Assembly: GCA_903837555.1 (NCBI GenBank)
Contig: CAILUV010000079.1
Span: 1 to 59,074 of the forward strand
DNA: 59,074 bases
Direction: 5' to 3'
From: an uncultured Alphaproteobacteria bacterium
GTDB lineage: Bacteria; Pseudomonadota; Alphaproteobacteria; Micropepsales; Micropepsaceae
The position numbers were made by a program, and so were the translations under genes. Position 1 is the first letter of the stretch; each line of letters starts with the position of its first letter. A model generated the notes under the pieces. It ran no database searches. It saw only the letters and a program-made list of their open reading frames with translations, and was not told where the DNA came from. Positions 1 through 59,074 of this stretch are shown here, piece after piece.

Positions 1-78
1 CTTGCCCTGTGCCAGCAGCACATCAACCTGCCGTAGCTTCCCAACTATCCCTTCAGCACTATGCCGTTTCCTAGCCAT
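1..78 (-). CDS. IS3-family transposase OrfA, N-terminal fragment (runs off window)
   Basis: Twenty-six codons are visible, starting MARKRHSAEGIVGKLRQVD and continuing with VLLAQGK at the window edge. This matches the usual opening of the small OrfA protein of IS3-family elements (a basic MxRKRH start followed by a helix-turn-helix that begins with an IVxKLRQ helix). In the family OrfA binds the element ends and is joined to the OrfB integrase by programmed frameshifting; neither the frameshift window nor OrfB is in view. The start ATG at 76-78 is preceded on the minus strand by GGAGGAGAAGGGG, an unusually strong ribosome site. Family identity is likely; the subgroup is not certain. Confidence 0.7.
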   Translation of the reverse strand, partial: MARKRHSAEGIVGKLRQVDVLLAQGK

Positions 79-141
79 TCCCCTTCTCCTCCGTGGTCAA
101 AACCATACTTCAGGTCGGACCACTTCAAAGGGGGCAGGCCA
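1..141 (-). mobile_element. Edge of an IS3-family insertion sequence
   Basis: The left end of the window reads on the minus strand as the 5' part of an IS3-family element. It holds a transposase orfA start, a strong purine-rich ribosome site just ahead of it, and about 60 bases that end in an inverted-repeat-like terminus beginning TGGCCTGCCCCC on the minus strand (130-141). IS3-group elements commonly have TG...CA termini with a run of C after the first bases. The body runs off the window, so the partner terminus and any target duplication cannot be seen. The exact outer base (141) is inferred from the TG terminus and from where the neighbouring reading frame becomes sensible. Confidence 0.65.
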
Positions 142-302
142 ATGCGGCAACCCTGGCCATCGGTGTGCGGCTAGTGAACGAGATCGGCTTTGATGCGGTG
201 CCGGTCGGCGGCGGCTTGCGCGGATCGGCCAAGTTCGAACTGCGCGGCCCCGCCAATGGCCTGCACACCGCCGCGCAGCTCAAAACCATCATGGGCAACT
301 AG
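142..302 (+). pseudogene. 3' remnant of a gene truncated by the IS element, possibly an F420-type NADP oxidoreductase
   Basis: About 53 codons remain between the IS terminus and a TAG stop at 300-302. The frame starts only at the IS junction and no start of its own is credible. The segment VRLVNEIGFDAVPVGGGLRG resembles the C-terminal part of NADP oxidoreductases of the coenzyme F420-dependent type, where a helix ending in (V/I)GFD(A/P)V is followed by a glycine-rich turn. That identification is weak because only the tail is present. The stop overlaps the stop of the convergent 2OG-oxygenase gene by a few bases. It is read here as a host gene cut by the insertion; the rest may lie beyond the other end of the element. 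Confidence 0.4.
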
Positions 303-1738
303 GCGCGCACGATATCGAAGGCGCAGGTCAGGCGTTTTTCGCACCCCGCGAACGGCACGGTGCCGTGCCACATGTACGACGGAAACAGCACCAGCATGCC
401 GGCCTGCGGCTGTACCAGATGATCGGCATCCAGCTTTGGTGATGTCGGCGGCCCCGGCTCGCCGAATTGCAGCCAGCCTTCGTGGCCGCTCGCCACTTTC
501 GGCAGGCGCACATAAAAGGCCGATGACAGCCAGCCTTCGGGATGAACGTGGTTCAGGTGAAAGCCGCCGCCGTTCAGCCGCACCGACCAGGCGCTGGCAA
601 TTTTGTAGTCACACACTTCACCAATGGCCTTGATGTGCTGGCGGATCGGCGCGTCGACGGCACCCAACAGGGCGCGGATGGCGGGATCGGGATAGTCGGC
701 CAGGTTTCGCATCGTCTGGCTGCCATGGCGCAGCGACTGGCCGATCGGGTGCGTCAGCGGACCATGGATGCGCTCCAGCGCAGCAGCCAGATCATCCAGA
801 TAGTGATCGAGGCTGGTCCAGCCCGTTGGAGCGTCGATCGTGTAACGCCGCACCAGCCGATCGTAATCATACAGCGCGTGATAGCGCGCATCGCCCGCCA
901 GCCGGTATGCCGTGGCCAGCAAGGCGGTGGCGTATTGATCGTTCGGGCGCGCCTTGCGCAAGACTTCGGCGCGCGTGATCGCCTGTGCGGTGCGGCCCAG
1001 CGCCAGGTCGGTTTCGATTTCGGTCTTGGCGCGGGCGATGCTGTTGTCGCGCGGCGCCGCCGCCAGGTGCGTGTCGGCGGCGTCAGGATCGACCGCCAGT
1101 GCCGCGCGCGCCGCCAGCACATGCAGCGACGGATCGCGCTTTGCGTGGTCCGCGACATAGGCATAAGCGGCTGCGTCTTTGCCGGCGGCTTCCAGCAGGC
1201 GCAGCGTCACCGCCACGATCTGCGCGCTTTGCGGCGCGGCATCCAGCGCGGCGCGGGCGCGGGCCAGATCGCCGGTGCGCATCCACACCAGATCGGCCAG
1301 TTCGCGTTGGGCTTGCGGCGATGCGGGATTGAAGCCGACCGCCTTGCGCCAGGCCGCTTCGCTTTCTTCCAGCCGTCCCTGCTTGCCCAGGATACGGCCC
1401 AGCAACGCGGCGGCGTGCGCATCGTCCATGCCCAGCGCCATGGCTTTGCGCGTGGCGGCTTCGGCCTGTTCGTCGTCACCCAGCCGGAAGCAGATCGAGG
1501 CCAGCGCGAACCAAGCCGCGCCATCATCCGGCGCCAGCCGCACGGCTTCTTTCAGTTCACGGGCGCACCCCGTCGCGTCGCCCAACTCGTGCAGGATGAA
1601 GCCCATCAGGCTGCGCACCGGCGCGCCGTCATGGCCGCCCGTCATGGCGGCGGCCAGCACGTCGCGCGCCTCACCGGCGCGGCCACGCTCCAGCAGGGCA
1701 CGCGCCTGATTCAGGCTATCCGCGGACGGCATGGGCAT
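299..1738 (-). CDS. TPR protein with C-terminal 2OG-Fe(II) oxygenase domain
   Basis: The predicted protein is about 479 residues. Residues about 1-300 are alanine-rich helical repeats of TPR type (pairs such as GDDEQAEAATRKAMALGMDD and GRLEESEAAWRKAVGFNP). The last 120 residues look like the putative 2OG-Fe(II) oxygenase family PF13759: FHLNHVHPEGWLSSAFYV supplies candidate iron ligands, and PQAGMLVLFPSYMWHGTVPF followed by a conserved Arg (EKRLTCAFDI) would supply the distal His and the 2-oxoglutarate-binding Arg. Such proteins probably hydroxylate protein or peptide side chains, but no substrate is known. ATG at 1738 was preferred over the upstream TTG at 1768 because GAGG lies close by; the ATG two codons on (1732) is better spaced. 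The gene stands alone and its 3' end touches the IS-truncated gene. Confidence 0.75.
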   Translation of the reverse strand: MPMPSADSLNQARALLERGRAGEARDVLAAAMTGGHDGAPVRSLMGFILHELGDATGCARELKEAVRLAPDDGAAWFALASICFRLGDDEQAEAATRKAMALGMDDAHAAALLGRILGKQGRLEESEAAWRKAVGFNPASPQAQRELADLVWMRTGDLARARAALDAAPQSAQIVAVTLRLLEAAGKDAAAYAYVADHAKRDPSLHVLAARAALAVDPDAADTHLAAAPRDNSIARAKTEIETDLALGRTAQAITRAEVLRKARPNDQYATALLATAYRLAGDARYHALYDYDRLVRRYTIDAPTGWTSLDHYLDDLAAALERIHGPLTHPIGQSLRHGSQTMRNLADYPDPAIRALLGAVDAPIRQHIKAIGEVCDYKIASAWSVRLNGGGFHLNHVHPEGWLSSAFYVRLPKVASGHEGWLQFGEPGPPTSPKLDADHLVQPQAGMLVLFPSYMWHGTVPFAGCEKRLTCAFDIVRA

Positions 1739-1816
1739 AGCCTCATGCCGCGCGGGATCGCTTGTCAATCACGCCCGCATCAACGCAGGGGCGCGATAGG
1801 TCTTCAGACCTGAAGA

Positions 1817-1847
1817 GCCCACGGCATATGGATGCCGTGGGCTTTTT
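1817..1847. terminator. Rho-independent terminator hairpin
   Basis: A perfect 11-bp stem (GCCCACGGCAT / ATGCCGTGGGC) with a four-base loop is followed on the plus strand by TTTTT. The only gene ending here is the leftward urcA-like gene, and on that strand the tail (CTCTTC) is poorer in U. The hairpin therefore probably separates the urcA-like gene from the oxygenase gene downstream, and may also block plus-strand read-through. Confidence 0.65.
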
Positions 1848-1859
1848 CAGATGAACGGC

Positions 1860-2222
1860 TCAGGGCATGTCGGCGCTGGCCACCTGCTGGCGCACGCTCA
1901 TCAGGTTGGCGCGGATGGCGCGGTGCGGGCTGGACTCGATTTCGGCCCAGATTTGCGACGTGGCCTTGCTGACCGCCTGTTCCACGCAGCGGCGCATCAG
2001 GATTTTGCGCACGGACGAGGAGGCATCGTTGGTCTTGGCGCAGACTTCGTGGGCCGCGCTCTGCAGGCGTTCGGCCAGGATGGCGGCATCCTGCGGCTTG
2101 GCCAGGTTGAGATCGCCATAGGTGACGTCGATGGATGCGAACTGGACCGGCGTAACAGTGGCGGCCTGGGCGGTGGTAACGGCCAGAATGAGAAGGGCGG
2201 TGGTGGAGAGGGTACGCAGCAT
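1860..2222 (-). CDS. UrcA family exported protein
   Basis: A 120-residue protein with a clear Sec signal peptide (hydrophobic residues 5-16, likely cut after AQA near residue 20). The mature part contains the UrcA-family pattern: V.Y.DLNL followed by a helix with AAHEVCAK and a second cysteine in MRRCVEQAV, which probably form a disulfide in the periplasm. The family is common in Caulobacterales and Sphingomonadales and its role is unknown. AAGGAG sits seven bases before the ATG, supporting the start. It is monocistronic, with a terminator hairpin just after the stop. Confidence 0.8.
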   Translation of the reverse strand: MLRTLSTTALLILAVTTAQAATVTPVQFASIDVTYGDLNLAKPQDAAILAERLQSAAHEVCAKTNDASSSVRKILMRRCVEQAVSKATSQIWAEIESSPHRAIRANLMSVRQQVASADMP

Positions 2223-2567
2223 GGGGAAACTCCTTTACTCATGAGGTTAAGGCGTTTTTTCCCTGACGATTTGCGGCACGTACCGGATACCGGTGGCCTA
2301 TTGCAACGCAATATGACTTTGCACCTGAATATATTGATCGTCAACGGTTTCTGCTGCGTTGCAGCGCGACACTTTGGGCCCATTTATGCAGCAGCACATC
2401 GCGCGCTTTCGCGCCAGGCATGCTCACGCGATGCCCCAGCCGGGTGATGTTGCCCGCCTCGATTGCAACTGCACTTTTCGGGAGCATGCGTAAGCGTCCG
2501 GCCTGCGCACACGCTGACCAATCGCGTGAACAGCCTCATGAACAAGCCGGGCGCGGATGATGCGTAG
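2223..2567. other. Intergenic stretch without a convincing gene
   Basis: This 345-base stretch lies between the start of the leftward urcA-like gene and the EcfG promoter of the next rightward gene. It is locally AT-richer around 2310-2350. The only noticeable frame is a 35-codon ORF at 2386-2493 with no ribosome site and no recognisable sequence. The promoter of the urcA-like gene is presumably in the first 100 bases, but I cannot point to clear -35 and -10 elements. Confidence 0.5.
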
Positions 2568-2593
2568 GGAACTTTTCCGGTGCTCCTCCCGTT
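2568..2593 (+). promoter_or_regulatory. EcfG-type (general stress response) promoter
   Basis: GGAAC at 2568-2572 is followed by exactly 17 bases and then CGTT at 2590-2593. This matches the published consensus for the alphaproteobacterial general stress sigma factor EcfG/SigT (GGAAC-N16/17-CGTT) without a mismatch. The motif points at the small membrane-protein gene whose ATG is about 50 bases further on, a normal leader length. The assignment is by motif only. Confidence 0.6.
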
Positions 2594-2643
2594 ATTGCCC
2601 CATATCCGGGCAGCTATCGCCCATCCGATTGCGGGAGAGACAT

Positions 2644-2862
2644 ATGAAGCCGATCATGATTCTGGGCATCGTGCTGATCGTTGCCGGCATTGCCGGACTG
2701 GTTCTGGGCAACATCAGCTGGACCGAGACCGAGCCGCTGGTGAAGGCCGGCCCGCTGGAGATCAACACCACCGAAACGCACAATGTCTGGATTCCCACCG
2801 CCGCCGCCATCGCCGCCGTGCTGGCCGGTCTGGGCCTAGTGTTCGCCGGCAAGCGCGCTTAA
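2644..2862 (+). CDS. Small two-helix membrane protein, stress-regulated candidate
   Basis: A 72-residue protein made of two transmembrane segments (about residues 3-22 and 49-68) joined by a short polar loop (SWTETEPLVKAGPLEINTTE), with a short basic GKRA tail. The start ATG at 2644 has GGGAGAGA a few bases upstream; an in-frame extension to 2557 is less likely because it would begin upstream of the EcfG-type promoter. Small proteins of this shape are widespread and of unknown function; resemblance to small DUF3185-like membrane proteins is only general. The upstream promoter suggests induction in the general stress response. Confidence 0.7.
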   Translation: MKPIMILGIVLIVAGIAGLVLGNISWTETEPLVKAGPLEINTTETHNVWIPTAAAIAAVLAGLGLVFAGKRA

Positions 2863-2978
2863 GCCTCTTCCTATCTGCTTGCTGCATGCGCGAAGGCGGA
2901 TGCAGCAAGCCCGACCCTTTAAAAAGGTCGCAGTTCCCGCCTATCATCCGCCCCACAAAACCAAGGGAGAGGATGATC

Positions 2979-3518
2979 ATGCATTCCGTTGCCAAGTTGC
3001 TTTTGGGCGCGGCCGTCGCCGCTGGTATCGGCGCCGCCGGGTTCGCCGCCATCGCCCAGTCCGATCCCAAGATCGGCACCCTCGCCACCGATCCCGAAGG
3101 TCCGCTGCCAGACCCCAAGCGCGTCGGCGTCGTGCTGCCCAAGGACATCAAGTGCACCGGCGCGGTCGGCAAGCAGGAGACCTGCTATCTGTTCGGCGAT
3201 CCGTCCAAGCCCGGCCCGTACACCGTGCTGTACCGCTGGTATCCCGGCAATTTCTCCAAGCCGCACTTCCACAACAATGAACGCTGGGCCTATGTGATTT
3301 CCGGCATCTGGTGGACCTCGTCCAGCAGCGTCTATGACGAACGCACCACCTATCCGGTGCGCGCCGGTTCGGTGGCGATCGACCGCAAGGACGGCATCCA
3401 TTGGGACGGTTCGCGCAAGGGCGACAAGGAGCCGGCGGTGCTGATCCTGTCGGGCATTGGCCCCAACATCACCTATAGCGTCGACGAAAACGGCAAGCCT
3501 GTCGGCCCGCCGCGCTAA
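2979..3518 (+). CDS. Exported cupin-domain protein
   Basis: A 179-residue protein with an N-terminal signal peptide (hydrophobic to about residue 24, AIAQ before the mature part). The mature region is a single cupin barrel: the first motif is seen in KPHFHNNERWAYVISGIWW (His, His and Glu as likely metal ligands) and the second around RAGSVAIDRKDGIHWDG (His). Exported cupins of this sort are poorly characterised and the substrate is unknown. ATG 2979 is chosen because GGGAGAGG lies at a better distance than from the in-frame ATG at 2973. It is followed by a GC-rich hairpin and then the DUF3311 gene. Confidence 0.7.
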   Translation: MHSVAKLLLGAAVAAGIGAAGFAAIAQSDPKIGTLATDPEGPLPDPKRVGVVLPKDIKCTGAVGKQETCYLFGDPSKPGPYTVLYRWYPGNFSKPHFHNNERWAYVISGIWWTSSSSVYDERTTYPVRAGSVAIDRKDGIHWDGSRKGDKEPAVLILSGIGPNITYSVDENGKPVGPPR

Positions 3519-3535
3519 AGAACTGTCATCGAATA

Positions 3536-3564
3536 CGCGCCGCCCGGTGATGCCGGGCGGCGCG
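3536..3564 (+). terminator. GC-rich hairpin after the cupin gene
   Basis: A perfect 12-bp stem (CGCGCCGCCCGG / CCGGGCGGCGCG) with loop TGATG starts about 18 bases after the cupin stop. No U-run follows (CGTGTGTA), so it is either an imperfect terminator or an RNA-stability hairpin ahead of the DUF3311 gene, whose ribosome site follows closely. Confidence 0.45.
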
Positions 3565-3586
3565 CGTGTGTAAAGGGGTAGGGGAA

Positions 3587-3805
3587 ATGCACGAAGACAA
3601 GCCGCCGCCGCGCCGGAAATTCCAGCCGATCTATCTGTTTCTGGTGCTGCCGTATATCGCGCTGCTCTGGGTGCCGTTTTACAACCGCATCGAGCCCAAG
3701 CTGATTGGCATTCCCTTCTTCTACTGGTTCCAGATGTCGTGGATCGTCCTCGGCGCGCTCTGCATCCTGCCGGTCTATCTGTACCAGGAAAGCAAGCGCA
3801 AATGA
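3587..3805 (+). CDS. DUF3311 family small membrane subunit
   Basis: A 72-residue protein with a charged N-terminus, two transmembrane segments (about 16-34 and 44-64) and a basic tail YQESKRK. This is the DUF3311 pattern (PYIALLWVPFYNRIEPKLIGIPFFYWFQ), a small protein regularly encoded just before MctP-type sodium:solute symporters. It is probably an accessory subunit, by analogy with two-gene transporters in which a short membrane protein precedes an SSS permease. The stop overlaps the ATG of the transporter gene (ATGA), so the two are translationally coupled. The ATG at 3587 has GGGGTAGGGGAA directly ahead. Confidence 0.8.
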   Translation: MHEDKPPPRRKFQPIYLFLVLPYIALLWVPFYNRIEPKLIGIPFFYWFQMSWIVLGALCILPVYLYQESKRK

Positions 3806-5367
3806 CCATGGAGCCCAATACCGTCACGCTGACGGTTTTCCTTGGCCTGTTCGCGCTGGTCACCGGTCTTGGTTTCGTCGCGTCGCGCTGGCGCGCCGGC
3901 GACCTTACGCAGTTGGATGAATGGGGCCTGGGTGGCCGCCGCTTCGGCACCTGGGTGACATGGTTTCTTCTGGGCGGTGATCTCTACACCGCCTATACCT
4001 TCATCGCCGTGCCGGCCCTGATGTTCGGCGCGGGCGCGCCCGGCTTTTTCGCCGTGCCCTATACCATCCTGATGTATCCGCTGCTGTTCGTCGCCTTCCC
4101 CCGTCTGTGGTCGGTGGCGCGAAAGCATAACTATGTCACGGCGGCCGACTTTGTGCGCGGACGATTCGGCAGCCGCGGCCTGTCGCTGGCCGTCGCGATC
4201 ACCGGCATCGTCGCCACCATGCCCTACATCGCGCTGCAGCTTGTGGGCATGCAGGTGGTGCTGGCGGCGCTGGGCATCAATTTCTCATGGAATCTGCCGG
4301 GCTTCGGCCCCGTGGACATGCCGCTGCTGATCGCCTTCACCATCCTGGCCTTCTACACCTACTCCAGCGGCCTTCGTGCCCCTGCTTTGATCGCGGTGGT
4401 CAAGGATCTTCTGGTTTACATCACCGTCTTCGCCGCCATCATCTTCATCCCGATGCAGCTTGGCGGTTACGGCGCGGTGTTCGATGCGGTGCCGGAAAAG
4501 ACCATGCTGCTGGCCAAGGGCGTGGGCAACAATCTGGGCGCAGAATTCGCCTATGCCACGCTGGCGCTGGGTTCGATCCTGGCGCTGTTCCTGTATCCGC
4601 ATGCGGTGACGGGGCTCTTGTCCTCGTCCAGCAGCCAGGTCGTGCGCCGCAACGCCATGATCCTGCCGGCTTACTCGCTGGCCTTGGCGCTGATCGCGCT
4701 GCTGGGCTACATGGCCATCGCCGCCGACGTGCGCACCGATCCGAATTATGCCGACGGCTTCGCCGCTTTCGGCAACAATTTCGCGGTGCCGGCGCTGTTC
4801 CTGAAGATGTTCCCGGCCTGGTTTGCGGGGCTTGCCTTCGCCGCCATCGCCATCGGCGCGCTGGTGCCCGCCGCGATCATGTCGATCGCCTGCGCCAACC
4901 TGTTCACGCGCAACATCTACCGCGAGTTCATCAACCCCAAATGCACCGCGGCGCAGGAATCCAACGTCGCCAAGATCGTGTCGATCGTGGTGAAGTTCGG
5001 CGCGCTGATCTTCGTGCTGGAACTGCAAAGCACCTACGCCATCCAGCTTCAGCTTCTGGGCGGCATCTGGATGTGCCAGACCCTGCCTTCGGTGCTGCTG
5101 GCGCTGTACACCCGCTATTGCCATCCCATGGCTCTGCTGGCGGGCTGGGCGACGGGCCTGATCACCGGCACCTGGATGGTGTCGCAGCTCGCCTTCAAGA
5201 GCTCGACCTTCACCATTTCGCTGTTTGGGATCGAATTCCCCGCCTATGCCGCCGTCAGCGCCCTGCTGCTGAACCTGGCGGTCAGCTATGGCGTGACCTT
5301 CGTGATGAACCTGGTGGCCAAGCCGGTGCGTCACGACGAGACCAGGCCGGAAGATTACGTCTCGTAA
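3802..5367 (+). CDS. mctP: Sodium:solute symporter, MctP-like monocarboxylate permease
   Basis: A 521-residue polytopic membrane protein of the SSS family with about 13 transmembrane segments. The region LDEWGLGGRRFGTWVTWFLLGGDLYTAYTF matches the N-terminal signature of monocarboxylate permeases such as rhizobial MctP, which take up lactate, pyruvate or alanine with a cation. Coupling to a DUF3311 gene strengthens this reading; the actual substrate is inferred. ATG at 3802 overlaps the previous stop; another ATG two codons on (3808) is possible. A bidirectional terminator follows and separates it from the convergent pst genes. Confidence 0.8.
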   Translation: MTMEPNTVTLTVFLGLFALVTGLGFVASRWRAGDLTQLDEWGLGGRRFGTWVTWFLLGGDLYTAYTFIAVPALMFGAGAPGFFAVPYTILMYPLLFVAFPRLWSVARKHNYVTAADFVRGRFGSRGLSLAVAITGIVATMPYIALQLVGMQVVLAALGINFSWNLPGFGPVDMPLLIAFTILAFYTYSSGLRAPALIAVVKDLLVYITVFAAIIFIPMQLGGYGAVFDAVPEKTMLLAKGVGNNLGAEFAYATLALGSILALFLYPHAVTGLLSSSSSQVVRRNAMILPAYSLALALIALLGYMAIAADVRTDPNYADGFAAFGNNFAVPALFLKMFPAWFAGLAFAAIAIGALVPAAIMSIACANLFTRNIYREFINPKCTAAQESNVAKIVSIVVKFGALIFVLELQSTYAIQLQLLGGIWMCQTLPSVLLALYTRYCHPMALLAGWATGLITGTWMVSQLAFKSSTFTISLFGIEFPAYAAVSALLLNLAVSYGVTFVMNLVAKPVRHDETRPEDYVS

Positions 5368-5388
5368 GCAGGTGTACATCACATACGA

Positions 5389-5418
5389 AAAAGGCCGCCC
5401 TTCACGGGGCGGCCTTTT
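5389..5418. terminator. Bidirectional terminator between mctP and pstB
   Basis: A 12-bp stem AAAAGGCCGCCC / GGGCGGCCTTTT with a six-base loop. It carries a T-run on both strands, so it can end both the rightward transporter transcript and the leftward pst transcript. Confidence 0.85.
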
Positions 5419-5437
5419 GTCTATCTTTCACCCGCCT

Positions 5438-6244
5438 CTAACCGAAGCGACCCGTGATGTACTGTTCGGTGCGCTTGTTATCCGGCGCGGTGAAAATCTT
5501 GTCCGTGGCTCCGTATTCGATCAGTTCGCCCAGATACATGAAGGCGGTGTAGTCGCTGGAGCGCGACGCCTGTTGCATGTTGTGGGTGACGATCACGATG
5601 GTGTAGTCGTTCGCCAGTTCCTCGATCAGCTCTTCGATCTTGGCGGTCGAGATCGGATCCAGCGCCGAGCAGGGCTCGTCCAGCAGGATCACTTCCGGGC
5701 GCGTCGCCACGCTGCGCGCGATGCAAAGGCGCTGCTGCTGGCCGCCCGACAGCGAAAGGCCGCTGGCATTCAGCTTGTCCTTCACTTCGCCCCACAGGGC
5801 GGCGCGGGTCAGCGCGTCTTCGACGCGGCCGTCCATCTCCGAACGCGGGATGCGCTCATACAGCTTTATGCCGAACGCGACATTGTCATAGATCGACATG
5901 GGGAACGGCGTCGGCTTCTGGAACACCATTCCGACGCGCGCGCGCAGCAGGTTCTTGTCCTTGACCTTCAGCAGGTTCTCGCCATCCATCATGATGGCGC
6001 CGTCGGCGCGCTGGCCGGGATACAGTTCAAAGATACGGTTGATGGCGCGCAGCAGAGTGGACTTGCCGCAACCCGACGGGCCGATAAAGGCCGTCACCTT
6101 GCGCTCCATCAGCGGCAGGGTGATGCCCTTCAGCGCCCGGCTGTCGCCGTAATAGAAGTTCAGATCCTGGATATCGACCTTGGCCTTTTCGTCAGCGGAC
6201 GCCGCGACGTGATGGGTGGGGGTGAGGTGAACGGCGGTGTCCAT
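5438..6244 (-). CDS. pstB: Phosphate ABC transporter ATP-binding protein PstB
   Basis: A 268-residue ABC ATPase that energises high-affinity phosphate import in the Pst complex at the inner membrane. Walker A is GPSGCGKS (residues 55-62), the ABC signature is [13 protein letters not shown] and Walker B is [13 protein letters not shown]. The C-terminus ends in QYITGRFG, typical of PstB. It is last in the visible pstC-pstA-pstB operon and lies three bases after the pstA stop. In most proteobacteria phoU and phoB follow; here a terminator follows directly. In the family PstB also takes part in phosphate signalling to PhoR/PhoU. Confidence 0.95.
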
Positions 6245-6247
6245 GGA

Positions 6248-7096
6248 TCAGGTCCGTTTTTGATTGGAAAGCATGCGAGCGGCGATGGAAAGCGTCAGCA
6301 CGGTGGCCGTGACCAGCAGCGCGCCGGCCCAGGCCAAGTCGTGCCAGTCTTCGTAAGGAGACAGCGCGTACTTGAAGATCACCGCCGGCAGCGAAGCCAT
6401 CGGGGCGTTGAGGTCGGTCGACCAGAACTGGTTGTTCAGCGCGGTGAACAGCAAGGGCGCGGTTTCGCCCGAAATGCGCGCGACGGCCAGCAGGACGCCG
6501 GTGATCATGCCCGCGCGGGCCGCCTTCCAGGTCACCAGCTTGATGACGAAGCTTTGCGGCGCGCCCAGCGCCGAGGCGGCTTCGCGCAAGCTGTTGGGCA
6601 CCAGCAGCAGCATGTTCTCTGTGGTGCGCACCACCACCGGGATCACGATCACGGTCAGAGCCGCGATACCGGCATAACCCGAGAAATGGCCCATTGGCGC
6701 GACCATTAACTGATAGATGAACAGGCCGATCACGATGGACGGGGCCGACAGCAGGATGTCGTTCACGAAGCGCACCACGAAGGCGAGCTTTCCATAGCGC
6801 GCATACTCCGCCAGATAGGTGCCGGCGAAAATGCCGATCGGCGTTCCCAGCAGCACCGCGCCCAAACTCATCACCACGCTGCCGAAGATGGCGTTGGCCA
6901 GACCGCCGGGCGTGCCGGGCGGCGGCGTGGATTCGCGGAACAGATGCGGGCCCAGCGCGGCGACGCCATTGGCCAGCAGCTCCCACAGGATGAAGGTCAG
7001 CCAGATCAGGCCGAACACAGCGGCGCTGAGCGACAGCACAATAAAGGTCGTGTTGGCGAGGCGGCGGCGGAAATACAAACCCTGATTGATCACCAT
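6248..7096 (-). CDS. pstA: Phosphate ABC transporter permease PstA
   Basis: A 282-residue inner-membrane permease with six predicted transmembrane helices and the binding-protein-dependent transport signature ([45 protein letters not shown]). It pairs with PstC to form the phosphate channel. The start ATG at 7096 lies two bases after the pstC stop codon, so the two genes are translated as a unit. Length and N-terminal helix are normal for the family. Confidence 0.95.
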
Positions 7097-7097
7097 G

Positions 7098-8081
7098 TTA
7101 CTTGCCCTGCCCCTTTTCCATGGAACGCAGCATCAGCTGCGCGCAGGCCAGGACGATGAAGGTAATGACGAACAGCAGCAGGCCCAGTTCGACCAGCGAG
7201 GAGACATAGAGCTCGGAGGTCGCTTCGGTGAATTCATTGGCGATGGAGGCCGAGATCGAGGTGCCGGGCGCGAACAGCGACGGGTCGATGCGGTGCGCGT
7301 TGCCGATCACGAAGGTGACGGCCATGGTTTCGCCCAGGGCGCGGCCCAGCGCCAGCATTGCCCCGCCCACCACGCCGGCGCGCGAATAGGGCAGCGCCAC
7401 CTTGCGGATGACTTCCCAGTTGGTGGCGCCGACACCATAGGCGGCTTCTTTCAGCACCGACGGCACGGTTTCCAACACGTCGCGGGTCACTGCGGCGATG
7501 AAGGGCAGGATCATGATCGAAAGGATGAGGCCGGCAGTGAAGATGCCGATGCCGTACGGCACGCCGCCGAACAGCGTGCCCAGCACCGGCACGCCGTCCA
7601 GCGCCATGATCACCGGTTCCTGGACATAGGCCTGGAAGAAGGGGGCGAACACGAACAGGCCCCAGATGCCGTAGATGATCGACGGGATACCGGCCAGAAG
7701 CTCGATGGCGATGCCGATGGGACGGCGCAGGAAGCGCGGGCACAGTTCGGTCAGGAAGATGGCGATGCCGATGCCCACCGGAAGGGCGATGATCATGGCA
7801 ATGGCGCTGGTGACCAGCGTGCCGTAGATCGGGCCGACCGCGCCGAAGATTTCGCGGCTGGGGCGCCAGGCTTCTTCGGTCAGGAAGCCGAAGCCATACG
7901 CCTTGAAAGCCGGCATCGAGCCGTGGATCAGCGCACCGATGACGCCCGCAAAGATCAGCAGCACGAGGATGGCGGCCGACAGGGCCAGCAGGCGAAAGCG
8001 CGTGTCGCCCGCGCCGGCGCGGCGCGTGCCCTGGGATCGGTCGGTCAGGTCGGCAGGTTGGCTCAAGCTGATATCGGTCAA
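7098..8081 (-). CDS. pstC: Phosphate ABC transporter permease PstC
   Basis: A permease of about 327 residues, the partner of PstA. After a polar N-terminus come about six transmembrane helices and the transport signature ([44 protein letters not shown]). The start is uncertain. TTG at 8081 gives normal length and leaves room for a promoter with a Pho-box-like site at 8150-8167. The frame stays open upstream to a TTG at 8153 and passes a GTG at 8120, but neither has a good ribosome site. There is no pstS upstream, so the phosphate-binding protein must be encoded elsewhere. Confidence 0.9.
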
Positions 8082-8149
8082 AAGAGGCCCCGGAGGTCGT
8101 AAGTCGGGCGCAATCCACACCCCTCCGCCATCACGAACATCACAGTCCT

Positions 8150-8167
8150 GCAAAGCTTTTGTGACAC
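8150..8167 (-). promoter_or_regulatory. Pho-box-like site upstream of pstC
   Basis: On the minus strand this reads GTGTCACAAAAGCTTTGC. The first half (TGTCAC plus an A-rich spacer) fits the PhoB half-site CTGTCAY-AWAW; the second half is poor. A further CTGTGAT (8139-8145) lies 22 bases, two 11-base repeats, downstream of the first. The position 70 bases before the pstC start suits activation. A related site precedes the olsB-like gene. Confidence 0.4.
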
Positions 8168-8338
8168 CGGCCGGGCGGCGACGGGGTAAACATCTAAGCG
8201 TCTGTTTTTAAAACACTTTTATCCCCGGAAATCTTGATGCCGCAGGGGCCGGCGGTTAACAAATTCGGAGGAACTTTAAGCGTTTCTGAAGGGACTGCGG
8301 GCCAGGATTGCCGCGGAAATCAGGGGTTTTGTCCGGCA

Positions 8339-10717
8339 ATGTCATTTGCGCGGGTCATCAGGATCGTGTTCGGGGTGGTGGCCGGCGTCATGCTGGTGGC
8401 CGCCATCGCCGACATCCTGTGGTCGGGCCATCTGACTTTGATCGCGCCGTTCAGCTTCGGCGCCCTGGTGGCCGTGGCGCTGGCCTTCCTGCTGACCAAC
8501 ATCCTGTCGGCGCGCGAACGCGAGGAAATGCTGGAGGCCCAGAGCACCCAGCTCAAAACCGTGGCGGGCCGCCTGGAAGCCTCGCTGAAGAATGCCGCGA
8601 TGATGAATGCGCGGCTGAACCAGAGCGAGGCGCGTTACAAGGGGCTGGTCGACGCGCAGGGCGACGCCATCTTCCGCCGCGATGCCTCCAGCCGTCTCAC
8701 CTATGGCAACGATGCCTTCTTCCAGCTTTTCGGCCTGATCCCGGCGCGCGCCATCGGTTATCCCTTCGCGCCCGAGCCGCATCCCGAAAGCCGCGCGCCC
8801 TTGTTCGGCAGTTTTCTGGAATCGGGCCGCAACCGCGCGCGCTACGACCAGCATGTGAAAACCGCGCAGGGTTATCGCTGGATCGCCTGGGAAGATTTCG
8901 CGGTGCGCGATGCCCATGGCCGCCTGGTCGAAGTGCAAAGCGTCGGCCGCGACATCACCGACCGCAAGACGCTGGAAAACGCGCTGACCGAGGCCAAGGA
9001 AAGCGCCGAGGAAGCCAGCCGCGCCAAGTCCGGCTTCCTGGCCACCATGAGCCACGAAATCCGCACGCCGATGAACGGCGTGCTGGGCATGGGGCGTCTT
9101 CTGTTGGAGACGGAGCTGCGACCTGAGCAGCGCACCTATGCGGAAGCCATCACCCAGTCGGGCGAAGCACTGCTGACCTTGATCGGCGATATCCTGGACT
9201 TCTCCAAGATCGAAGCCGGCATGCTGCACCTGGACGAGGACGAGGTCGACCTGCGCACCATGCTGTGCAACGTCACCGAGCTTCTGTGCCCGCGCGGCCA
9301 GGCCAAGGGCGTGGAAGTCACCACCATCATCGCGCCCGACGTGCCGCTGAAGATCCTGGCCGATGAAGGCCGCCTGCGTCAGGTGATCACCAACCTGATG
9401 GGCAATGCCGTCAAGTTCACCGAAAAAGGCGGCGTCTGCGTCGAAGTCAAAACCATCGCGCAAAACGGGACGCCCTTCCTGCGCTTTGAAGTGCGCGACA
9501 CCGGCGTGGGCGTGCCGCCCGCCAAGCGCCAGGAAATCTTCCAGGAATTCGTGCAGGCCGATGCCAGCCATGCCCGCAAGTTCGGCGGCACCGGTCTGGG
9601 CCTGGCGATTTCCAAGCGCCTGGTCGACACGATGGGCGGCGAGATCGGCGTTGATGCCGCGCCCGAAGGTGGTTCCAGCTTCTGGTTCACGATGCCCGCG
9701 ACCATCGTCACGCCCGCCCGCGAAGACCATGCGCCGCTCAAAGGCATGCGCGTGGCGGTGATGAGCAAGAACAAGGCGCTGCGCGAAGGCATGTATCTGC
9801 AGATCGCAGCCGCAGGCGGCATTCCCGCCGATCCCCAGGGCGCGATCGATGCGGTGCTGATCGATGCCGGGACCGGCCATGTGCCGGACCTCACGGTGCA
9901 TCCCGATCCGGCGGTTCCGGCACTGGTGCTGCTGACGCCCAATGCCCGCGGTAGCCTGGCGGAGATGCGCAACCTCGGCTTTGCCGGCTATCTGGTGAAG
10001 CCGGTGCGTCAGGCTTCGCTGGTGGAACGCCTGCTGTTGTGTTGCGGCGACCGCCGCGATTTCGCCCCCGCAACCTACGAACCCGAAGCGTCAGGCTGCC
10101 TGGACCCGCAGGCGGTGCCCGCGCACGAAGCCGCCGCGCCGGACGAACTACCGCCGCTGGTCACCGCGCCGCCCCGGTTCGCCGCGCCGCAGCCGGTGCT
10201 GGAAGCGCCCGACTATCCCGACTTCGAGCCGCCCGCGATCCCCGCGCCCTTTCTGGAAGACCATCCCGCGGCCGCGCGCAGCGTGGGGCCTGCGGTGATG
10301 ACACCGTCCGCCGAAAACGGCCTGCGCATCCTCTTGGCCGAGGACAATCCCATCAACATGATGCTGATCCGCGAGCTGCTGCGCCGCCGCGGCCATAGCG
10401 TGGTCGAAGTGACGACCGGCAACGCCGCCGTGCAGGCGATGATGGATGGCACTTATGATCTGCTGCTGACCGACATTCACATGCCCGGCATGGACGGCAT
10501 CGAGGCTGCGCGCGCCATCCGCGCCGGCGAGGAACGTTCGGGCCGCCGCCGCACGCCCATCGTGGCGCTGACCGCCGACGCATTGGAAGAAGGCAAGCGC
10601 GCCTGCCAGCAGGCGGGCATGGACGGCTTCCTCACCAAGCCGGTGGACCCGGCCGAACTGGAAGAGATGTTCCTGATGCTCTTCCCCAGCGAAGAGCATT
10701 CCGCCGCGGTGGCCTGA
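8339..10717 (+). CDS. Hybrid sensor histidine kinase with two receiver-like domains
   Basis: A 792-residue inner-membrane kinase. Two transmembrane helices (about 7-27 and 37-56) have almost no periplasmic loop. They are followed by a short coiled segment, a PAS domain (about 95-210), a HisKA domain with the phospho-acceptor His in [10 protein letters not shown] (His239) and a HATPase domain (N box [16 protein letters not shown] box [15 protein letters not shown]). Next is a degenerate receiver-like domain (about 475-570) with LVKPV retained but a poor acidic pocket. After a proline-rich linker a complete receiver ends the protein (LAEDNP, phospho-Asp near 712 in [16 protein letters not shown]). 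Start ATG 8339 is followed directly by the first helix. It is divergent from pst, but its architecture is not that of PhoR; the signal is unknown. Confidence 0.85.
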
Positions 10718-10771
10718 GTTCGCGCATAGCGTGATATAGAAAGCCCCTGAATCACGCCCCCGGGGATTGGC

Positions 10772-12448
10772 ATGGCTGCGTCTTCTGACCGTTTCGCTGG
10801 ACTGGCTGCGTATGGAGAGCGTCACATCCTTGTGATGCTGGCCCTGGGTTTTTCGGCCGGCCTGCCCTTCCTGCTGATCTTCGACACGCTGTCGGCCTGG
10901 CTGCGCCAGTCCAATCTGTCGCTTCAGACCATCGCCTTCTTCGGGCTGGCGACGCTGGTCTATGCGTTCAAGTTTCTCTGGGCGCCGTTGATGGACCGCA
11001 CCCGGGTGCCTTTTCTGGATGCTGCGCTCGGCCATCGCCGCGCCTGGATGCTGGTGGCGCAGCTTGCCATTGCGGCGGGTCTGGCGCTGATCTCGATCAG
11101 CAATCCCGCCACCAGCCTGGGAGCAGTTGCCGCCTTCGCCGTGCTCACCGGCTTCTTCGGCGCGACGCAGGATATCGTGATTGATGCATGGCGTATCGAA
11201 GCCACCGATACGTCGCGCCAGGGCGCGATGGCGGCGGCTTACACCTGGGGCTATCGGATCGCCATGCTTGTGGCGGGCGCGGTGCCGCTGATCCTGGCCG
11301 AATGGATCGGCTGGAATTTTTCCTACGCCGTCATGAGCGCCTTCATGCTGGTGGGCATCGGCGCGGTGCTGCTGGCGCCAGCCGAGAAGAAGCGCATCAT
11401 CAGAACAATCCCCACGGATGCCATCCCCAGTCACCCCGTGAGTGAAGCACTGGAATGGATGGCGCGGTTGGTGATGCTTCTGATCGCAGCATTGCTGCTC
11501 GGCACCGGGCTTTCGGGCAACATGGATATTCTGGAGAAGGTGCTGGGCAGCCTGTGGCTCGATCCGCTGGCCGCGGGACTGCGCGCGAACTGGGTCGGCT
11601 CGGGCGCGGCCCTGTTTTCCTTCATCTTCGTGGTTGTGGGCCTGGTGCTGGTGGGCCTGGCCGCCACGCCGCTGCCAAACGCCAAGACGCGGCCGGGCGT
11701 CTATCTCTACCATGCGCTTGGCGAACCGCTGGCCGTGTTCTTCCGCCGCTATGGCAAGAGCGCCGGGCTGATTTTGGCGATGATCTGCTTTTATCGCCTT
11801 TCCGACTTCCTGCTGAACATCATGACGCCCTTCTATCTCGATGTCGGTTACACGCCTTTGGAGATCGCCGAGGTGCGCAAGGTGTTTGGCGTGTTCGCCA
11901 CCGTCTTCGGCGTCTTCCTCGGCGGATTATCGGTGGCGCGTCTGGGACTGATGAACAGTCTTTTGATCGGCGCCTTCGCCCAGCCTCTCTCCAATGCCAT
12001 GTTCATCTTCGTGGCTATGGCGGGCCCGGACCTGCCAACCCTGTTTGCCGTGATCGGCGTCGAGAACATCACGGGCGCCTTCGCTGGTGTTTGCCTGATC
12101 GCGTACATGTCGTCGCTGACCAGCGAGGGCTTCACCGCCACGCAGTACGCGCTCTTTTCTTCCCTCTATGCGGTGCCGGGCAAGCTGATGGCTTCGCAGT
12201 CCGGCGCCATAATCGAAGGGGTGGCGCGCGGCAGCGAAAGCGGCGGGCTGGGCGCGATGTTCCATGGGCTGTTTCAGGGCGGCACCGGCTTCGCAAATGC
12301 AATGGAAAAGTCTCAGGTCTCGCCGGCCGCCCTGGGGGCCGGTTACACCGTGTTTTTCCTCTATTCCGCTCTGGCTGGCGTACTGGCCGTCATCCTGACG
12401 CTGGCCTTGTGGTCCCGCAGGTCCCCAAGCACCCCTATCCCGGATTAA
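10772..12448 (+). CDS. ampG: AmpG-like muropeptide MFS permease
   Basis: A 558-residue major-facilitator protein with 12-14 transmembrane helices. The N-terminal half carries the AmpG pattern: GFSAGLPFLLIFDTLSAWLRQSNLSLQTIAFFGL, FKFLWAPLMDR and GATQDIVIDAWRIE. AmpG imports GlcNAc-anhydroMurNAc peptides released by lytic transglycosylases during cell-wall recycling; mltA at 26-27 kb would generate such substrates. An unusually long loop and extra hydrophobic segments around residues 225-300 make it longer than E. coli AmpG, as is common in alphaproteobacteria. It follows the hybrid kinase by 54 bases on the same strand, possibly under its own promoter. Confidence 0.8.
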   Translation: MAASSDRFAGLAAYGERHILVMLALGFSAGLPFLLIFDTLSAWLRQSNLSLQTIAFFGLATLVYAFKFLWAPLMDRTRVPFLDAALGHRRAWMLVAQLAIAAGLALISISNPATSLGAVAAFAVLTGFFGATQDIVIDAWRIEATDTSRQGAMAAAYTWGYRIAMLVAGAVPLILAEWIGWNFSYAVMSAFMLVGIGAVLLAPAEKKRIIRTIPTDAIPSHPVSEALEWMARLVMLLIAALLLGTGLSGNMDILEKVLGSLWLDPLAAGLRANWVGSGAALFSFIFVVVGLVLVGLAATPLPNAKTRPGVYLYHALGEPLAVFFRRYGKSAGLILAMICFYRLSDFLLNIMTPFYLDVGYTPLEIAEVRKVFGVFATVFGVFLGGLSVARLGLMNSLLIGAFAQPLSNAMFIFVAMAGPDLPTLFAVIGVENITGAFAGVCLIAYMSSLTSEGFTATQYALFSSLYAVPGKLMASQSGAIIEGVARGSESGGLGAMFHGLFQGGTGFANAMEKSQVSPAALGAGYTVFFLYSALAGVLAVILTLALWSRRSPSTPIPD

Positions 12449-12476
12449 CGCCATTTCATTGCCGCCCGTTCACCGA

Positions 12477-12494
12477 TTGTCACAAATCATTGCT
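12477..12494 (+). promoter_or_regulatory. Pho-box-like site upstream of the olsB-like gene
   Basis: TTGTCACAAATCATTGCT shares TGTCACAAA with the site in front of pstC and matches one PhoB half-site plus the AT-rich spacer; the second half is weak. It sits about 112 bases before the GTG start. Ornithine-lipid synthesis by OlsB is phosphate-regulated in several alphaproteobacteria, so the placement makes sense, but the assignment is by motif only. Confidence 0.35.
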
Positions 12495-12605
12495 CCCTGG
12501 GGTCGGGATGGGGTAAAATTGCCAAACTGTCGCATTTGGGTCTTACCCAGAGCACAGGATCGGCGCGGCGAGTCGTGGGGATGCCGCGCCAAACGGGAAG
12601 CGATC

Positions 12606-13448
12606 GTGGTCAACATTTACGAAGCGGGACCTTTCGAGGGACGCGTGGAGCAGTGGCCGGTACTCGCGGTTTCCGGGGCGCTGGAAGTGCGCCTGGCGGA
12701 AACCGAGCTGGAAGTCGAACAGGCGCAGCGCCTGCGCTATTCCGTTTTTTATGAAGAAATGAGCGCCATCCCCTCGCCGCAAATGCGCGAGAGCGGGCGC
12801 GACTTCGATAAATTCGACGATGTCTGCGACCACCTGCTGGTGGTCGACCGCGACGCCCATGACGAAGACGGCCAGCCGCTGGTGGTGGGCACCTATCGCC
12901 TGACCCGCGAAAAGGACGCCGCCAAGGTCGGCGGCTTCTACACTTCCAGCGAGTTCGACCTGTCGGCCATGCTGAGCGGCATGCCGCGCGACACCAAATA
13001 TCTGGAGCTGGGCCGTTCCTGCATCCTGAAAAGCTACCGCGCCCGTCCCGGCACCATGCAGCTTTTGTGGAAGGGCCTGATGGCCTATGTCGCCCGTTTC
13101 GACATCGACATGATGTTCGGCTGCGCCTCGCTGCCCGGCACCAATGTGGAAGAGATGGCGTTGCCGCTGGCCTATCTGCACCATTTCCATCCCATGCCTG
13201 CGCAACTGCAGGTCCGGGCGCGCCCCGAACTGTTCGTGGACATGAACCGGATGCCCAAAGAGGCGATCGAGCCGCGCGAAGCCATTCGCAGCCTGCCCGC
13301 GATCCTCAAGGGCTATGTGCGCGCCGGCTGCGGCATCGGCGACGGCGCTGTGGTGGACCGCCAGTTCGGCACGACCGACGTGTTTATCTACTTCCCGGTC
13401 TCGGGCCTCGACGCGCGCTACAAGAGCCGTTTCGGTCTTTCCAAGTAA
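12606..13448 (+). CDS. olsB: OlsB-like L-ornithine N(alpha)-acyltransferase (GNAT fold)
   Basis: A 280-residue cytoplasmic acyltransferase. The family transfers a 3-hydroxyacyl chain from acyl carrier protein to ornithine, the first step of ornithine-lipid synthesis. Family features include LEVRLAETELEVEQAQRLRYSVFYEEM near the N-terminus, DFDKFDDVCDHLLVVD, VVGTYRL and LELGRSCILKSYRARPGTMQLLWKGL. Related acyltransferases act on other amino acids, so the acceptor is inferred. The GTG at 12606 was chosen because GGGAAG lies six bases ahead; the frame is open further up to 12459, but that stretch does not resemble the family. No olsA is adjacent. A Pho-box-like site lies upstream. Confidence 0.8.
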   Translation: MVNIYEAGPFEGRVEQWPVLAVSGALEVRLAETELEVEQAQRLRYSVFYEEMSAIPSPQMRESGRDFDKFDDVCDHLLVVDRDAHDEDGQPLVVGTYRLTREKDAAKVGGFYTSSEFDLSAMLSGMPRDTKYLELGRSCILKSYRARPGTMQLLWKGLMAYVARFDIDMMFGCASLPGTNVEEMALPLAYLHHFHPMPAQLQVRARPELFVDMNRMPKEAIEPREAIRSLPAILKGYVRAGCGIGDGAVVDRQFGTTDVFIYFPVSGLDARYKSRFGLSK

Positions 13449-13471
13449 TCCTTCCCGTTCAGGAGATAACG

Positions 13472-13915
13472 ATGCGCGTATTCGGATTGGCGCTGGCGAT
13501 GGTGCTTGCCTGCGCTTCGCCCGCGCTGGCGGAAAAGACCCTGGTGCAATCGACCGATGCCCCCAAGGCGATCGGGCCGTATTCGCAAGCGATCAAGACC
13601 GGTAACCTGCTGTTCCTGTCCGGCTCGCTGCCGTTCGATCCCGCGGGCAAGACCGATTACAGCAAGCTCGACGTCACCACCCAGACCAGGCGCGTGATCG
13701 ACAATATCGCGCTGACCCTGTCGGCGGCGGGCCTGACTTTGGACGATGTGGTATCGGCCACGGTCTATGTCACCGACGTGAACGACTTCGCCGCCGTGAA
13801 CGCGGTCTATGCCAGCTATTTCAAGCCGCCCTATCCGGCCCGCACCTTCGTCGAAGTCAGCAACCTGCTGCGCGGCGTAAAGGTGGAGATCACGGTCATC
13901 GCGACCACGAAATAA
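13472..13915 (+). CDS. RidA-family protein with signal peptide
   Basis: A 147-residue protein. The first 20 residues (MRVFGLALAMVLACASPALA) form a classical Sec signal peptide and the remainder is a complete RidA/YjgF/UK114 domain: DAPKAIGPYSQAIKTGNLLFLSG and a C-terminal PARTFVEVSNL with the conserved Arg that binds the carboxylate in imine deaminases. Cytosolic RidA removes reactive enamine/imine intermediates; an exported member must have a different or extended role. AGGAG lies seven bases before the ATG. It follows the olsB-like gene by 23 bases on the same strand and is probably cotranscribed. Confidence 0.85.
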   Translation: MRVFGLALAMVLACASPALAEKTLVQSTDAPKAIGPYSQAIKTGNLLFLSGSLPFDPAGKTDYSKLDVTTQTRRVIDNIALTLSAAGLTLDDVVSATVYVTDVNDFAAVNAVYASYFKPPYPARTFVEVSNLLRGVKVEITVIATTK

Positions 13916-14614
13916 TCAGGTCAAGTCGAACAGCAGCACTTCGCTGGGCGCCTTGGAATGCACGGTGACCTGGGCCAGGTCGGTGATGGCGGCGGCGTCG
14001 CCGGCTTTCAGCGTTTCCTCGCCCAGCGTGATTTCACCACTGGCAACCTGTAGCCAGGCCTTGCGGCCCTGCGCCAGCGGATGGATAGCCTCGACATCGG
14101 CATCCAGTTTGGCGACCCAGATTTCCGCGTCCTGCACCAGCCGCACTTCGTTTTCGCGCGGCTCCGGCGCGGCGATGCGGCCGAAATGATTTTTCACCGC
14201 CTCGGCGCTGATGGACTTCTGCTCATAGCCGGGCTCGATGCCGCGCTTTGACGGCACGATCCATATCTGCAGCAGATGGCAGGTCTCATTCGGGCTGGCG
14301 TTGAATTCGGCATGGGTGATGCCGGTGCCCGCGCTCATGCGCTGGATTTCGCCGGGACGGATCGTGCCGCTGCCGCCGGTGGAATCCTTGTGGGCGATGG
14401 CGCCGTCCAGAACGCAGGTGACGATTTCCATGTCGCGGTGCGGATGGGGCGGAAAGCCCGCGCCGCCCTTGATCCAGTCTTCGTTGATCACGCGCAGCGG
14501 GCCGAAGCTTTCATGGGCGGGGTCGTAATAGTCGCCGAACGAGAAGGAGTGGCGCGATTCCAGCCAGTCGATCTTGTTGTGACCGCGTTCGTCCGACCGC
14601 CTGACCGTGATCAT
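13916..14614 (-). CDS. Pirin family protein (YhhW-like)
   Basis: A 232-residue bicupin. The N-terminal cupin holds the pirin metal site: [17 protein letters not shown] (His-x-His) and a later THAEFNAS (His and Glu). The C-terminal cupin is shorter. Bacterial pirins of the YhhW type can oxidise quercetin-like flavonoids in vitro; the physiological role is unclear. The stop abuts the convergent RidA stop, and the start overlaps the gshB stop by four bases (ATGA), so it is the last gene of a gshB-pirin unit. Confidence 0.85.
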
Positions 14615-15552
14615 TTCCGTTTTCTTTCAATGGCGTCCCAGACCAGCGCGGCGATGTCGGCGCCGCCGAAACGGCGCACCTCGTGGATGCCGGTCGGGGA
14701 GGTAACGTTGATCTCGGTCATATAGTCACCGATCACGTCGATCCCAGTGAAGATGAGCCCGCGTTTCTTCAACTCTGGCCCGATGGCGGCGCATATCGCC
14801 TTTTCCCGCGCCGTCAGCTCGGTGGCTTCCGGCTTGCCGCCCACATGCATGTTGGAACGGGCTTCGCCCGAGACCGGCACCCGGTTGATGGCCCCGGCAA
14901 ATTCGCCGTCCACCAGAATGATGCGCTTGTCGCCCTTGCGCACATCCGGCAGGTAACGCTGCACAATGACGGGTTCGCGGTAGAACTGGGTGAACATCTC
15001 CATCAGCGAACCGAAATTCTCGTCATCCTGTTTGACGCGGAACACGCCCGCGCCGCCATTGCCGTACAGCGGCTTGAGGATGATGTCCTGGAACTCGTCG
15101 CGGAAGGCGCGGATTTCGCGCAGGTCCGTGGTGATCAGTGTCGGCGGGATGAATTCGGCGAATTCGGTGACGAACAGTTTTTCCGGCGCGTTGCGCACTT
15201 CCTTTGGATCGTTCACCACCAAAGTCTGGGGGTGGATGCGCTCCAGAATATGCGTGGCGGTGATGTAGGCCATGTCGAAGGGCGGATCCTGGCGCATCAG
15301 AACCACATCGGCCTTTGACAGGTCCATCACATGGAAGTCGCCCAGCGTGAAGTGATCGCCCTTCACCGCGCGCACATTCAGGCTGCGCACATGCGCCGTC
15401 ACCTTGCCGTCGCGGAACGACAGATCGCGCGGGCCATAATAGACCATGGCATGGCCGCGCTTTTCCGCTTCCAGCGCCAGGGCAAAGGTGGAATCGCCGC
15501 CGATATCGATCCGCTCGATCGGGTCCATCTGGATTGCGACGGTCAGCGCCAT
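14611..15552 (-). CDS. gshB: Glutathione synthase
   Basis: A 313-residue ATP-grasp ligase that joins gamma-glutamylcysteine and glycine to make glutathione in the cytoplasm. Typical segments are [22 protein letters not shown] at the start, [17 protein letters not shown], the glycine-rich loop [13 protein letters not shown] and the C-terminal [20 protein letters not shown] with metal-binding Glu and Asn. The ATG at 15552 is preferred because it gives the family N-terminus; the open frame upstream (to 15702) overlaps yraN and is not family-like. Order yraN-gshB downstream of rsmI is conserved in many alphaproteobacteria. Confidence 0.95.
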
Positions 15553-15568
15553 GACAAACTCTCTATCG

Positions 15569-15952
15569 TTAAATGTCAGCCCGCCACACATCCCGGTGAT
15601 GCACCGGCAGCGCCCGGGGCGCGATGGCGACGATATCAAAACGGCTGCCGCGCTGCGAAAGATGCGGCCGGCTGGCCAGATATAGGGAGGCGGCGCGGGC
15701 AATGCGAGTCTGCTGCCCCGCCAGCACCGATTCCGCCACCGCGCGCGCGTCTGACCGCGCTTTTACCTCGATAAAGCAGACCGGACCGAAGGGCGCGGCC
15801 GCCACTAGGTCGATTTCCCCGGCACGGGTTTTCAACCGCCGCGCCAGAATCCGGTAGCCCTTGAGCCGCAGCCACAGCGCCGCGATGCTTTCGCTGCGAT
15901 GGCCGCGTTGATGGGCGGCCTGCCGACCTGTTTTCAATTCTTCAGGCACCAT
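15569..15952 (-). CDS. yraN: YraN family protein (UPF0102), putative endonuclease fold
   Basis: A 127-residue protein with the restriction-endonuclease-like core of UPF0102: an N-terminal helix ([23 protein letters not shown]), then [22 protein letters not shown], giving the E...D...ExK arrangement. Biochemical function is not established; its regular position next to rsmI suggests a nucleic-acid role. Its start overlaps the rsmI stop by about 11 bases, and gshB begins 17 bases after its stop. Confidence 0.85.
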
Positions 15953-16862
15953 CTTTCAATTCCAGCGCCCGGGCATAGATCTGTTTGCGCGAACCGTCGG
16001 TCAGATCGGCGATCATGTTGGCCGCCGCCTTGACCGGCATGAATTCCAGCGCCGCCGTCAGCGCGGCATCGATCCTGGCGTTATCAGTCACCACTTCGCC
16101 GGGCGGCCCCACCAGCAGCGTCACCTCGCCCCTGGGCGCGCCGGCCTTTTCATAATGCGCCGCCAGCTCCGACAGCGTGCCGCGCCGCACTTCCTCGTGC
16201 ATCTTGGTCAGTTCGCGCGTCATCGCGGCTGGGCGATCGCCCAGCACCAAAGCCATCGCGCTCAGGGATTCCGCCAGCCGCTGCGCCGATTCAAAAAAGA
16301 TCAGCGTGGCGCGCACACTTTTGAGTTCTTCCAGCGCGGTGTTGCGCTCGCCCTGCCGCGAGGGAAGAAAGCCCGCGAACAAAAACCGGTCGGACGGCAG
16401 GCCGCTGAGCGTCAGTCCGGCCAGCGGCGCCGACGCGCCGGGGATCGCCACCACAGGCAGGCCCACCTGAATCGTCTCGCGCACCAGCTTGTAACCGGGG
16501 TCCGACACCAGCGGCGTGCCGGCATCGCTGACCAGCGCCACCACCTCGCCATGGGCCATGCGCCCGATGAGGCGCGGCCGCATTTCGGGGGCGTTATGGT
16601 CGTTGTAGGGGACCAGCGGCCGGGAGATGCCGTGAATCGCCAGCAGCTTGGAGGTGACGCGGGTATCTTCGGCGGCGATCACGTCGCAACCTTTGAGGAT
16701 ATCCAGCGCTCTTAGGGATATGTCGCGGGCATTGCCGATGGGGGTGGCCACCACATACAGACCTGCCGGAATTTGGCCTGCCGCCAAACTGCCGCGATCC
16801 GGTGATTTACCGCCCGCGTCCAAAGGCTTAAGTTCGTGCCCCAAAGGATGTTTCGATGACAT
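15942..16862 (-). CDS. rsmI: 16S rRNA (cytidine-1402-2'-O)-methyltransferase RsmI
   Basis: A 306-residue SAM-dependent tetrapyrrole-methylase-fold enzyme that 2'-O-methylates C1402 in the decoding centre of 16S rRNA. Family hallmarks: GLYVVATPIGNARDISLRALDIL, AAEDTRVTSKLL, ALVSDAGTPLVSDPGYKLV, PIPGASAPLAGLTLSGLPSDRFLFAGFLP-like segments and FFESAQRLAESL. The start ATG (16860-16862) lies inside the first codons of the divergent LpoA-like gene, so the two start codons overlap face to face. A longer N-terminal reading to 17087 would run antisense through that gene and is rejected. Confidence 0.95.
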   Translation of the reverse strand: MSSKHPLGHELKPLDAGGKSPDRGSLAAGQIPAGLYVVATPIGNARDISLRALDILKGCDVIAAEDTRVTSKLLAIHGISRPLVPYNDHNAPEMRPRLIGRMAHGEVVALVSDAGTPLVSDPGYKLVRETIQVGLPVVAIPGASAPLAGLTLSGLPSDRFLFAGFLPSRQGERNTALEELKSVRATLIFFESAQRLAESLSAMALVLGDRPAAMTRELTKMHEEVRRGTLSELAAHYEKAGAPRGEVTLLVGPPGEVVTDNARIDAALTAALEFMPVKAAANMIADLTDGSRKQIYARALELKDGA

Positions 16863-18073
16863 TGCGTTCCCTGTCCCGCCTATGTGCCATTGCCTTGGCT
16901 GTCGCGATAGCCGGTTGCACGGCCAGGCCCGCCCCGCCGCCGCCGCCGCCCATGGTGGCCGCGCCCCAGGCGCCGATTGCCGCCAATCCGCTGGACCGGG
17001 ACATGCCCACCTATCTGCGCCTGCCCGGCCTGCCCCAGGGCACCCCGGTGCGGGTCGGCGTGATCCTGCCCTTTTCCAGCACCGCACCCGCCACCCGCGC
17101 GCTGGCAGCCTCGATGATGAAGGCCGCCCAACTGGCCATGTTCGATGCCGGCAATCCGCGCATTCTTCTGATGACCGCCGATGAAGGCAATGGCGGCGCG
17201 GGCGCGGCCAAGGCCGCCCAGCAGCTTTTGAACCAGGGCGCGGAAGTCATTGTCGGGCCGCTGTTCGGCGCTTCGGTGTCGGCGGTGGCGCCGATCGCGC
17301 GCGACCGCGCCGTGCCGGTGCTGGCCTTCTCGACCGAGCGCACCGTGGCGGGCAATGGTGTTTATCTTCTGAGTTTCCTGCCGCGCAACGAAGTGCGCCG
17401 CGTGGTGTCCTACGCCGTCAGCCGCGGCCATCGCCAGTTCGCGGCGCTGGTGCCGCAGACCGCTTACGGTGATGTGGCGCAGGCCGCCTTCCAGGAATCC
17501 GTTGCCGCCAACAAGGGCAACATCGTCAGCATGGAGCGCTTCGCGCCCAACGCCGCCGCCGTCGCCGCGCCCGCCGCCGCCATCGCCAAAAGCGGCGCCG
17601 ACGCGGTGTTCATTCCCCAGGGCGGCACCATCCTGCGCGCCATCGGGCCGACCCTGTCGCAGGACGGCATGGCGCGCGGCAAGGTGAAGTTGCTGGGCAC
17701 GGGCCTATGGGAAGAAGCCGCGCTGGCGCGCGAACCCAGCCTGCAGGGCGCCTGGTATGCCGCGCCCTCGCCCAATGCCGACGCGGATTTCGTCGGCAAG
17801 TACCGCAACGCTTTCGGCGCGGAACCGGCAAGCCTGGCGAACCTGGCCTATGACGCGGTGTCGCTGGTGGCGCTGCTGTCACAGGGCGAGGCTTATCACC
17901 GCTTCACGCCCGCGGCGCTGATGGACCCCAATGGCTTTTCCGGGGTCAGCGGCATCTTCCGCTTCGCCGCCGACGGCACATCGGAACGCGGGCTGGCAGT
18001 GCTGGAAATGAATGCCAACGGACCTGTGGTGGTCAGCCCCGCGCCGACGACGTTCCTGCGGCCCGGATTCTAG
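16856..18073 (+). CDS. LpoA-like penicillin-binding protein activator, lipoprotein
   Basis: A 405-residue protein with a lipoprotein signal peptide (lipobox AIAGC, Cys21), a short proline-rich linker and a periplasmic-binding-protein type I fold (VRVGVILPFSSTAPATRALAASMMKAAQLAMFDAG; GAEVIVGPLFGASVSAVAPIARDRAVPVLAFSTE). This is the penicillin-binding protein activator/ABC-type family often found divergent from rsmI in proteobacteria. E. coli LpoA stimulates PBP1a; the alphaproteobacterial members lack the TPR half and their function is less certain. Its ribosome site (AGGA) lies in the rsmI coding region. The stop overlaps the convergent hemW stop by four bases. Confidence 0.85.
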   Translation: MTLRSLSRLCAIALAVAIAGCTARPAPPPPPPMVAAPQAPIAANPLDRDMPTYLRLPGLPQGTPVRVGVILPFSSTAPATRALAASMMKAAQLAMFDAGNPRILLMTADEGNGGAGAAKAAQQLLNQGAEVIVGPLFGASVSAVAPIARDRAVPVLAFSTERTVAGNGVYLLSFLPRNEVRRVVSYAVSRGHRQFAALVPQTAYGDVAQAAFQESVAANKGNIVSMERFAPNAAAVAAPAAAIAKSGADAVFIPQGGTILRAIGPTLSQDGMARGKVKLLGTGLWEEAALAREPSLQGAWYAAPSPNADADFVGKYRNAFGAEPASLANLAYDAVSLVALLSQGEAYHRFTPAALMDPNGFSGVSGIFRFAADGTSERGLAVLEMNANGPVVVSPAPTTFLRPGF

Positions 18074-19206
18074 TTCAGCAATTCTTCGATGACACGGTTC
18101 AGCAGCAGGCGCCCGCTGGGCGTGGCTGTCAGGATGCCGTCTTTCACGGCGACAAAGCCCTGTTGCTCCATGGCGGCGATCTTGGCCGCGTCGGGCCGCG
18201 TGCCCCAGCGCGTTTCATAGGCCGCTAGGTCTATGCCTTCGGCCAGGCGCAAATTCATCAGCAGATGCTCGCGCGCCGCTTCGTCGCTGGAAATCGCCAT
18301 GCGCTCGGAAAAACCGTGGCCGCTTTTGCCGACGCAATCGCGCCAGCGTTCCGGCAGCTTGATCGCGGCGGTAGCGGTGCGCTGACCATCGAGTGACAGC
18401 CGTCCATGGGCGCCAGGACCGACGCCGGCATAATCGCCATAACGCCAGTAAATCAGGTTGTGACGGCTTTCCGCACCGGGTCGCGCGTGATTGGAAACCT
18501 CGTAAGCGGGCACGCCCGCCGCCTGCGTCATTTCCTGCGTCGTCTCATAGAGCCCGGCAGCAATGTCGTCGTCGGGAATCTGCAGGCTGCCATTCCTGTG
18601 CAGCAGCGCGTAGGGCGTCTCCGGCTCGATGGTCAGTTGGTAGAGCGACAGATGCTCAGTGCCGAAGCTGAGGGCCTCGCGCAATTCGCTACGCCACTGC
18701 GCATCGGTCTGATCGGGGCGGGCATAGATCAGATCCAGTGAAACCCGGTCAAAAACGCCCATCGCCATTTTGAGCGCGGCCTTGGCTTCGGCCACGTCAT
18801 GCAGCCGGCCAAGACGTTTGAGATCGGCATCGTTCAGCGCCTGCACGCCCAGCGAGACACGGTTGACGCCCGCCGCGCGATAATCGGCGAAGCGTGCTGC
18901 ATCGGCGGACGCCGGATTGGCTTCCAGCGTGATTTCGGCGTCGTTGGCCATCGGCCACAGCGCGGCGATCTTCTGCAGGATGCGCCCGACGGATTTGCCC
19001 TGCAGCAGCGACGGCGTGCCGCCGCCGAAGAAGATGGTTTCCACCACCGGGCGGTCGCCTTGCTTTTGCGCCACCCAACCCAGTTCGGACATGATGCCGT
19101 CGACCCAGGCATCTTCTTCTATCTGCTCGCGGACATGGGAGTTGAAGTCGCAATAAGGACACTTGGCGGCGCAGAACGGCCAGTGGACGTAAACGCCGAA
19201 TGCCAA
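18070..19206 (-). CDS. hemW: HemW-like radical SAM haem chaperone
   Basis: A 378-residue radical SAM protein. VHWPFCAAKCPYCDFNSH carries the CxxxCxxC cluster motif, followed by FFGGGTPSLL (GGGTP SAM-binding motif) and the C-terminal HemN_C domain (GDYAGVGPGAHGRL; LLMNLRLAEGIDL). HemW inserts or delivers haem to respiratory enzymes and is often misnamed as oxygen-independent coproporphyrinogen oxidase; the short N-terminus before the first Cys is HemW-like. It follows rdgB with one base between them. Confidence 0.9.
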   Translation of the reverse strand: MAFGVYVHWPFCAAKCPYCDFNSHVREQIEEDAWVDGIMSELGWVAQKQGDRPVVETIFFGGGTPSLLQGKSVGRILQKIAALWPMANDAEITLEANPASADAARFADYRAAGVNRVSLGVQALNDADLKRLGRLHDVAEAKAALKMAMGVFDRVSLDLIYARPDQTDAQWRSELREALSFGTEHLSLYQLTIEPETPYALLHRNGSLQIPDDDIAAGLYETTQEMTQAAGVPAYEVSNHARPGAESRHNLIYWRYGDYAGVGPGAHGRLSLDGQRTATAAIKLPERWRDCVGKSGHGFSERMAISSDEAAREHLLMNLRLAEGIDLAAYETRWGTRPDAAKIAAMEQQGFVAVKDGILTATPSGRLLLNRVIEELLN

Positions 19207-19207
19207 G

Positions 19208-19819
19208 CTAAAGCGACTCCACGAAGATGCCGGAGTGCAGAAGTTTCTCGAACGCCCTGGCGCGATGGCTCATGGCATGTTTCTGCGCCGGATCGATTTC
19301 GGCGAAGGTCTGGTCCATGCCGTCGGCGATGAAAATGGGATCATAGCCGAAGCCGTGATCGCCGCGCGGCGGGAAGGTGAGCGTGCCATGCACTTCGCCT
19401 TCAAAGGTTTGAATTTCGCCCGACGGCAGCGCCAGCGACAGGGCGCAGACGAACTTGGCAGCGCTGGTGGTCAGGCCCTTGGCCTTCAATTCGCTTTCGA
19501 TGCGCGTCATGGCGATGCTGAAGTCTTTGGTCTCACCCGCCCAGCGCGCCGAATAAATACCGGGATCGCCGCCCAGCGCCTCGACGCACAGGCCGGAATC
19601 ATCGGCCAGCGCCGCATGACCGCTGCCCTGCGCGCTGGCGCGGGCTTTGAGTTCGGCATTGCCGGCAAACGTCTTTGCGGTTTCTTCCGGTTCGGGCAGG
19701 CCCAGCGAACCGGCGCTGAGCGGCACGATGCCGTGCGGCCCCAGCAGCGCCTTGATCTCGCGCACCTTGCCTTCGTTGTGCGAGGCGACGACGAGCTGGC
19801 TACCGCGCGGCAATCTCAC
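19208..19819 (-). CDS. rdgB: XTP/dITP diphosphatase (RdgB/HAM1 family)
   Basis: A 203-residue nucleotide-sanitising enzyme that hydrolyses dITP and XTP. Motifs: [14 protein letters not shown] (substrate-binding SHNxGK), [15 protein letters not shown] (metal-binding DDSGL), [10 protein letters not shown] and FGYDPIF near the C-terminus, then SHRARAF. The GTG start at 19819 overlaps the rph stop (GTGA), so the two are translationally coupled. A longer frame upstream is the antisense-free continuation across rph in another register and is not used. The rph-rdgB-hemW order is standard for the class. Confidence 0.95.
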
Positions 19820-20529
19820 GCCAGCGCCTTTTTCTGCAGGTCGACCAATTCGCCGACGCCCTTGCGCGCCAGCTTGAGCAATTCCAGCAACTGTTCCTCG
19901 CTGAAGGGCGCGCCTTCGGCGGTGCCCTGAACCTCGACCAGACCGCCCGAACCCGTCAGCACGAAATTGGCATCGGTCTCGGCGTTGGAGTCTTCGTCGT
20001 AATCCAGGTCCAGCACCGGGGTGCCCTTGTAGATGCCGCAGGAAATCGCCGCGACGTGATCCTTGATAACCGGCGCGGTGACCATGCCGGTCTTTTTCAT
20101 GAAGGCCAGGCACTGGCCCAACGCCACGAAGCCGCCGGTGATGGCCGCCGTGCGGGTGCCGCCATCGGCCTGCAGCACGTCGCAGTCCACCGTGATCTGG
20201 CGTTCGCCCAGCGCCGACAGGTCGCAAATCGCGCGCAAGGAGCGCCCGACCAGCCGCTGGATCTCCTGGGTGCGTCCCGACTGCTTGCCGGCGGCCGCTT
20301 CGCGGCGCATGCGATCATGGGTCGAGCGGGGCAGCATGCCGTATTCGGCCGTGACCCAGCCCTTGCCCGAACCCTTCAGAAAGGGCGGGGCTTTTTCTTC
20401 CAGGCTGGCGGTGACCAGCACATGGGTGTTGCCGAACTTGACCAAGCACGACCCCTCGGCATGGCGGGAAAACCCGGCTTCCAGCGAAACGGCACGCATC
20501 TGGTCAGGGGTACGGTTGGAAGGGCGCAT
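19816..20529 (-). CDS. rph: Ribonuclease PH
   Basis: A 237-residue phosphorolytic 3'-5' exoribonuclease that trims tRNA 3' ends using inorganic phosphate. Recognised by [16 protein letters not shown] at the N-terminus, [56 protein letters not shown] and the metal-binding [17 protein letters not shown]. Full length for the family. It is divergent from hrcA across about 98 bases and heads the rph-rdgB-hemW operon. Confidence 0.97.
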
Positions 20530-20627
20530 GGAGCCTCATATATGGGTCTGCTAGGTTGTGGCGTTACCTACAGGTACCCCCGCCCAACAAGCAACCGCCG
20601 CCAGAAATATTTAAGAGTTTCAATAGC

Positions 20628-21686
20628 TTGAGTCTTGACCCCTGCCCCTCCCTGGTCGTCCCGCCCGGTCTGACCGACCGGCCGCGCGAGGTCTTCCGCC
20701 ATCTGGTGGAGGCTTTCCTGTCGTCGGGTGAGCCGGTGGGATCGCGTACCCTGTCCCAGCGCCTGCCCCAGACCCTGTCCCCGGCCTCGATCCGGAACGT
20801 GATGTCGGACCTGGAAACCATGGGGCTGCTCTATGCCCCGCACACCAGCGCAGGCAGGGTGCCGACCGAAAAGGGTCTGCGCCTGTTCGTCGACGGCCTG
20901 CTGGAAATCGGCGAATTGCAGCCCGACGAGCGCGTCGCCATCGAGGCGCGCATGTCGGGCAGCGGACGCGGCATTGAAGAGCTGCTGACCCTGGCGACGC
21001 AAAGCCTCGCGGGCCTGTCGCGCTGCGCCGGCCTGATGGTGACGGCCAAGCAGGATGCCGCGCTCAAGCATGTCGAATTCGTCGCCGTGGCGCCGGGCAA
21101 GGCGCTGGTGATCATGGTCAGCGAAGACGGCCAGGTGGAAAACCGCGTCATCGAAACCCCCATTGGACTGCCGGTTTCGGCGCTGGTGGAAGCGGGCAAT
21201 TACCTGGGCGCGCGGCTGCGTGGCCGCACGCTGGATACCGCCCGCGCCGAGATTTTGGCGGAACTAGACAGCGAGAAGCTGCAGCTCGACGCGCTGACCG
21301 CCAAGGTGGTGGCCGAAGGCCTCGCGACACTGGCCGGGCCGGAAAAAGTTCTGATCGTGCGCGGCCAGTCGCATCTTCTCGACAGCGTTGAAGCGCGCGA
21401 GGATATCGAGCGCATCCGCACGCTTTTTGACGACATCGAACGCAAGGCCGACCTGATCCACCTGCTGGAGCTGGCCAAGGACGGCGAAGGCGTGCGCATT
21501 TTCATCGGCTCGGAAAACCGGCTGTTCTCGCTGTCCGGTTCCTCGATCGTGGCCGCGCCTTACGCCAACGCCACCGGGAAAATCGTGGGCGTGATCGGCG
21601 TTCTGGGCCCCACCCGCCTGAACTATGGCCGCATCATTCCCATGGTCGACCACACCGCCAAAGTTATTGGACGCCTGCTCGCTTAA
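20628..21686 (+). CDS. hrcA: Heat-inducible transcription repressor HrcA
   Basis: A repressor of about 352 residues that binds CIRCE operators of chaperonin genes. The N-terminal winged helix is seen in REVFRHLVEAFLSSGEPVGSRTLSQRLPQTLSPASIRNVMSDLE and LYAPHTSAGRVPTEKGLRLFVD; the GAF-like and dimerisation parts follow, ending NYGRIIPMVDHTAKVIGRLL. Start choice: TTG at 20628 places LSLDP close to the winged helix as in relatives. The frame is open up to 20556, but the extra residues are not family-like and no clear ribosome site decides it. I see no CIRCE element (TTAGCACTC-N9-GAGTGCTAA) in the intergenic space. Confidence 0.9.
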   Translation: MSLDPCPSLVVPPGLTDRPREVFRHLVEAFLSSGEPVGSRTLSQRLPQTLSPASIRNVMSDLETMGLLYAPHTSAGRVPTEKGLRLFVDGLLEIGELQPDERVAIEARMSGSGRGIEELLTLATQSLAGLSRCAGLMVTAKQDAALKHVEFVAVAPGKALVIMVSEDGQVENRVIETPIGLPVSALVEAGNYLGARLRGRTLDTARAEILAELDSEKLQLDALTAKVVAEGLATLAGPEKVLIVRGQSHLLDSVEAREDIERIRTLFDDIERKADLIHLLELAKDGEGVRIFIGSENRLFSLSGSSIVAAPYANATGKIVGVIGVLGPTRLNYGRIIPMVDHTAKVIGRLLA

Positions 21687-21703
21687 AGTTTAAGGACTGC
21701 CTC

Positions 21704-22255
21704 ATGACTGACGAACCTATGCAATTGCCCGATTCCGAGAACCCCCATGCGGCGGAATTCGCCGTGCTGGCGGCGCTGCAGGAAGAGGTTGCCTCGCTCA
21801 AGGACCAGCGCCTGCGCGCGCTGGCCGAAGTGGAAAACATCCGCCGCCGCGCCGAAAAGGAAAAGGCCGAAGCCGGCCTGTATGCGGTGACCAAGTTCGC
21901 CCGCGACATGGTGGGCATTGCCGACAATTTCTCGCGCGCCCTGGCCGCCGTTCCGGCGGCCGTGCGCGAAGCCGCCGACCCGCAGATCGTGGCGGTTCTG
22001 GACGGCGTCGAAGCGACGGACCGCCAGTTGATCCAGACCCTGGAACGCTATGGCGTGAAGCAGGTCGATACCAGCGACGGCAAGTTCGATCCGAACCTGC
22101 ATCAGGCGATTGCCGAAGTGCCGGCTGGTGACAAGGCGCCGGGTTCGATTGTCGATGTGGTACAGACCGGTTTCATGATCGGCGACCGCCTGCTGCGGCC
22201 CGCCATGGTGACCGTTGCCCGCAAGGACGCGGCCAGCGTGGACACCAACGCTTAA
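21704..22255 (+). CDS. grpE: Nucleotide exchange factor GrpE
   Basis: A 183-residue homodimeric co-chaperone that releases ADP from DnaK. The long N-terminal coiled coil (residues about 20-80: EEVASLKDQRLRALAEVENIRRRAEKEKAEAG) and the C-terminal beta domain (FDPNLHQAIAEVPAGDKAPGSIVDVVQTGFMIGDRLLRPAMVTVA) are both present. It follows hrcA by 17 bases and is presumably cotranscribed with it. dnaK itself is not in the window. Confidence 0.95.
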   Translation: MTDEPMQLPDSENPHAAEFAVLAALQEEVASLKDQRLRALAEVENIRRRAEKEKAEAGLYAVTKFARDMVGIADNFSRALAAVPAAVREAADPQIVAVLDGVEATDRQLIQTLERYGVKQVDTSDGKFDPNLHQAIAEVPAGDKAPGSIVDVVQTGFMIGDRLLRPAMVTVARKDAASVDTNA

Positions 22256-22267
22256 GAGGGGGACGTG

Positions 22268-23077
22268 ATGTCTGAACTCAAGATCGTCGTCACCGGCGCC
22301 TCCGGGCGCATGGGCCGCACGCTGATCCGCGAAATCGCGCAGGGCCATGGCATTACGCTTTGCGGCGCGCTGGAAATGGAAGGCCATCCCAATCTGGGCC
22401 TGGACAGCGGCACGCTGGCCGGAATGCAGCCCAACGGCATCACGCTGACCGCCGATCCGCTGCCGCTGCTGGCGCATGCGCAGGCGGTGGTGGATTTCAC
22501 CACGCCGATGGTGTCGACCATGCTGGCGGATCTGGCGGCACAGGCGCGCATCGTGCATGTGATCGGCACCACCGGCTTTGACGAAAAAGGCGAAGCCCGT
22601 CTGGCCGCCGCCGCCCGCCATGCCGTGATCGTCAAGTCCGGCAATATGAGCATGGGCGTCAATCTGCTGGCGGCGCTGGCCGAACGCGCCGCCAAGGCGC
22701 TAGCCGATTACGACATCGAGATTCTGGAAATGCATCACCGCAACAAGGTGGACGCCCCGTCGGGCACCGCGCTGCTGCTGGGCGAAGCCGCCGCGCGCGG
22801 CCGTGAGGTTTCGCTGAACAAGCATGCGGTGAAGACCCGCGACGGCCATACCGGCGCGCGCAAGGATGGCGATATCGGTTTTGCCACCCTGCGCGGCGGC
22901 AGCGTGGTGGGCGAGCATTCGGTAATCTTTGCCGGCACCGGCGAACGCATCACCCTGTCGCATTCCGCCGAAGACCGCTCGATCTTCAGCCATGGCGCGC
23001 TCACGGCTGCCAAATGGGGCCACGGCAAGAAGCCGGGCCTGTACTCCATGACGGACGTGCTTGGTCTGAATGCCTAA
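22268..23077 (+). CDS. dapB: 4-hydroxy-tetrahydrodipicolinate reductase
   Basis: A 269-residue NAD(P)H-dependent reductase in the lysine/diaminopimelate pathway. The Rossmann motif is [17 protein letters not shown] (residues about 7-23), the catalytic segment is [16 protein letters not shown] (His-His and Lys), and the C-terminal half carries [19 protein letters not shown] and [20 protein letters not shown]. The ATG at 22268 is preferred to the GTG one codon upstream because GAGGGGGACG sits just ahead. It overlaps nth by eight bases. Confidence 0.97.
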
Positions 23078-23777
23078 GCGTTTTTCAGCCGCCGAAGCGC
23101 AAGAGTTCTTCGCGCGGCTGAAGAAACTCGACCCCGCGCCCAAGACCGAACTCAACTACGTCAATCCCTACACGCTTCTGGTGGCCGTGGCGCTGTCGGC
23201 CCAGGCGACCGACAAGGGCGTCAACAAGGCGACAGCGCCGCTGTTCAAGACCGTGACCACGCCGCAGGCGATGGTGGCGCTGGGCGAGGCGGGGCTGACC
23301 GAGGCGATCAAAACCATCGGCCTGTATCGCGGCAAGGCCAGGAACGTCATCGCCCTCTCGAAGATTCTGCTGGACCAGCATGGCGGTCAGGTGCCGCAGA
23401 ATCGCGAGGCGCTGGAAGCGCTGCCCGGCGTGGGCCGCAAGACCGCGAACGTGGTGTTGAACGTGGCGTTCGGCGAGCCGACCATTGCAGTCGATACGCA
23501 TATCTTCCGCGTGTCCAACCGCACCAACCTGGCGCCCGGAAAAAATGTCGTGGAAGTGGAAATAGGGCTGGAAAAGATCGTGCCCGATCATTTCAAGAGC
23601 CATGCGCATCACTGGCTGATCCTGCACGGGCGCTACACCTGCATCGCCCGCAAGCCGCTATGCCCGACTTGCGTGGTGCGCGACCTGTGCCGCTTCAGGG
23701 ACAAAACGAAAGAGCTGCCGATCGAAAAACCCAGGCTCGCTACGAAACCTTCGGCGGCGAAACGCGCAGCGCATTGA
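23070..23777 (+). CDS. nth: Endonuclease III (DNA glycosylase/AP lyase)
   Basis: A 235-residue base-excision repair enzyme for oxidised pyrimidines. The helix-hairpin-helix [14 protein letters not shown] contains the catalytic Lys and is followed by the catalytic Asp in [11 protein letters not shown]. The [4Fe-4S] ligands are in [17 protein letters not shown], the standard C-x6-C-x2-C-x5-C spacing. The C-terminal tail is about 20 residues longer than in E. coli and is encoded antisense to the end of the lipoprotein gene that overlaps by 38 bases. Confidence 0.97.
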
Positions 23778-24105
23778 GGCAGGCGTCATCGGCGGCGGAC
23801 CGCGCCCCGTTGGGCAGGGTCTCGACATGGCGGACCGCCAGCGGCGCGCCATAGAAGAAAAAGAAAGCCCGGCAGTTGGCGCCGTCATAGCGCCACATCT
23901 CGATCGCCCCGTCCCTGCGCACAAAGGCCGGGCGGCCCAGGGCGGCCTGCAATGCGGTGGTCGAGAGGTTGAAATAGGCCGGCGGCTCACCGCGCGGCGG
24001 GGCGCCCGGAATGCTGGACTGGGTGCGCGGCGCGGGCAGCTTGCCGCCGCTGGCACAACCGGCGGCCAGCAGAACAGCGATCAGACAGGCGGCGTGACGC
24101 ATCAT
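23740..24105 (-). CDS. Small lipoprotein of unknown function
   Basis: A 121-residue predicted lipoprotein. The signal peptide ends in LLAAGC (Cys17), followed by a Pro/Ser-rich linker and one compact domain (STTALQAALGRPAFVRRDGAIEMWRYDGANCRAFFFFYG), which resembles small periplasmic domains with a helix plus a four-stranded sheet in which an aromatic strand follows WRYD. Two cysteines (in GANCRAF and DDACLNA) may pair. Similar lipoproteins sit next to adenosine kinase or nth genes in other alphaproteobacteria. Its 3' end overlaps nth in antisense by 38 bases. Confidence 0.7.
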   Translation of the reverse strand: MMRHAACLIAVLLAAGCASGGKLPAPRTQSSIPGAPPRGEPPAYFNLSTTALQAALGRPAFVRRDGAIEMWRYDGANCRAFFFFYGAPLAVRHVETLPNGARSAADDACLNALRVSPPKVS

Positions 24106-24225
24106 GCCTGCCTTCTGCCCCACCCCTCCGTGCCCGACAAGCGACTTCTTTTTCCGCCGCGGAGAGAGGCTTGCGGGATGGCCCGCATCCCGTATAAGCG
24201 AAACCAGCTTTTTGCAGGGGTACGC

Positions 24226-25239
24226 ATGTCGCAGCAGTATGATGTCGCCGGTCTGGGCAATGCCATTGTCGATGTCATCGCATCGGTCGATGACCGTTTT
24301 CTGCTGACCCACCGCATCGCCAAGGGCGGCATGACCCTGATCGACGAATTCCGCGCCAAGGAGCTGCTGAAGCTTCTGGCCGACAACCAGCAGACCATGA
24401 GCAGCGTGCATGAAGTGGCCGGCGGCAGCGCCGCCAACACCATGGCGGGCATCGCCTCGCTGGGGGGCAATGGCGTCTATGTCGGCAAGGTGTTCGACGA
24501 CCGGCTGGGCAAGGTGTTCGCGCAGTCGATGGCCAGCCTGGGCATGACCTTCACCACGGCGCCCGCCAACAAGGGCTCGTCCACCGCCACCTGCATGATC
24601 GCGGTGACGCCGGACGGCCAGCGCAGCATGAGTACCTATCTGGGCGCCTGCCGCGAACTGGTGCCGGACGATATCGACGACAAGCAGATCGCCGCCGCCC
24701 GCATCCTCTATATCGAGGGCTATCTGTGGGACGAAGAGAACGCCAAGCAGGCGTCGCGCAAGGCCATCGCCGCCGCCAAGAGCGCGGGCGGCCGCATCGC
24801 GCTGTCGCTGTCGGACTCGTTCTGCGTCGGCCGTTTCCGCGACGAATTCCTCGGCCTGCTCGACAAGGATGTGAACATCCTGTTCGCCAACGAAGACGAA
24901 GCCAAGGCGCTGTTCGAGCAGGACGATTTTGACGGTGTTGTTGCCGCCGCCAAGAAGTGGGGCGGTATCGCCGCTCTGACACGCTCGGCCAAGGGCTGCG
25001 TGATCGTCGAAGAAGGCCAGGTGCATGAGATTCCTGCCGCCCCGGTGGCGCGGGTGATCGACACCACCGGCGCGGGCGACCAGTTCGCCGCCGGATTCCT
25101 GTATGGCATCACCCATGGCAAGGGTCTGGCCGATTGCGGGCGTCTTGGCGCGCTGGCGGCGGCGGAAGTGATTTCGCATTACGGCGCGCGGCCGGAAACG
25201 TCGCTGAAGGATTTGGCGGCCAAGGCGGGACTTATTTGA
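24226..25239 (+). CDS. PfkB-family carbohydrate kinase, probable adenosine kinase
   Basis: A 337-residue ribokinase-family enzyme. The start YDVAGLGNAIVDVIASVDD, the sugar-binding segment GGSAANTMAGIASLGG and the C-terminal PfkB signature DTTGAGDQFAAGFLYG (catalytic Asp) are all present. The long, adenosine-kinase-like N-terminus and presence in alphaproteobacteria suggest phosphorylation of adenosine to AMP in purine salvage; other nucleosides or sugars are possible. ATG 24226 is supported by GCAGGGG seven bases upstream. It is divergent from the lipoprotein gene. Confidence 0.85.
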   Translation: MSQQYDVAGLGNAIVDVIASVDDRFLLTHRIAKGGMTLIDEFRAKELLKLLADNQQTMSSVHEVAGGSAANTMAGIASLGGNGVYVGKVFDDRLGKVFAQSMASLGMTFTTAPANKGSSTATCMIAVTPDGQRSMSTYLGACRELVPDDIDDKQIAAARILYIEGYLWDEENAKQASRKAIAAAKSAGGRIALSLSDSFCVGRFRDEFLGLLDKDVNILFANEDEAKALFEQDDFDGVVAAAKKWGGIAALTRSAKGCVIVEEGQVHEIPAAPVARVIDTTGAGDQFAAGFLYGITHGKGLADCGRLGALAAAEVISHYGARPETSLKDLAAKAGLI

Positions 25240-25309
25240 TGGTCGCGCCGCGTCGCTTACGCTGGCGCTAACGACCCCTCGCTAACGCTCGGGTTCGCGG
25301 TCGCTCCGG

Positions 25310-25726
25310 CTAATCGCCAATCAAATGCAGCGTCAGCTCGCGCCGATGCGGCGCGTCGCGGTGCTCGAAGACGTAGATTCCCTGCCAGGTGCCCAGCGCC
25401 AGCCGGCCTTTGCTGAGCGGAATGCCCAGCGAGGTTTGCGTCAGGGCGGCGCGAATGTGCGAGGGCATGTCATCCGGCCCTTCAGCGGTGTGGCGGTAGT
25501 TCATGCCATGCGTCGCAATGCGGGCGAAGAAATCCTGCATGTCCTTCAGCACATCGGGATCGGCATTTTCCTGGATCACCAGCGAGGCCGAGGTATGGCG
25601 GATGAAGCAGGTGAGGAGACCATTCTCGATGCCGCTGCCGCGCGCGAAATCCACCGCCGCATCGGTGAAGTCGTAAAGCCCCGGCCCGCGGGTCGGCACC
25701 GTCAAACTGTGCAGCGCCTGTTTCAC
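25310..25726 (-). CDS. YjbQ/UPF0047 family protein
   Basis: A 138-residue protein of the YjbQ family. Conserved features are TCFIRHTSASLVIQENADPDV, HGMNYRHTAEGPDDMPSHIRAAL and LGTWQGIYVFEHRD, with several His residues that form the metal-binding pocket in known structures. Weak thiamin phosphate synthase activity has been reported for family members; the true function is unsettled. Its start overlaps the stop of the Smr gene by four bases (ATGA). Confidence 0.9.
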   Translation of the reverse strand: MKQALHSLTVPTRGPGLYDFTDAAVDFARGSGIENGLLTCFIRHTSASLVIQENADPDVLKDMQDFFARIATHGMNYRHTAEGPDDMPSHIRAALTQTSLGIPLSKGRLALGTWQGIYVFEHRDAPHRRELTLHLIGD

Positions 25727-26199
25727 GATTTTCTCAAATACACATACAGCGCGCCATCACCGCCGTGCCGCACATGCGCCGATTTGATGCTGGCGATCAT
25801 CGGAGCCAGTTCCGGCTCTTTCAGCCAGCGCGGCACCATCTGCTTGAGCACGCCATGCGGCGATGTCATCCAGCTTGCGCTTTCATCCTTGCGGGGATTG
25901 CCCTTGCCGGTCACCACCAGGATCAGCCGGTTGCCGCGCTGCCGCGCGCCATTCAGAAAGCGCGACAGGGCGCGATAGGCCGCGGCCTCGGTCATGCCGT
26001 GCAGATCCAGCTTGGCGTCCGGCTCCAACTGGCCTTTGCGCAAGCGATCTTCGGTACCGCCATTGACGCCGCTGGGCTTGGCCGAAGCAGCTTTCTTCTT
26101 CGCTGGCCTTTTGGCCGTGACAGGCCTGATCGGGCGAGCTTCGCGAAAGTCCTTTTCGAACTCCTGGCGTTCCTCGTCGCTGACTTTGCGGCGGCTCAT
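25723..26199 (-). CDS. Smr-domain protein
   Basis: A 158-residue protein with a charged, lysine/alanine-rich N-terminal 65 residues and a C-terminal Smr (small MutS-related) domain: LDLHGMTEAAAYRALSRFLNGARQRGNRLILVVTGKG and HGGDGALYVYLRKS. Smr domains act as nucleases on DNA or on mRNA at stalled ribosomes; the LDxH and HGxG motifs are intact here. It is sandwiched by four-base overlaps between mltA (upstream) and yjbQ (downstream) in one leftward operon. Confidence 0.9.
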   Translation of the reverse strand: MSRRKVSDEERQEFEKDFREARPIRPVTAKRPAKKKAASAKPSGVNGGTEDRLRKGQLEPDAKLDLHGMTEAAAYRALSRFLNGARQRGNRLILVVTGKGNPRKDESASWMTSPHGVLKQMVPRWLKEPELAPMIASIKSAHVRHGGDGALYVYLRKS

Positions 26200-27380
26200 G
26201 GCGTGAAGGTCTTGCTTTCACCGATCCGGGCCGCGACCGCGTTGGGCAGAAGCACATACAACCGCCCGGGCGCTTTCATCGCGCCGGCGCGCCGTTCGGC
26301 GTCCGGCCCGAAGCCGAAGAAGATGTCGCCGCGCACGCTGCCGCGGATCGCACCGCCGATATCCTGCGCCACCAAAAGCCCCTGCACCGGATCGGGCCCG
26401 CCCGCATCCAGATAGAAAGGCGCGCCCAGCGCATGAATGCGCGGATCGACCGCCAAGCTCGCGCCCGGCGTCAGCGACACGCCCAGCGAACCGGTCGCGC
26501 CCAGCGCGGCATCGCCGAGCGGCCTTTCTTCAAAGAAGATGTAGCTTTCATTGCCTTCCATCACGCCCTGCGCGCGCGCCGGATTGGCCAGCAGCCAGGC
26601 CCGGATGGTTTGCAGCGAAACATTCTCGCGCGTCAGCACGCCTTCCGCGATCAAGGTGCGGCCGATGGCGGTGTAAGGGCGGCCATTCTCCCCGGCATAG
26701 CCGATGCGCCCCGTCTTGCCGTCGGTGAACACGACGCGCCCCGAACCTTGAATCTGCAGGAAGAACAGGGCCACCGCATCGTCGGTGTAGAACAGCACCG
26801 GCGCCTTGGTGCCGAGATTGATTTCCTTGCGGTTGGCATACGGTACCAGCGTATTGCCCGACACGCGGCCCGACACCCGCTCGCCTTTGAACTTGGGAAT
26901 GAACTGGCCCAGATCGACCCGCACCAGGTCGGACGGCATGCCATGCACCGGCGTCTGATAGGCGCCCTGGCGCGTGCGGCTGCCGCGAATTTCCGGTTCG
27001 TAATAACCAGTGAACAACCCGTCGCCGGGCGCAGCTAGCGCAAAAGGTATGAAGTTGGCGGCGAAAAAGCTTTTGGCGTCGCCGCTGGCATTGGCGCAAA
27101 CGTCGCGCCAGTCGGCCGCAGTTCCGGCATAACCCACGCCGCTCAGCGCCGCGTCATCCGCGCGGCTGGATAGCACGGCGCAACTGCGGCGGAAGGATTG
27201 CAGCGCTGCGTCGGCATTGGCCGTGGTCCAGCCCGGCAGCGCGTCGAACGAGACGCGCGCCATGCTCCGGCTTTCCGCCGGCGCGGCGGGTTTGGTGGTG
27301 GTAGGCGGTGGCGAAGAACTGGCACAGCCATACAGCACGCCCAGCATGGCACCCAGAACAAGGAGCCGTGCCGGCGTCAT
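26196..27380 (-). CDS. mltA: Membrane-bound lytic murein transglycosylase A
   Basis: A 394-residue outer-membrane lipoprotein (lipobox VLYGC, Cys19) that cleaves peptidoglycan to 1,6-anhydromuropeptides. The MltA barrel is seen in ALAAPGDGLFTGYYEPEIRGSRTR and the 3D domain in the C-terminal part (VSLTPGASLAVDPRIHALGAPFYLD, LLVAQDIGGAIRGSVRGDIFFGFG, with the conserved catalytic Asp in QDIGGAI). Full length. Order tim44-mltA-smr is conserved in alphaproteobacteria. Its products are the substrates of AmpG, encoded at 10.8 kb. Confidence 0.95.
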   Translation of the reverse strand: MTPARLLVLGAMLGVLYGCASSSPPPTTTKPAAPAESRSMARVSFDALPGWTTANADAALQSFRRSCAVLSSRADDAALSGVGYAGTAADWRDVCANASGDAKSFFAANFIPFALAAPGDGLFTGYYEPEIRGSRTRQGAYQTPVHGMPSDLVRVDLGQFIPKFKGERVSGRVSGNTLVPYANRKEINLGTKAPVLFYTDDAVALFFLQIQGSGRVVFTDGKTGRIGYAGENGRPYTAIGRTLIAEGVLTRENVSLQTIRAWLLANPARAQGVMEGNESYIFFEERPLGDAALGATGSLGVSLTPGASLAVDPRIHALGAPFYLDAGGPDPVQGLLVAQDIGGAIRGSVRGDIFFGFGPDAERRAGAMKAPGRLYVLLPNAVAARIGESKTFTP

Positions 27381-27970
27381 TCGGGCATGTCACCGGCGGT
27401 CGTGATCAGCAGCCAGTTGGGATCGCGCGATTTAACGTCGCGCGAGAAGGTCCACACATCGGTGACCGGCGCGGCATCGAACTGCGCCGTGAAAGCCACG
27501 GTGATTTCGGCCTGGCGGCCGTCCAGCGTCGCGCCCACGATCTTGGCGTCCAGCAATTTGGTCAGCGCCGGGGGCGGCTCGCTGCGCCCTTCGATGGCGC
27601 TGTCGAACGCCGCCATCACATCGGGCGCCAGCAGCGGACGCAGGGTTTCGCGGTCGCCCTTGGCGAAGGCGTCGATGATCATGGTGTAGGCCTGTTGCGC
27701 ACCGCCGACGAAGCGCGCGGCATCGAAGCTGCGGTCGGCAAGCTGGATATCCATAAGCCCCTTGCCCGCGTTGGGGCGCACAGCCTCTGCCACATCGGCG
27801 GCGGGAACCGGCTGGGCCACGGACGGGGGCGCGGCCAGCGGCGAAGGCTGTTTGGGCTGTTCGGTCGGCTCATGGCCGGTCCGCCGCCCCAAAATCCAGT
27901 ACAGGCGAAAACAGACGACGCCAGCCAGCGTGGCGGCGATGAACAGTCCCAATGTTTGCGAATCCGGCAT
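27377..27970 (-). CDS. Tim44/TimA family membrane-anchored protein
   Basis: A 197-residue protein with one N-terminal transmembrane helix (about residues 7-27), a proline-rich linker and a Tim44-like domain (SFDAARFVGGAQQAYTMIIDAFAKGDRETLRPLLAPDVMAAFDSAIEGR; WTFSRDVKSRDPNWLLITTAGDMPE). In mitochondria the Tim44 domain anchors the import motor; bacterial TimA homologues sit at the inner membrane with unknown function. The ATG at 27970 was taken; a TTG two codons earlier is unlikely. It is divergent from secB and overlaps mltA by four bases. Confidence 0.9.
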   Translation of the reverse strand: MPDSQTLGLFIAATLAGVVCFRLYWILGRRTGHEPTEQPKQPSPLAAPPSVAQPVPAADVAEAVRPNAGKGLMDIQLADRSFDAARFVGGAQQAYTMIIDAFAKGDRETLRPLLAPDVMAAFDSAIEGRSEPPPALTKLLDAKIVGATLDGRQAEITVAFTAQFDAAPVTDVWTFSRDVKSRDPNWLLITTAGDMPE

Positions 27971-28131
27971 ATGCAACCCTTACTCACCAACCCGCCCCGC
28001 AGCCGGGCCGACCCTAGCCGCCCGGAACAAGGCTTGTGAAGCGCTTTTCCTTGCCCAGGCCGCGCAATCCATGGTAGCGCGCGGGCCAAATTCGACCCAC
28101 CAAAGGCCCGGCAGGGCAGGAAGATTACACG

Positions 28132-28602
28132 ATGAGCAGCGAAGGAACCACGCCCGACGCCACTGCGGTGCCGAACCTCCAGGTCATGGCCCAGTACATC
28201 AAGGACCTGTCCTTCGAAAATCCCGGCGCGGTGAATGAAATCGCCCAGCGGCCCCAGATTGACCTGGCGGTCGACCTGAACGCCAAGCGCGTGGAAGACG
28301 AAATCTTCGAAGTCGAGCTGAAGATCCGCGTCGACGCCAAGAATGAGGAAAAGCCCCTGTTCCTGCTGGAAGTCGCCTATGCCGGCGTGTTCCAGCTGAA
28401 GAACGTGCCCGACACCGGCACCCAGCAGGCCATCCTGCTGATCCAGGCGCCGCACATGCTGTTCCCGTTCGTCCGCCGCATCGTGGCGGATGTGGTGCGC
28501 GACGGCGGCATGCCGCCCTTGATGATCGAGCCGATCGACTTCATGGCGCTGTATCAGGCGCGCGTGGCCCAGGCTGCCGGGGCGCCCCAGGGCACGGCGT
28601 AA
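28132..28602 (+). CDS. secB: Protein-export chaperone SecB
   Basis: A 156-residue tetrameric chaperone that keeps preproteins unfolded for SecA. The family core is clear: PNLQVMAQYIKDLSFENPGA, IDLAVDLNAKRVEDEIFEVELKIRVDA, PLFLLEVAYAGVFQL and LLIQAPHMLFPFVRRIVADVVRDGGMPPLMIEPIDFMALYQ. The C-terminal tail is Ala/Gly-rich. The stop codon lies in a 12-base tandem duplication. GCAGGAAG precedes the ATG. It is divergent from the tim44-like gene and convergent with dnaQ. Confidence 0.97.
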   Translation: MSSEGTTPDATAVPNLQVMAQYIKDLSFENPGAVNEIAQRPQIDLAVDLNAKRVEDEIFEVELKIRVDAKNEEKPLFLLEVAYAGVFQLKNVPDTGTQQAILLIQAPHMLFPFVRRIVADVVRDGGMPPLMIEPIDFMALYQARVAQAAGAPQGTA

Positions 28603-28617
28603 GACACGGCGTAAGGC

Positions 28618-29307
28618 TTACGCCAATTTCCAGATGGTTTTGTCGCCAAGCTCCTTGGCGACAAAGGCGGCGTGGATTTCTATTTCCACCGCCGTGATCA
28701 GCGGCGCGAGCTTCTCGGGCCGCTGACGGGCGGCGCGCACCGGTTCACCCGCCTGCGCGGCGGCGATTTCCACCGGCGCCAGCATCAGGCCCTTCTGCCG
28801 TCCGCCGATCAGCTCCAGATAGACTTCGGCGGTGAGCTGGGCGTCGAGCAACGCGCCATGCTTGGTGCGCACGCTCAGATCGACGCCGAAGCGCTTGCAC
28901 AGCTCGTCCAGCGAATAGCGCGCGCCCGGGAATTTGCGCTTGGCGATTTCGATCGTGTCGATGGCGCGGGCCAGCGGGATCGGGCCCTTGCCGCAGCGTT
29001 TCAGCTCGGCATTGATGAACTTGATGTCGAAGCTGGCATTGTGGATCACCAGCGTGGAGTCGCCCAGGAATTCCAGGAATTCGTCGACCACATGGGCGAA
29101 GATCGGCTTGTCGGCAAGGAATTCCGCGGACAGGCCATGCACACGCTGGGATTCAATCGGCACGTCGCGTTCGGGGTTCAGATAGAATTGCAGCGTGCGG
29201 CCGGTGGGGAGGTGGTCGATCAGCTCGACGCAACCGACTTCCACGATGCGATGACCGTCGCTGGGCTCAAACCCCGTGGTTTCGGTATCGAAAACAATTT
29301 CACGCAT
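28618..29307 (-). CDS. dnaQ: DNA polymerase III epsilon subunit (proofreading exonuclease)
   Basis: A 229-residue 3'-5' exonuclease of the DEDDh class. Exo I is VFDTETTGFEP, Exo II is HNASFDIKFINAEL and Exo III is HGALLDAQLTAEVYLEL. The C-terminal 50 residues are the tether to the alpha subunit. In the replisome it proofreads DNA synthesis. The start overlaps the coaE stop by eight bases. The dnaQ-coaE-aroE-maf-ppsR set runs away from the predicted origin. Confidence 0.95.
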   Translation of the reverse strand: MREIVFDTETTGFEPSDGHRIVEVGCVELIDHLPTGRTLQFYLNPERDVPIESQRVHGLSAEFLADKPIFAHVVDEFLEFLGDSTLVIHNASFDIKFINAELKRCGKGPIPLARAIDTIEIAKRKFPGARYSLDELCKRFGVDLSVRTKHGALLDAQLTAEVYLELIGGRQKGLMLAPVEIAAAQAGEPVRAARQRPEKLAPLITAVEIEIHAAFVAKELGDKTIWKLA

Positions 29308-29896
29308 TCTGAATTTTTGCCCGCACGTCAGCCAGGATCATTTTCACCTGTTCGCGCGCATCCTCCAAGCCCTTGTCGGTGGTAACCAGGTAATCGGCCT
29401 GTGCACGCTTTTGCGCGTCGCTCATCTGCCGCGCCAAAAGCGCCTCGAACTTGGCTTGCGTCATGCCGGGGCGCGCCAGAACTCGCTGGCGCTGCACATC
29501 CGCCGGCGCGGTCGCCACCACCACCGCATCGCTTTTGATCCCGGTTTCCAGCAGCAGCGGAATATCGAGCAGCACGATCGGCGCCTCGGTCTCTTCCAGA
29601 AACTGCGCCCGGCGTTCGGCGACCAGGGGATGCATCAGGCTTTCCAGGCGGCCCAGCGCCTGGGCGTCACCCGTCACCTGCCGCGCCAGCGCGGCGCGGT
29701 CCACCACGCCGTTTTTGGTGCTTCCCGGAAAGGCGGCCTCGATCATCGCGCTGGCTTCGCCCGCATACAGCGCGTGCACCACCCTGTCGGCGTCGAACAC
29801 GGGAATGCCTTCGCCTGCGAACAGCTTGGCGGTTTCGCTTTTGCCCATGCCGATCGAGCCCGTAAGGCCGATCACGAAAGGTTTATTTTGGCCCAA
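29300..29896 (-). CDS. coaE: Dephospho-CoA kinase
   Basis: A 198-residue kinase catalysing the last step of coenzyme A synthesis. The P-loop is GLTGSIGMGKS, followed by FDADRVVHALY and the lid region VLLDIPLLLETGI. The start is non-canonical: TTG at 29896 has GGAAAG eight bases upstream and overlaps the aroE stop by 14 bases. The alternative GTG at 29875 would begin right at the first beta strand and lacks a ribosome site. A longer frame to 29932 is not family-like. Confidence 0.92.
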   Translation of the reverse strand: MGQNKPFVIGLTGSIGMGKSETAKLFAGEGIPVFDADRVVHALYAGEASAMIEAAFPGSTKNGVVDRAALARQVTGDAQALGRLESLMHPLVAERRAQFLEETEAPIVLLDIPLLLETGIKSDAVVVATAPADVQRQRVLARPGMTQAKFEALLARQMSDAQKRAQADYLVTTDKGLEDAREQVKMILADVRAKIQNA

Positions 29897-30725
29897 ACAA
29901 TGCGCTTTCCAGTGCGGCGCGCAGGCCCGCATCTACCTGCGGCCTTTGCCCGAAAAAAGCTTCGAAAGACGGCGCGGCCTGATGCATCAGCATGCCCAGC
30001 CCGTCGATGGTCTTGTGGCCGCGCGCCGCCGCATCTTTCAGCAGCGGCGTTTCCAGCGGCTTGTAAACGATGTCGCACACCGCGGCGTCCTGTTTCAGCG
30101 CTGACAAATCCAGATCGAGCGGCGCGTTGTCGCCCATCCCGGCGCTGGTGCTGTTGACCAGCAGCGCGGCGCTGCCCGCCACGCTGCGCCAGTCGGCCAG
30201 TCCACCCGGAACAAGCCGCGCATTGACGTGCGGCCCCAGTTGCGCCGCCAGGGTCTGCGCCCGGCCTGCATCGCGGTTGAGGATATGGATGACGCCTGCG
30301 CCGAGACTCTCCAGCGCCAGCACCGCGCCGCGCGCCGCGCCGCCCGCGCCCAGCAGCACGGCATGGGCGCCGCCCAGCGCGCCGATATTCTCGCGCAAGG
30401 ATTCCGCCAGGCCGTAACTGTCGGTGTTTTTGCCTTCGATGGCCCCCGCGTGAAACACCAGAAGGTTCGCCGCGCCCGCGACCTTCGCCGCCGCATCGAC
30501 CCGGTCGGCCAGCGCGAAGGCGGCTTCCTTGTGCGGCACGGTGACATTGACGCCGGCAAAGCCTTCGCCGCGCACCCGCGCGATCACATCGCGGAATTCG
30601 TCCGGCTGTGCGGGCACGCGCAGCATTTCGCCGTCGATGCCGAGCTGTTTCAGCCAATAGCCGTGCAGCACGGGCGACAGCGACTGCGTCACCGGCCAGC
30701 CCACGATCCCCGCCTTCACCGTCAT
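29883..30725 (-). CDS. aroE: Shikimate dehydrogenase
   Basis: A 280-residue NADPH-dependent enzyme of the shikimate pathway. Substrate-binding motifs: GIVGWPVTQSLSPVLHGYWL near the N-terminus, VNVTVPHKEAAF with the catalytic Lys, and GKNTDSYGLAESL with the catalytic Asp. The NADP loop is VLLGAGGAARGAVLAL. Its start overlaps the maf stop by four bases. Full length and intact. Confidence 0.96.
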   Translation of the reverse strand: MTVKAGIVGWPVTQSLSPVLHGYWLKQLGIDGEMLRVPAQPDEFRDVIARVRGEGFAGVNVTVPHKEAAFALADRVDAAAKVAGAANLLVFHAGAIEGKNTDSYGLAESLRENIGALGGAHAVLLGAGGAARGAVLALESLGAGVIHILNRDAGRAQTLAAQLGPHVNARLVPGGLADWRSVAGSAALLVNSTSAGMGDNAPLDLDLSALKQDAAVCDIVYKPLETPLLKDAAARGHKTIDGLGMLMHQAAPSFEAFFGQRPQVDAGLRAALESALFGPK

Positions 30726-31309
30726 GACGCCAGCACGCTTTCTTTTCTGAGTGCCGCCAGAACCGGCAACAGCGGCAGGCCCAGCACCGAAAAATAATCC
30801 CCGTCCACTCTATCGAAAAGCTGCGCCCCGCGCCCTTCATAATGATAGCAGCCCACCGAGGAGAGGATGGCGGGGCCTTCGGCGGCGATGTAATCGTCCA
30901 GGAAATCCGGGCTTAAATCGCGCATCACCATCCGGCAGGGGCTGGCATGCGTCCATAGCAAGGCGCCGTCCCGGGCCAGCGCCGCCGCCGACACCAGCAG
31001 GTGCGCGCGCCCCGACAAACGGGCCAGCAACGCTCTCGCCGCGTCCAGCGTGGCGCACTTGCACAGCATCTCGTCTTCAAACGCGATCACACTGTCACCG
31101 CCCAGCACCAGACTGCCGGGATGCCGCGCCGAGACGTGCAGGGCCTTCTTCTGCGCCAAGGTCGAAGCCACCGTCGGGGCATCAGCCCCGCGAAGCGCGG
31201 CCATCAGCGCGTCTTCATCCAGGTCGGCAGGGTCTTTGGTGAATGCCACGCCCGCCGCCGTCAGAAGCGTGGACCGGCTCTGGCTGCCCGAGGCGAGAAC
31301 CAGCCTCAC
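30722..31309 (-). CDS. maf: Maf-family nucleoside triphosphate pyrophosphatase
   Basis: A 195-residue enzyme that hydrolyses non-canonical or methylated NTPs. The start LVLASGSQSRSTLLTAAGV is the Maf signature (usually SxSPRR, here SQSRS, so the subfamily may be YceF-like), and the C-terminal GRGAQLFDRVDGDYFSVLGLPL is conserved. The GTG start at 31309 overlaps the ppsR stop (GTGA). The aroE gene follows with a four-base overlap. Confidence 0.93.
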   Translation of the reverse strand: MRLVLASGSQSRSTLLTAAGVAFTKDPADLDEDALMAALRGADAPTVASTLAQKKALHVSARHPGSLVLGGDSVIAFEDEMLCKCATLDAARALLARLSGRAHLLVSAAALARDGALLWTHASPCRMVMRDLSPDFLDDYIAAEGPAILSSVGCYHYEGRGAQLFDRVDGDYFSVLGLPLLPVLAALRKESVLAS

Positions 31310-32127
31310 CCCGCAGCTTCCTTGCGCTCGGTCAGCAAATTCATCACCGCCGCCGCGGTCTCTTCGATCGAACGGCGCGACACATCGATGGTCGGCCAGT
31401 CATTATTCTCGAACAACTGCTTGGTGGCGGCGATTTCGGCGCGCACCGCATCGGGTTCGATGTAATCGGTGTCGCAGGTTTCGCCCATGGTGCTCAGGCG
31501 GTTGCGCCGCACCTGCACCAGCCGGTCGGGCGACACCCACAGGCCCACGATCAGCGGCTTTTTCGCCGCCAGCAGTTGCGGCGGCGGGGGCATGCCCGGC
31601 ACAAGCGGCACATTGGCGGCTTTCACGCCGCGAATGGCGAGATACACGCAGGTCGGCGTCTTGGAGGTGCGGCTGGCACCCGTCAGGATCACTTCGGCTT
31701 CGTCGATCGAGTCCAGCGACTGGCCATCGTCATGGGCGATGGTGAAGTTCAGAACCTCGATGCGCTCCAGATAGCGCTGGTCGACCTGGTGCTGGCGGCC
31801 GACCTTGTGGGTTTCGGTCTTGCCTAGGAACTGGCGCAGCGCCAGCACCGGGCCCTCCAGCAGATCAATGGCGCGCACCTCGATGTCGCCGCAGCGGGCG
31901 ATCAGCTTGTCGCGCAGGCCCTGATTGGCCAGGGTGAAGAACACGATGCCCGGCATGATGGCGATATGGTCCAGCGCGCGGCTGAGCTGGTGTTCGCTGC
32001 GCACCAGGGCATAGGCATGGATATGGACATCGACATTTTCGAACTGGGCCAGGGCGGCATTGGCCATGGCGTGCAGTGTTTCGCCGGTGGAATCCGACAC
32101 CAGATGGACGTGAAATTTATGATCCAC
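31306..32127 (-). CDS. ppsR: DUF299 family kinase/pyrophosphorylase (PpsR), RP001 homologue
   Basis: A 273-residue bifunctional regulator of the DUF299 family, which phosphorylates or dephosphorylates PEP synthase or pyruvate phosphate dikinase. Family segments: FHVHLVSDSTGETLHAMANAALAQF at the start, the P-loop-like LTGASRTSKTPTCVYLA and RAEIAATKQLFENNDWPTIDVSRRSIEETAA. The start is GTG at 32127, and a DnaA-box-like TGATCCACA overlaps it on the plus strand. Homologues (RP001 of Rickettsia) flank the origin in alphaproteobacteria, opposite hemE, exactly as here. Confidence 0.93.
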   Translation of the reverse strand: MDHKFHVHLVSDSTGETLHAMANAALAQFENVDVHIHAYALVRSEHQLSRALDHIAIMPGIVFFTLANQGLRDKLIARCGDIEVRAIDLLEGPVLALRQFLGKTETHKVGRQHQVDQRYLERIEVLNFTIAHDDGQSLDSIDEAEVILTGASRTSKTPTCVYLAIRGVKAANVPLVPGMPPPPQLLAAKKPLIVGLWVSPDRLVQVRRNRLSTMGETCDTDYIEPDAVRAEIAATKQLFENNDWPTIDVSRRSIEETAAAVMNLLTERKEAAG

Positions 32128-32415
32128 AGAACTGTCCCGAATTCCCCGCCCACCCGGGGAGCCGGCTGGGTGTAACCACCTATTCAGCCACAGGCTCCTA
32201 GCCGGGAACGGCCAAACTGTGCAAACCCGTATGCTTTGGGGATGCTATCCTTAACCGCCAACATACCGTGACGCACCTGCACCGCCCACCCGAATATCGC
32301 CAAGTGCTTGAGTCCACGCGCTCTTGCGCTTAAGCCATGGCAGCTTCAACATTTCCACCCACAGTTCACAGCCCTAACATCATCTTCATCATCCTTAGTA
32401 CTTAGGAGTCTTATT
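32128..32415. other. oriC: Predicted chromosomal replication origin (oriC)
   Basis: This 288-base gap lies between the divergent ppsR (DUF299) and hemE genes, the position of the experimentally known Caulobacter origin and of predicted origins in many alphaproteobacteria. It contains candidate weak DnaA boxes: TGATCCACA (32120-32128, one mismatch to TTATCCACA) and TCAGCCACA (32184-32192, two mismatches). A TGGGGA at 32237-32242 reads TCCCCA on the other strand, like the Caulobacter W-box. The right third (32370-32415) is the most AT-rich part and could be the unwinding element. Genes on both sides point away from it. No perfect DnaA box is present, so the call rests mainly on context. Confidence 0.6.
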
Positions 32416-33450
32416 TTGAGTAGTGACCGGAAGGTGATGCGTGTCCTGACAGGAAGCGCCGAGAACGTGCCGCCGGTCTGGCTGATGCGTCAAGCCGGAC
32501 GGTACCTGCCGGAGTACCGCAAGCTGCGTGCCGAAGCCGGTTCCTTCTGGGACATGGCGCTGAACCCCAAATATGCCGCCGAAGTCACGTTGCAGCCGAT
32601 CCGCCGGTTCGGCTTTGACGCAGCAATCCTGTTCTCGGACATCCTGACGGTGCCTGAGGCGCTTGGACAGAAGGTGACGTTCACCACTGGCGAAGGCCCC
32701 AGCCTGACACCAGTGACCAGCGCAAAGGGTTTCAACGAAGACCGCGAAGCCTGGGCCCAGTATTTCGAGCCGGTCTATGAGGCGCTGCGCCTGACGCGCG
32801 CGGGCCTTGGCGATGAGACCACGCTGCTGGGTTTCGCCGGGGCGCCCTGGACACTGGCAACCTATCTGGCAGCGGGCGCGGGCGGCGATGAGCAGAAGGC
32901 CGCCAAGCTGTGGGCTTACCGCGATCCGGAGGGCTTTGGATATTTTCTGGATATCTTGAGTGAATGCGTCGCCTTCCATCTGATCGGCCAGATCGATGCC
33001 GGCGCCGATGCGGTGCAGATTTTCGACAGTTGGGCCAGCGGCCTGCCGCCGGCGCTGTTCAGCCAGGTGGTGATCGCGCCCACCAAGAAAATCGTCGATC
33101 AGGTGCGCGCTGCCCGGCCGGGCGCAAAAATCATCGGCTTCCCCCGCGCCTCGACGCTGGCTGGCTATGAAGCTTACGCCCAGGCGCTGGGCGTCGATGC
33201 GATTTCGCTGGATACCTCTGCGCCGATGCGCTGGGCGGCCAGGAACCTGCCGGGCGCGATCCAGGGCAATCTGGACCCGATCGTGCTGATCGCGGGCGGC
33301 GCGGCATTGGACAAGGCGGTGGACGACATTCTGGAAGCCACCCGGGGCAAGCCGCATATCTTCAATCTGGGCCACGGCATTTTGCCGGAGACGCCGATCA
33401 CGCATGTTGAACAGTTGCTGAAGCGCATCCGCCAGGGATCAACGGCGTGA
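32416..33450 (+). CDS. hemE: Uroporphyrinogen III decarboxylase
   Basis: A 344-residue cytoplasmic enzyme converting uroporphyrinogen III to coproporphyrinogen III. The signature PPVWLMRQAGRYLPEYR and the catalytic Asp in FDAAILFSDIL are present, as is IQGNLDPIVL near the C-terminus. The start is taken as TTG at 32416 because AGGAG sits seven bases ahead; the in-frame GTG (32431) and ATG (32434) lack such a site. The stop overlaps the hemH GTG start (GTGA). It is the first gene right of the predicted origin. Confidence 0.95.
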   Translation: MSSDRKVMRVLTGSAENVPPVWLMRQAGRYLPEYRKLRAEAGSFWDMALNPKYAAEVTLQPIRRFGFDAAILFSDILTVPEALGQKVTFTTGEGPSLTPVTSAKGFNEDREAWAQYFEPVYEALRLTRAGLGDETTLLGFAGAPWTLATYLAAGAGGDEQKAAKLWAYRDPEGFGYFLDILSECVAFHLIGQIDAGADAVQIFDSWASGLPPALFSQVVIAPTKKIVDQVRAARPGAKIIGFPRASTLAGYEAYAQALGVDAISLDTSAPMRWAARNLPGAIQGNLDPIVLIAGGAALDKAVDDILEATRGKPHIFNLGHGILPETPITHVEQLLKRIRQGSTA

Positions 33451-34466
33451 AGCTGGCGGTTGTCCTGTTCAACCTGGGTGGTCCGGATTCGCCCGAAGCC
33501 GTGCAGCCGTTTTTGCGCAACCTGTTTTCCGACCCCGCCATCATCGGACTGCCGACGATGTTTCGCCTGCCGCTGGCGCGTTTCATTGCGCGGCGTCGCG
33601 CGCCCATCGCGCGGGAGATTTATCACCAGATCGGCGGGCGCTCGCCCATATTTGAAGAAACCCGCGCCCAGGCCGATGCCCTGACCAAGGCGCTGTCGAC
33701 AGGCGGGGTAAACCCCAAAGTCTTCATCGCCATGCGCTACTGGCATCCGTTCAGCGATGGGGCAGCGGCGGCCGTGAAAGCCTATGACCCCGATAAAATC
33801 GTGCTTTTGCCGCTGTATCCGCAATATTCCACCACCACGACGGCTTCGTCGCTGAAGGATTGGGACCGCGCCGCGAAGAAGGCGGGGATCACCGTGCCGA
33901 CCTCGCGGGTGTGCTGCTATCCCAGCGAAGAAGGCTTTGTCGCCGCGGCCACGGCGCATGTCCGCGCTGCGCTGGAAGGCGCGCGCACGGATATTTCCTA
34001 TCGCCTGCTGCTGTCGGCGCATGGCTTGCCCAAGAAAGTAATACGCAAGGGCGACCCCTATCAGCGCCAGGTCGAGCAGACCGCCGCCGCAATCGTTGCG
34101 GCGCTGGACATGCCAGGGCTGGATTCCCAGGTTTGCTATCAAAGCCGGGTCGGTCCGCTGGAATGGATCGGCCCTTCGACCGATGACGAAATCCGCCGCG
34201 CCGGCAAGGACGGCAAAGGCGTCATCATCGCGCCGGTCGCCTTTGTCAGTGAGCATTCCGAAACACTGGTGGAACTGGACATCGAGTATCGCAAGCTGGC
34301 GGAAGAAGCCGGCGTGCCGGATTACCGCCGCGCCGCGACCGCCGGGGTACAATCCGATTTCATCGGCGGGCTGGCGGGACTTGTGCGCCGCGCCCTGGTG
34401 ACCGACATAGTGGCGCCAACGCCGGGCGGATGTGCGACCGGCCTGTGCGGCTGCAGGAAGAGCTGA
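33447..34466 (+). CDS. hemH: Ferrochelatase
   Basis: A 339-residue enzyme inserting ferrous iron into protoporphyrin IX. Landmarks: LFNLGGPDSPEAVQPFLRNLFSDPAII, LPLYPQYSTTTTAS, the catalytic LLSAHGLPKKVIRKGDPY (His), CYQSRVGPLEWIGPSTDD and VAFVSEHSETLVELDIEY (His, Glu). The C-terminus CATGLCGC holds cysteines like those that bind a [2Fe-2S] cluster in several alphaproteobacterial ferrochelatases. GTG start overlaps hemE; hemJ follows four bases after the stop. Confidence 0.96.
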   Translation: MKLAVVLFNLGGPDSPEAVQPFLRNLFSDPAIIGLPTMFRLPLARFIARRRAPIAREIYHQIGGRSPIFEETRAQADALTKALSTGGVNPKVFIAMRYWHPFSDGAAAAVKAYDPDKIVLLPLYPQYSTTTTASSLKDWDRAAKKAGITVPTSRVCCYPSEEGFVAAATAHVRAALEGARTDISYRLLLSAHGLPKKVIRKGDPYQRQVEQTAAAIVAALDMPGLDSQVCYQSRVGPLEWIGPSTDDEIRRAGKDGKGVIIAPVAFVSEHSETLVELDIEYRKLAEEAGVPDYRRAATAGVQSDFIGGLAGLVRRALVTDIVAPTPGGCATGLCGCRKS

Positions 34467-34470
34467 TCCG

Positions 34471-34917
34471 ATGCGCGATTTTCTTCTGGGCTATTACGAC
34501 TGGCTGCGCGCCTTCCACGTCATTGCGGTGATCGCCTGGATGGCGGGCATGCTCTATCTGCCGCGCCTGTTCGTCTATCACTGCGAAACCCCGCCGGGTT
34601 CGGATGGCTCGGAGCGATTCAAGGTGATGGAGCGCCGCCTTCTGAAAGGTATCATCAATCCCTCGATGCTGCTGGTGTGGGTTCTGGGCCTGACGCTGGC
34701 CTGGATCACCGGCGCGCACCTGCAGCTGTGGTTCCAGCTCAAGTTTGCGCTGGTCTTCGCCCTGAGCGGCTTTCACGGTTTTCTGGCCGCGCGCGTCAAG
34801 GATTTTGCGGCCGATCGCAACACGCGCAGCGCTCGCTTCTATCGCATCGCCAACGAGGTGCCGGCGGTGGCGATGGTGTTCATCGTGATCCTGGCGGTGG
34901 TCAAGCCGTTCGGCTGA
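34471..34917 (+). CDS. hemJ: Protoporphyrinogen IX oxidase HemJ
   Basis: A 148-residue inner-membrane protein with four transmembrane helices. The first helix carries WLRAFHVIAVIAWMAGMLYLPRLFVYH, with the His and downstream Lys/Arg residues conserved in HemJ, the haem-containing protoporphyrinogen oxidase of bacteria lacking HemG/HemY. With hemE and hemH it gives three of the last four steps of haem synthesis in one operon. ATG at 34471 is the only well-placed start. Confidence 0.92.
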   Translation: MRDFLLGYYDWLRAFHVIAVIAWMAGMLYLPRLFVYHCETPPGSDGSERFKVMERRLLKGIINPSMLLVWVLGLTLAWITGAHLQLWFQLKFALVFALSGFHGFLAARVKDFAADRNTRSARFYRIANEVPAVAMVFIVILAVVKPFG

Positions 34918-35000
34918 TCCCCGAAGGCCGTCTCGAAAAGAGCCGCGCGGACGCGCAGGGGCCTGAAACATTAATTGCGGGCCACCCTTTTCAGGGCTGT

Positions 35001-35028
35001 TTGCAAGCTTCTCAAATCCGGCTATAAC
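35001..35028 (+). promoter_or_regulatory. Candidate sigma-70 promoter for rho
   Basis: TTGCAA (35001-35006), a 16-base spacer and TATAAC (35023-35028) make a good housekeeping promoter about 160 bases before the rho start. That leaves a leader of roughly 150 bases. Rho mRNA leaders are sites of autoregulation by Rho-dependent attenuation in other bacteria; no specific attenuator structure is claimed here. Confidence 0.5.
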
Positions 35029-35188
35029 CGAAGCGTTCTCCCAGCCCGCACGGCAGGCCCTACGAGGCCAAGCCGGACCGGATCACCGGCGCGGGTCCAA
35101 ACCAAAACTCTTCGATGACCGCGCTTGGGGCCGTCTGCCCCCGTTTCATCGGGACCAATTCCCTTTCTTTCCTTCAGGTACCGATCAC

Positions 35189-36472
35189 ATGACCGTTCAG
35201 GATGAACTGCAGGCGATGAAGCTGCAGGATCTCAAGAATAAAAAACCCGCCGATCTGCTGGCTTTTGCCGAAGAACTTGAGATCGAAAACGCATCGTCCA
35301 TGCGCAAGCAGGACATGCTGTTCGCCATCCTCAAGGAACTGGCCGACCGCGAGGTCGAAATCCTGGGCCAGGGTGTGGTCGAGATCCTGCAGGACGGCTT
35401 CGGCTTCCTGCGCTCCCCGGAATCCAACTACCTGCCGGGCCCCGACGATATCTACATCTCGCCCTCCCAGATCCGCCGCTTCGGCCTGCGCACCGGCGAC
35501 ACCGCCGAAGGACCGATCCGCGGCCCCAAGGAAGGCGAGCGCTATTTCGCCCTGCTCAAGGTCACCACGATCAATTTCGAAGACCCCGAGCAGATCAAGC
35601 ACAAGGTCCATTTCGACAATCTGACGCCGCTTTACCCGACCAAGCCGCTGAAGATGGAACTGGACGACCCGACCATCAAGGACAAGACCGGCCGGGTGAT
35701 CGACATCGTGGCGCCGCAGGGCATGGGCCAGCGCGCCCTGATCACCGCGCCGCCGCGCACCGGCAAGACGGTGATCCTGCAGAACATCGCCAAGGCGATC
35801 GCCGCCAACCATCCCGAAGCCTTCCTGATCGTGCTGCTGATCGACGAGCGCCCGGAAGAAGTCACCGACATGCAGCGCACCGTGGTGGGCGAGGTGATTT
35901 CCTCGACCTTCGACGAACCGGCGACGCGCCACGTGCAGGTTGCCGAGATGGTGATCGAAAAGGCCAAGCGCCTGGTCGAGCACAAGCGCGACGTGATCAT
36001 CCTCTTGGACTCGATCACGCGCCTGGGCCGTGCCTACAACACCGTGGTGCCGTCTTCCGGCAAGGTGCTGACAGGCGGCGTCGACGCCAACGCCCTGCAG
36101 CGCCCAAAGCGCTTCTTCGGCGCGGCGCGCAACATCGAGGAAGGCGGTTCGCTGACCATCATCGCCACCGCGCTGATCGATACCGGCAGCCGCATGGACG
36201 AAGTGATTTTCGAAGAGTTCAAGGGCACCGGCAACAGCGAAATCATCCTGGACCGCAAGGTCGCCGACAAGCGCGTCTTCCCGGCCATCGACATCATGCG
36301 CTCGGGCACCCGCAAGGACGAACTGCTGGTCGAAAAGGGCCAGCTCGCCAAGACTTATGTCCTGCGCCGCATCCTCTCGCCCATGGGCACGGTGGACGCG
36401 ATCGAATTCCTGCTCGACAAGCTCAAGTCGGCCAAGAACAACGCCGACTTCTTTGAATCGATGAATACCTAA
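35189..36472 (+). CDS. rho: Transcription termination factor Rho
   Basis: A 427-residue hexameric RNA helicase. The N-terminal helix bundle ([26 protein letters not shown]), the cold-shock-like RNA-binding domain ([35 protein letters not shown]) and the ATPase domain (Walker A APPRTGKT, Walker [18 protein letters not shown]-loop and R-loop [22 protein letters not shown]) are all present. The enzyme ends unprotected transcripts. It lies downstream of hemJ with its own likely promoter, and a strong terminator follows. Confidence 0.98.
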
Positions 36473-36494
36473 GATTTGCCGCCAGGCAAAAGCG

Positions 36495-36528
36495 AAGAGG
36501 CCGGACGCAAGTCCGGCCTCTTTCTTTT
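36495..36528 (+). terminator. Rho-independent terminator after rho
   Basis: A perfect 12-bp stem AAGAGGCCGGAC / GTCCGGCCTCTT with a GCAA tetraloop, followed by TTCTTTT. It ends the rho transcript and lies against the stop of the convergent qor gene, whose transcript may also use it. Confidence 0.85.
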
Positions 36529-37501
36529 ACGGCGTCAGGATTGTCGCGCCGGTGGTTTGCTTGCTGGTCAGGGCGTCATGGGCCTGGGCGGCGTCCTTCA
36601 GCGCAAAGCGCTGGTTGATCGCGATCCTGACCGCGCCGGACGAGATCACCGCGAACAGGTCGTCAGCGCAGTCCTGCAATTCCTTCGGCGTGATGGTGTA
36701 GTGCGCCAATGTCGGGCGGGTGACGATCAGCGAGCCCTTGGCGGCCAAAATCCCCGGCGCGAACGGATCGACCGGTCCCGACGCATTGCCGTAAGTGACC
36801 ATGATGCCGCGCGGCTGCAGGCAGTCGAGCCCCGCCAGGAACGTGTCCTTGCCGATGGAGTCATAGACCACCGGCACGCCCTTGCCGCCGGTGATCTCGC
36901 GCACCTGCTTTTCCCAGCCCGCATCCTTTGAGTTCAGCACATGGGCGCAGCCATTGGCTTTCGCCAGCGCGATCTTTTCCGGTGACGTGGTGGTGCCGAT
37001 GATGGTGGCGCCCAGATGCCTGGCCCATTGCACCGCGATCTGGCCGACGCCGCCGGCCGCGGCGTGGAAGACAATGGTCTCGCCCGCCTTCACTTTGTGA
37101 ATCTGGCGCAGCAGATATTGCGCCGTCATGCCCTTGAGCAGAATGGCGGCGGCGACGTCGTCGCTGATGCCGTCCGGAATCTTTACAAGCCGGGCGGCGG
37201 GAACGTTGGCGGCATCGGCATACGATCCGATAAAGCCGCTGGCGTAACCCACCCGGTCGCCGACCTTGAAGCCCGTGACGTCATCGCCCAGCGCCTCGAT
37301 CACGCCGGCGGCTTCCGAACCCAGACCCGACGGCATGGGCAGCGGGTAAAGGCCGGTGCGGTGATAGGTGTCGATGAAATTGACGCCGATGGCGGTGTGC
37401 CGGATGCGCACCTGACCCTTGCCCGGCGGTGGCAGATCCACATCGACATATTGCAGCACATCGCTGCTGCCGGGTTTGTCGAAACGGATCGCCTTGGTCA
37501 T
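36527..37501 (-). CDS. qor: NADPH:quinone oxidoreductase, zinc-independent MDR family
   Basis: A 324-residue medium-chain dehydrogenase/reductase. The GroES-like N-terminal half (GVNFIDTYHRTGLYPLPMPSGLGSEAAGVIEALG) and the NADPH loop HAAAGGVGQIAVQWARHLGA are those of quinone oxidoreductase 1 (QorA). Catalytic-zinc ligands are absent, as expected. It reduces quinones by one or two electrons, probably as a detoxification enzyme. It follows the DUF255 gene by four bases on the same strand. Confidence 0.9.
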   Translation of the reverse strand: MTKAIRFDKPGSSDVLQYVDVDLPPPGKGQVRIRHTAIGVNFIDTYHRTGLYPLPMPSGLGSEAAGVIEALGDDVTGFKVGDRVGYASGFIGSYADAANVPAARLVKIPDGISDDVAAAILLKGMTAQYLLRQIHKVKAGETIVFHAAAGGVGQIAVQWARHLGATIIGTTTSPEKIALAKANGCAHVLNSKDAGWEKQVREITGGKGVPVVYDSIGKDTFLAGLDCLQPRGIMVTYGNASGPVDPFAPGILAAKGSLIVTRPTLAHYTITPKELQDCADDLFAVISSGAVRIAINQRFALKDAAQAHDALTSKQTTGATILTP

Positions 37502-37505
37502 CGAA

Positions 37506-39551
37506 CTAGTTCTGTTGCACTTGCTGACGCATCTGCGCCGGCAGGGTGAGGGTATTGGCCAGCAGCGCGGGATCGGTGATGCCGTCGGAGCAGTTGCCCA
37601 TCTGGCACAGATACGCCGTGGGCTGGCCGTTCAGCATGCCGCGGCCCGTGGCCGGATGGCCCGGCGGCAGCGGATCGCCCGGCTCGATCTGCACGATCAT
37701 GCCGTTGGGCACCGGCTTGCTCCAGAAGGCGCGCACCAGTTCGCGCGTCTTGGCGTTGCCCTTATGGCCGACGACCAGAATGATCAGGCTGTTCACCAGA
37801 TATTCGAAGCCCGCGAAGAAGGCGCCCGAACCGTTCATCACCCGGTTGGCTTCGTCGCCAAAGGTGACGGCCAGGGTGGAGGCGCGGCTCATGTAATCGG
37901 TTTCGCCGGTCAGCATGGCCAGGCGCGTCAGCACCGTCAGCATGGTGCCGTTGGCCGACGGGGTGGGATTGTCGAACAGCATGCGCGGGCGGATGAAGAG
38001 CTGCTCGCCATCGTCGGCATTGTAGCAATATCCGTTCAGCGTGTTGTTCCAGAAATGGGTTTCGAGCGTCTTGGTCCAGCCCCTGGCGGGCGCGATGAAG
38101 CGTTCGTCGCCGGTTACTTCCCAAAGCTGCAGCGCGGCGCGCGCCATGTTGGCATAGTCGTCAGCGATGCCGGCGCCGGCCTTCACGCCATTGTTGGCGA
38201 TGTGGGAAAGGCGGTCGCCGTCGCCCAGTGTCTTGACGACATGGTCGAAGGCGGCGGTGGCGGCGGCAATCCATTCGGGCTTTTCGAACACCATGCCGGC
38301 GCGCGCGAGGGCGGCGATGGCCAGGCCGTTCCAGTCGGCGAGCAGGCGTTCGTCGCGCTGCGGCTTGGCGCGCTTTTCGCGCGCCGCCAGCAGCATGGCG
38401 CCCTGCTTGAGCAGCAGGGCTTCGTCGGCCTCATTGGCGGGCACGGGGTTGCCCAGCCGGCGCGGCAGGTTGCGGCCCTTGAAGTTGCCGTCGCGGCTGA
38501 CGCCCAGAACCTGCTTGAAGCGGGCCGAGAAGGTGCCGACCAGGGCGGCGTCGATCTCCGCCTCGCTCCAGGTGTAATACTTGCCGTCTTCTTCCTCGTT
38601 GCCCGAACCGATGGCGGCGGCGAAACCGTCGCCCACCTTCATGTCGCGCAGGATCCATTCCACCGTTTCGGTGACGCGCTGGCGGCACAGTTCGTTGCGG
38701 TTGAACTGCCAGGTGCTGGTGCAGACATCGATCATCTGCGCGTTGTCGTAGAGCATCTTCTCGAATACCGGCTCCAGCCAGCGTTCGTCCTGGCTGTGGC
38801 GGAAGAAGCCGCCGCCGATATGGTCGTAGACGCCGCCGAACAGCATGCTGTCGAGGGTGGTGAAAACGAGCTGCGAGAATTGCGGCATGCCGTTGCGCAG
38901 GAAGGCGCGCCACAGCAGGTCCAGCATCAGGGCGTTGGGGAATTTCAGCATGCCCTGCATGCCGCCGAAGAAGATGTCGTAATTCTGGGCGATGCGCAGC
39001 GCCGCCATGTCCAGGTTCATGTTTTCCTGGGCCGCGGCCATGTCGCGGTTGTAGAGTTCTTCAAGCGCCGCGCGCACCGTGGCGGCGATTTCGGCCACCT
39101 TCACCTTGTCGGTCTGGTAGAGCTTGGAAACGTCCTCCAGCAGATTGGTGAAGGAGATGATGCCCGGCTTGGGCTCCTTGGGCAGGTAGCCCGTCACCCA
39201 GAAGGGCACGCCATCGGGGGTGAGGAAGATGTTCAGCGGCCAGCCGCCATTGTGGCGCATCGCGCCCGCTGCACCCTGATAGACAAGGTCCAGGTCCGGG
39301 CGCTCTTCGCGGTCCACCAGGATGGGAATGAAATTGTCGTTGATCAGGGCCGAGACCGCCGGGTCCATGAAGGCTTCGCTGTTCAGCGTGTGGCACCAGC
39401 TGCAGCTCACATAACCGATGGACAGCAGGATCGGCTTGTCGCCGGCCCTGGCCTCGGCCAGGGCGTCGGGGCCCCAGGTGCGCCAGGCAACCAGATTGTC
39501 CTTGTGGGCGGCGAGGTAGGGGCTGGTGCTGTTGGCGAGCGTGCTGGTCAT
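37506..39551 (-). CDS. Thioredoxin-fold DUF255 protein (YyaL/SSP411 family)
   Basis: A 681-residue protein. The N-terminal 160 residues are the thioredoxin-like DUF255 domain (YLAAHKDNLVAWRTWGPDALAEARAGDKPILLSIGY, active-site-like CSWCH, then MRHNGGWPLNIFLTPDGVPFWV). The remainder is an alpha/alpha barrel of the six-hairpin glycosidase type (WNGLAIAALARAG; DYANMARAALQLWEVTGDERF). The family includes human SPATA20; the function is unknown, with cellobiose 2-epimerase-like folding but no proven activity. The CxxC-like motif here is C-S-W-C. It is transcribed with qor. Confidence 0.88.
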   Translation of the reverse strand: MTSTLANSTSPYLAAHKDNLVAWRTWGPDALAEARAGDKPILLSIGYVSCSWCHTLNSEAFMDPAVSALINDNFIPILVDREERPDLDLVYQGAAGAMRHNGGWPLNIFLTPDGVPFWVTGYLPKEPKPGIISFTNLLEDVSKLYQTDKVKVAEIAATVRAALEELYNRDMAAAQENMNLDMAALRIAQNYDIFFGGMQGMLKFPNALMLDLLWRAFLRNGMPQFSQLVFTTLDSMLFGGVYDHIGGGFFRHSQDERWLEPVFEKMLYDNAQMIDVCTSTWQFNRNELCRQRVTETVEWILRDMKVGDGFAAAIGSGNEEEDGKYYTWSEAEIDAALVGTFSARFKQVLGVSRDGNFKGRNLPRRLGNPVPANEADEALLLKQGAMLLAAREKRAKPQRDERLLADWNGLAIAALARAGMVFEKPEWIAAATAAFDHVVKTLGDGDRLSHIANNGVKAGAGIADDYANMARAALQLWEVTGDERFIAPARGWTKTLETHFWNNTLNGYCYNADDGEQLFIRPRMLFDNPTPSANGTMLTVLTRLAMLTGETDYMSRASTLAVTFGDEANRVMNGSGAFFAGFEYLVNSLIILVVGHKGNAKTRELVRAFWSKPVPNGMIVQIEPGDPLPPGHPATGRGMLNGQPTAYLCQMGNCSDGITDPALLANTLTLPAQMRQQVQQN

Positions 39552-39672
39552 CGTTTTTCCAATTGGGCGCGCGCGGCTTCCCGCCGGCCCGCTTCTGTGA
39601 TGTTTTTAGGCCGGGTTCTTTACCCCGAATGACCGGGGCGGCAAAGCCCGCATGCTCGAGAAAGGTTCGGCC

Positions 39673-39924
39673 ATGAAAGTGACGATCGAGATGGACATGA
39701 CCCCCCAGGAGGCCCGCGCCTTCATGGGCCTGCCGGACGTGGCTCCCATCCAGAAAAAGATGCTCGAAGAGATGCAGGACCGGATGCGGGCCGCCTTCGA
39801 CGCCGGCGACCCCGAAGGGATGATGAAGGCCTGGATGCCACTCGGGGGTGCCGAGGCCTTCGGCAAATTCCAGAAGATGATGTGGGACAGCGCCGCCGCC
39901 ATGGGCAAGAAGGACGGCAGATAG
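39673..39924 (+). CDS. DUF6489 family small protein
   Basis: An 83-residue acidic helical protein. KVTIEMDMTPQEARAFMGLPDVAPIQKKMLEEMQDRM matches the pattern of a small alphaproteobacterial family annotated as DUF6489, usually found just before mnmE. The C-terminus GKFQKMMWDSAAAMGKKDGR looks amphipathic, like phasin-type helices, but that is only a resemblance. ATG 39673 has GAAAGG upstream. The mnmE TTG start is two bases after its stop, so the genes are likely coupled. Confidence 0.75.
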   Translation: MKVTIEMDMTPQEARAFMGLPDVAPIQKKMLEEMQDRMRAAFDAGDPEGMMKAWMPLGGAEAFGKFQKMMWDSAAAMGKKDGR

Positions 39925-39926
39925 GT

Positions 39927-41228
39927 TTGTCCGGTCCCGGCAGCATTTTCGCGCTGTCCAGCGCCCCCGGCCGTGCCGGGGTGGCGGTGGTCCGGGTGTC
40001 CGGCCCGCTGGCTGGCGCGGCCCTGACGGCTTTGGCTGGACCCCTGCCGGCGCCCCGTCAGGCGGTGCTGCGGCGGCTGGCCTTTGACGGGGTGCAGATC
40101 GACCGGGCGCTGGTGCTGTGGTTTGCCAGCCCCGCCAGCTTCACCGGCGAAGATCTGGCGGAATTCCATATCCATGGCGGTCGTGCGGTGCGCGAGGCTG
40201 TGTTTTCCGCGCTGTTGCGCTGTGGCCTGCGCCCGGCCGAACCGGGCGAATTCAGTCGCCGGGCGTTGGAGAACGGCAAGCTGGACCTGACCCGGGCCGA
40301 AGCCATCGCCGATGTGATCGACGCCGAAACCCCCGCCCAGTTGCGCCAGGCGCTGCGCCAGCAGGATGGGGCGCTGGCCGACCTGTATGAAGGCTGGCGC
40401 GTCGACCTGATCGTGGCGCTGGGCCGGGCGGAAGCCGCGATCGATTTTTCCGATGACGGGGTGGGAGACGTGGAATTTGCCGCCGCCCGCATTAAAGCGT
40501 CAGAAATACATGAGCAAATACAAGACCATACGGACGATTCCGGGCGGGGCGAGGCGCTGCGGGAGGGCCTGCGCCTGACCATCCTGGGTCCGCCCAATGC
40601 CGGCAAATCCTCGCTGATCAATGCCCTGGCCCGGCGCGACGTGGCCATCGTCTCGGATACGCCCGGCACCACCCGGGACGTGGTGGAGGCGCGGCTGGAC
40701 CTGGGTGGCTATCTGCTCTCGGTCGCGGACACGGCAGGCGTGCGCCAGACCGGCGACGCCATTGAAGCTGAAGGCGTGCGCCGGGCTTTGTCGCATGCGC
40801 AGGGCGGCATGACCCTCCTGCTGCTGGACGGGAGCGCCAAAGACCCGCGCGCCGGATTGCCCGCCGATCTGCAAGCCGACCTGACCATCTGGAATAAAGC
40901 TGATCTGGGTTTCACGCGCGACGGTCTTTCCATTTCGCTCAAGACCGGCGACGGCCTGGCGCAACTGATCGAAGCCCTGACCGAAAAAGTGCGCGCGCGG
41001 TTGGAGGCCGGCAGCGATGCGCCTGCCCTGACCCGCAGCCGTCACCGCCATGCGCTGGGCGAGGCGCTGGCGCATTTGCGGCACGGACTGGATGCGCCAT
41101 CCGATCAGCCCGAATTGCTGGCCGAAGATCTGCGCCTTGCCATGCGCGCCATCGGCCGCATCACCGGACGGGTCGATGTGGAAGAGCTGCTGGATTTCGT
41201 CTTCCGCGATTTCTGCATCGGCAAATAG
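39927..41228 (+). CDS. mnmE: tRNA modification GTPase MnmE
   Basis: A 433-residue GTPase that, with MnmG, makes 5-carboxymethylaminomethyl-uridine at the wobble position of tRNAs. The N-terminal folate-binding domain (IFALSSAPGRAGVAVVRVSG), the helical domain and an inserted G domain (GPPNAGKSSLINAL, DTPGTTRDVVE, DTAGV, NKAD) are present. The C-terminus FCIGK contains the catalytic Cys. The start is TTG at 39927, the only codon that gives the family N-terminus. The usual mnmE-mnmG neighbourhood is broken here by a glycosyltransferase gene on the opposite strand. Confidence 0.96.
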   Translation: MSGPGSIFALSSAPGRAGVAVVRVSGPLAGAALTALAGPLPAPRQAVLRRLAFDGVQIDRALVLWFASPASFTGEDLAEFHIHGGRAVREAVFSALLRCGLRPAEPGEFSRRALENGKLDLTRAEAIADVIDAETPAQLRQALRQQDGALADLYEGWRVDLIVALGRAEAAIDFSDDGVGDVEFAAARIKASEIHEQIQDHTDDSGRGEALREGLRLTILGPPNAGKSSLINALARRDVAIVSDTPGTTRDVVEARLDLGGYLLSVADTAGVRQTGDAIEAEGVRRALSHAQGGMTLLLLDGSAKDPRAGLPADLQADLTIWNKADLGFTRDGLSISLKTGDGLAQLIEALTEKVRARLEAGSDAPALTRSRHRHALGEALAHLRHGLDAPSDQPELLAEDLRLAMRAIGRITGRVDVEELLDFVFRDFCIGK

Positions 41229-42017
41229 TCAGACGCGCGGGACGCTGGTTTTAATCCAGCTTGAGGTCTGCACGTCATAGGCGATGCGGCGATAGTCGCG
41301 GCTGAGCTTGGCCAGATAATCCGGTTTGGCCTTGGCCTGCATGGTTTCGATGGCCCGCATCATTTCGGCCTGACATTCGGCCTGATGCAGCGCCGCCCGG
41401 TTGCCGCGATGGCGACGATAACCACCCAGCGCGCAGGTGGCGTGCCACAGTTCGGCATTCAGAAAGAAGCGCGTCCACAATTCTCCATCGACCATGAAGC
41501 GATAGTCTTCGCTGATATGCCCGCCTGCCCGATCCCACAGCGCGCGGCGCCAGAACACCGTCTCCTGCTGGATCCAGGTGTAGTTGCCGGCGGCATAGTC
41601 GAAGATGTTCTTGTACTGGGGCTGCACCGACATCAGCGTGCCGCGATCGTTCCAGAAGCCGTGGCAGCCCGCGATCCACATCACATCGGGATGGGCGTCG
41701 AAGATTTCCGCTACGGTGCGAAACGTCCAGGGACAATATTTGTCGTCGCTGTTGAGCCAGGCCATGATCTCGCCGCTGGTTTTGGCGAAGCCCTTGTTCA
41801 GCGCGTTGCCATGGCCGGTGTCTGGCTCGCTGACGAAATGGTGCAGGCGGTCTTTGTATTTCTCGATGATTTCCAACGAGCCATCGGTGCTGCCGCCATC
41901 GATCACCACATATTCGAGATGCGGATAATCCTGATCCAGCACCGAGCGCAGCGTGTCTTCGACAAAGGCGGCCTGGTTGAAGGACGGCGTGACGATGGAG
42001 ATTTTGCTGCCGCTCAT
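41229..42017 (-). CDS. Family 2 glycosyltransferase
   Basis: A 262-residue GT-A fold glycosyltransferase. SIVTPSFNQAAFVEDTLRSVLDQDYPHLEYVVIDGGSTDGSLEIIEKY is the GT2 nucleotide-sugar-binding half, and GEIMAWLNSDDKYCP carries the metal-binding acidic motif. HGNALNKGF and the QQETVFWRRALWDRAGGHI stretch are typical of polysaccharide or lipid-decorating members. No membrane helix is present. The acceptor is unknown. It stands alone and antisense between mnmE and mnmG, with its stop abutting the mnmE stop; this suggests an insertion into an otherwise conserved neighbourhood. Confidence 0.88.
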   Translation of the reverse strand: MSGSKISIVTPSFNQAAFVEDTLRSVLDQDYPHLEYVVIDGGSTDGSLEIIEKYKDRLHHFVSEPDTGHGNALNKGFAKTSGEIMAWLNSDDKYCPWTFRTVAEIFDAHPDVMWIAGCHGFWNDRGTLMSVQPQYKNIFDYAAGNYTWIQQETVFWRRALWDRAGGHISEDYRFMVDGELWTRFFLNAELWHATCALGGYRRHRGNRAALHQAECQAEMMRAIETMQAKAKPDYLAKLSRDYRRIAYDVQTSSWIKTSVPRV

Positions 42018-42098
42018 GGCCTTCCGGGTTAACACAGTTCCGCGCCGGTTTTGAGGTCCGCCTTGCCGCCGCCGCTCCTCGCGCGTATTGGACCGCCT

Positions 42099-43973
42099 AT
42101 GAGCTACGACGTCATCGTCATTGGCGGGGGCCATGCGGGCTGCGAAGCAGCGGCCGCGTCGGCGCGCTTTGGCGCCCGCACCCTGCTCCTCACCCACAAG
42201 TTCGAGACGCTGGGCGAAATGTCCTGCAATCCGGCCATTGGCGGGGTGGGCAAGGGCCATCTGGTGCGCGAGATCGATGCGCTGGACGGGCTGATGGGCC
42301 GGGTGGCAGATGCCGCCGGCATCCAGTTTCGCCTGCTTAACCGGCGCAAGGGACCGGCGGTGCGGGGGCCGCGCGCCCAGGCCGACCGCGCGCTCTACCG
42401 CGCAGCAATGCAATCCATGCTGCGCAGCATTTCCAATCTGGAAATCCGCGAGGCGAGCGCCGAAGACCTGATTTTAAAGGATAAAAACGTTGTCGGCGTT
42501 GGCACTGGCGATGGCGAGGAGATTGCCTGCGCCCGCGTGGTGCTGACCACCGGCACATTTCTCAACGGCCTGATCCATATCGGCGAGACCAGGATTCCCG
42601 CCGGGCGGATGAAGATCGAGGACGGCGTCGAAGCCCCGTCGATTGGCCTGTCCAGGACGCTGTATGGCTTTGGCCTGGCGATGGGGCGGCTCAAGACCGG
42701 CACACCGCCGCGCCTCGATGGCCGCACCATCGATTGGGCCGCGCTGGAAATGCAGCCGGGGGATGAACCGCCCCTGCCCTTTTCCTTCCTGACCAAAAAG
42801 ATCACCACGGCCCAGATCGCCTGCGGCATAACCCGCACCACGCTTTCGACCCACCAGATCATCCGCGCCAATCTGCACCGCGCCCCGATGTACACCGGCC
42901 AGATCGCTTCGACGGGCCCGCGCTATTGCCCGTCCATCGAGGACAAGGTTAGCCGCTTCGCCGACAAGGAATCGCACCAGATTTTCCTTGAACCAGAAGG
43001 GCTTAGAACCGATCTCATTTACCCCAACGGCATTTCCACCTCCCTGCCACAGGACGTCCAGATCGCGCTTCTGGCCACCATTCCGGGGCTGGAAAAGGTC
43101 TCGGTGCAGCGGCCCGGCTATGCCATCGAATATGACTATGTCGATCCGCGGGAGCTGTCTGCCGCTTTGGAAGTGAAGCAGGTGCCGGGTCTTTATCTGG
43201 CGGGGCAGATTAACGGCACCACCGGCTATGAAGAGGCGGCCGCACAGGGGCTGATGGCGGGCTGGAATGCCGCCCGCGCCGCCAGCGGCACCCCGCCGGT
43301 CATTCTGGACCGCGCCCAGGCCTATATCGGCGTGATGATCGACGATCTGGTGACCAAGGGCGTATCCGAGCCCTATCGCATGTTCACCAGCCGGGCGGAG
43401 TACCGCCTGACCCTGCGTTCCGACAATGCCGACCAGCGCCTGACCGAACTGGGCGAAAAGGGCGGGATTGTTGGGTCCGAGCGCAGCGCGACGTTCCAGA
43501 ACAAGCTTATGCGGCTCGATGTTTCACGTGAAACACTGGGTTCCCTGTCCCTGACCCCAAATGAAGCCGCAAAGCACGGCATCGCCATCCGGCTCGACGG
43601 CGTCCGCCGCAACGCCATGGAACTTCTGAGCCTGACCGATATGGGTTCCCTGAGCCGGATTTGGCCGGAACTTAAGTTCCTGGATGCCGATGTGGCCGAG
43701 CAACTGGAAATCGACGCCCAATATGCCGGATATCTGGACCGGCAGGACGCCGACATCATCGCCTTCCGCCGCGACGAGGACCGCGCCTTGCCCGCCCACC
43801 TGGACTATGCCGCGGTGATCGGCCTTTCCAACGAAGTCCGCGCCAAGCTGGAGCGCATCCGCCCGGCCACGCTGGGCCAAGCCGCCCGTATCGAAGGCGT
43901 TACGGCGGCGGCCCTAACCCTTGTTCTGGCCCATGTGAAAGGCCTGAAGGCCAAAAATGTCGTTCGGGGCTAA
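42099..43973 (+). CDS. mnmG: tRNA uridine-5-carboxymethylaminomethyl(34) synthesis enzyme MnmG
   Basis: A 624-residue FAD-dependent partner of MnmE. The FAD-binding motif is [20 protein letters not shown], followed by [24 protein letters not shown], the GTFLNG segment and the GidA signatures [11 protein letters not shown] and [16 protein letters not shown]. The C-terminal tRNA-binding helices are intact. A perfect parS site (43520-43535) is embedded and encodes VSRET. ATG 42099 is used; the 16 in-frame codons upstream are not family-like. Its end overlaps rsmG by 17 bases. Confidence 0.97.
43520..43535. other. parS: parS centromere site 1 (inside mnmG)
   Basis: TGTTTCACGTGAAACA, a perfect match to the 16-base palindromic parS consensus bound by ParB. 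It lies within mnmG and encodes part of DVSRETL. parA and parB begin about 1.05 and 1.85 kb downstream. Confidence 0.95.
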
Positions 43974-44631
43974 TGAGTTCGCCGCCAAAGCGGGTGTTTC
44001 ACGTGAAACACTGGCCCGGCTAAAGGCCTATGCCGACCTGCTGACCGACTGGAATACCCGGCACAATCTGGTGGCCAAGAGCACCCTGCCGGACGTCTGG
44101 CACCGGCATATCTGGGACAGCGCCCAGCTTGCGCCCCTGCTCCCGCCGGACGCCAGGACCTTGGCCGACCTGGGCTCCGGCGCCGGGTTTCCAGGGCTGG
44201 TGCTGGCGGCGATGCGCCCGGACATCGCCGTGACCCTACATGAAGCGACCACCAAGAAATGCGCCTTCCTGCAGACCGCAGCAGAGCTGATGGGCCTGAC
44301 CATCTCCATTGAAAACGCTCGAATGGAAGAATTGCCGCGCAAGGTCCATGACGTGGTCACCGCACGCGCCTGCGCGCCCCTGCCCCTGCTGTTCAAATAT
44401 GCCCACAGCTTCGTAGGACCGAACAGTGTTTGCCTTTTCCTAAAAGGACAAAATGTTGGGCCTGAATTGACCGAAGCCACCAAATATTGGAAAATGGAGG
44501 TCTCACAGGTTCCGAGCCAGACCGACCCTTCGGCTGCTATAGTGACGGTGAGAAAGCTGGGCCTTCGTCATGTCGCTTCCCAAGAAACCGCGCGTGCTGG
44601 TCGTCGCCAACCAAAAGGGCGGCGTCGGTAA
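43957..44631 (+). CDS. rsmG: 16S rRNA (guanine-527-N7)-methyltransferase RsmG
   Basis: A 224-residue SAM-dependent methyltransferase for G527 of 16S rRNA. Landmarks: [30 protein letters not shown], the SAM loop [21 protein letters not shown] and [18 protein letters not shown] perfect parS site near the 5' end encodes VSRETL. The C-terminal 20 residues (Arg/Gln/Lys-rich) extend 62 bases into parA and are unlike the family end, so they are probably a read-on tail tolerated by the overlap. Confidence 0.94.
43995..44010. other. parS: parS centromere site 2 (inside rsmG)
   Basis: A second perfect TGTTTCACGTGAAACA, 475 bases from the first. It is read in the same frame as site 1 and again encodes VSRETL, here at residues 14-19 of RsmG. 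Confidence 0.95.
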
Positions 44632-45376
44632 AACCACGACGGCCATCAACCTGGGCACCGCCTTGGCGGCCGTGGGCGAACCCACCCTCGTCATCGACAT
44701 CGATCCGCAGGGCAACGCCTCGACCGGGCTGGGCATTCACCGCCAGGACCGCAACCTCACCACCTATGAAGTGCTGACGGGCGCCGCCAGGCTGAGCGAA
44801 GCCATCGTCGCCACCCGCATCCCGGGCCTGTCCCTTGTCCCGGCCACGGTCGACCTGTCGGGCGCGGAGCTTGAGCTGGCCGACATGCCCCGGCGCAATT
44901 TCATCTTGAAAGACGCGCTGGACGAATATTCCGCACACGGACAAAACGAATTTTCCTACATCCTGATCGACTGCCCTCCGTCCCTCACCTTGCTGACGCT
45001 GAACGCGATGGCGGCGGCGGATGCGGTGATGGTACCGCTGCAATGCGAGTTCTTCGCGCTGGAAGGCCTGAGCCAGTTGATGAAGACCATCGAGCTGGTG
45101 CGCGACAAGCTGAACCCGACGCTTGAGATTCAGGGCATCGTCCTGACCATGTTCGACAAGCGCAACAAGCTGAGCGATCAGGTCGCCGCCGACGTGCGCG
45201 AGACGCTGGGCGAGAAAGTCTATTCCACCGTCATTCCGCGCAATGTGCGCATTTCCGAAGCGCCCAGCCATGGCGTGCCGGCGCTGGTCTATGACCTGCG
45301 CTGTCCCGGCAGCCAAGCTTATATCAAGCTGGCGGGCGAGTTGATCCAGCGTGAACGCGTCAGGGCCGCAGCATGA
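44570..45376 (+). CDS. parA: Chromosome partitioning ATPase ParA
   Basis: A 268-residue deviant Walker ATPase that moves ParB-parS complexes after replication. The P-loop is [23 protein letters not shown], followed by LVIDIDPQGNASTGLG and YILIDCPPSLTLLTLNAM. No N-terminal helix-turn-helix is present, so it is the chromosomal Soj/ParA type. It starts inside the end of rsmG and overlaps parB by four bases (ATGA). Confidence 0.97.
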   Translation: MSLPKKPRVLVVANQKGGVGKTTTAINLGTALAAVGEPTLVIDIDPQGNASTGLGIHRQDRNLTTYEVLTGAARLSEAIVATRIPGLSLVPATVDLSGAELELADMPRRNFILKDALDEYSAHGQNEFSYILIDCPPSLTLLTLNAMAAADAVMVPLQCEFFALEGLSQLMKTIELVRDKLNPTLEIQGIVLTMFDKRNKLSDQVAADVRETLGEKVYSTVIPRNVRISEAPSHGVPALVYDLRCPGSQAYIKLAGELIQRERVRAAA

Positions 45377-46233
45377 ATCCTCCCCAGCACGATCGTCCCC
45401 GTGGTCTGGGCCGCGGTCTCTCCGCATTGATCGGTGACGAAGTCGCCGCGGTGAAGGGCGAGCCCATTGCCAAGAAAGACATCCGCACGTTGCCGGTCGC
45501 TTTCCTGCAGCCGGGTCGCTATCAGCCGCGCAAGACGTTCGACGAACAGCCGCTGGCGGACCTAGCGGCCTCGGTAAAGGAGAAGGGCGTGCTGTCGCCG
45601 ATCCTGGTCCGCCCGGTGGGGCCGGACCGTTACGAGATCGTGGCGGGCGAACGGCGCTGGCGCGCGGCGCAACTGGCCAAGCTGCATGACGTGCCGGTGG
45701 TGGTGCGCGAGCTGGCCGACGATCAGGCGCTGGAAATCGGCATCATCGAAAATGTCCAGCGCGCCGATCTCAACGCGATGGAAGAGGGCGCCGCCTATCA
45801 GGAGCTGGTCAGCAAGTTCGGCCGCACCCAGGAACAGGTGGCGCAGCAGGTCGGCAAAAGCCGCAGCCACATCGCCAACACCATCCGGCTTTTGCAGTTG
45901 CCCGAACAGGTCAAGGCCTGGGTGCGCGACGGCAAGCTGACGGCCGGCCATGCCCGCACCCTGTTGGGCACGCCCGACCCGGTCGCGGCGGCGCGCGATT
46001 TGATCGAAGGGGCGCTGAGCGTGCGCCAGGCCGAGCAACGCGCACCGGCCAAGAAGAAACCGGGCGCAAAGCCCTACAAAGACCCCAACATCGCTGACAT
46101 GGAAGCCAGCATTTCCAACCGCCTGGGGCTGAAAATCCAGATCCTCCACAAAGGGGAAAAGGGCGGGGAAGTCCGTATCAGCTACAGAACGCTGGAACAG
46201 CTCGACGATCTGGAACGTCGCCTAAAGAACTAG
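45373..46233 (+). CDS. parB: Chromosome partitioning CTPase ParB
   Basis: A 286-residue DNA clamp that loads at parS. The N-terminal ParA-stimulating segment [13 protein letters not shown], the CTP-binding ParB/Srx motif ([41 protein letters not shown]), the helix-turn-helix ([26 protein letters not shown]) and the C-terminal dimer domain ([34 protein letters not shown]) are all present. Its targets, two parS sites, lie just upstream. The stop overlaps the stop of convergent hisA. Confidence 0.97.
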
Positions 46234-46958
46234 GCAGCGGCCGTCTTGGCCAGCGCGGCGGCGACGTCGATGCGGCCGTCATACAGCGCCCGGCCCACCA
46301 CCACGCCTTCGATGCCCGGCTCATTCGCCGCGATCAGATTGTCGATATCGGCGATCGAGCCGACGCCGCCGGACGCGATCACCGGGATAGACAGCGCGCG
46401 GGCGAGGGCGGCGGTTGCCCCCACATTCACGCCTTTCAGAAGACCGTCGCCGTCAATGTCGGTGAACAGGATGGCCGCCACGCCGGCATCTTCAAAGCGC
46501 TTGCCCAGATCGATGGGGGTCAGGTCGCTGACATCGGCCCAGCCTTGCGTCGCGATCTTGCCGCCCTTGGCGTCGGCCCCGACCACGATGCGGTTCGGGA
46601 ACGCGCGGGCGGCGTCTTTGACGAATTGCGGATTGGTCAGCGCGGCGGTTCCCAGGATCACGCGGGTGATGCCGGCGGCCAGCCAGCCTTCAACGGCGGC
46701 CATGTCGCGAATGCCGCCGCCCAGTTGAATGGGCAGATCGATGGCGGCGCGGATCGCCTTGATCGCGTCGGTGTTGGCGGAATGACCGGCGAAAGCGCCG
46801 TTCAGATCGACGCAGTGCAGCCACTGAAAACCCTGCGCCGCAAATTCCTTCGCCTGGGCGCCGGGGTCGGTGTTGAACACGGTGGCGTCTTCCATCACGC
46901 CTTTTTTCAGGCGCACGCAGACGCCGTCCTTCAGATCGATGGCCGGAAAAATAATCAT
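46230..46958 (-). CDS. hisA: Phosphoribosylformimino-5-aminoimidazole carboxamide ribotide isomerase
   Basis: A 242-residue (beta/alpha)8 isomerase of histidine synthesis. [17 protein letters not shown] contains the first catalytic Asp; [14 protein letters not shown] contains the second; phosphate-binding glycines lie in IQLGGGIRD and VIASGGVGS. It follows hisH by one base. hisF, which normally follows hisA, is missing because parB ends here on the other strand. Confidence 0.96.
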
Positions 46959-46959
46959 C

Positions 46960-47595
46960 TCAGGGACGCCACTTCAAAAAGTTTTCCAGCAGCTTCAGGC
47001 CGGTTTCCTGGCTCTTTTCCGGATGGAACTGGGTGCCGGCAATGTTTTCATTGCCGATGATCGCGGTCAGCGGCCCGCCATAATCGGTGGTGGCGATCAG
47101 GTCTTCGGGCAAAACGGTTTTGAACTGATAGCTATGGACGAAATAGGCGTGCGCGCCGGGCGCGATGCCCTCCAGCAGCGCGTGCTCCTGTTCGAAGTGC
47201 AGCTCGTTCCAGCCCATATGCGGAATCTTGAGCGACGCATCATCGGGCGTGATCTTGACCACTTCGCCCGCGATCCAGCCCAGCCCGGCATGACGGCCGA
47301 ACTCGACGCCGACGGTGGCCAAGAGCTGCATGCCGACACAGATGCCCAGGAAGGGCGCGCCCTGTTTCAGGACTTTTTCGCGCAGCGCCTCGGTCATGCC
47401 CGGCACGCTGGACAGGCCTTTCATGCAATCGGCAAAGGCGCCAACGCCCGGCAGCACGATGCGTTCGGCATCCTTCACCACATCAGGATCGGCTGTGGTG
47501 ACGATGTCCTGCGAACCCTTGGCGGCATGCGCCAGCGCCTTCGCCGCGCTGGCGAGGTTGCCGGAACCGTAATCGATCAGGGCGGTGACGGGCAT
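46960..47595 (-). CDS. hisH: Imidazole glycerol phosphate synthase, glutaminase subunit HisH
   Basis: A 211-residue class I glutamine amidotransferase that feeds ammonia to HisF. The nucleophile elbow is GICVGMQLL (Cys) and the His-Glu pair is in [13 protein letters not shown]. The oxyanion strand region [12 protein letters not shown] is normal. It is first in a two-gene hisH-hisA unit in this window; hisB is not upstream, where a DUF4153 gene lies instead. Confidence 0.96.
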
Positions 47596-47658
47596 GAAAA
47601 ACCTGCGAAATCGCGGGCTCTATAGCGCGGCGGGTCGGTGAATCGAAGCGAAAAAGGC

Positions 47659-49698
47659 CTAGAGCAACGCCAGCGCGGGGCAGGGGAGTTCTGCGCCCTC
47701 CGCGGGCTTGGCGTTCAACCGCATGCCGGCCACCAGCAGATCGCGCCAGCCGGGCAGGGGGTCTGCCAGGGTGAACCGCCCGCTGCGCAGGGCTTCCAGG
47801 GTGCCGCGGCAATGGGGCGAGGCGAAACTGGCGGCGGCGGTCCAGCCTTCGCCCTGCTGTTTCAGCACCGCCGCCCACCAGCGCGCATCGGTGCCGTACA
47901 CCAGAAGAACCTCGTTCATGCCGTCACGGTCCAGGTCCAGCATCCAGGCATCGCAGGACAGCGCCGGCTTGATCAGGCAGGGCGGCACCGTAACCGCCGC
48001 GTGCCAGTCCTGCGTCAGCACCGATGCGGGCAGCCGCGCGCCCGGCGTGTGCAGGATGATGTTGGCGCCGATTTCGGTGGGGGTGGGAACATCGCCGCGC
48101 AGGTTCGACGACAGCGCCACGGACGCATCGCGCGCCACCTCTGGCGACGCGTTCTGCGCCATGTCGATCAGGGCGCGCTGGCCAAAACGCACGCCGCGCT
48201 GGCGCAGATAGTCGAAATCGAAGGCGGCCAGCTCCACCGCGCCGCTTTTCAGCCGCGCGGCTTGCGAATCCACTGCGATCCGCAGCGGATCGGCCAGCGG
48301 GCTGGCCAGCGCCAAGCACACGCCGACCAGCACCAGCGCCATGATGCGGTTGATGGGCTCGATGCGCTGCATCCACGCGCCCCCGCCCACCGCGATCAGC
48401 CCGGCGCCGCTATAGAACAAGCCATACAGGCCCAGCATCGCCAGCATTGCGGCGGCGTAAATCCGCGATGCCGTCCAGCCCAGCTCCACCACGCGCGCGC
48501 CCAATGCGAACGCGCCGATCAGCACCAGCGCCACGATCAGGAACGCGCCGGCGAATTCGCTGACCTTGCGCCAGCCGCCGCGCCGCGCATCGCCGCGGTA
48601 AGAGGCGTTGATCGCCAGCAACAGCAGCGTGGCGAGAACAAGACAAAGCGCCAGCGATACCGGCCCGTGCAGGCGCGACAGCACCACCGCCGCCGACACC
48701 ACCACCAGCATGGGCAGCGCCACGGTGCAGCAGGCCAGAAGCGCGCGCTTCGACAGCCGGCGAATGCGACCGCCGCCTGCGGTCAGCGCAAAAGTCGCGG
48801 CGCTGACCAGCGCCACCAGCGGCATGGTGATCAAGGCAGGCTCGACGCTGAGGCGCAGCATCGGATATTGGCCGCGCGCCCAGTTGAACAAGGTGTTGCC
48901 GGACCCCACCAGCGCCCAGGCGGTGCCCGCGATCAGACCCCACACCATCAGGCGCGCGATCAGGCTCCAGCTCACATCGCAACAGGTGCGATAGCTCGCG
49001 AAGACTTTGCCCTCGCGCACGCCCGCGCGCAGCATCGCCTGCGCCGTCACCAGCATCAGCGCGGTCAGTACCGCCAAAGCAAGACCCGCGTAAGCCTGCT
49101 CGGGCCCCTGGATGCGCCAGTGGTGATACAGGCCCAGACAGGCGAGCAGCGCGGCGACGACGCCGGTCCACAGCGCCAGAAGCGGCATCGGGATTTCGCC
49201 CAGCCCTTCCAGCAAGACCAGCGGCGCGAAAATACCCGCCATGGCGATGGCGGCAAACAGATAGGGATCGCTGCCCGGCCAAACACCGGCAGCGCGCAAT
49301 TGCAGCAGCAGGTAAAGGCCCAGGCCTTGCGCCAGTCCGATGCCAAGGCGCGTCAGCCACAGGCGCGGGGCGCGGTTGGTGTTTGCGGCTTCAGACGGCG
49401 GGGCGGGCGGCGGCAAGGGCGCTTCGGGCGGCGCGTCCTCACGCGGCCTTGGTTCCACAAAAGCGCGGAAGGCTTCATCGGAGGAAAAACCGGGCCCGAA
49501 GAAAATCGGCTCTTCCGCGGTCTTGGCCTGCGGTTCTGCCCTCGGTTCGGGCTGCGGCTTGGGCGGTTCGGGCGCCGGCGCGGCGCGGGTCTCGGCCGCA
49601 ACGCCCGGACCGAACGCCAACGGTTCTTCCGGCACCCAGTTCAGGTCGGCGGAATCGATCCAGCGCGGCGCGGGCTTTTTGCGGAAGGGAAAGCGCAT
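47659..49698 (-). CDS. DUF4153 polytopic membrane protein with Pro-rich N-terminus
   Basis: A 679-residue protein. Residues about 1-115 are soluble and proline/alanine/glutamate-rich (PAPEPPKPQPEPRAEPQ), with a charged start RFPFRKKPAPRW. About 12 transmembrane helices follow up to residue 480 in the pattern of DUF4153 proteins, then a C-terminal soluble domain of about 200 residues (LKSGAVELAAFDFDYLRQRGVRFGQRALIDMAQ). The family has no known function; some members sit with cell-envelope genes. It lies 63 bases upstream of hisH and could share its transcript. Confidence 0.75.
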   Translation of the reverse strand: MRFPFRKKPAPRWIDSADLNWVPEEPLAFGPGVAAETRAAPAPEPPKPQPEPRAEPQAKTAEEPIFFGPGFSSDEAFRAFVEPRPREDAPPEAPLPPPAPPSEAANTNRAPRLWLTRLGIGLAQGLGLYLLLQLRAAGVWPGSDPYLFAAIAMAGIFAPLVLLEGLGEIPMPLLALWTGVVAALLACLGLYHHWRIQGPEQAYAGLALAVLTALMLVTAQAMLRAGVREGKVFASYRTCCDVSWSLIARLMVWGLIAGTAWALVGSGNTLFNWARGQYPMLRLSVEPALITMPLVALVSAATFALTAGGGRIRRLSKRALLACCTVALPMLVVVSAAVVLSRLHGPVSLALCLVLATLLLLAINASYRGDARRGGWRKVSEFAGAFLIVALVLIGAFALGARVVELGWTASRIYAAAMLAMLGLYGLFYSGAGLIAVGGGAWMQRIEPINRIMALVLVGVCLALASPLADPLRIAVDSQAARLKSGAVELAAFDFDYLRQRGVRFGQRALIDMAQNASPEVARDASVALSSNLRGDVPTPTEIGANIILHTPGARLPASVLTQDWHAAVTVPPCLIKPALSCDAWMLDLDRDGMNEVLLVYGTDARWWAAVLKQQGEGWTAAASFASPHCRGTLEALRSGRFTLADPLPGWRDLLVAGMRLNAKPAEGAELPCPALALL

Positions 49699-49769
49699 GG
49701 CCTTGGCGTAGCGCCAAAGAGGCTTGCGATCACGCGGCGTTAACGGGCGTGGTTAATTTGAGAGGGCGC

Positions 49770-51572
49770 TCAGTTATCGTCCATCTTGAGCGCGGCGATG
49801 AAGGCTTCCTGCGGAATCTCCACCTTGCCGAACTGGCGCATCTTCTTCTTGCCCTCTTTCTGCTTGTCGAGGAGCTTGCGCTTGCGGCTGATGTCGCCGC
49901 CATAGCATTTCGCCGTCACGTCCTTGCGCAGCGCGCTCAGCGTTTCGCGCGCGATCACCTTGCCGCCGATCGCCGCCTGGATCGGAATCTTGAACATGTG
50001 ACGCGGGATCAGGTCCTTGAGCTTTTCGCACATGGCGCGGCCACGGCCTTCGGCGCGCTGGCGGTTCACCACCATGGCTAGTGCATCCACCGGATCGTCA
50101 TTGACCAGGATGGACATCTTGACCAGATCGCCTTCTTCGTACTTTTCGATGTGATAGTCGAAGCTGGCATAGCCGCGCGACACGCTTTTCAGGCGGTCAT
50201 AAAAGTCGAACACCACTTCGTTCAGCGGCAGCATGTAGATCACCATGGCGCGGTTGCCGGCATAGGTGAGTTCGACCTGGCGGCCGCGGCGGTCTTCGCA
50301 AAGCTTCAAGACGCTGCCCAGATATTCGTCCGGCACCAGGATGGTGGCCTTGATCCAGGGTTCTTCAATGCGGTCGATATAGGTCACATCCGGCATGTCG
50401 GCCGGATTGTGCAGCTCCTTCATCGAGCCGTCATTCATGTAGATGTGATAGATCACGCTGGGCGCGGTGGTGATCAGGTCGAGATTGAATTCGCGCTCCA
50501 GCCGTTCGCGCACGATTTCCAGATGCAGCAACCCCAGGAAGCCGCAGCGGAAACCAAAACCCAGCGCGGCGCTGCTTTCGGTTTCATAAGTAAAGCTGGC
50601 ATCGTTCAGATGGAGCTTGCCCAGCGCTTCGCGCAGGTCTTCGAACAGCGCCGCATCGACCGGGAACAGGCCGCAGAACACCACCTGCTGCGCCGGCTTG
50701 AAGCCGGGCAAAGCGGTGGCGGTGCCCTTGCGTTCGTCGGTGATGGTGTCGCCCACCTTGGTGTCGGCGACCTGCTTGATCTGGGCGGTGATGTAACCGA
50801 CTTCGCCGGGGCCCAGTCTTTCGACGCCGACCTTCTTGGGCTTGAACACGCCAATCTGTTCGACCTGATAGACCGCGTCGGCGGCCATCATGCGGATCTT
50901 CTGGCCCTTCTTCAGTTCGCCATCGATGATGCGCACCAGCACCACCACGCCCAGATAGGCGTCGTAGTAGGAGTCGATCAGCAGCGCCTTCAGCGGCGCG
51001 TTCAGTTCGCCCTTGGGCGGGGGCAGACGGGTGACGACGGCTTCCAGCACCAGGTCGATGCCGATGCCGGTCTTGGCAGAAATCGGGATCGCCTCCGACG
51101 CGTCGATGCCGATCACGTCTTCGATCTGGCTCTTGACCCGTTCGGGTTCGGCGGCGGGCAGGTCGATCTTGTTGAGCACCGGCACGATGTCCAGGCCCGC
51201 ATCGATCGCCTGATAGACGTTGGCCAGGGTCTGGGCTTCGACGCCCTGACTGGCGTCCACCACCAGCAGCGCGCCTTCGCAGGCGGCCAGACAGCGGCTG
51301 ACTTCATAGCCGAAGTCGACATGGCCCGGCGTGTCCATCAAGTTCAGGACATAGTCCTGGCCGTCCTTGGCCTTGTAATCCAGCCGCACCGTCTGGGCCT
51401 TGATGGTGATGCCGCGCTCCCGCTCGATGTCCATCGAATCCAGGATCTGGTTGGTCATCTCGCGGGTGGAGACGGTGCCGGTGTGCTGGATCAGCCGGTC
51501 GGCCAGCGTCGACTTGCCATGGTCGATATGGGCGACGATGGAGAAGTTGCGGATTTTGGACAGGTCGGGCAT
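49770..51572 (-). CDS. lepA: Translation elongation factor 4 (LepA)
   Basis: A 600-residue ribosome-associated GTPase. The G1 motif is [16 protein letters not shown], followed by [18 protein letters not shown] and NKIDLP. Domains II, III and V follow, and the unique C-terminal domain ends with [39 protein letters not shown], which is the LepA signature. It acts in translation initiation or ribosome back-translocation under stress. It is divergent from the glycosyltransferase-like gene across 65 bases. Confidence 0.98.
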
Positions 51573-51637
51573 TTGCGCCGGGTGTTAGCAGATGCCAAAG
51601 CCCCCTCCAACTGCCATTTTCCGGCTATAACCCCCTG

Positions 51638-52477
51638 ATGCTGCACTACCTTTATCTGGACTATGGCGGGCTGCCCCAATACCGGCGGGAGCTGCGCTAC
51701 AGCCTGATCTCCCTGCAGGCCGCGTTGGGCGCGGAACCGGGGGCCCGGATCGTCATCTATACCGACGCCCCCACCGTCTATGCCCGCTGGCCGGTCGAGG
51801 TGGTCGATATTTCGGGCCGTATCCAGGCCTGGTCGGGCGATGGCCTGTACCACCATCGCATCAAGCCGGCCGTGGTGCTGGATGCCCTGAAGCGGTTCGA
51901 CGCCCCGGTCTGTTTTGTGGACTCAGACTCCATCATCAGGCCCGGCTTCCATGCCGAGGTCAGCGCCAAGATGGCGCCGCAGGATGTCTGGTCGGTGACC
52001 AAATGCGCCGTGGTGATGAACGGCTTTGAGCTGATGAACCCGTTCCCGCCGCTGAAGGGTTTCCGCACCACCCTGCCGCATGCCGGCTATTACCATTACG
52101 ACGTGACACAAAGCTGGATGTTCAATTCCGGCCTGATCGGCGCGTCGCCGGTGCACATTCCCATCATGGAAGACACGCTGGCCTATATCGACGCGCTGAT
52201 CGGCCGGGCCAAGAAATTCCCCACGCTGGAGCAGCTGGCGCTCAGCGAGGTGCTGCGCATCAGCCAGACGGCGGTGGCGGAAGTCAAAGACACCTTCCTG
52301 CATTACTGGCAGGGGCGTCGGCGGATCTACATGGCCAACGAAATCGAAAAGAGCCTGTCGGCGGACTGGAACGACCTGACCCCACCGAAGGAGTGGGCCG
52401 AAATGAACTACTGGAAAATCCGCGCCTACAATTACTATCGCGGCGTCAGCCATTTCCTGTCGGGATTCCATCGATGA
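51638..52477 (+). CDS. Putative glycosyltransferase-like protein (GT-A fold)
   Basis: A 279-residue soluble protein that I do not recognise as a named family. The layout suggests a retaining GT-A enzyme: LYLDYGGLPQYRRELRYSLISLQAALGAEPGARIVIYTD for the first half-sheet and FDAPVCFVDSDSIIRPGF with a DxD-type metal site. AGYYHYDVTQSWMFNSGLIGA resembles the acceptor side of capsule or LPS sugar transferases. It forms a two-gene unit with the following methyltransferase through an ATGA overlap, suggesting transfer and methylation of one glycan or lipid. A TATAAC at about 51626 could be its -10 element. Confidence 0.6.
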   Translation: MLHYLYLDYGGLPQYRRELRYSLISLQAALGAEPGARIVIYTDAPTVYARWPVEVVDISGRIQAWSGDGLYHHRIKPAVVLDALKRFDAPVCFVDSDSIIRPGFHAEVSAKMAPQDVWSVTKCAVVMNGFELMNPFPPLKGFRTTLPHAGYYHYDVTQSWMFNSGLIGASPVHIPIMEDTLAYIDALIGRAKKFPTLEQLALSEVLRISQTAVAEVKDTFLHYWQGRRRIYMANEIEKSLSADWNDLTPPKEWAEMNYWKIRAYNYYRGVSHFLSGFHR

Positions 52478-53274
52478 AAAAAACCGACACGGCGGTGGCT
52501 GACTTGTGGCCGGGGCAGTCGCAATCGCTACTCAAGGCGCTGCATATCCTCACCCATAATGGCGGGCTGAACGCGGATTCACGGCGCAAGCTCAAGCAGG
52601 TGCAGCACCTGGCGCAGTTGGTGAAGCCGGCGATCGATGCCGCGTTGGCCGAGAAAGATCAGCCTGTGCTGGCCGATCTGGGCGCGGGCAAATCCTATCT
52701 GGGCTTTATTCTGTACGACCTGTATCTGCGCGCCGCCGGACGCGGCAAGGTCATCGCGGTGGAAGCGCGCCCCGATCTGGTGGAAACCGGCAAGAAGATC
52801 GCCACCGAAAGCGGCTTTGACCGCTTGGAGTTCGTGTTGGGCAAGATCGCCGAGGCCCATGTGGGCGCGGTCGATATCGTCACCGCGTTGCACGCCTGCG
52901 ACACCGCCACCGACGAAGCCATCCTGTTCGCGTTGAAGCACGAAGCGAAGTTCGTCGCGCTGGTGCCCTGCTGTCAGGCGGAGGTTGCGCGGCAATTGGA
53001 TGCCATCAAAAAAGCTCCGCTGGATCAGCTGTGGCGTCACGGCATGCACCGCCGCGAGTTCGGCTCACACATCACCAACGTGCTGCGCGGCCTGTATCTG
53101 GAAGCCCATGGCTACAAGGTGCGGGTGACCGAATTCACCGGCTTCGAACACACGCAGAAAAACGAAATGATCTTTGCCGAACGCCACCAGCGCTCGAACC
53201 CACGCGCCAGGGCGGAGTTTGAAAAACTGGCCGAGGAAGTGGGCGCGAAGCCCGCGCTTCTGACATTCCTCTAA
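52474..53274 (+). CDS. Class I SAM-dependent methyltransferase
   Basis: A 266-residue methyltransferase of the PF13679 type. The SAM-binding loop is PVLADLGAGKSYLGFILYDLYL, followed by VIAVEARPDLVETGKKIA (acidic loop end) and VTALHACDTATDEAIL. ALVPCCQAEVARQL contains an adjacent Cys pair of the kind seen in RNA or protein methyltransferases of this group. Substrate unknown. It overlaps the glycosyltransferase-like gene by four bases. A long inverted repeat follows its stop. Confidence 0.8.
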   Translation: MKKTDTAVADLWPGQSQSLLKALHILTHNGGLNADSRRKLKQVQHLAQLVKPAIDAALAEKDQPVLADLGAGKSYLGFILYDLYLRAAGRGKVIAVEARPDLVETGKKIATESGFDRLEFVLGKIAEAHVGAVDIVTALHACDTATDEAILFALKHEAKFVALVPCCQAEVARQLDAIKKAPLDQLWRHGMHRREFGSHITNVLRGLYLEAHGYKVRVTEFTGFEHTQKNEMIFAERHQRSNPRARAEFEKLAEEVGAKPALLTFL

Positions 53275-53275
53275 C

Positions 53276-53404
53276 TGTCATTCCCGGCGAGCGCTGGCCA
53301 GCGGCCAGCGTGAGGGAAGGGAATCCATAGTGAGAATGGCGCGGATTTGAAGATGGATTCCCTTCCCCTCGCATTGCTCACGCAATGCTCGGCCGGGAAT
53401 GACA
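53276..53404. repeat. Long interrupted palindrome of the REP/MITE type
   Basis: The 129-base intergenic space is bounded by TGTCATTCCCGG and CCGGGAATGACA, and has an inner pair GGGAAGGGAATCCAT (53314-53328) and ATGGATTCCCTTCCC (53353-53367). This is the pattern of dispersed palindromic elements of many alphaproteobacterial genomes (GTCATTCCCGGC...GGGAATGAC). It would fold into a long hairpin in RNA and could end both convergent transcripts. No second copy is seen in this window. Confidence 0.75.
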
Positions 53405-53411
53405 AGCAGGA

Positions 53412-55814
53412 CTAGGCGCGCAATGTCGCGCCGATCTTGAGCGTGGCGGCGACGATCTTCTGCGCCAGCGCCTCGATCTCGGCATCGGTCAGGGTCGCAT
53501 CCTTCGGCTGGATACGAACCGCCACCGCCACCGACTTCTTGCCCTCCGGCACGCCCTTGCCTTCATACACGTCAAAGACATTGACGCTGTCGATCAGGTT
53601 GCGGTCGGCGGTCTTCACCGCCTTGACGATCTCGCCTGCGGCCAGCTTGGAATCCACCACAAACGCGAAGTCGCGCTCGATCGCCTGGAACGGCGAAGGC
53701 GCGAACAGCGGCTTGGCCTTGCCGCCCTTCGACTTGGCGTCGGGAATGGCGTCCAGGAAGATTTCAAATCCGGCGGCAGGACCCTTCAGGTCGAACGCCG
53801 CCAGAATCTTGGGATGGATTTCGCCGAACTGGGCGATCACCTTGGGGCCCATGGCAATCGTGCCGCTGCGGCCCGGATGATACCAGGCGGGCGCGCCCTG
53901 GGTGATCGGCGCCGACATGGGCGCGCCGGTGATGGCTTCCAGCGCGGCCAGAAGGTCGGCCTTCACATCGAAAAGGCCCGGCGCATCGGCGCCTTTCTGC
54001 CAGTGGCGCTCCGGGGTGCCGCTGCGGATCGCGGCGGCCACGGTCTTCTGCTGACCCGGCACGCCGCTGTCGAACGCTGCGCCGATTTCAAACAGTTGCA
54101 GGTTGGCGAATCCACGCGCCGCATTGCGCGAAGCTGCCGCCAGCAGCGACGGCAATATGGATGGGCGCAGCGCGTCAAGGTCTGACGCAATCGGATTGGA
54201 CAGCTGGCGGGCATCGTCACCGCCGCCAAATAGCCTCGCGGAATCGCGCGCGATGAACGAGAAGGACACCGCCTCGTTGAAGCCGCGTGCCGCCAGCGCG
54301 CGGCGCGCGGTGCGGGTGCGACGCTGGGCCTTCGACAGCACGGCGGTTGCCACGGCGCTCGGGCGCGGAAGGGCCACGGAGGCAACGCCGCCCAGGCCAT
54401 GAATGCGCACGACTTCTTCCACCAGGTCGGCGGGACCGCCGACGTCATGGCGCCAGCTCGGCGGCACCACCAGCCAGCCCGAATCCACCACGAAGCCCAG
54501 CGATTCCAGGATGCGCCGGATTTCGTCTTGCGGCACCGTGATGCCGCCTAGCTTCTGAACAAAGGCGGGGTCGAAGGAAATCGGCTTGTGCGCCGGCGGC
54601 AACTCGCCCGCGATCACCACATCAGACGCTTCGCCGCCGCACCAGTCCAGAATGTACTGGGTGCACAGCTCCAGCCCCGGCAGCACGAACTGCGGATCGA
54701 CGCCGCGTTCAAAGCGATAACGCGCATCGGAAATGATGCTCTGCTTGCGGCCCGCGCGCGCGATGCGCGCCGGATCGAACCAGGCGGATTCGATGAAGAC
54801 GTTGACGGTGCTGTCAAAGCTGCCGCTCTCCATGCCGCCCATCACGCCGGCAATGCCCAGCGCCTTGGCATCATCGGCGATCACAATGGTGTCGCCGTCG
54901 AGCGTGTAGGTCTTTTCGTCCAGCGCCAGAACACTCTCGCCGTCTTTCGCCATGCGGGCGCGCAGCCCGCCGGTCAGCTTGTCGGCGTCGAACACGTGCA
55001 GCGGGCGGCCGCGATCCTGCGAAATAAGATTGGTGGCATCGACCAGCGCCGAGATCGACTTCATGCCGACGCTCTTCAGCTTGTCCTGCACCCATTTGGG
55101 TGCCGGGCCATTCTTGACGCCGCGGATCAGCCGTCCGGCGAAGATCGGAGCAGCGTTCTTTGTTTCGGGCGTGAAATCCAGCGTGACAGTCTTGGGGCAA
55201 GGATATTTGCCCGCCACCGGCTGCACTTTTTCCGTTTTCAGCTTGCCCAGACCGCTAGCGGCCAGATCGCGGGCGATGCCGAACACGCTGGCCGCGTCGC
55301 CGCGATTGGGCGTGATCGACACATCGAACAAGGGATCGTTGGCCAAGAGGCCGGCGGCTTCCAGCGCGCCCGCCACCGGCTGTCCCGGTTGGGCATCGGC
55401 CTTCAGCTCGATGATGCCGTCATGGTCTTCGCCCAGCAGCAGTTCGCGGGCGCTGCACATCATGCCGCGCGATTCCACATCGCGGATCTTGCCGATCTTC
55501 AGCGCTTCGCCGGTCGCCGGGATCACGGTGCCGGGACGGGCCAGAACCACCTTGATGCCGGCGCGCGCATTGGGCGCGCCGCACACGATCTGCAGCGTCT
55601 CCTTGCCGTCACTGACCGTGCACAGGCGCAGCTTGTTGGCATTGGGATGCTTGTCGGCGGTCAGCACTTCGCCGACCACGAAGGCCTTCAGGGCAGCGCC
55701 GGGGTCGGTGATGCTTTCGACTTCCAGGCCGATCGAGGTCAATTTTTCGCCGATCACGTCGGGCGACGCATCGGTATCGAGATGTTCCTTGAGCCAGGAG
55801 AGGGTGAACTTCAT
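53412..55814 (-). CDS. pheT: Phenylalanyl-tRNA synthetase beta subunit
   Basis: An 800-residue subunit of the class II synthetase that charges tRNA-Phe. Domains in order: tRNA-binding OB fold ([26 protein letters not shown]), B3/B4 editing domain, B5 domain ([30 protein letters not shown]), catalytic-like core ([18 protein letters not shown]) and the C-terminal anticodon-binding FDX-ACB domain ([27 protein letters not shown]). Full length and intact. It overlaps pheS by four bases. Confidence 0.97.
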
Positions 55815-56890
55815 CGGCTCAGCCCTCCATCCAAAGTGGGGATGTCGAGCGGCTGAAAGCCGTAGTGCTTCAGCCAGCGCAGGTCCGATTCAAAGAAGCT
55901 GCGAATGTCGGGCATGCCGTATTTCAGCATCGCCATGCGGTCCAGACCGAAGCCGAAGGCAAAGCCCTGATACCTGTTCGGGTCGATGCCGCAATTCTCC
56001 AGCACCTTGCGATGGACCATGCCACTGCCACCCAGCTCCAGCCAGTCATTGCCGGTGCCGAAGGTGATCTTGCCCGGCACGCTGCGGTCGCAGCGCATGT
56101 CCCATTCCAGCGACGGTTCGGTGAAGGGGAAAAATGACGGGCGCGCCCGCAGCTCGATCTGATCGATCTCGAAGAAGGCCTTGCAGAACTGCTCCACCGT
56201 CCATTTCAGATGGCCCAGGTGAATGCCTTCATCCACCACCAGCGCCTCGACCTGGTGGAACATGGGCGAATGGGTGGCGTCTGAATCCACGCGATAGGTG
56301 CGGCCCGGCGAGATCATGCGGATCGGCGGCTTGGCGTTCAGCATGGTGCGCACCTGCACCGGCGAGGTGTGGGTGCGCAGCACATGGCTCATGCCGTCCG
56401 CCTGCGGCGCGACATAGAAAGTGTCCTGCATCTGGCGCGCCGGATGGTCGGGCGGAATGTTCAGCTTGGTGAAATTGTAATCGTCGAATTCCACATCCGG
56501 GCCTTCGGCGACGCCAAAGCCAAGGTCGGCGAAGATCGCGACCACTTCGTCCAGAACCTGGCTGATGGGATGGATACTGCCGGCATTCTCGCTGCGGGTG
56601 GGCAGCGTGACGTCCAGCGTTTCCGACACAAGGCGCGCATCCAGCGCCGCATCGGCCAGCTGGCCCTTGCGCTGCGCGATCGCCTCGGCGACGGCGTCTT
56701 TCAGGCCGTTGAGCTTTGGGCCCTGCACCTTGCGCTCTTCGGGGTCCAGCTTGCCCATGGTGGCCAGCAGCGCGCTGACCGAGCCCTTCTTGCCCAGCGC
56801 GCCGACGCGCACGGCTTCGAGCGCCGCTTCATCGGAAGCGGCGGCTACCTGCGCCAGTATGTCGGACTGAAGGGCGGTTATATCGGTCAT
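55811..56890 (-). CDS. pheS: Phenylalanyl-tRNA synthetase alpha subunit
   Basis: A 359-residue catalytic subunit. The N-terminal coiled coil is followed by the class II motifs: motif 1 near [19 protein letters not shown], motif 2 [31 protein letters not shown] and motif 3 [17 protein letters not shown]. It is normal in length. The start lies about 120 bases after rplT, behind a long hairpin that may control read-through from the ribosomal genes. Confidence 0.97.
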
Positions 56891-56963
56891 GGGAAACCTA
56901 CGGAGCTGTTGAAACTACCCCGGGTCCGGCCTCGCGTCGCGTTTGGTCACGCAACGCTGCGGC

Positions 56964-57012
56964 GTTAAGTCGGGCGGAAGGTCCACTGGACCTTCCGCTT
57001 TTCCGACTTAAC
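56964..57012 (-). promoter_or_regulatory. Long RNA hairpin between rplT and pheS
   Basis: On the minus strand an outer 10-bp stem GTTAAGTCGG / CCGACTTAAC encloses an inner stem GCGGAAGGTCC / GGACCTTCCGC, separated by an AAAA bulge on one side. The outer arm includes the rplT stop codon. No U-run follows on this strand, so it looks more like an attenuation or processing element than a complete terminator. Confidence 0.55.
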
Positions 57013-57358
57013 CCTTGGACGCCTGATCCACCAGAGCCTTGAACGCGGTGGGCTCGTGGATAGCCAGATCGGACAGGACCTTGCGGTCGATCTCGATGCC
57101 AGCGCCGGCGAGCCCGGCGATAAATCGGCTGTAGGTGATGCCATGCTCGCGCACGGCGGCGTTGATGCGCTGGATCCACAAAGCGCGGAAGTTACGCTTG
57201 CGCTCCTTGCGGCCGATATAGTTGTGCTGCAGCGACTTATCGACCGCGGCATTGGCCGTGGTGATGTTGTTCTTGCGGCGGCCGGTAAAGCCCTTGGCCT
57301 GCTTCAGAACCTTGTTGCGGCGGGCGCGTGACGGAACGGAACGGGGTGCACGGCTCAT
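57008..57358 (-). CDS. rplT: 50S ribosomal protein L20
   Basis: A 116-residue basic ribosomal protein. The start [43 protein letters not shown] and the core [33 protein letters not shown] region (here [19 protein letters not shown]) are diagnostic. It follows rpmI directly, as in the common rpmI-rplT-pheST order. L20 is needed for assembly of the large subunit and represses its own operon in other bacteria. Confidence 0.98.
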
Positions 57359-57565
57359 TTAAATTCCTCCGCCATAGGGCATCCAGCGCTTCACGCGCTG
57401 GCTTTCGGACTTGGACAGGAGGTCCATGCCGCGCAGGTCGCGGGTGCGGGCCGGCGAGTTGTTGATCAGGCGATGGCGCTTGCCGACCTGATGGGTCTTG
57501 ATCTTGCCCTTGGCAGTGATCTTGAAGCGCTTTTTGGCGCCCGACTTGGTCTTCATCTTGGACAT
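57359..57565 (-). CDS. rpmI: 50S ribosomal protein L35
   Basis: A 68-residue basic protein with the L35 signature KMKTKSGAKKRFKITAKGKI and the C-terminal SARTRDLRGM-like segment (SPARTRDLRGMDLLSKSESQRVKRWMPYG). The ATG at 57565 is chosen; an alternative Met three codons in would match the E. coli start. It adjoins rplT with no gap. infC, often upstream, is absent. Confidence 0.96.
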   Translation of the reverse strand: MSKMKTKSGAKKRFKITAKGKIKTHQVGKRHRLINNSPARTRDLRGMDLLSKSESQRVKRWMPYGGGI

Positions 57566-57735
57566 TTTGCTATCCTTCACGGCACCCGGATAAATCCGGT
57601 TCCCCCTGGTTGGTGTGCGCATGGCGCACGGGGGTCGCATTTGGGGCTGCCACGGCATGTCCGGCCGGGCCGCCCGAGAGGGGCGCGTTTAAGAGGAAAT
57701 CGGGCCGAGAATCAAGCCGCGCGCCGGGAAAAGCG

Positions 57736-57978
57736 CTATTTCACGTCCCGGTCGCGGGTCGGGGAGGCGGAGGAATCGCCAGTAACCCCGAAATCGCCGG
57801 ATTTGTTGCCGCCCTCGGCCATGTCGAAGCCTTCGGCCGACAGGCCGCGCTTCAAAAGCTCGCGCACGGCGGCGGCGCGGCTGGGCATCCGGCGCTTGAA
57901 GCGCCAATTGTCCAAAGCTTCCAGTTCCGCCTCGGTCAGCATGATCTGAAGGCGCTCGCCGCGCGTCAAATCGTTCAT
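57736..57978 (-). CDS. Small ribbon-helix-helix type DNA-binding protein
   Basis: An 80-residue protein. GERLQIMLTEAELEALDNWRFKRRMPSRAAAVRELLKRGL fits the ribbon-helix-helix fold (a beta strand followed by two helices with a conserved turn and a basic second helix), as in CopG/Arc-type repressors and antitoxins. The C-terminal 30 residues are polar and probably disordered. No toxin gene is adjacent. AAGGA precedes the start; the GTG one codon upstream (57981) is about as likely. A perfect 19-base palindrome lies 36 bases upstream and is a plausible operator for it. Confidence 0.7.
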   Translation of the reverse strand: MNDLTRGERLQIMLTEAELEALDNWRFKRRMPSRAAAVRELLKRGLSAEGFDMAEGGNKSGDFGVTGDSSASPTRDRDVK

Positions 57979-58014
57979 CACCGTGAAAGTCCTTTAGAAA
58001 CAAAGGCATCGCGT

Positions 58015-58033
58015 TATGAGTAACTTACTCATA
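58015..58033. promoter_or_regulatory. Perfect 19-base palindrome, candidate operator
   Basis: TATGAGTAACTTACTCATA has nine-base arms around a central C. It lies immediately upstream of the leftward ribbon-helix-helix gene, where an autoregulatory operator would be expected. Ribbon-helix-helix dimers bind such short inverted repeats. The link to this protein is inferred from position. Confidence 0.55.
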
Positions 58034-58051
58034 GGGCGGAACCTTAGATAA

Positions 58052-58078
58052 GGAACCCATTTTGGGCGGATTAGTTCC
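58052..58078. promoter_or_regulatory. GGAAC/GTTCC element, EcfG-like promoter
   Basis: GGAAC (58052-58056), 16 bases and then AGTT matches the EcfG promoter pattern GGAAC-N16-CGTT with one mismatch, pointing to the kinase gene. Because the end reads GTTCC, the same element on the minus strand reads GGAAC-N16-GGTT and points to the ribbon-helix-helix gene. A further GGAAC lies at 58038-58042. Confidence 0.4.
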
Positions 58079-58093
58079 TTGCGGCAAGATCGT

Positions 58094-58107
58094 CTTTGGT
58101 ACCAAAG
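58094..58107. promoter_or_regulatory. Perfect 14-base palindrome
   Basis: CTTTGGTACCAAAG, a perfect palindrome in the gap upstream of the kinase gene. It is a plausible binding site for a dimeric regulator; which one is unknown. Confidence 0.4.
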
Positions 58108-58139
58108 CAGCCAGTTGCTAACTTAAGTCATTGAAATAT

Positions 58140-58151
58140 AACAATATTGTT
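58140..58151. promoter_or_regulatory. Perfect 12-base AT-rich palindrome
   Basis: AACAATATTGTT lies about 55 bases before the kinase start, inside the most AT-rich part of the gap. It could be an operator or part of the core promoter region. Confidence 0.35.
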
Positions 58152-58205
58152 GTTGCCACCCGGTCCGGATGGGTGCATGCTGGTCGGTGAAAGGAGGGTC
58201 TCCTC

Positions 58206-58901
58206 ATGGACACTACCCTCGCCTATCAGACACCCCAGACCGCCCCCGCCCCCGCCACCGATCTGGTCGCGGAAGCCAATCACCGCATCGCCAACAGCCT
58301 GACCCTCCTGGTCAGCATGGTCCGGATGCAGTCGGTCTCGGTAAAGAAGAAGCAGGAGATGCTCAGCCCCGCCGATGTCCGGCTGATGCTGGACGGCATC
58401 GCCGCGCGCATCACGATCAGCCAGCTCCACCGCATCCTGTCGCGCGGCGGCGCCGAGGGCGTGGTCAGCCTGAAGCCGCATCTCGAAGAAGTCACCGCCG
58501 CGCTGGTCACCGCCCTGTCCTCGTCCGACCAGCAGGTGAAGGTGATGCATACCGGCACCGACTGCATGGTGCAGATGCGCCATGTGCAGCCGATCGTGCT
58601 GATCCTTTGCGAAGCCTTCATCAATGCGATGAAATATGCCCATCCCGCCGCCGTGCCGCTGATCATGACGGTGGATTGCAGCCTGGGCCGGGACGGAAAG
58701 CTGGCGTTGACCGTCAGCGATGACGGCGTTGGATTGCCGGATGGCTTTGATACGGAGAAGAGCGGCGGCCTGGGCTTTCGCGTGATGCGCAGCCTGGCGG
58801 CTGAAATCGGCGGCGAACTGCGCATTCAGTCCACCCCGCTGGGGCTGACCTTCCGCATTGCCTTGCCGACCGGTGCGCTGGGCGGCGACAAGCCCTTCTG
58901 A
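58206..58901 (+). CDS. Soluble histidine kinase of the HisKA_2/HWE type
   Basis: A 231-residue cytoplasmic protein consisting only of a dimerisation helix and an ATPase domain. LVAEANHRIANSLTLLVSMVRMQS is the HisKA_2/HWE phospho-acceptor helix (His near residue 27), and the ATPase domain shows CEAFINAMKYAHP (N box), VSDDGVGLPDGFD and GGLGFRVMRSLAAEIGGELRIQS. No sensory or membrane segment is present, so it may receive input from a partner. Kinases of this class feed the PhyR-EcfG general stress response in alphaproteobacteria, which suits the EcfG-like motif upstream, but no phyR is in view. AAAGGAGG precedes the ATG. Confidence 0.85.
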   Translation: MDTTLAYQTPQTAPAPATDLVAEANHRIANSLTLLVSMVRMQSVSVKKKQEMLSPADVRLMLDGIAARITISQLHRILSRGGAEGVVSLKPHLEEVTAALVTALSSSDQQVKVMHTGTDCMVQMRHVQPIVLILCEAFINAMKYAHPAAVPLIMTVDCSLGRDGKLALTVSDDGVGLPDGFDTEKSGGLGFRVMRSLAAEIGGELRIQSTPLGLTFRIALPTGALGGDKPF

Positions 58902-58940
58902 TCCTTTAGCGCCGCAGCTTTTTGCGCTATGCGCTGACCC

Positions 58941-59074
58941 ATGTTCTTTCAGGGCAAATTCCTGCCATGGCTGCGCCGCGCGGGGCTGTGGCTGTTCTGG
59001 CCCGCAGTCGCCGTCGTGGTGTGGGGCCAGCTCACGCCCCAGCCGCCCTCGCTGGTGGAAAACCACTGGGACAA
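58941..59074 (+). CDS. VanZ-like family membrane protein, N-terminal part (runs off window)
   Basis: The first 44 codons are visible, starting MFFQGKFLPWLRRAGLWLF. One transmembrane helix (about residues 13-29) is followed by LTPQPPSLVENHWDK, which resembles the region after helix 1 in VanZ-like proteins (usually xPxP....N.DKxxHF). Function of such stand-alone members is unknown. It starts 39 bases after the kinase stop on the same strand and may be cotranscribed. Confidence 0.65.
   Translation, partial: MFFQGKFLPWLRRAGLWLFWPAVAVVVWGQLTPQPPSLVENHWD

Follow-up and report, generated by a model that had tools for sequence, protein, structure and literature searches.

A predicted chromosomal replication origin between ppsR and hemE in an uncultured alphaproteobacterium, retained in relatives that have lost hemE beside it

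The 288-bp gap between the divergent genes ppsR and hemE (nucleotides 32128–32415) is, with high confidence as judged by sequence analysis, predicted to be the chromosomal replication origin (oriC) of the uncultured alphaproteobacterium studied here. It would be an ordinary hemE-type origin without CtrA sites, and a relative of the known Caulobacter origin. New here are the exact location of its likely core, at the hemE end of the gap, and repeated losses of the hemE gene next to a predicted origin that is kept. A preliminary description of this DNA had already proposed the gap as the chromosomal origin. This proposal is supported by a conserved block, by low duplex stability, by an enrichment of DnaA-core motifs and by parS sites, and further by a position opposite dif and by the polarity of an octamer in relatives (in G047, and weakly in G028).

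The window, by which we mean the whole stretch of DNA analyzed, has 59,074 bases and is a complete contig (G000:C79) of a 2.46-Mb genome that consists of 101 contigs. Coordinates of all features are given in Table 1. The gap has a GC content of 55%, vs. 60–68% in the adjacent 1-kb windows. Downstream of hemE, the gene order is hemH, hemJ, rho, mnmE, mnmG, rsmG, parA, parB. Rfam and tRNA scans of the whole window gave no matches. Gene ppsR was detected in all 37 same-genus genomes searched (G000–G036), and the order hemE–gap–ppsR is retained in 30 of them. For the comparisons presented below, the gap of the window was aligned with those of 29 of the 36 relatives. The seven genomes absent from this 30-gap alignment (G005, G007, G010, G019, G020, G026, and G033) are those whose ppsR loci were not returned; by coordinates, hemE adjoins ppsR in all of them.

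Table 1. Features of the predicted origin region and of its surroundings; positions refer to the window.
Feature	Position	Strand	Remarks
ppsR (DUF299/COG1806 kinase-phosphorylase)	31306..32127	-	GTG start; NCBIfam NF003742 314 bits, cut-off 225; left boundary
TGATCCACA	32120..32128	+	Identical to Caulobacter G-box (moderate-affinity DnaA site); overlaps ppsR GTG start
TCAGCCACA	32184..32192	+	Two mismatches to TTATCCACA; chance level
TCCCCA	32237..32242	-	Identical to Caulobacter W-box (very weak DnaA site)
Promoter-like pair CTTGAGTCC ... GCTTAAGC	32307..32335	+	Contains GANTC 32310–32314
Degenerate DnaA-box pair CCCACAGTTCACAG	32358..32371	+	Conserved columns 32359–32371; DnaA binding inferred
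Putative DNA unwinding element	32374..32423	.	Lowest-stability 50 bp; extends into hemE start
Period-3 C tract CATCATCTTCATCATCCT	32378..32395	+	DnaA-trio-like
AGGAGTC, hemE ribosome-binding site fused with GANTC (CcrM)	32404..32410	+	GANTC 32406–32410; conserved
hemE	32416..33450	+	TTG start; TIGR01464 357 bits, cut-off 303; right boundary
hemH	33447..34466	+	TIGR00109; second operon gene; flanks the gap in relatives lacking hemE there
parS, perfect TGTTTCACGTGAAACA	43520..43535	.	Inside mnmG
parS, perfect TGTTTCACGTGAAACA	43995..44010	.	Inside start of rsmG
parA	44570..45376	+	ParA-type ATPase by NCBIfam, no match above cut-off; precedes parB
parB	45373..46233	+	TIGR00180 193 bits, cut-off 58

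The experimentally mapped Caulobacter origin is described with the same hemE–gap–ppsR gene order (PMC1914354), and G-box and W-box sequences of Caulobacter are given in PMC4285127 and PMC4468827. As far as these accounts go, the gap resembles Caulobacter crescentus Cori in its boundary genes (hemE and a COG1806/DUF299 gene), in the presence of the weak DnaA sites TGATCCACA and TCCCCA and of GANTC in the origin, and in the presence of CcrM in the genome. It differs from Cori in its length (288 bp vs. more than 400 bp) and in the number of weak sites, with one G-box and one W-box here vs. two and five, respectively. A further difference concerns CtrA: with up to one mismatch, the CtrA site TTAA-N7-TTAA does not occur in the gap of the window, and occurs in one of the 30 aligned gaps.

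Every motif named in the preliminary description was recovered by a sequence scan. The window does not contain a perfect DnaA box. Sites with up to one mismatch to TTATCCACA number three in the 59 kb, which corresponds to about 0.015 expected per 300 bp; the shuffled gap yields 0.08. The one-mismatch box attributed to the gap does exist, but all of it except the last base lies inside ppsR, and the reliance placed on it has to be reduced: the site is real and poorly conserved. The two-mismatch box is also present, but two sites with up to two mismatches in the gap vs. 0.7 expected from shuffles is a count no better than chance. We regard it as a serious possibility, which we do not favor, that the box overlapping the ppsR start is a by-product of the GTG codon and not a functional DnaA site. 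Its best-conserved columns, CACA at 32125–32128 (93–97% in 30 genomes), are that start codon plus the preceding base; at this position the complete 9-mer TGATCCACA is found in six of the 30 aligned genomes, GATCCACA in ten and the TCCACA ending in 14. Against this reading, the 9-mer is the same as the Caulobacter G-box reported in PMC4285127, and GATCCACA occurs 12 times over the 30 homologous gaps, vs. 0.4 expected. In the same gaps TCCACA is found 43 times (6.0 expected) and TCCCCA 26 times (8.2 expected), the genomes being related, so that these counts overstate independence. DnaA sites beyond chance are weak in the window itself, with one G-box and one W-box, and clearly enriched over the 30 gaps. 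In the own genome as a whole, 22 copies of the G-box 9-mer are present.

Stronger evidence than that provided by the ppsR-start box comes from the opposite end of the gap, where nucleotides 32358–32415 are the likely origin core. Mean pairwise identity among 11 genomes is 65% in the block 32355–32415 and 37% in the remaining gap; ten other 60-bp upstream stretches, taken from five genes as a control, show 16–44% identity. A pattern derived from the block has 44 matches in 2.13 Mb of partly overlapping sequence: 37 are identical to an aligned gap, and the other seven lie in further hemE/ppsR loci. As the pattern was built from the same gaps, of which it fits 21 out of 30, it shows specificity and is not independent support. 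The AT-richer right edge that had been pointed out earlier coincides with the least stable DNA of the window. The segment 32374–32423, with a nearest-neighbor energy of −57.2 kcal/mol, ranks first among all 50-bp windows of the 59 kb, and 32344–32423 is the least stable 80-bp stretch. Next in low stability comes another AT-rich gap, of 224 bp (57982–58205; 47% GC).

Several elements can be recognized at this end of the gap. The promoter-like pair, whose CTTG columns are conserved in 97–100% of the 30 aligned gaps, is probably the promoter of hemE-hemH-hemJ, as its sequence suggests. Downstream of it, the degenerate box pair reads mostly TCCACAAnTCACAG in the relatives and CCCACAGTTCACAG in the window, which has one of the weaker pairs of the 30 genomes (CCCACAGTTCACA). 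The period-3 tract comes next. Its C columns 32378, 32381, 32384, and 32387 are conserved in 93–100% of the 30 rows, and in the window it comprises six consecutive CNN triplets and six consecutive NTN triplets.

This arrangement was compared with the basal unwinding system, which is described in PMC8287927 as consisting of DnaA boxes plus DnaA-trios; the rule given there asks for three or more NAN triplets no farther than 16 bp from a box. As in that description, a box pair, a short GC-rich spacer, a triplet tract and low-stability DNA follow each other in the same order. Unlike in that description, the DnaA boxes are degenerate, and it is a top-strand C (G on the opposite strand) that is conserved and not the middle A of 3′-GAT-5′. 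Three successive top-strand NTN triplets are found in 24 of the 30 gaps, but the result is better than that of shuffles at the 0.05 level in eight of 30; the window has six triplets, yet no good DnaA box beside them. A run of at least four CNN triplets occurs in 27 of the 30 gaps, a count obtained without shuffle control. At the class level, all eight gaps examined from distant alphaproteobacteria (L073, from G045, and G054 were left out of the comparison) contain at least one DnaA box within one mismatch, and in most of them a C-triplet tract is visible by eye. Applied to these eight segments, the NTN rule returned two, one of which (L069) owes its match to a run outside the tract; the L068 segment missed its tract. 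A clear C tract beside hemE was not found in the Sinorhizobium meliloti gap. The S. meliloti record CP090106.1 (3.72 Mb) is titled plasmid pSymB, but contains the genes of the chromosomal origin cluster (rho, hemJ, hemE, and ppsR); it looks like a mislabeled chromosome. Among the titles listed in a literature search, no paper on DnaA-trios beside hemE in alphaproteobacteria or in the Caulobacter Cori was found. On the basis of its sequence, we term the tract trio-like, short of a proven DnaA-trio.

In seven of the 37 same-genus genomes (G009, G011, G014, G022, G025, G028, and G029), hemH and not hemE flanks the gap. These seven genomes carry a divergent hemE copy, about 48% identical, at another location, and both hemE types together were found in no same-genus genome searched for hemE. 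The displaced HemE proteins constitute one type, as their mutual identity is 63–93%. In a tree of ppsR, seven of whose 30 inner forks are unresolved, the genomes concerned occupy five branches. The gap survives in all seven, with a length of 265–307 bp as deduced from protein coordinates, and both the box pair and the C tract are recognizable in every one; the block pattern was found at none of the seven displaced hemE loci. In five of the seven, mnmG-parA-parB is present on the same retrieved stretch; of the other two, the G009 contig ends in mnmG and only 6 kb were available for G011. As the gap and most of the block stay when hemE is gone, the block is not bound to hemE itself. The origins predicted for Rickettsia and Wolbachia in PMC1914354 are similar in that they lie beside hemE with changeable flanking genes. 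According to that source the predicted Wolbachia origin stays with hemE, whereas in the seven genomes reported here the gap stays with ppsR.

These genomes also bear on the explanation that the block is nothing but the promoter, leader and ribosome-binding site of hemE-hemH-hemJ, with the origin located elsewhere, which we consider very improbable. The motif CTTGAGTC ... GCTTAAG is promoter-like, the block lies between the promoter-like pair and the start codon, the sequence AGGAG is well suited as a ribosome-binding site, and the operon goes on with hemH after hemE has been lost, so that operon control could preserve the block. Nevertheless, decay of the promoter-like pair in G009 and G025 has left the box pair and the C tract in place, and in G028, G029, and G022 AGGAG has changed to AAGAT within a block that is otherwise retained. 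The far lower conservation of the ten control stretches and the absence of an Rfam match speak against it as well, and a position opposite dif would be unexpected for a heme operon.

Reading the gap as the origin also agrees with its position on the chromosome. Both parS sites are about 11 kb away and are located within coding sequence. The position along the chromosome arms was examined in relatives only, the own genome being divided among 101 contigs. A first dif search was performed with a consensus that we presume to be the common one. It matched in four of eight genomes, and the G029 match is probably due to chance, as a reversed control matched too. A dif-like site was assigned with this consensus in G047, G044, and G049, and with a looser one in G028, G029, and the own genome; across G000, G028, and G029 the looser pattern matched 22 times, and from these matches we chose the sole one-mismatch match of each genome. 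The three sites chosen are the same 19-mer except for one base. This dif-like site of the genus (G000:C74:118800-118818; L175, L176) has a left arm that deviates from the common consensus (TCGTATAAGTAATATTATGRGAAATTA). The distance from the gap to dif is 0.531 of the circle in G028, 0.525 in G047, 0.447 in G044, and 0.479 in G049. The gap is thus opposite the dif-like site (45–53% of the circle) in all four relatives that have both on one long contig.

The octamer GGGNAGGG, which we take to be the FtsK motif, changes polarity across the gap in G047 (37:8 vs. 11:36, p = 1e-8; neighboring stretches 1:5 and 4:1). The change is weaker in G028 (39:25 vs. 19:33, p = 0.015; 41:25 vs. 17:33, p = 0.005, when the arm ends at dif), and the polarity is not significant in the G031 contig (20:15 vs. 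13:17, p = 0.32). The reversed motif, used as a control, gave no significant values (p = 0.08 and 0.11 in G047; 0.56 and 0.84 in G028). An unsupervised octamer scan has a clear peak at 2.15 Mb in G047 (1.66 vs. a median of 1.08) and no clear peak in G028, where the best value is at 3.00–3.15 Mb (1.13 vs. a median of 1.06).

The preliminary description had proposed the GC-skew minimum as a check of the origin, but in the relatives the skew is weak, inverted or displaced, and as a refutation test it is misleading here. Skew was sampled in 40 stretches of G028 (796,101 bases), 20 stretches of G047 (400,000 bases) and one contig of G031 (399,501 bases). In these samples, the cumulative skew reaches a local maximum 20–80 kb from the gap in G031 (near 282 kb; gap at 301.5 kb) and in G028 (at 3.58–3.60 Mb; gap at 3.516 Mb), and in G047 the sign changes 30–100 kb from the gap. 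We rejected GC skew as an origin locator for these three genomes; PMC1914354 reports that in several alphaproteobacteria skew does not suffice on its own. On either side of the predicted origin, G031:C5 and G028:C1 have a skew of inverted sign (left +, right −), contrary to G047 and to what is usually seen.

There is also little reason to believe that the origin is in this neighborhood but outside the gap, say closer to parAB-parS or to dnaA. In G028, the points at which the skew turns and the best origin by octamers, the latter at 3.56–3.75 Mb with 79 of 116 octamers vs. 72 of 116 for the gap, are 65–235 kb away from the gap, and in G031 the skew turns about 20 kb off, near parB. On the other hand, the octamer polarity of G047 reverses between a stretch ending at 2.200 Mb and one starting at 2.215 Mb, and the gap lies at 2.2085 Mb. 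The window includes parAB-parS, yet its least stable stretch is in the gap, and the dnaA gene of the own genome is on a different contig, C34.

The predicted origin is rich in GANTC, with 86 sites in the 30 gaps vs. 31 in shuffles, and CcrM is encoded in the own genome (phmmer match to 6pbd, 3e-171; NCBIfam CcrM model 643 bits, below the cut-off of 830). The ccrM gene (L173 1489-2586) adjoins, on the opposite strand, a mutY-like gene, a translation judged by eye. The GANTC within the promoter-like pair is present in 22 of the 30 aligned genomes, and the one fused to the hemE ribosome-binding site in 27; the latter is lost in G009 and G025 and shifted by a few bases in G023. In four genomes on three branches, only the free middle base of the fused site is altered (to C in G016; to T in G028, G029, and G022). 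In the last three of these, hemE is gone and AGGAG is lost, and GANTC is retained. GANTC is thus kept beside the C tract despite the loss of the ribosome-binding role (AGGAGTC to AAGATTC), and hypothetically the methylation state of the melting DNA could help to time initiation. The Caulobacter origin also carries GANTC, and CcrM is reported in PMC3973325 to be dispensable for initiation control, a published result contrary to the simple form of this hypothesis. We view as rather unlikely, though conceivable, an unwinding element built around CcrM sites and a trio variant with a conserved first G in place of the middle A.

We propose that DnaA would bind weak sites across the gap, namely the G-box at the ppsR start, the W-box and the box pair at the hemE end. 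From the box pair, it may extend along the period-3 tract onto a single strand, and this extension would melt the adjacent low-stability DNA, where the helicase would be loaded. The hemE operon promoter would lie just upstream, with a leader crossing the same block, as in Caulobacter. ParAB would then segregate the replicated origin by means of the two parS sites. The melting region of the E. coli origin has GATC sites. If the methylation hypothesis is true, GANTC in the melting DNA would be their counterpart.

Gene hemE serves as a landmark for alphaproteobacterial origins, and in this genus both hemE and GC skew are unsafe markers. The genomes that have lost hemE beside the gap offer a natural experiment, in which origin sequence can be separated from hemE control sequence without bench work. 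With a predicted location of oriC for an uncultured alphaproteobacterial genus, a short conserved block becomes available on which DnaA loading and an involvement of CcrM methylation can be tested.
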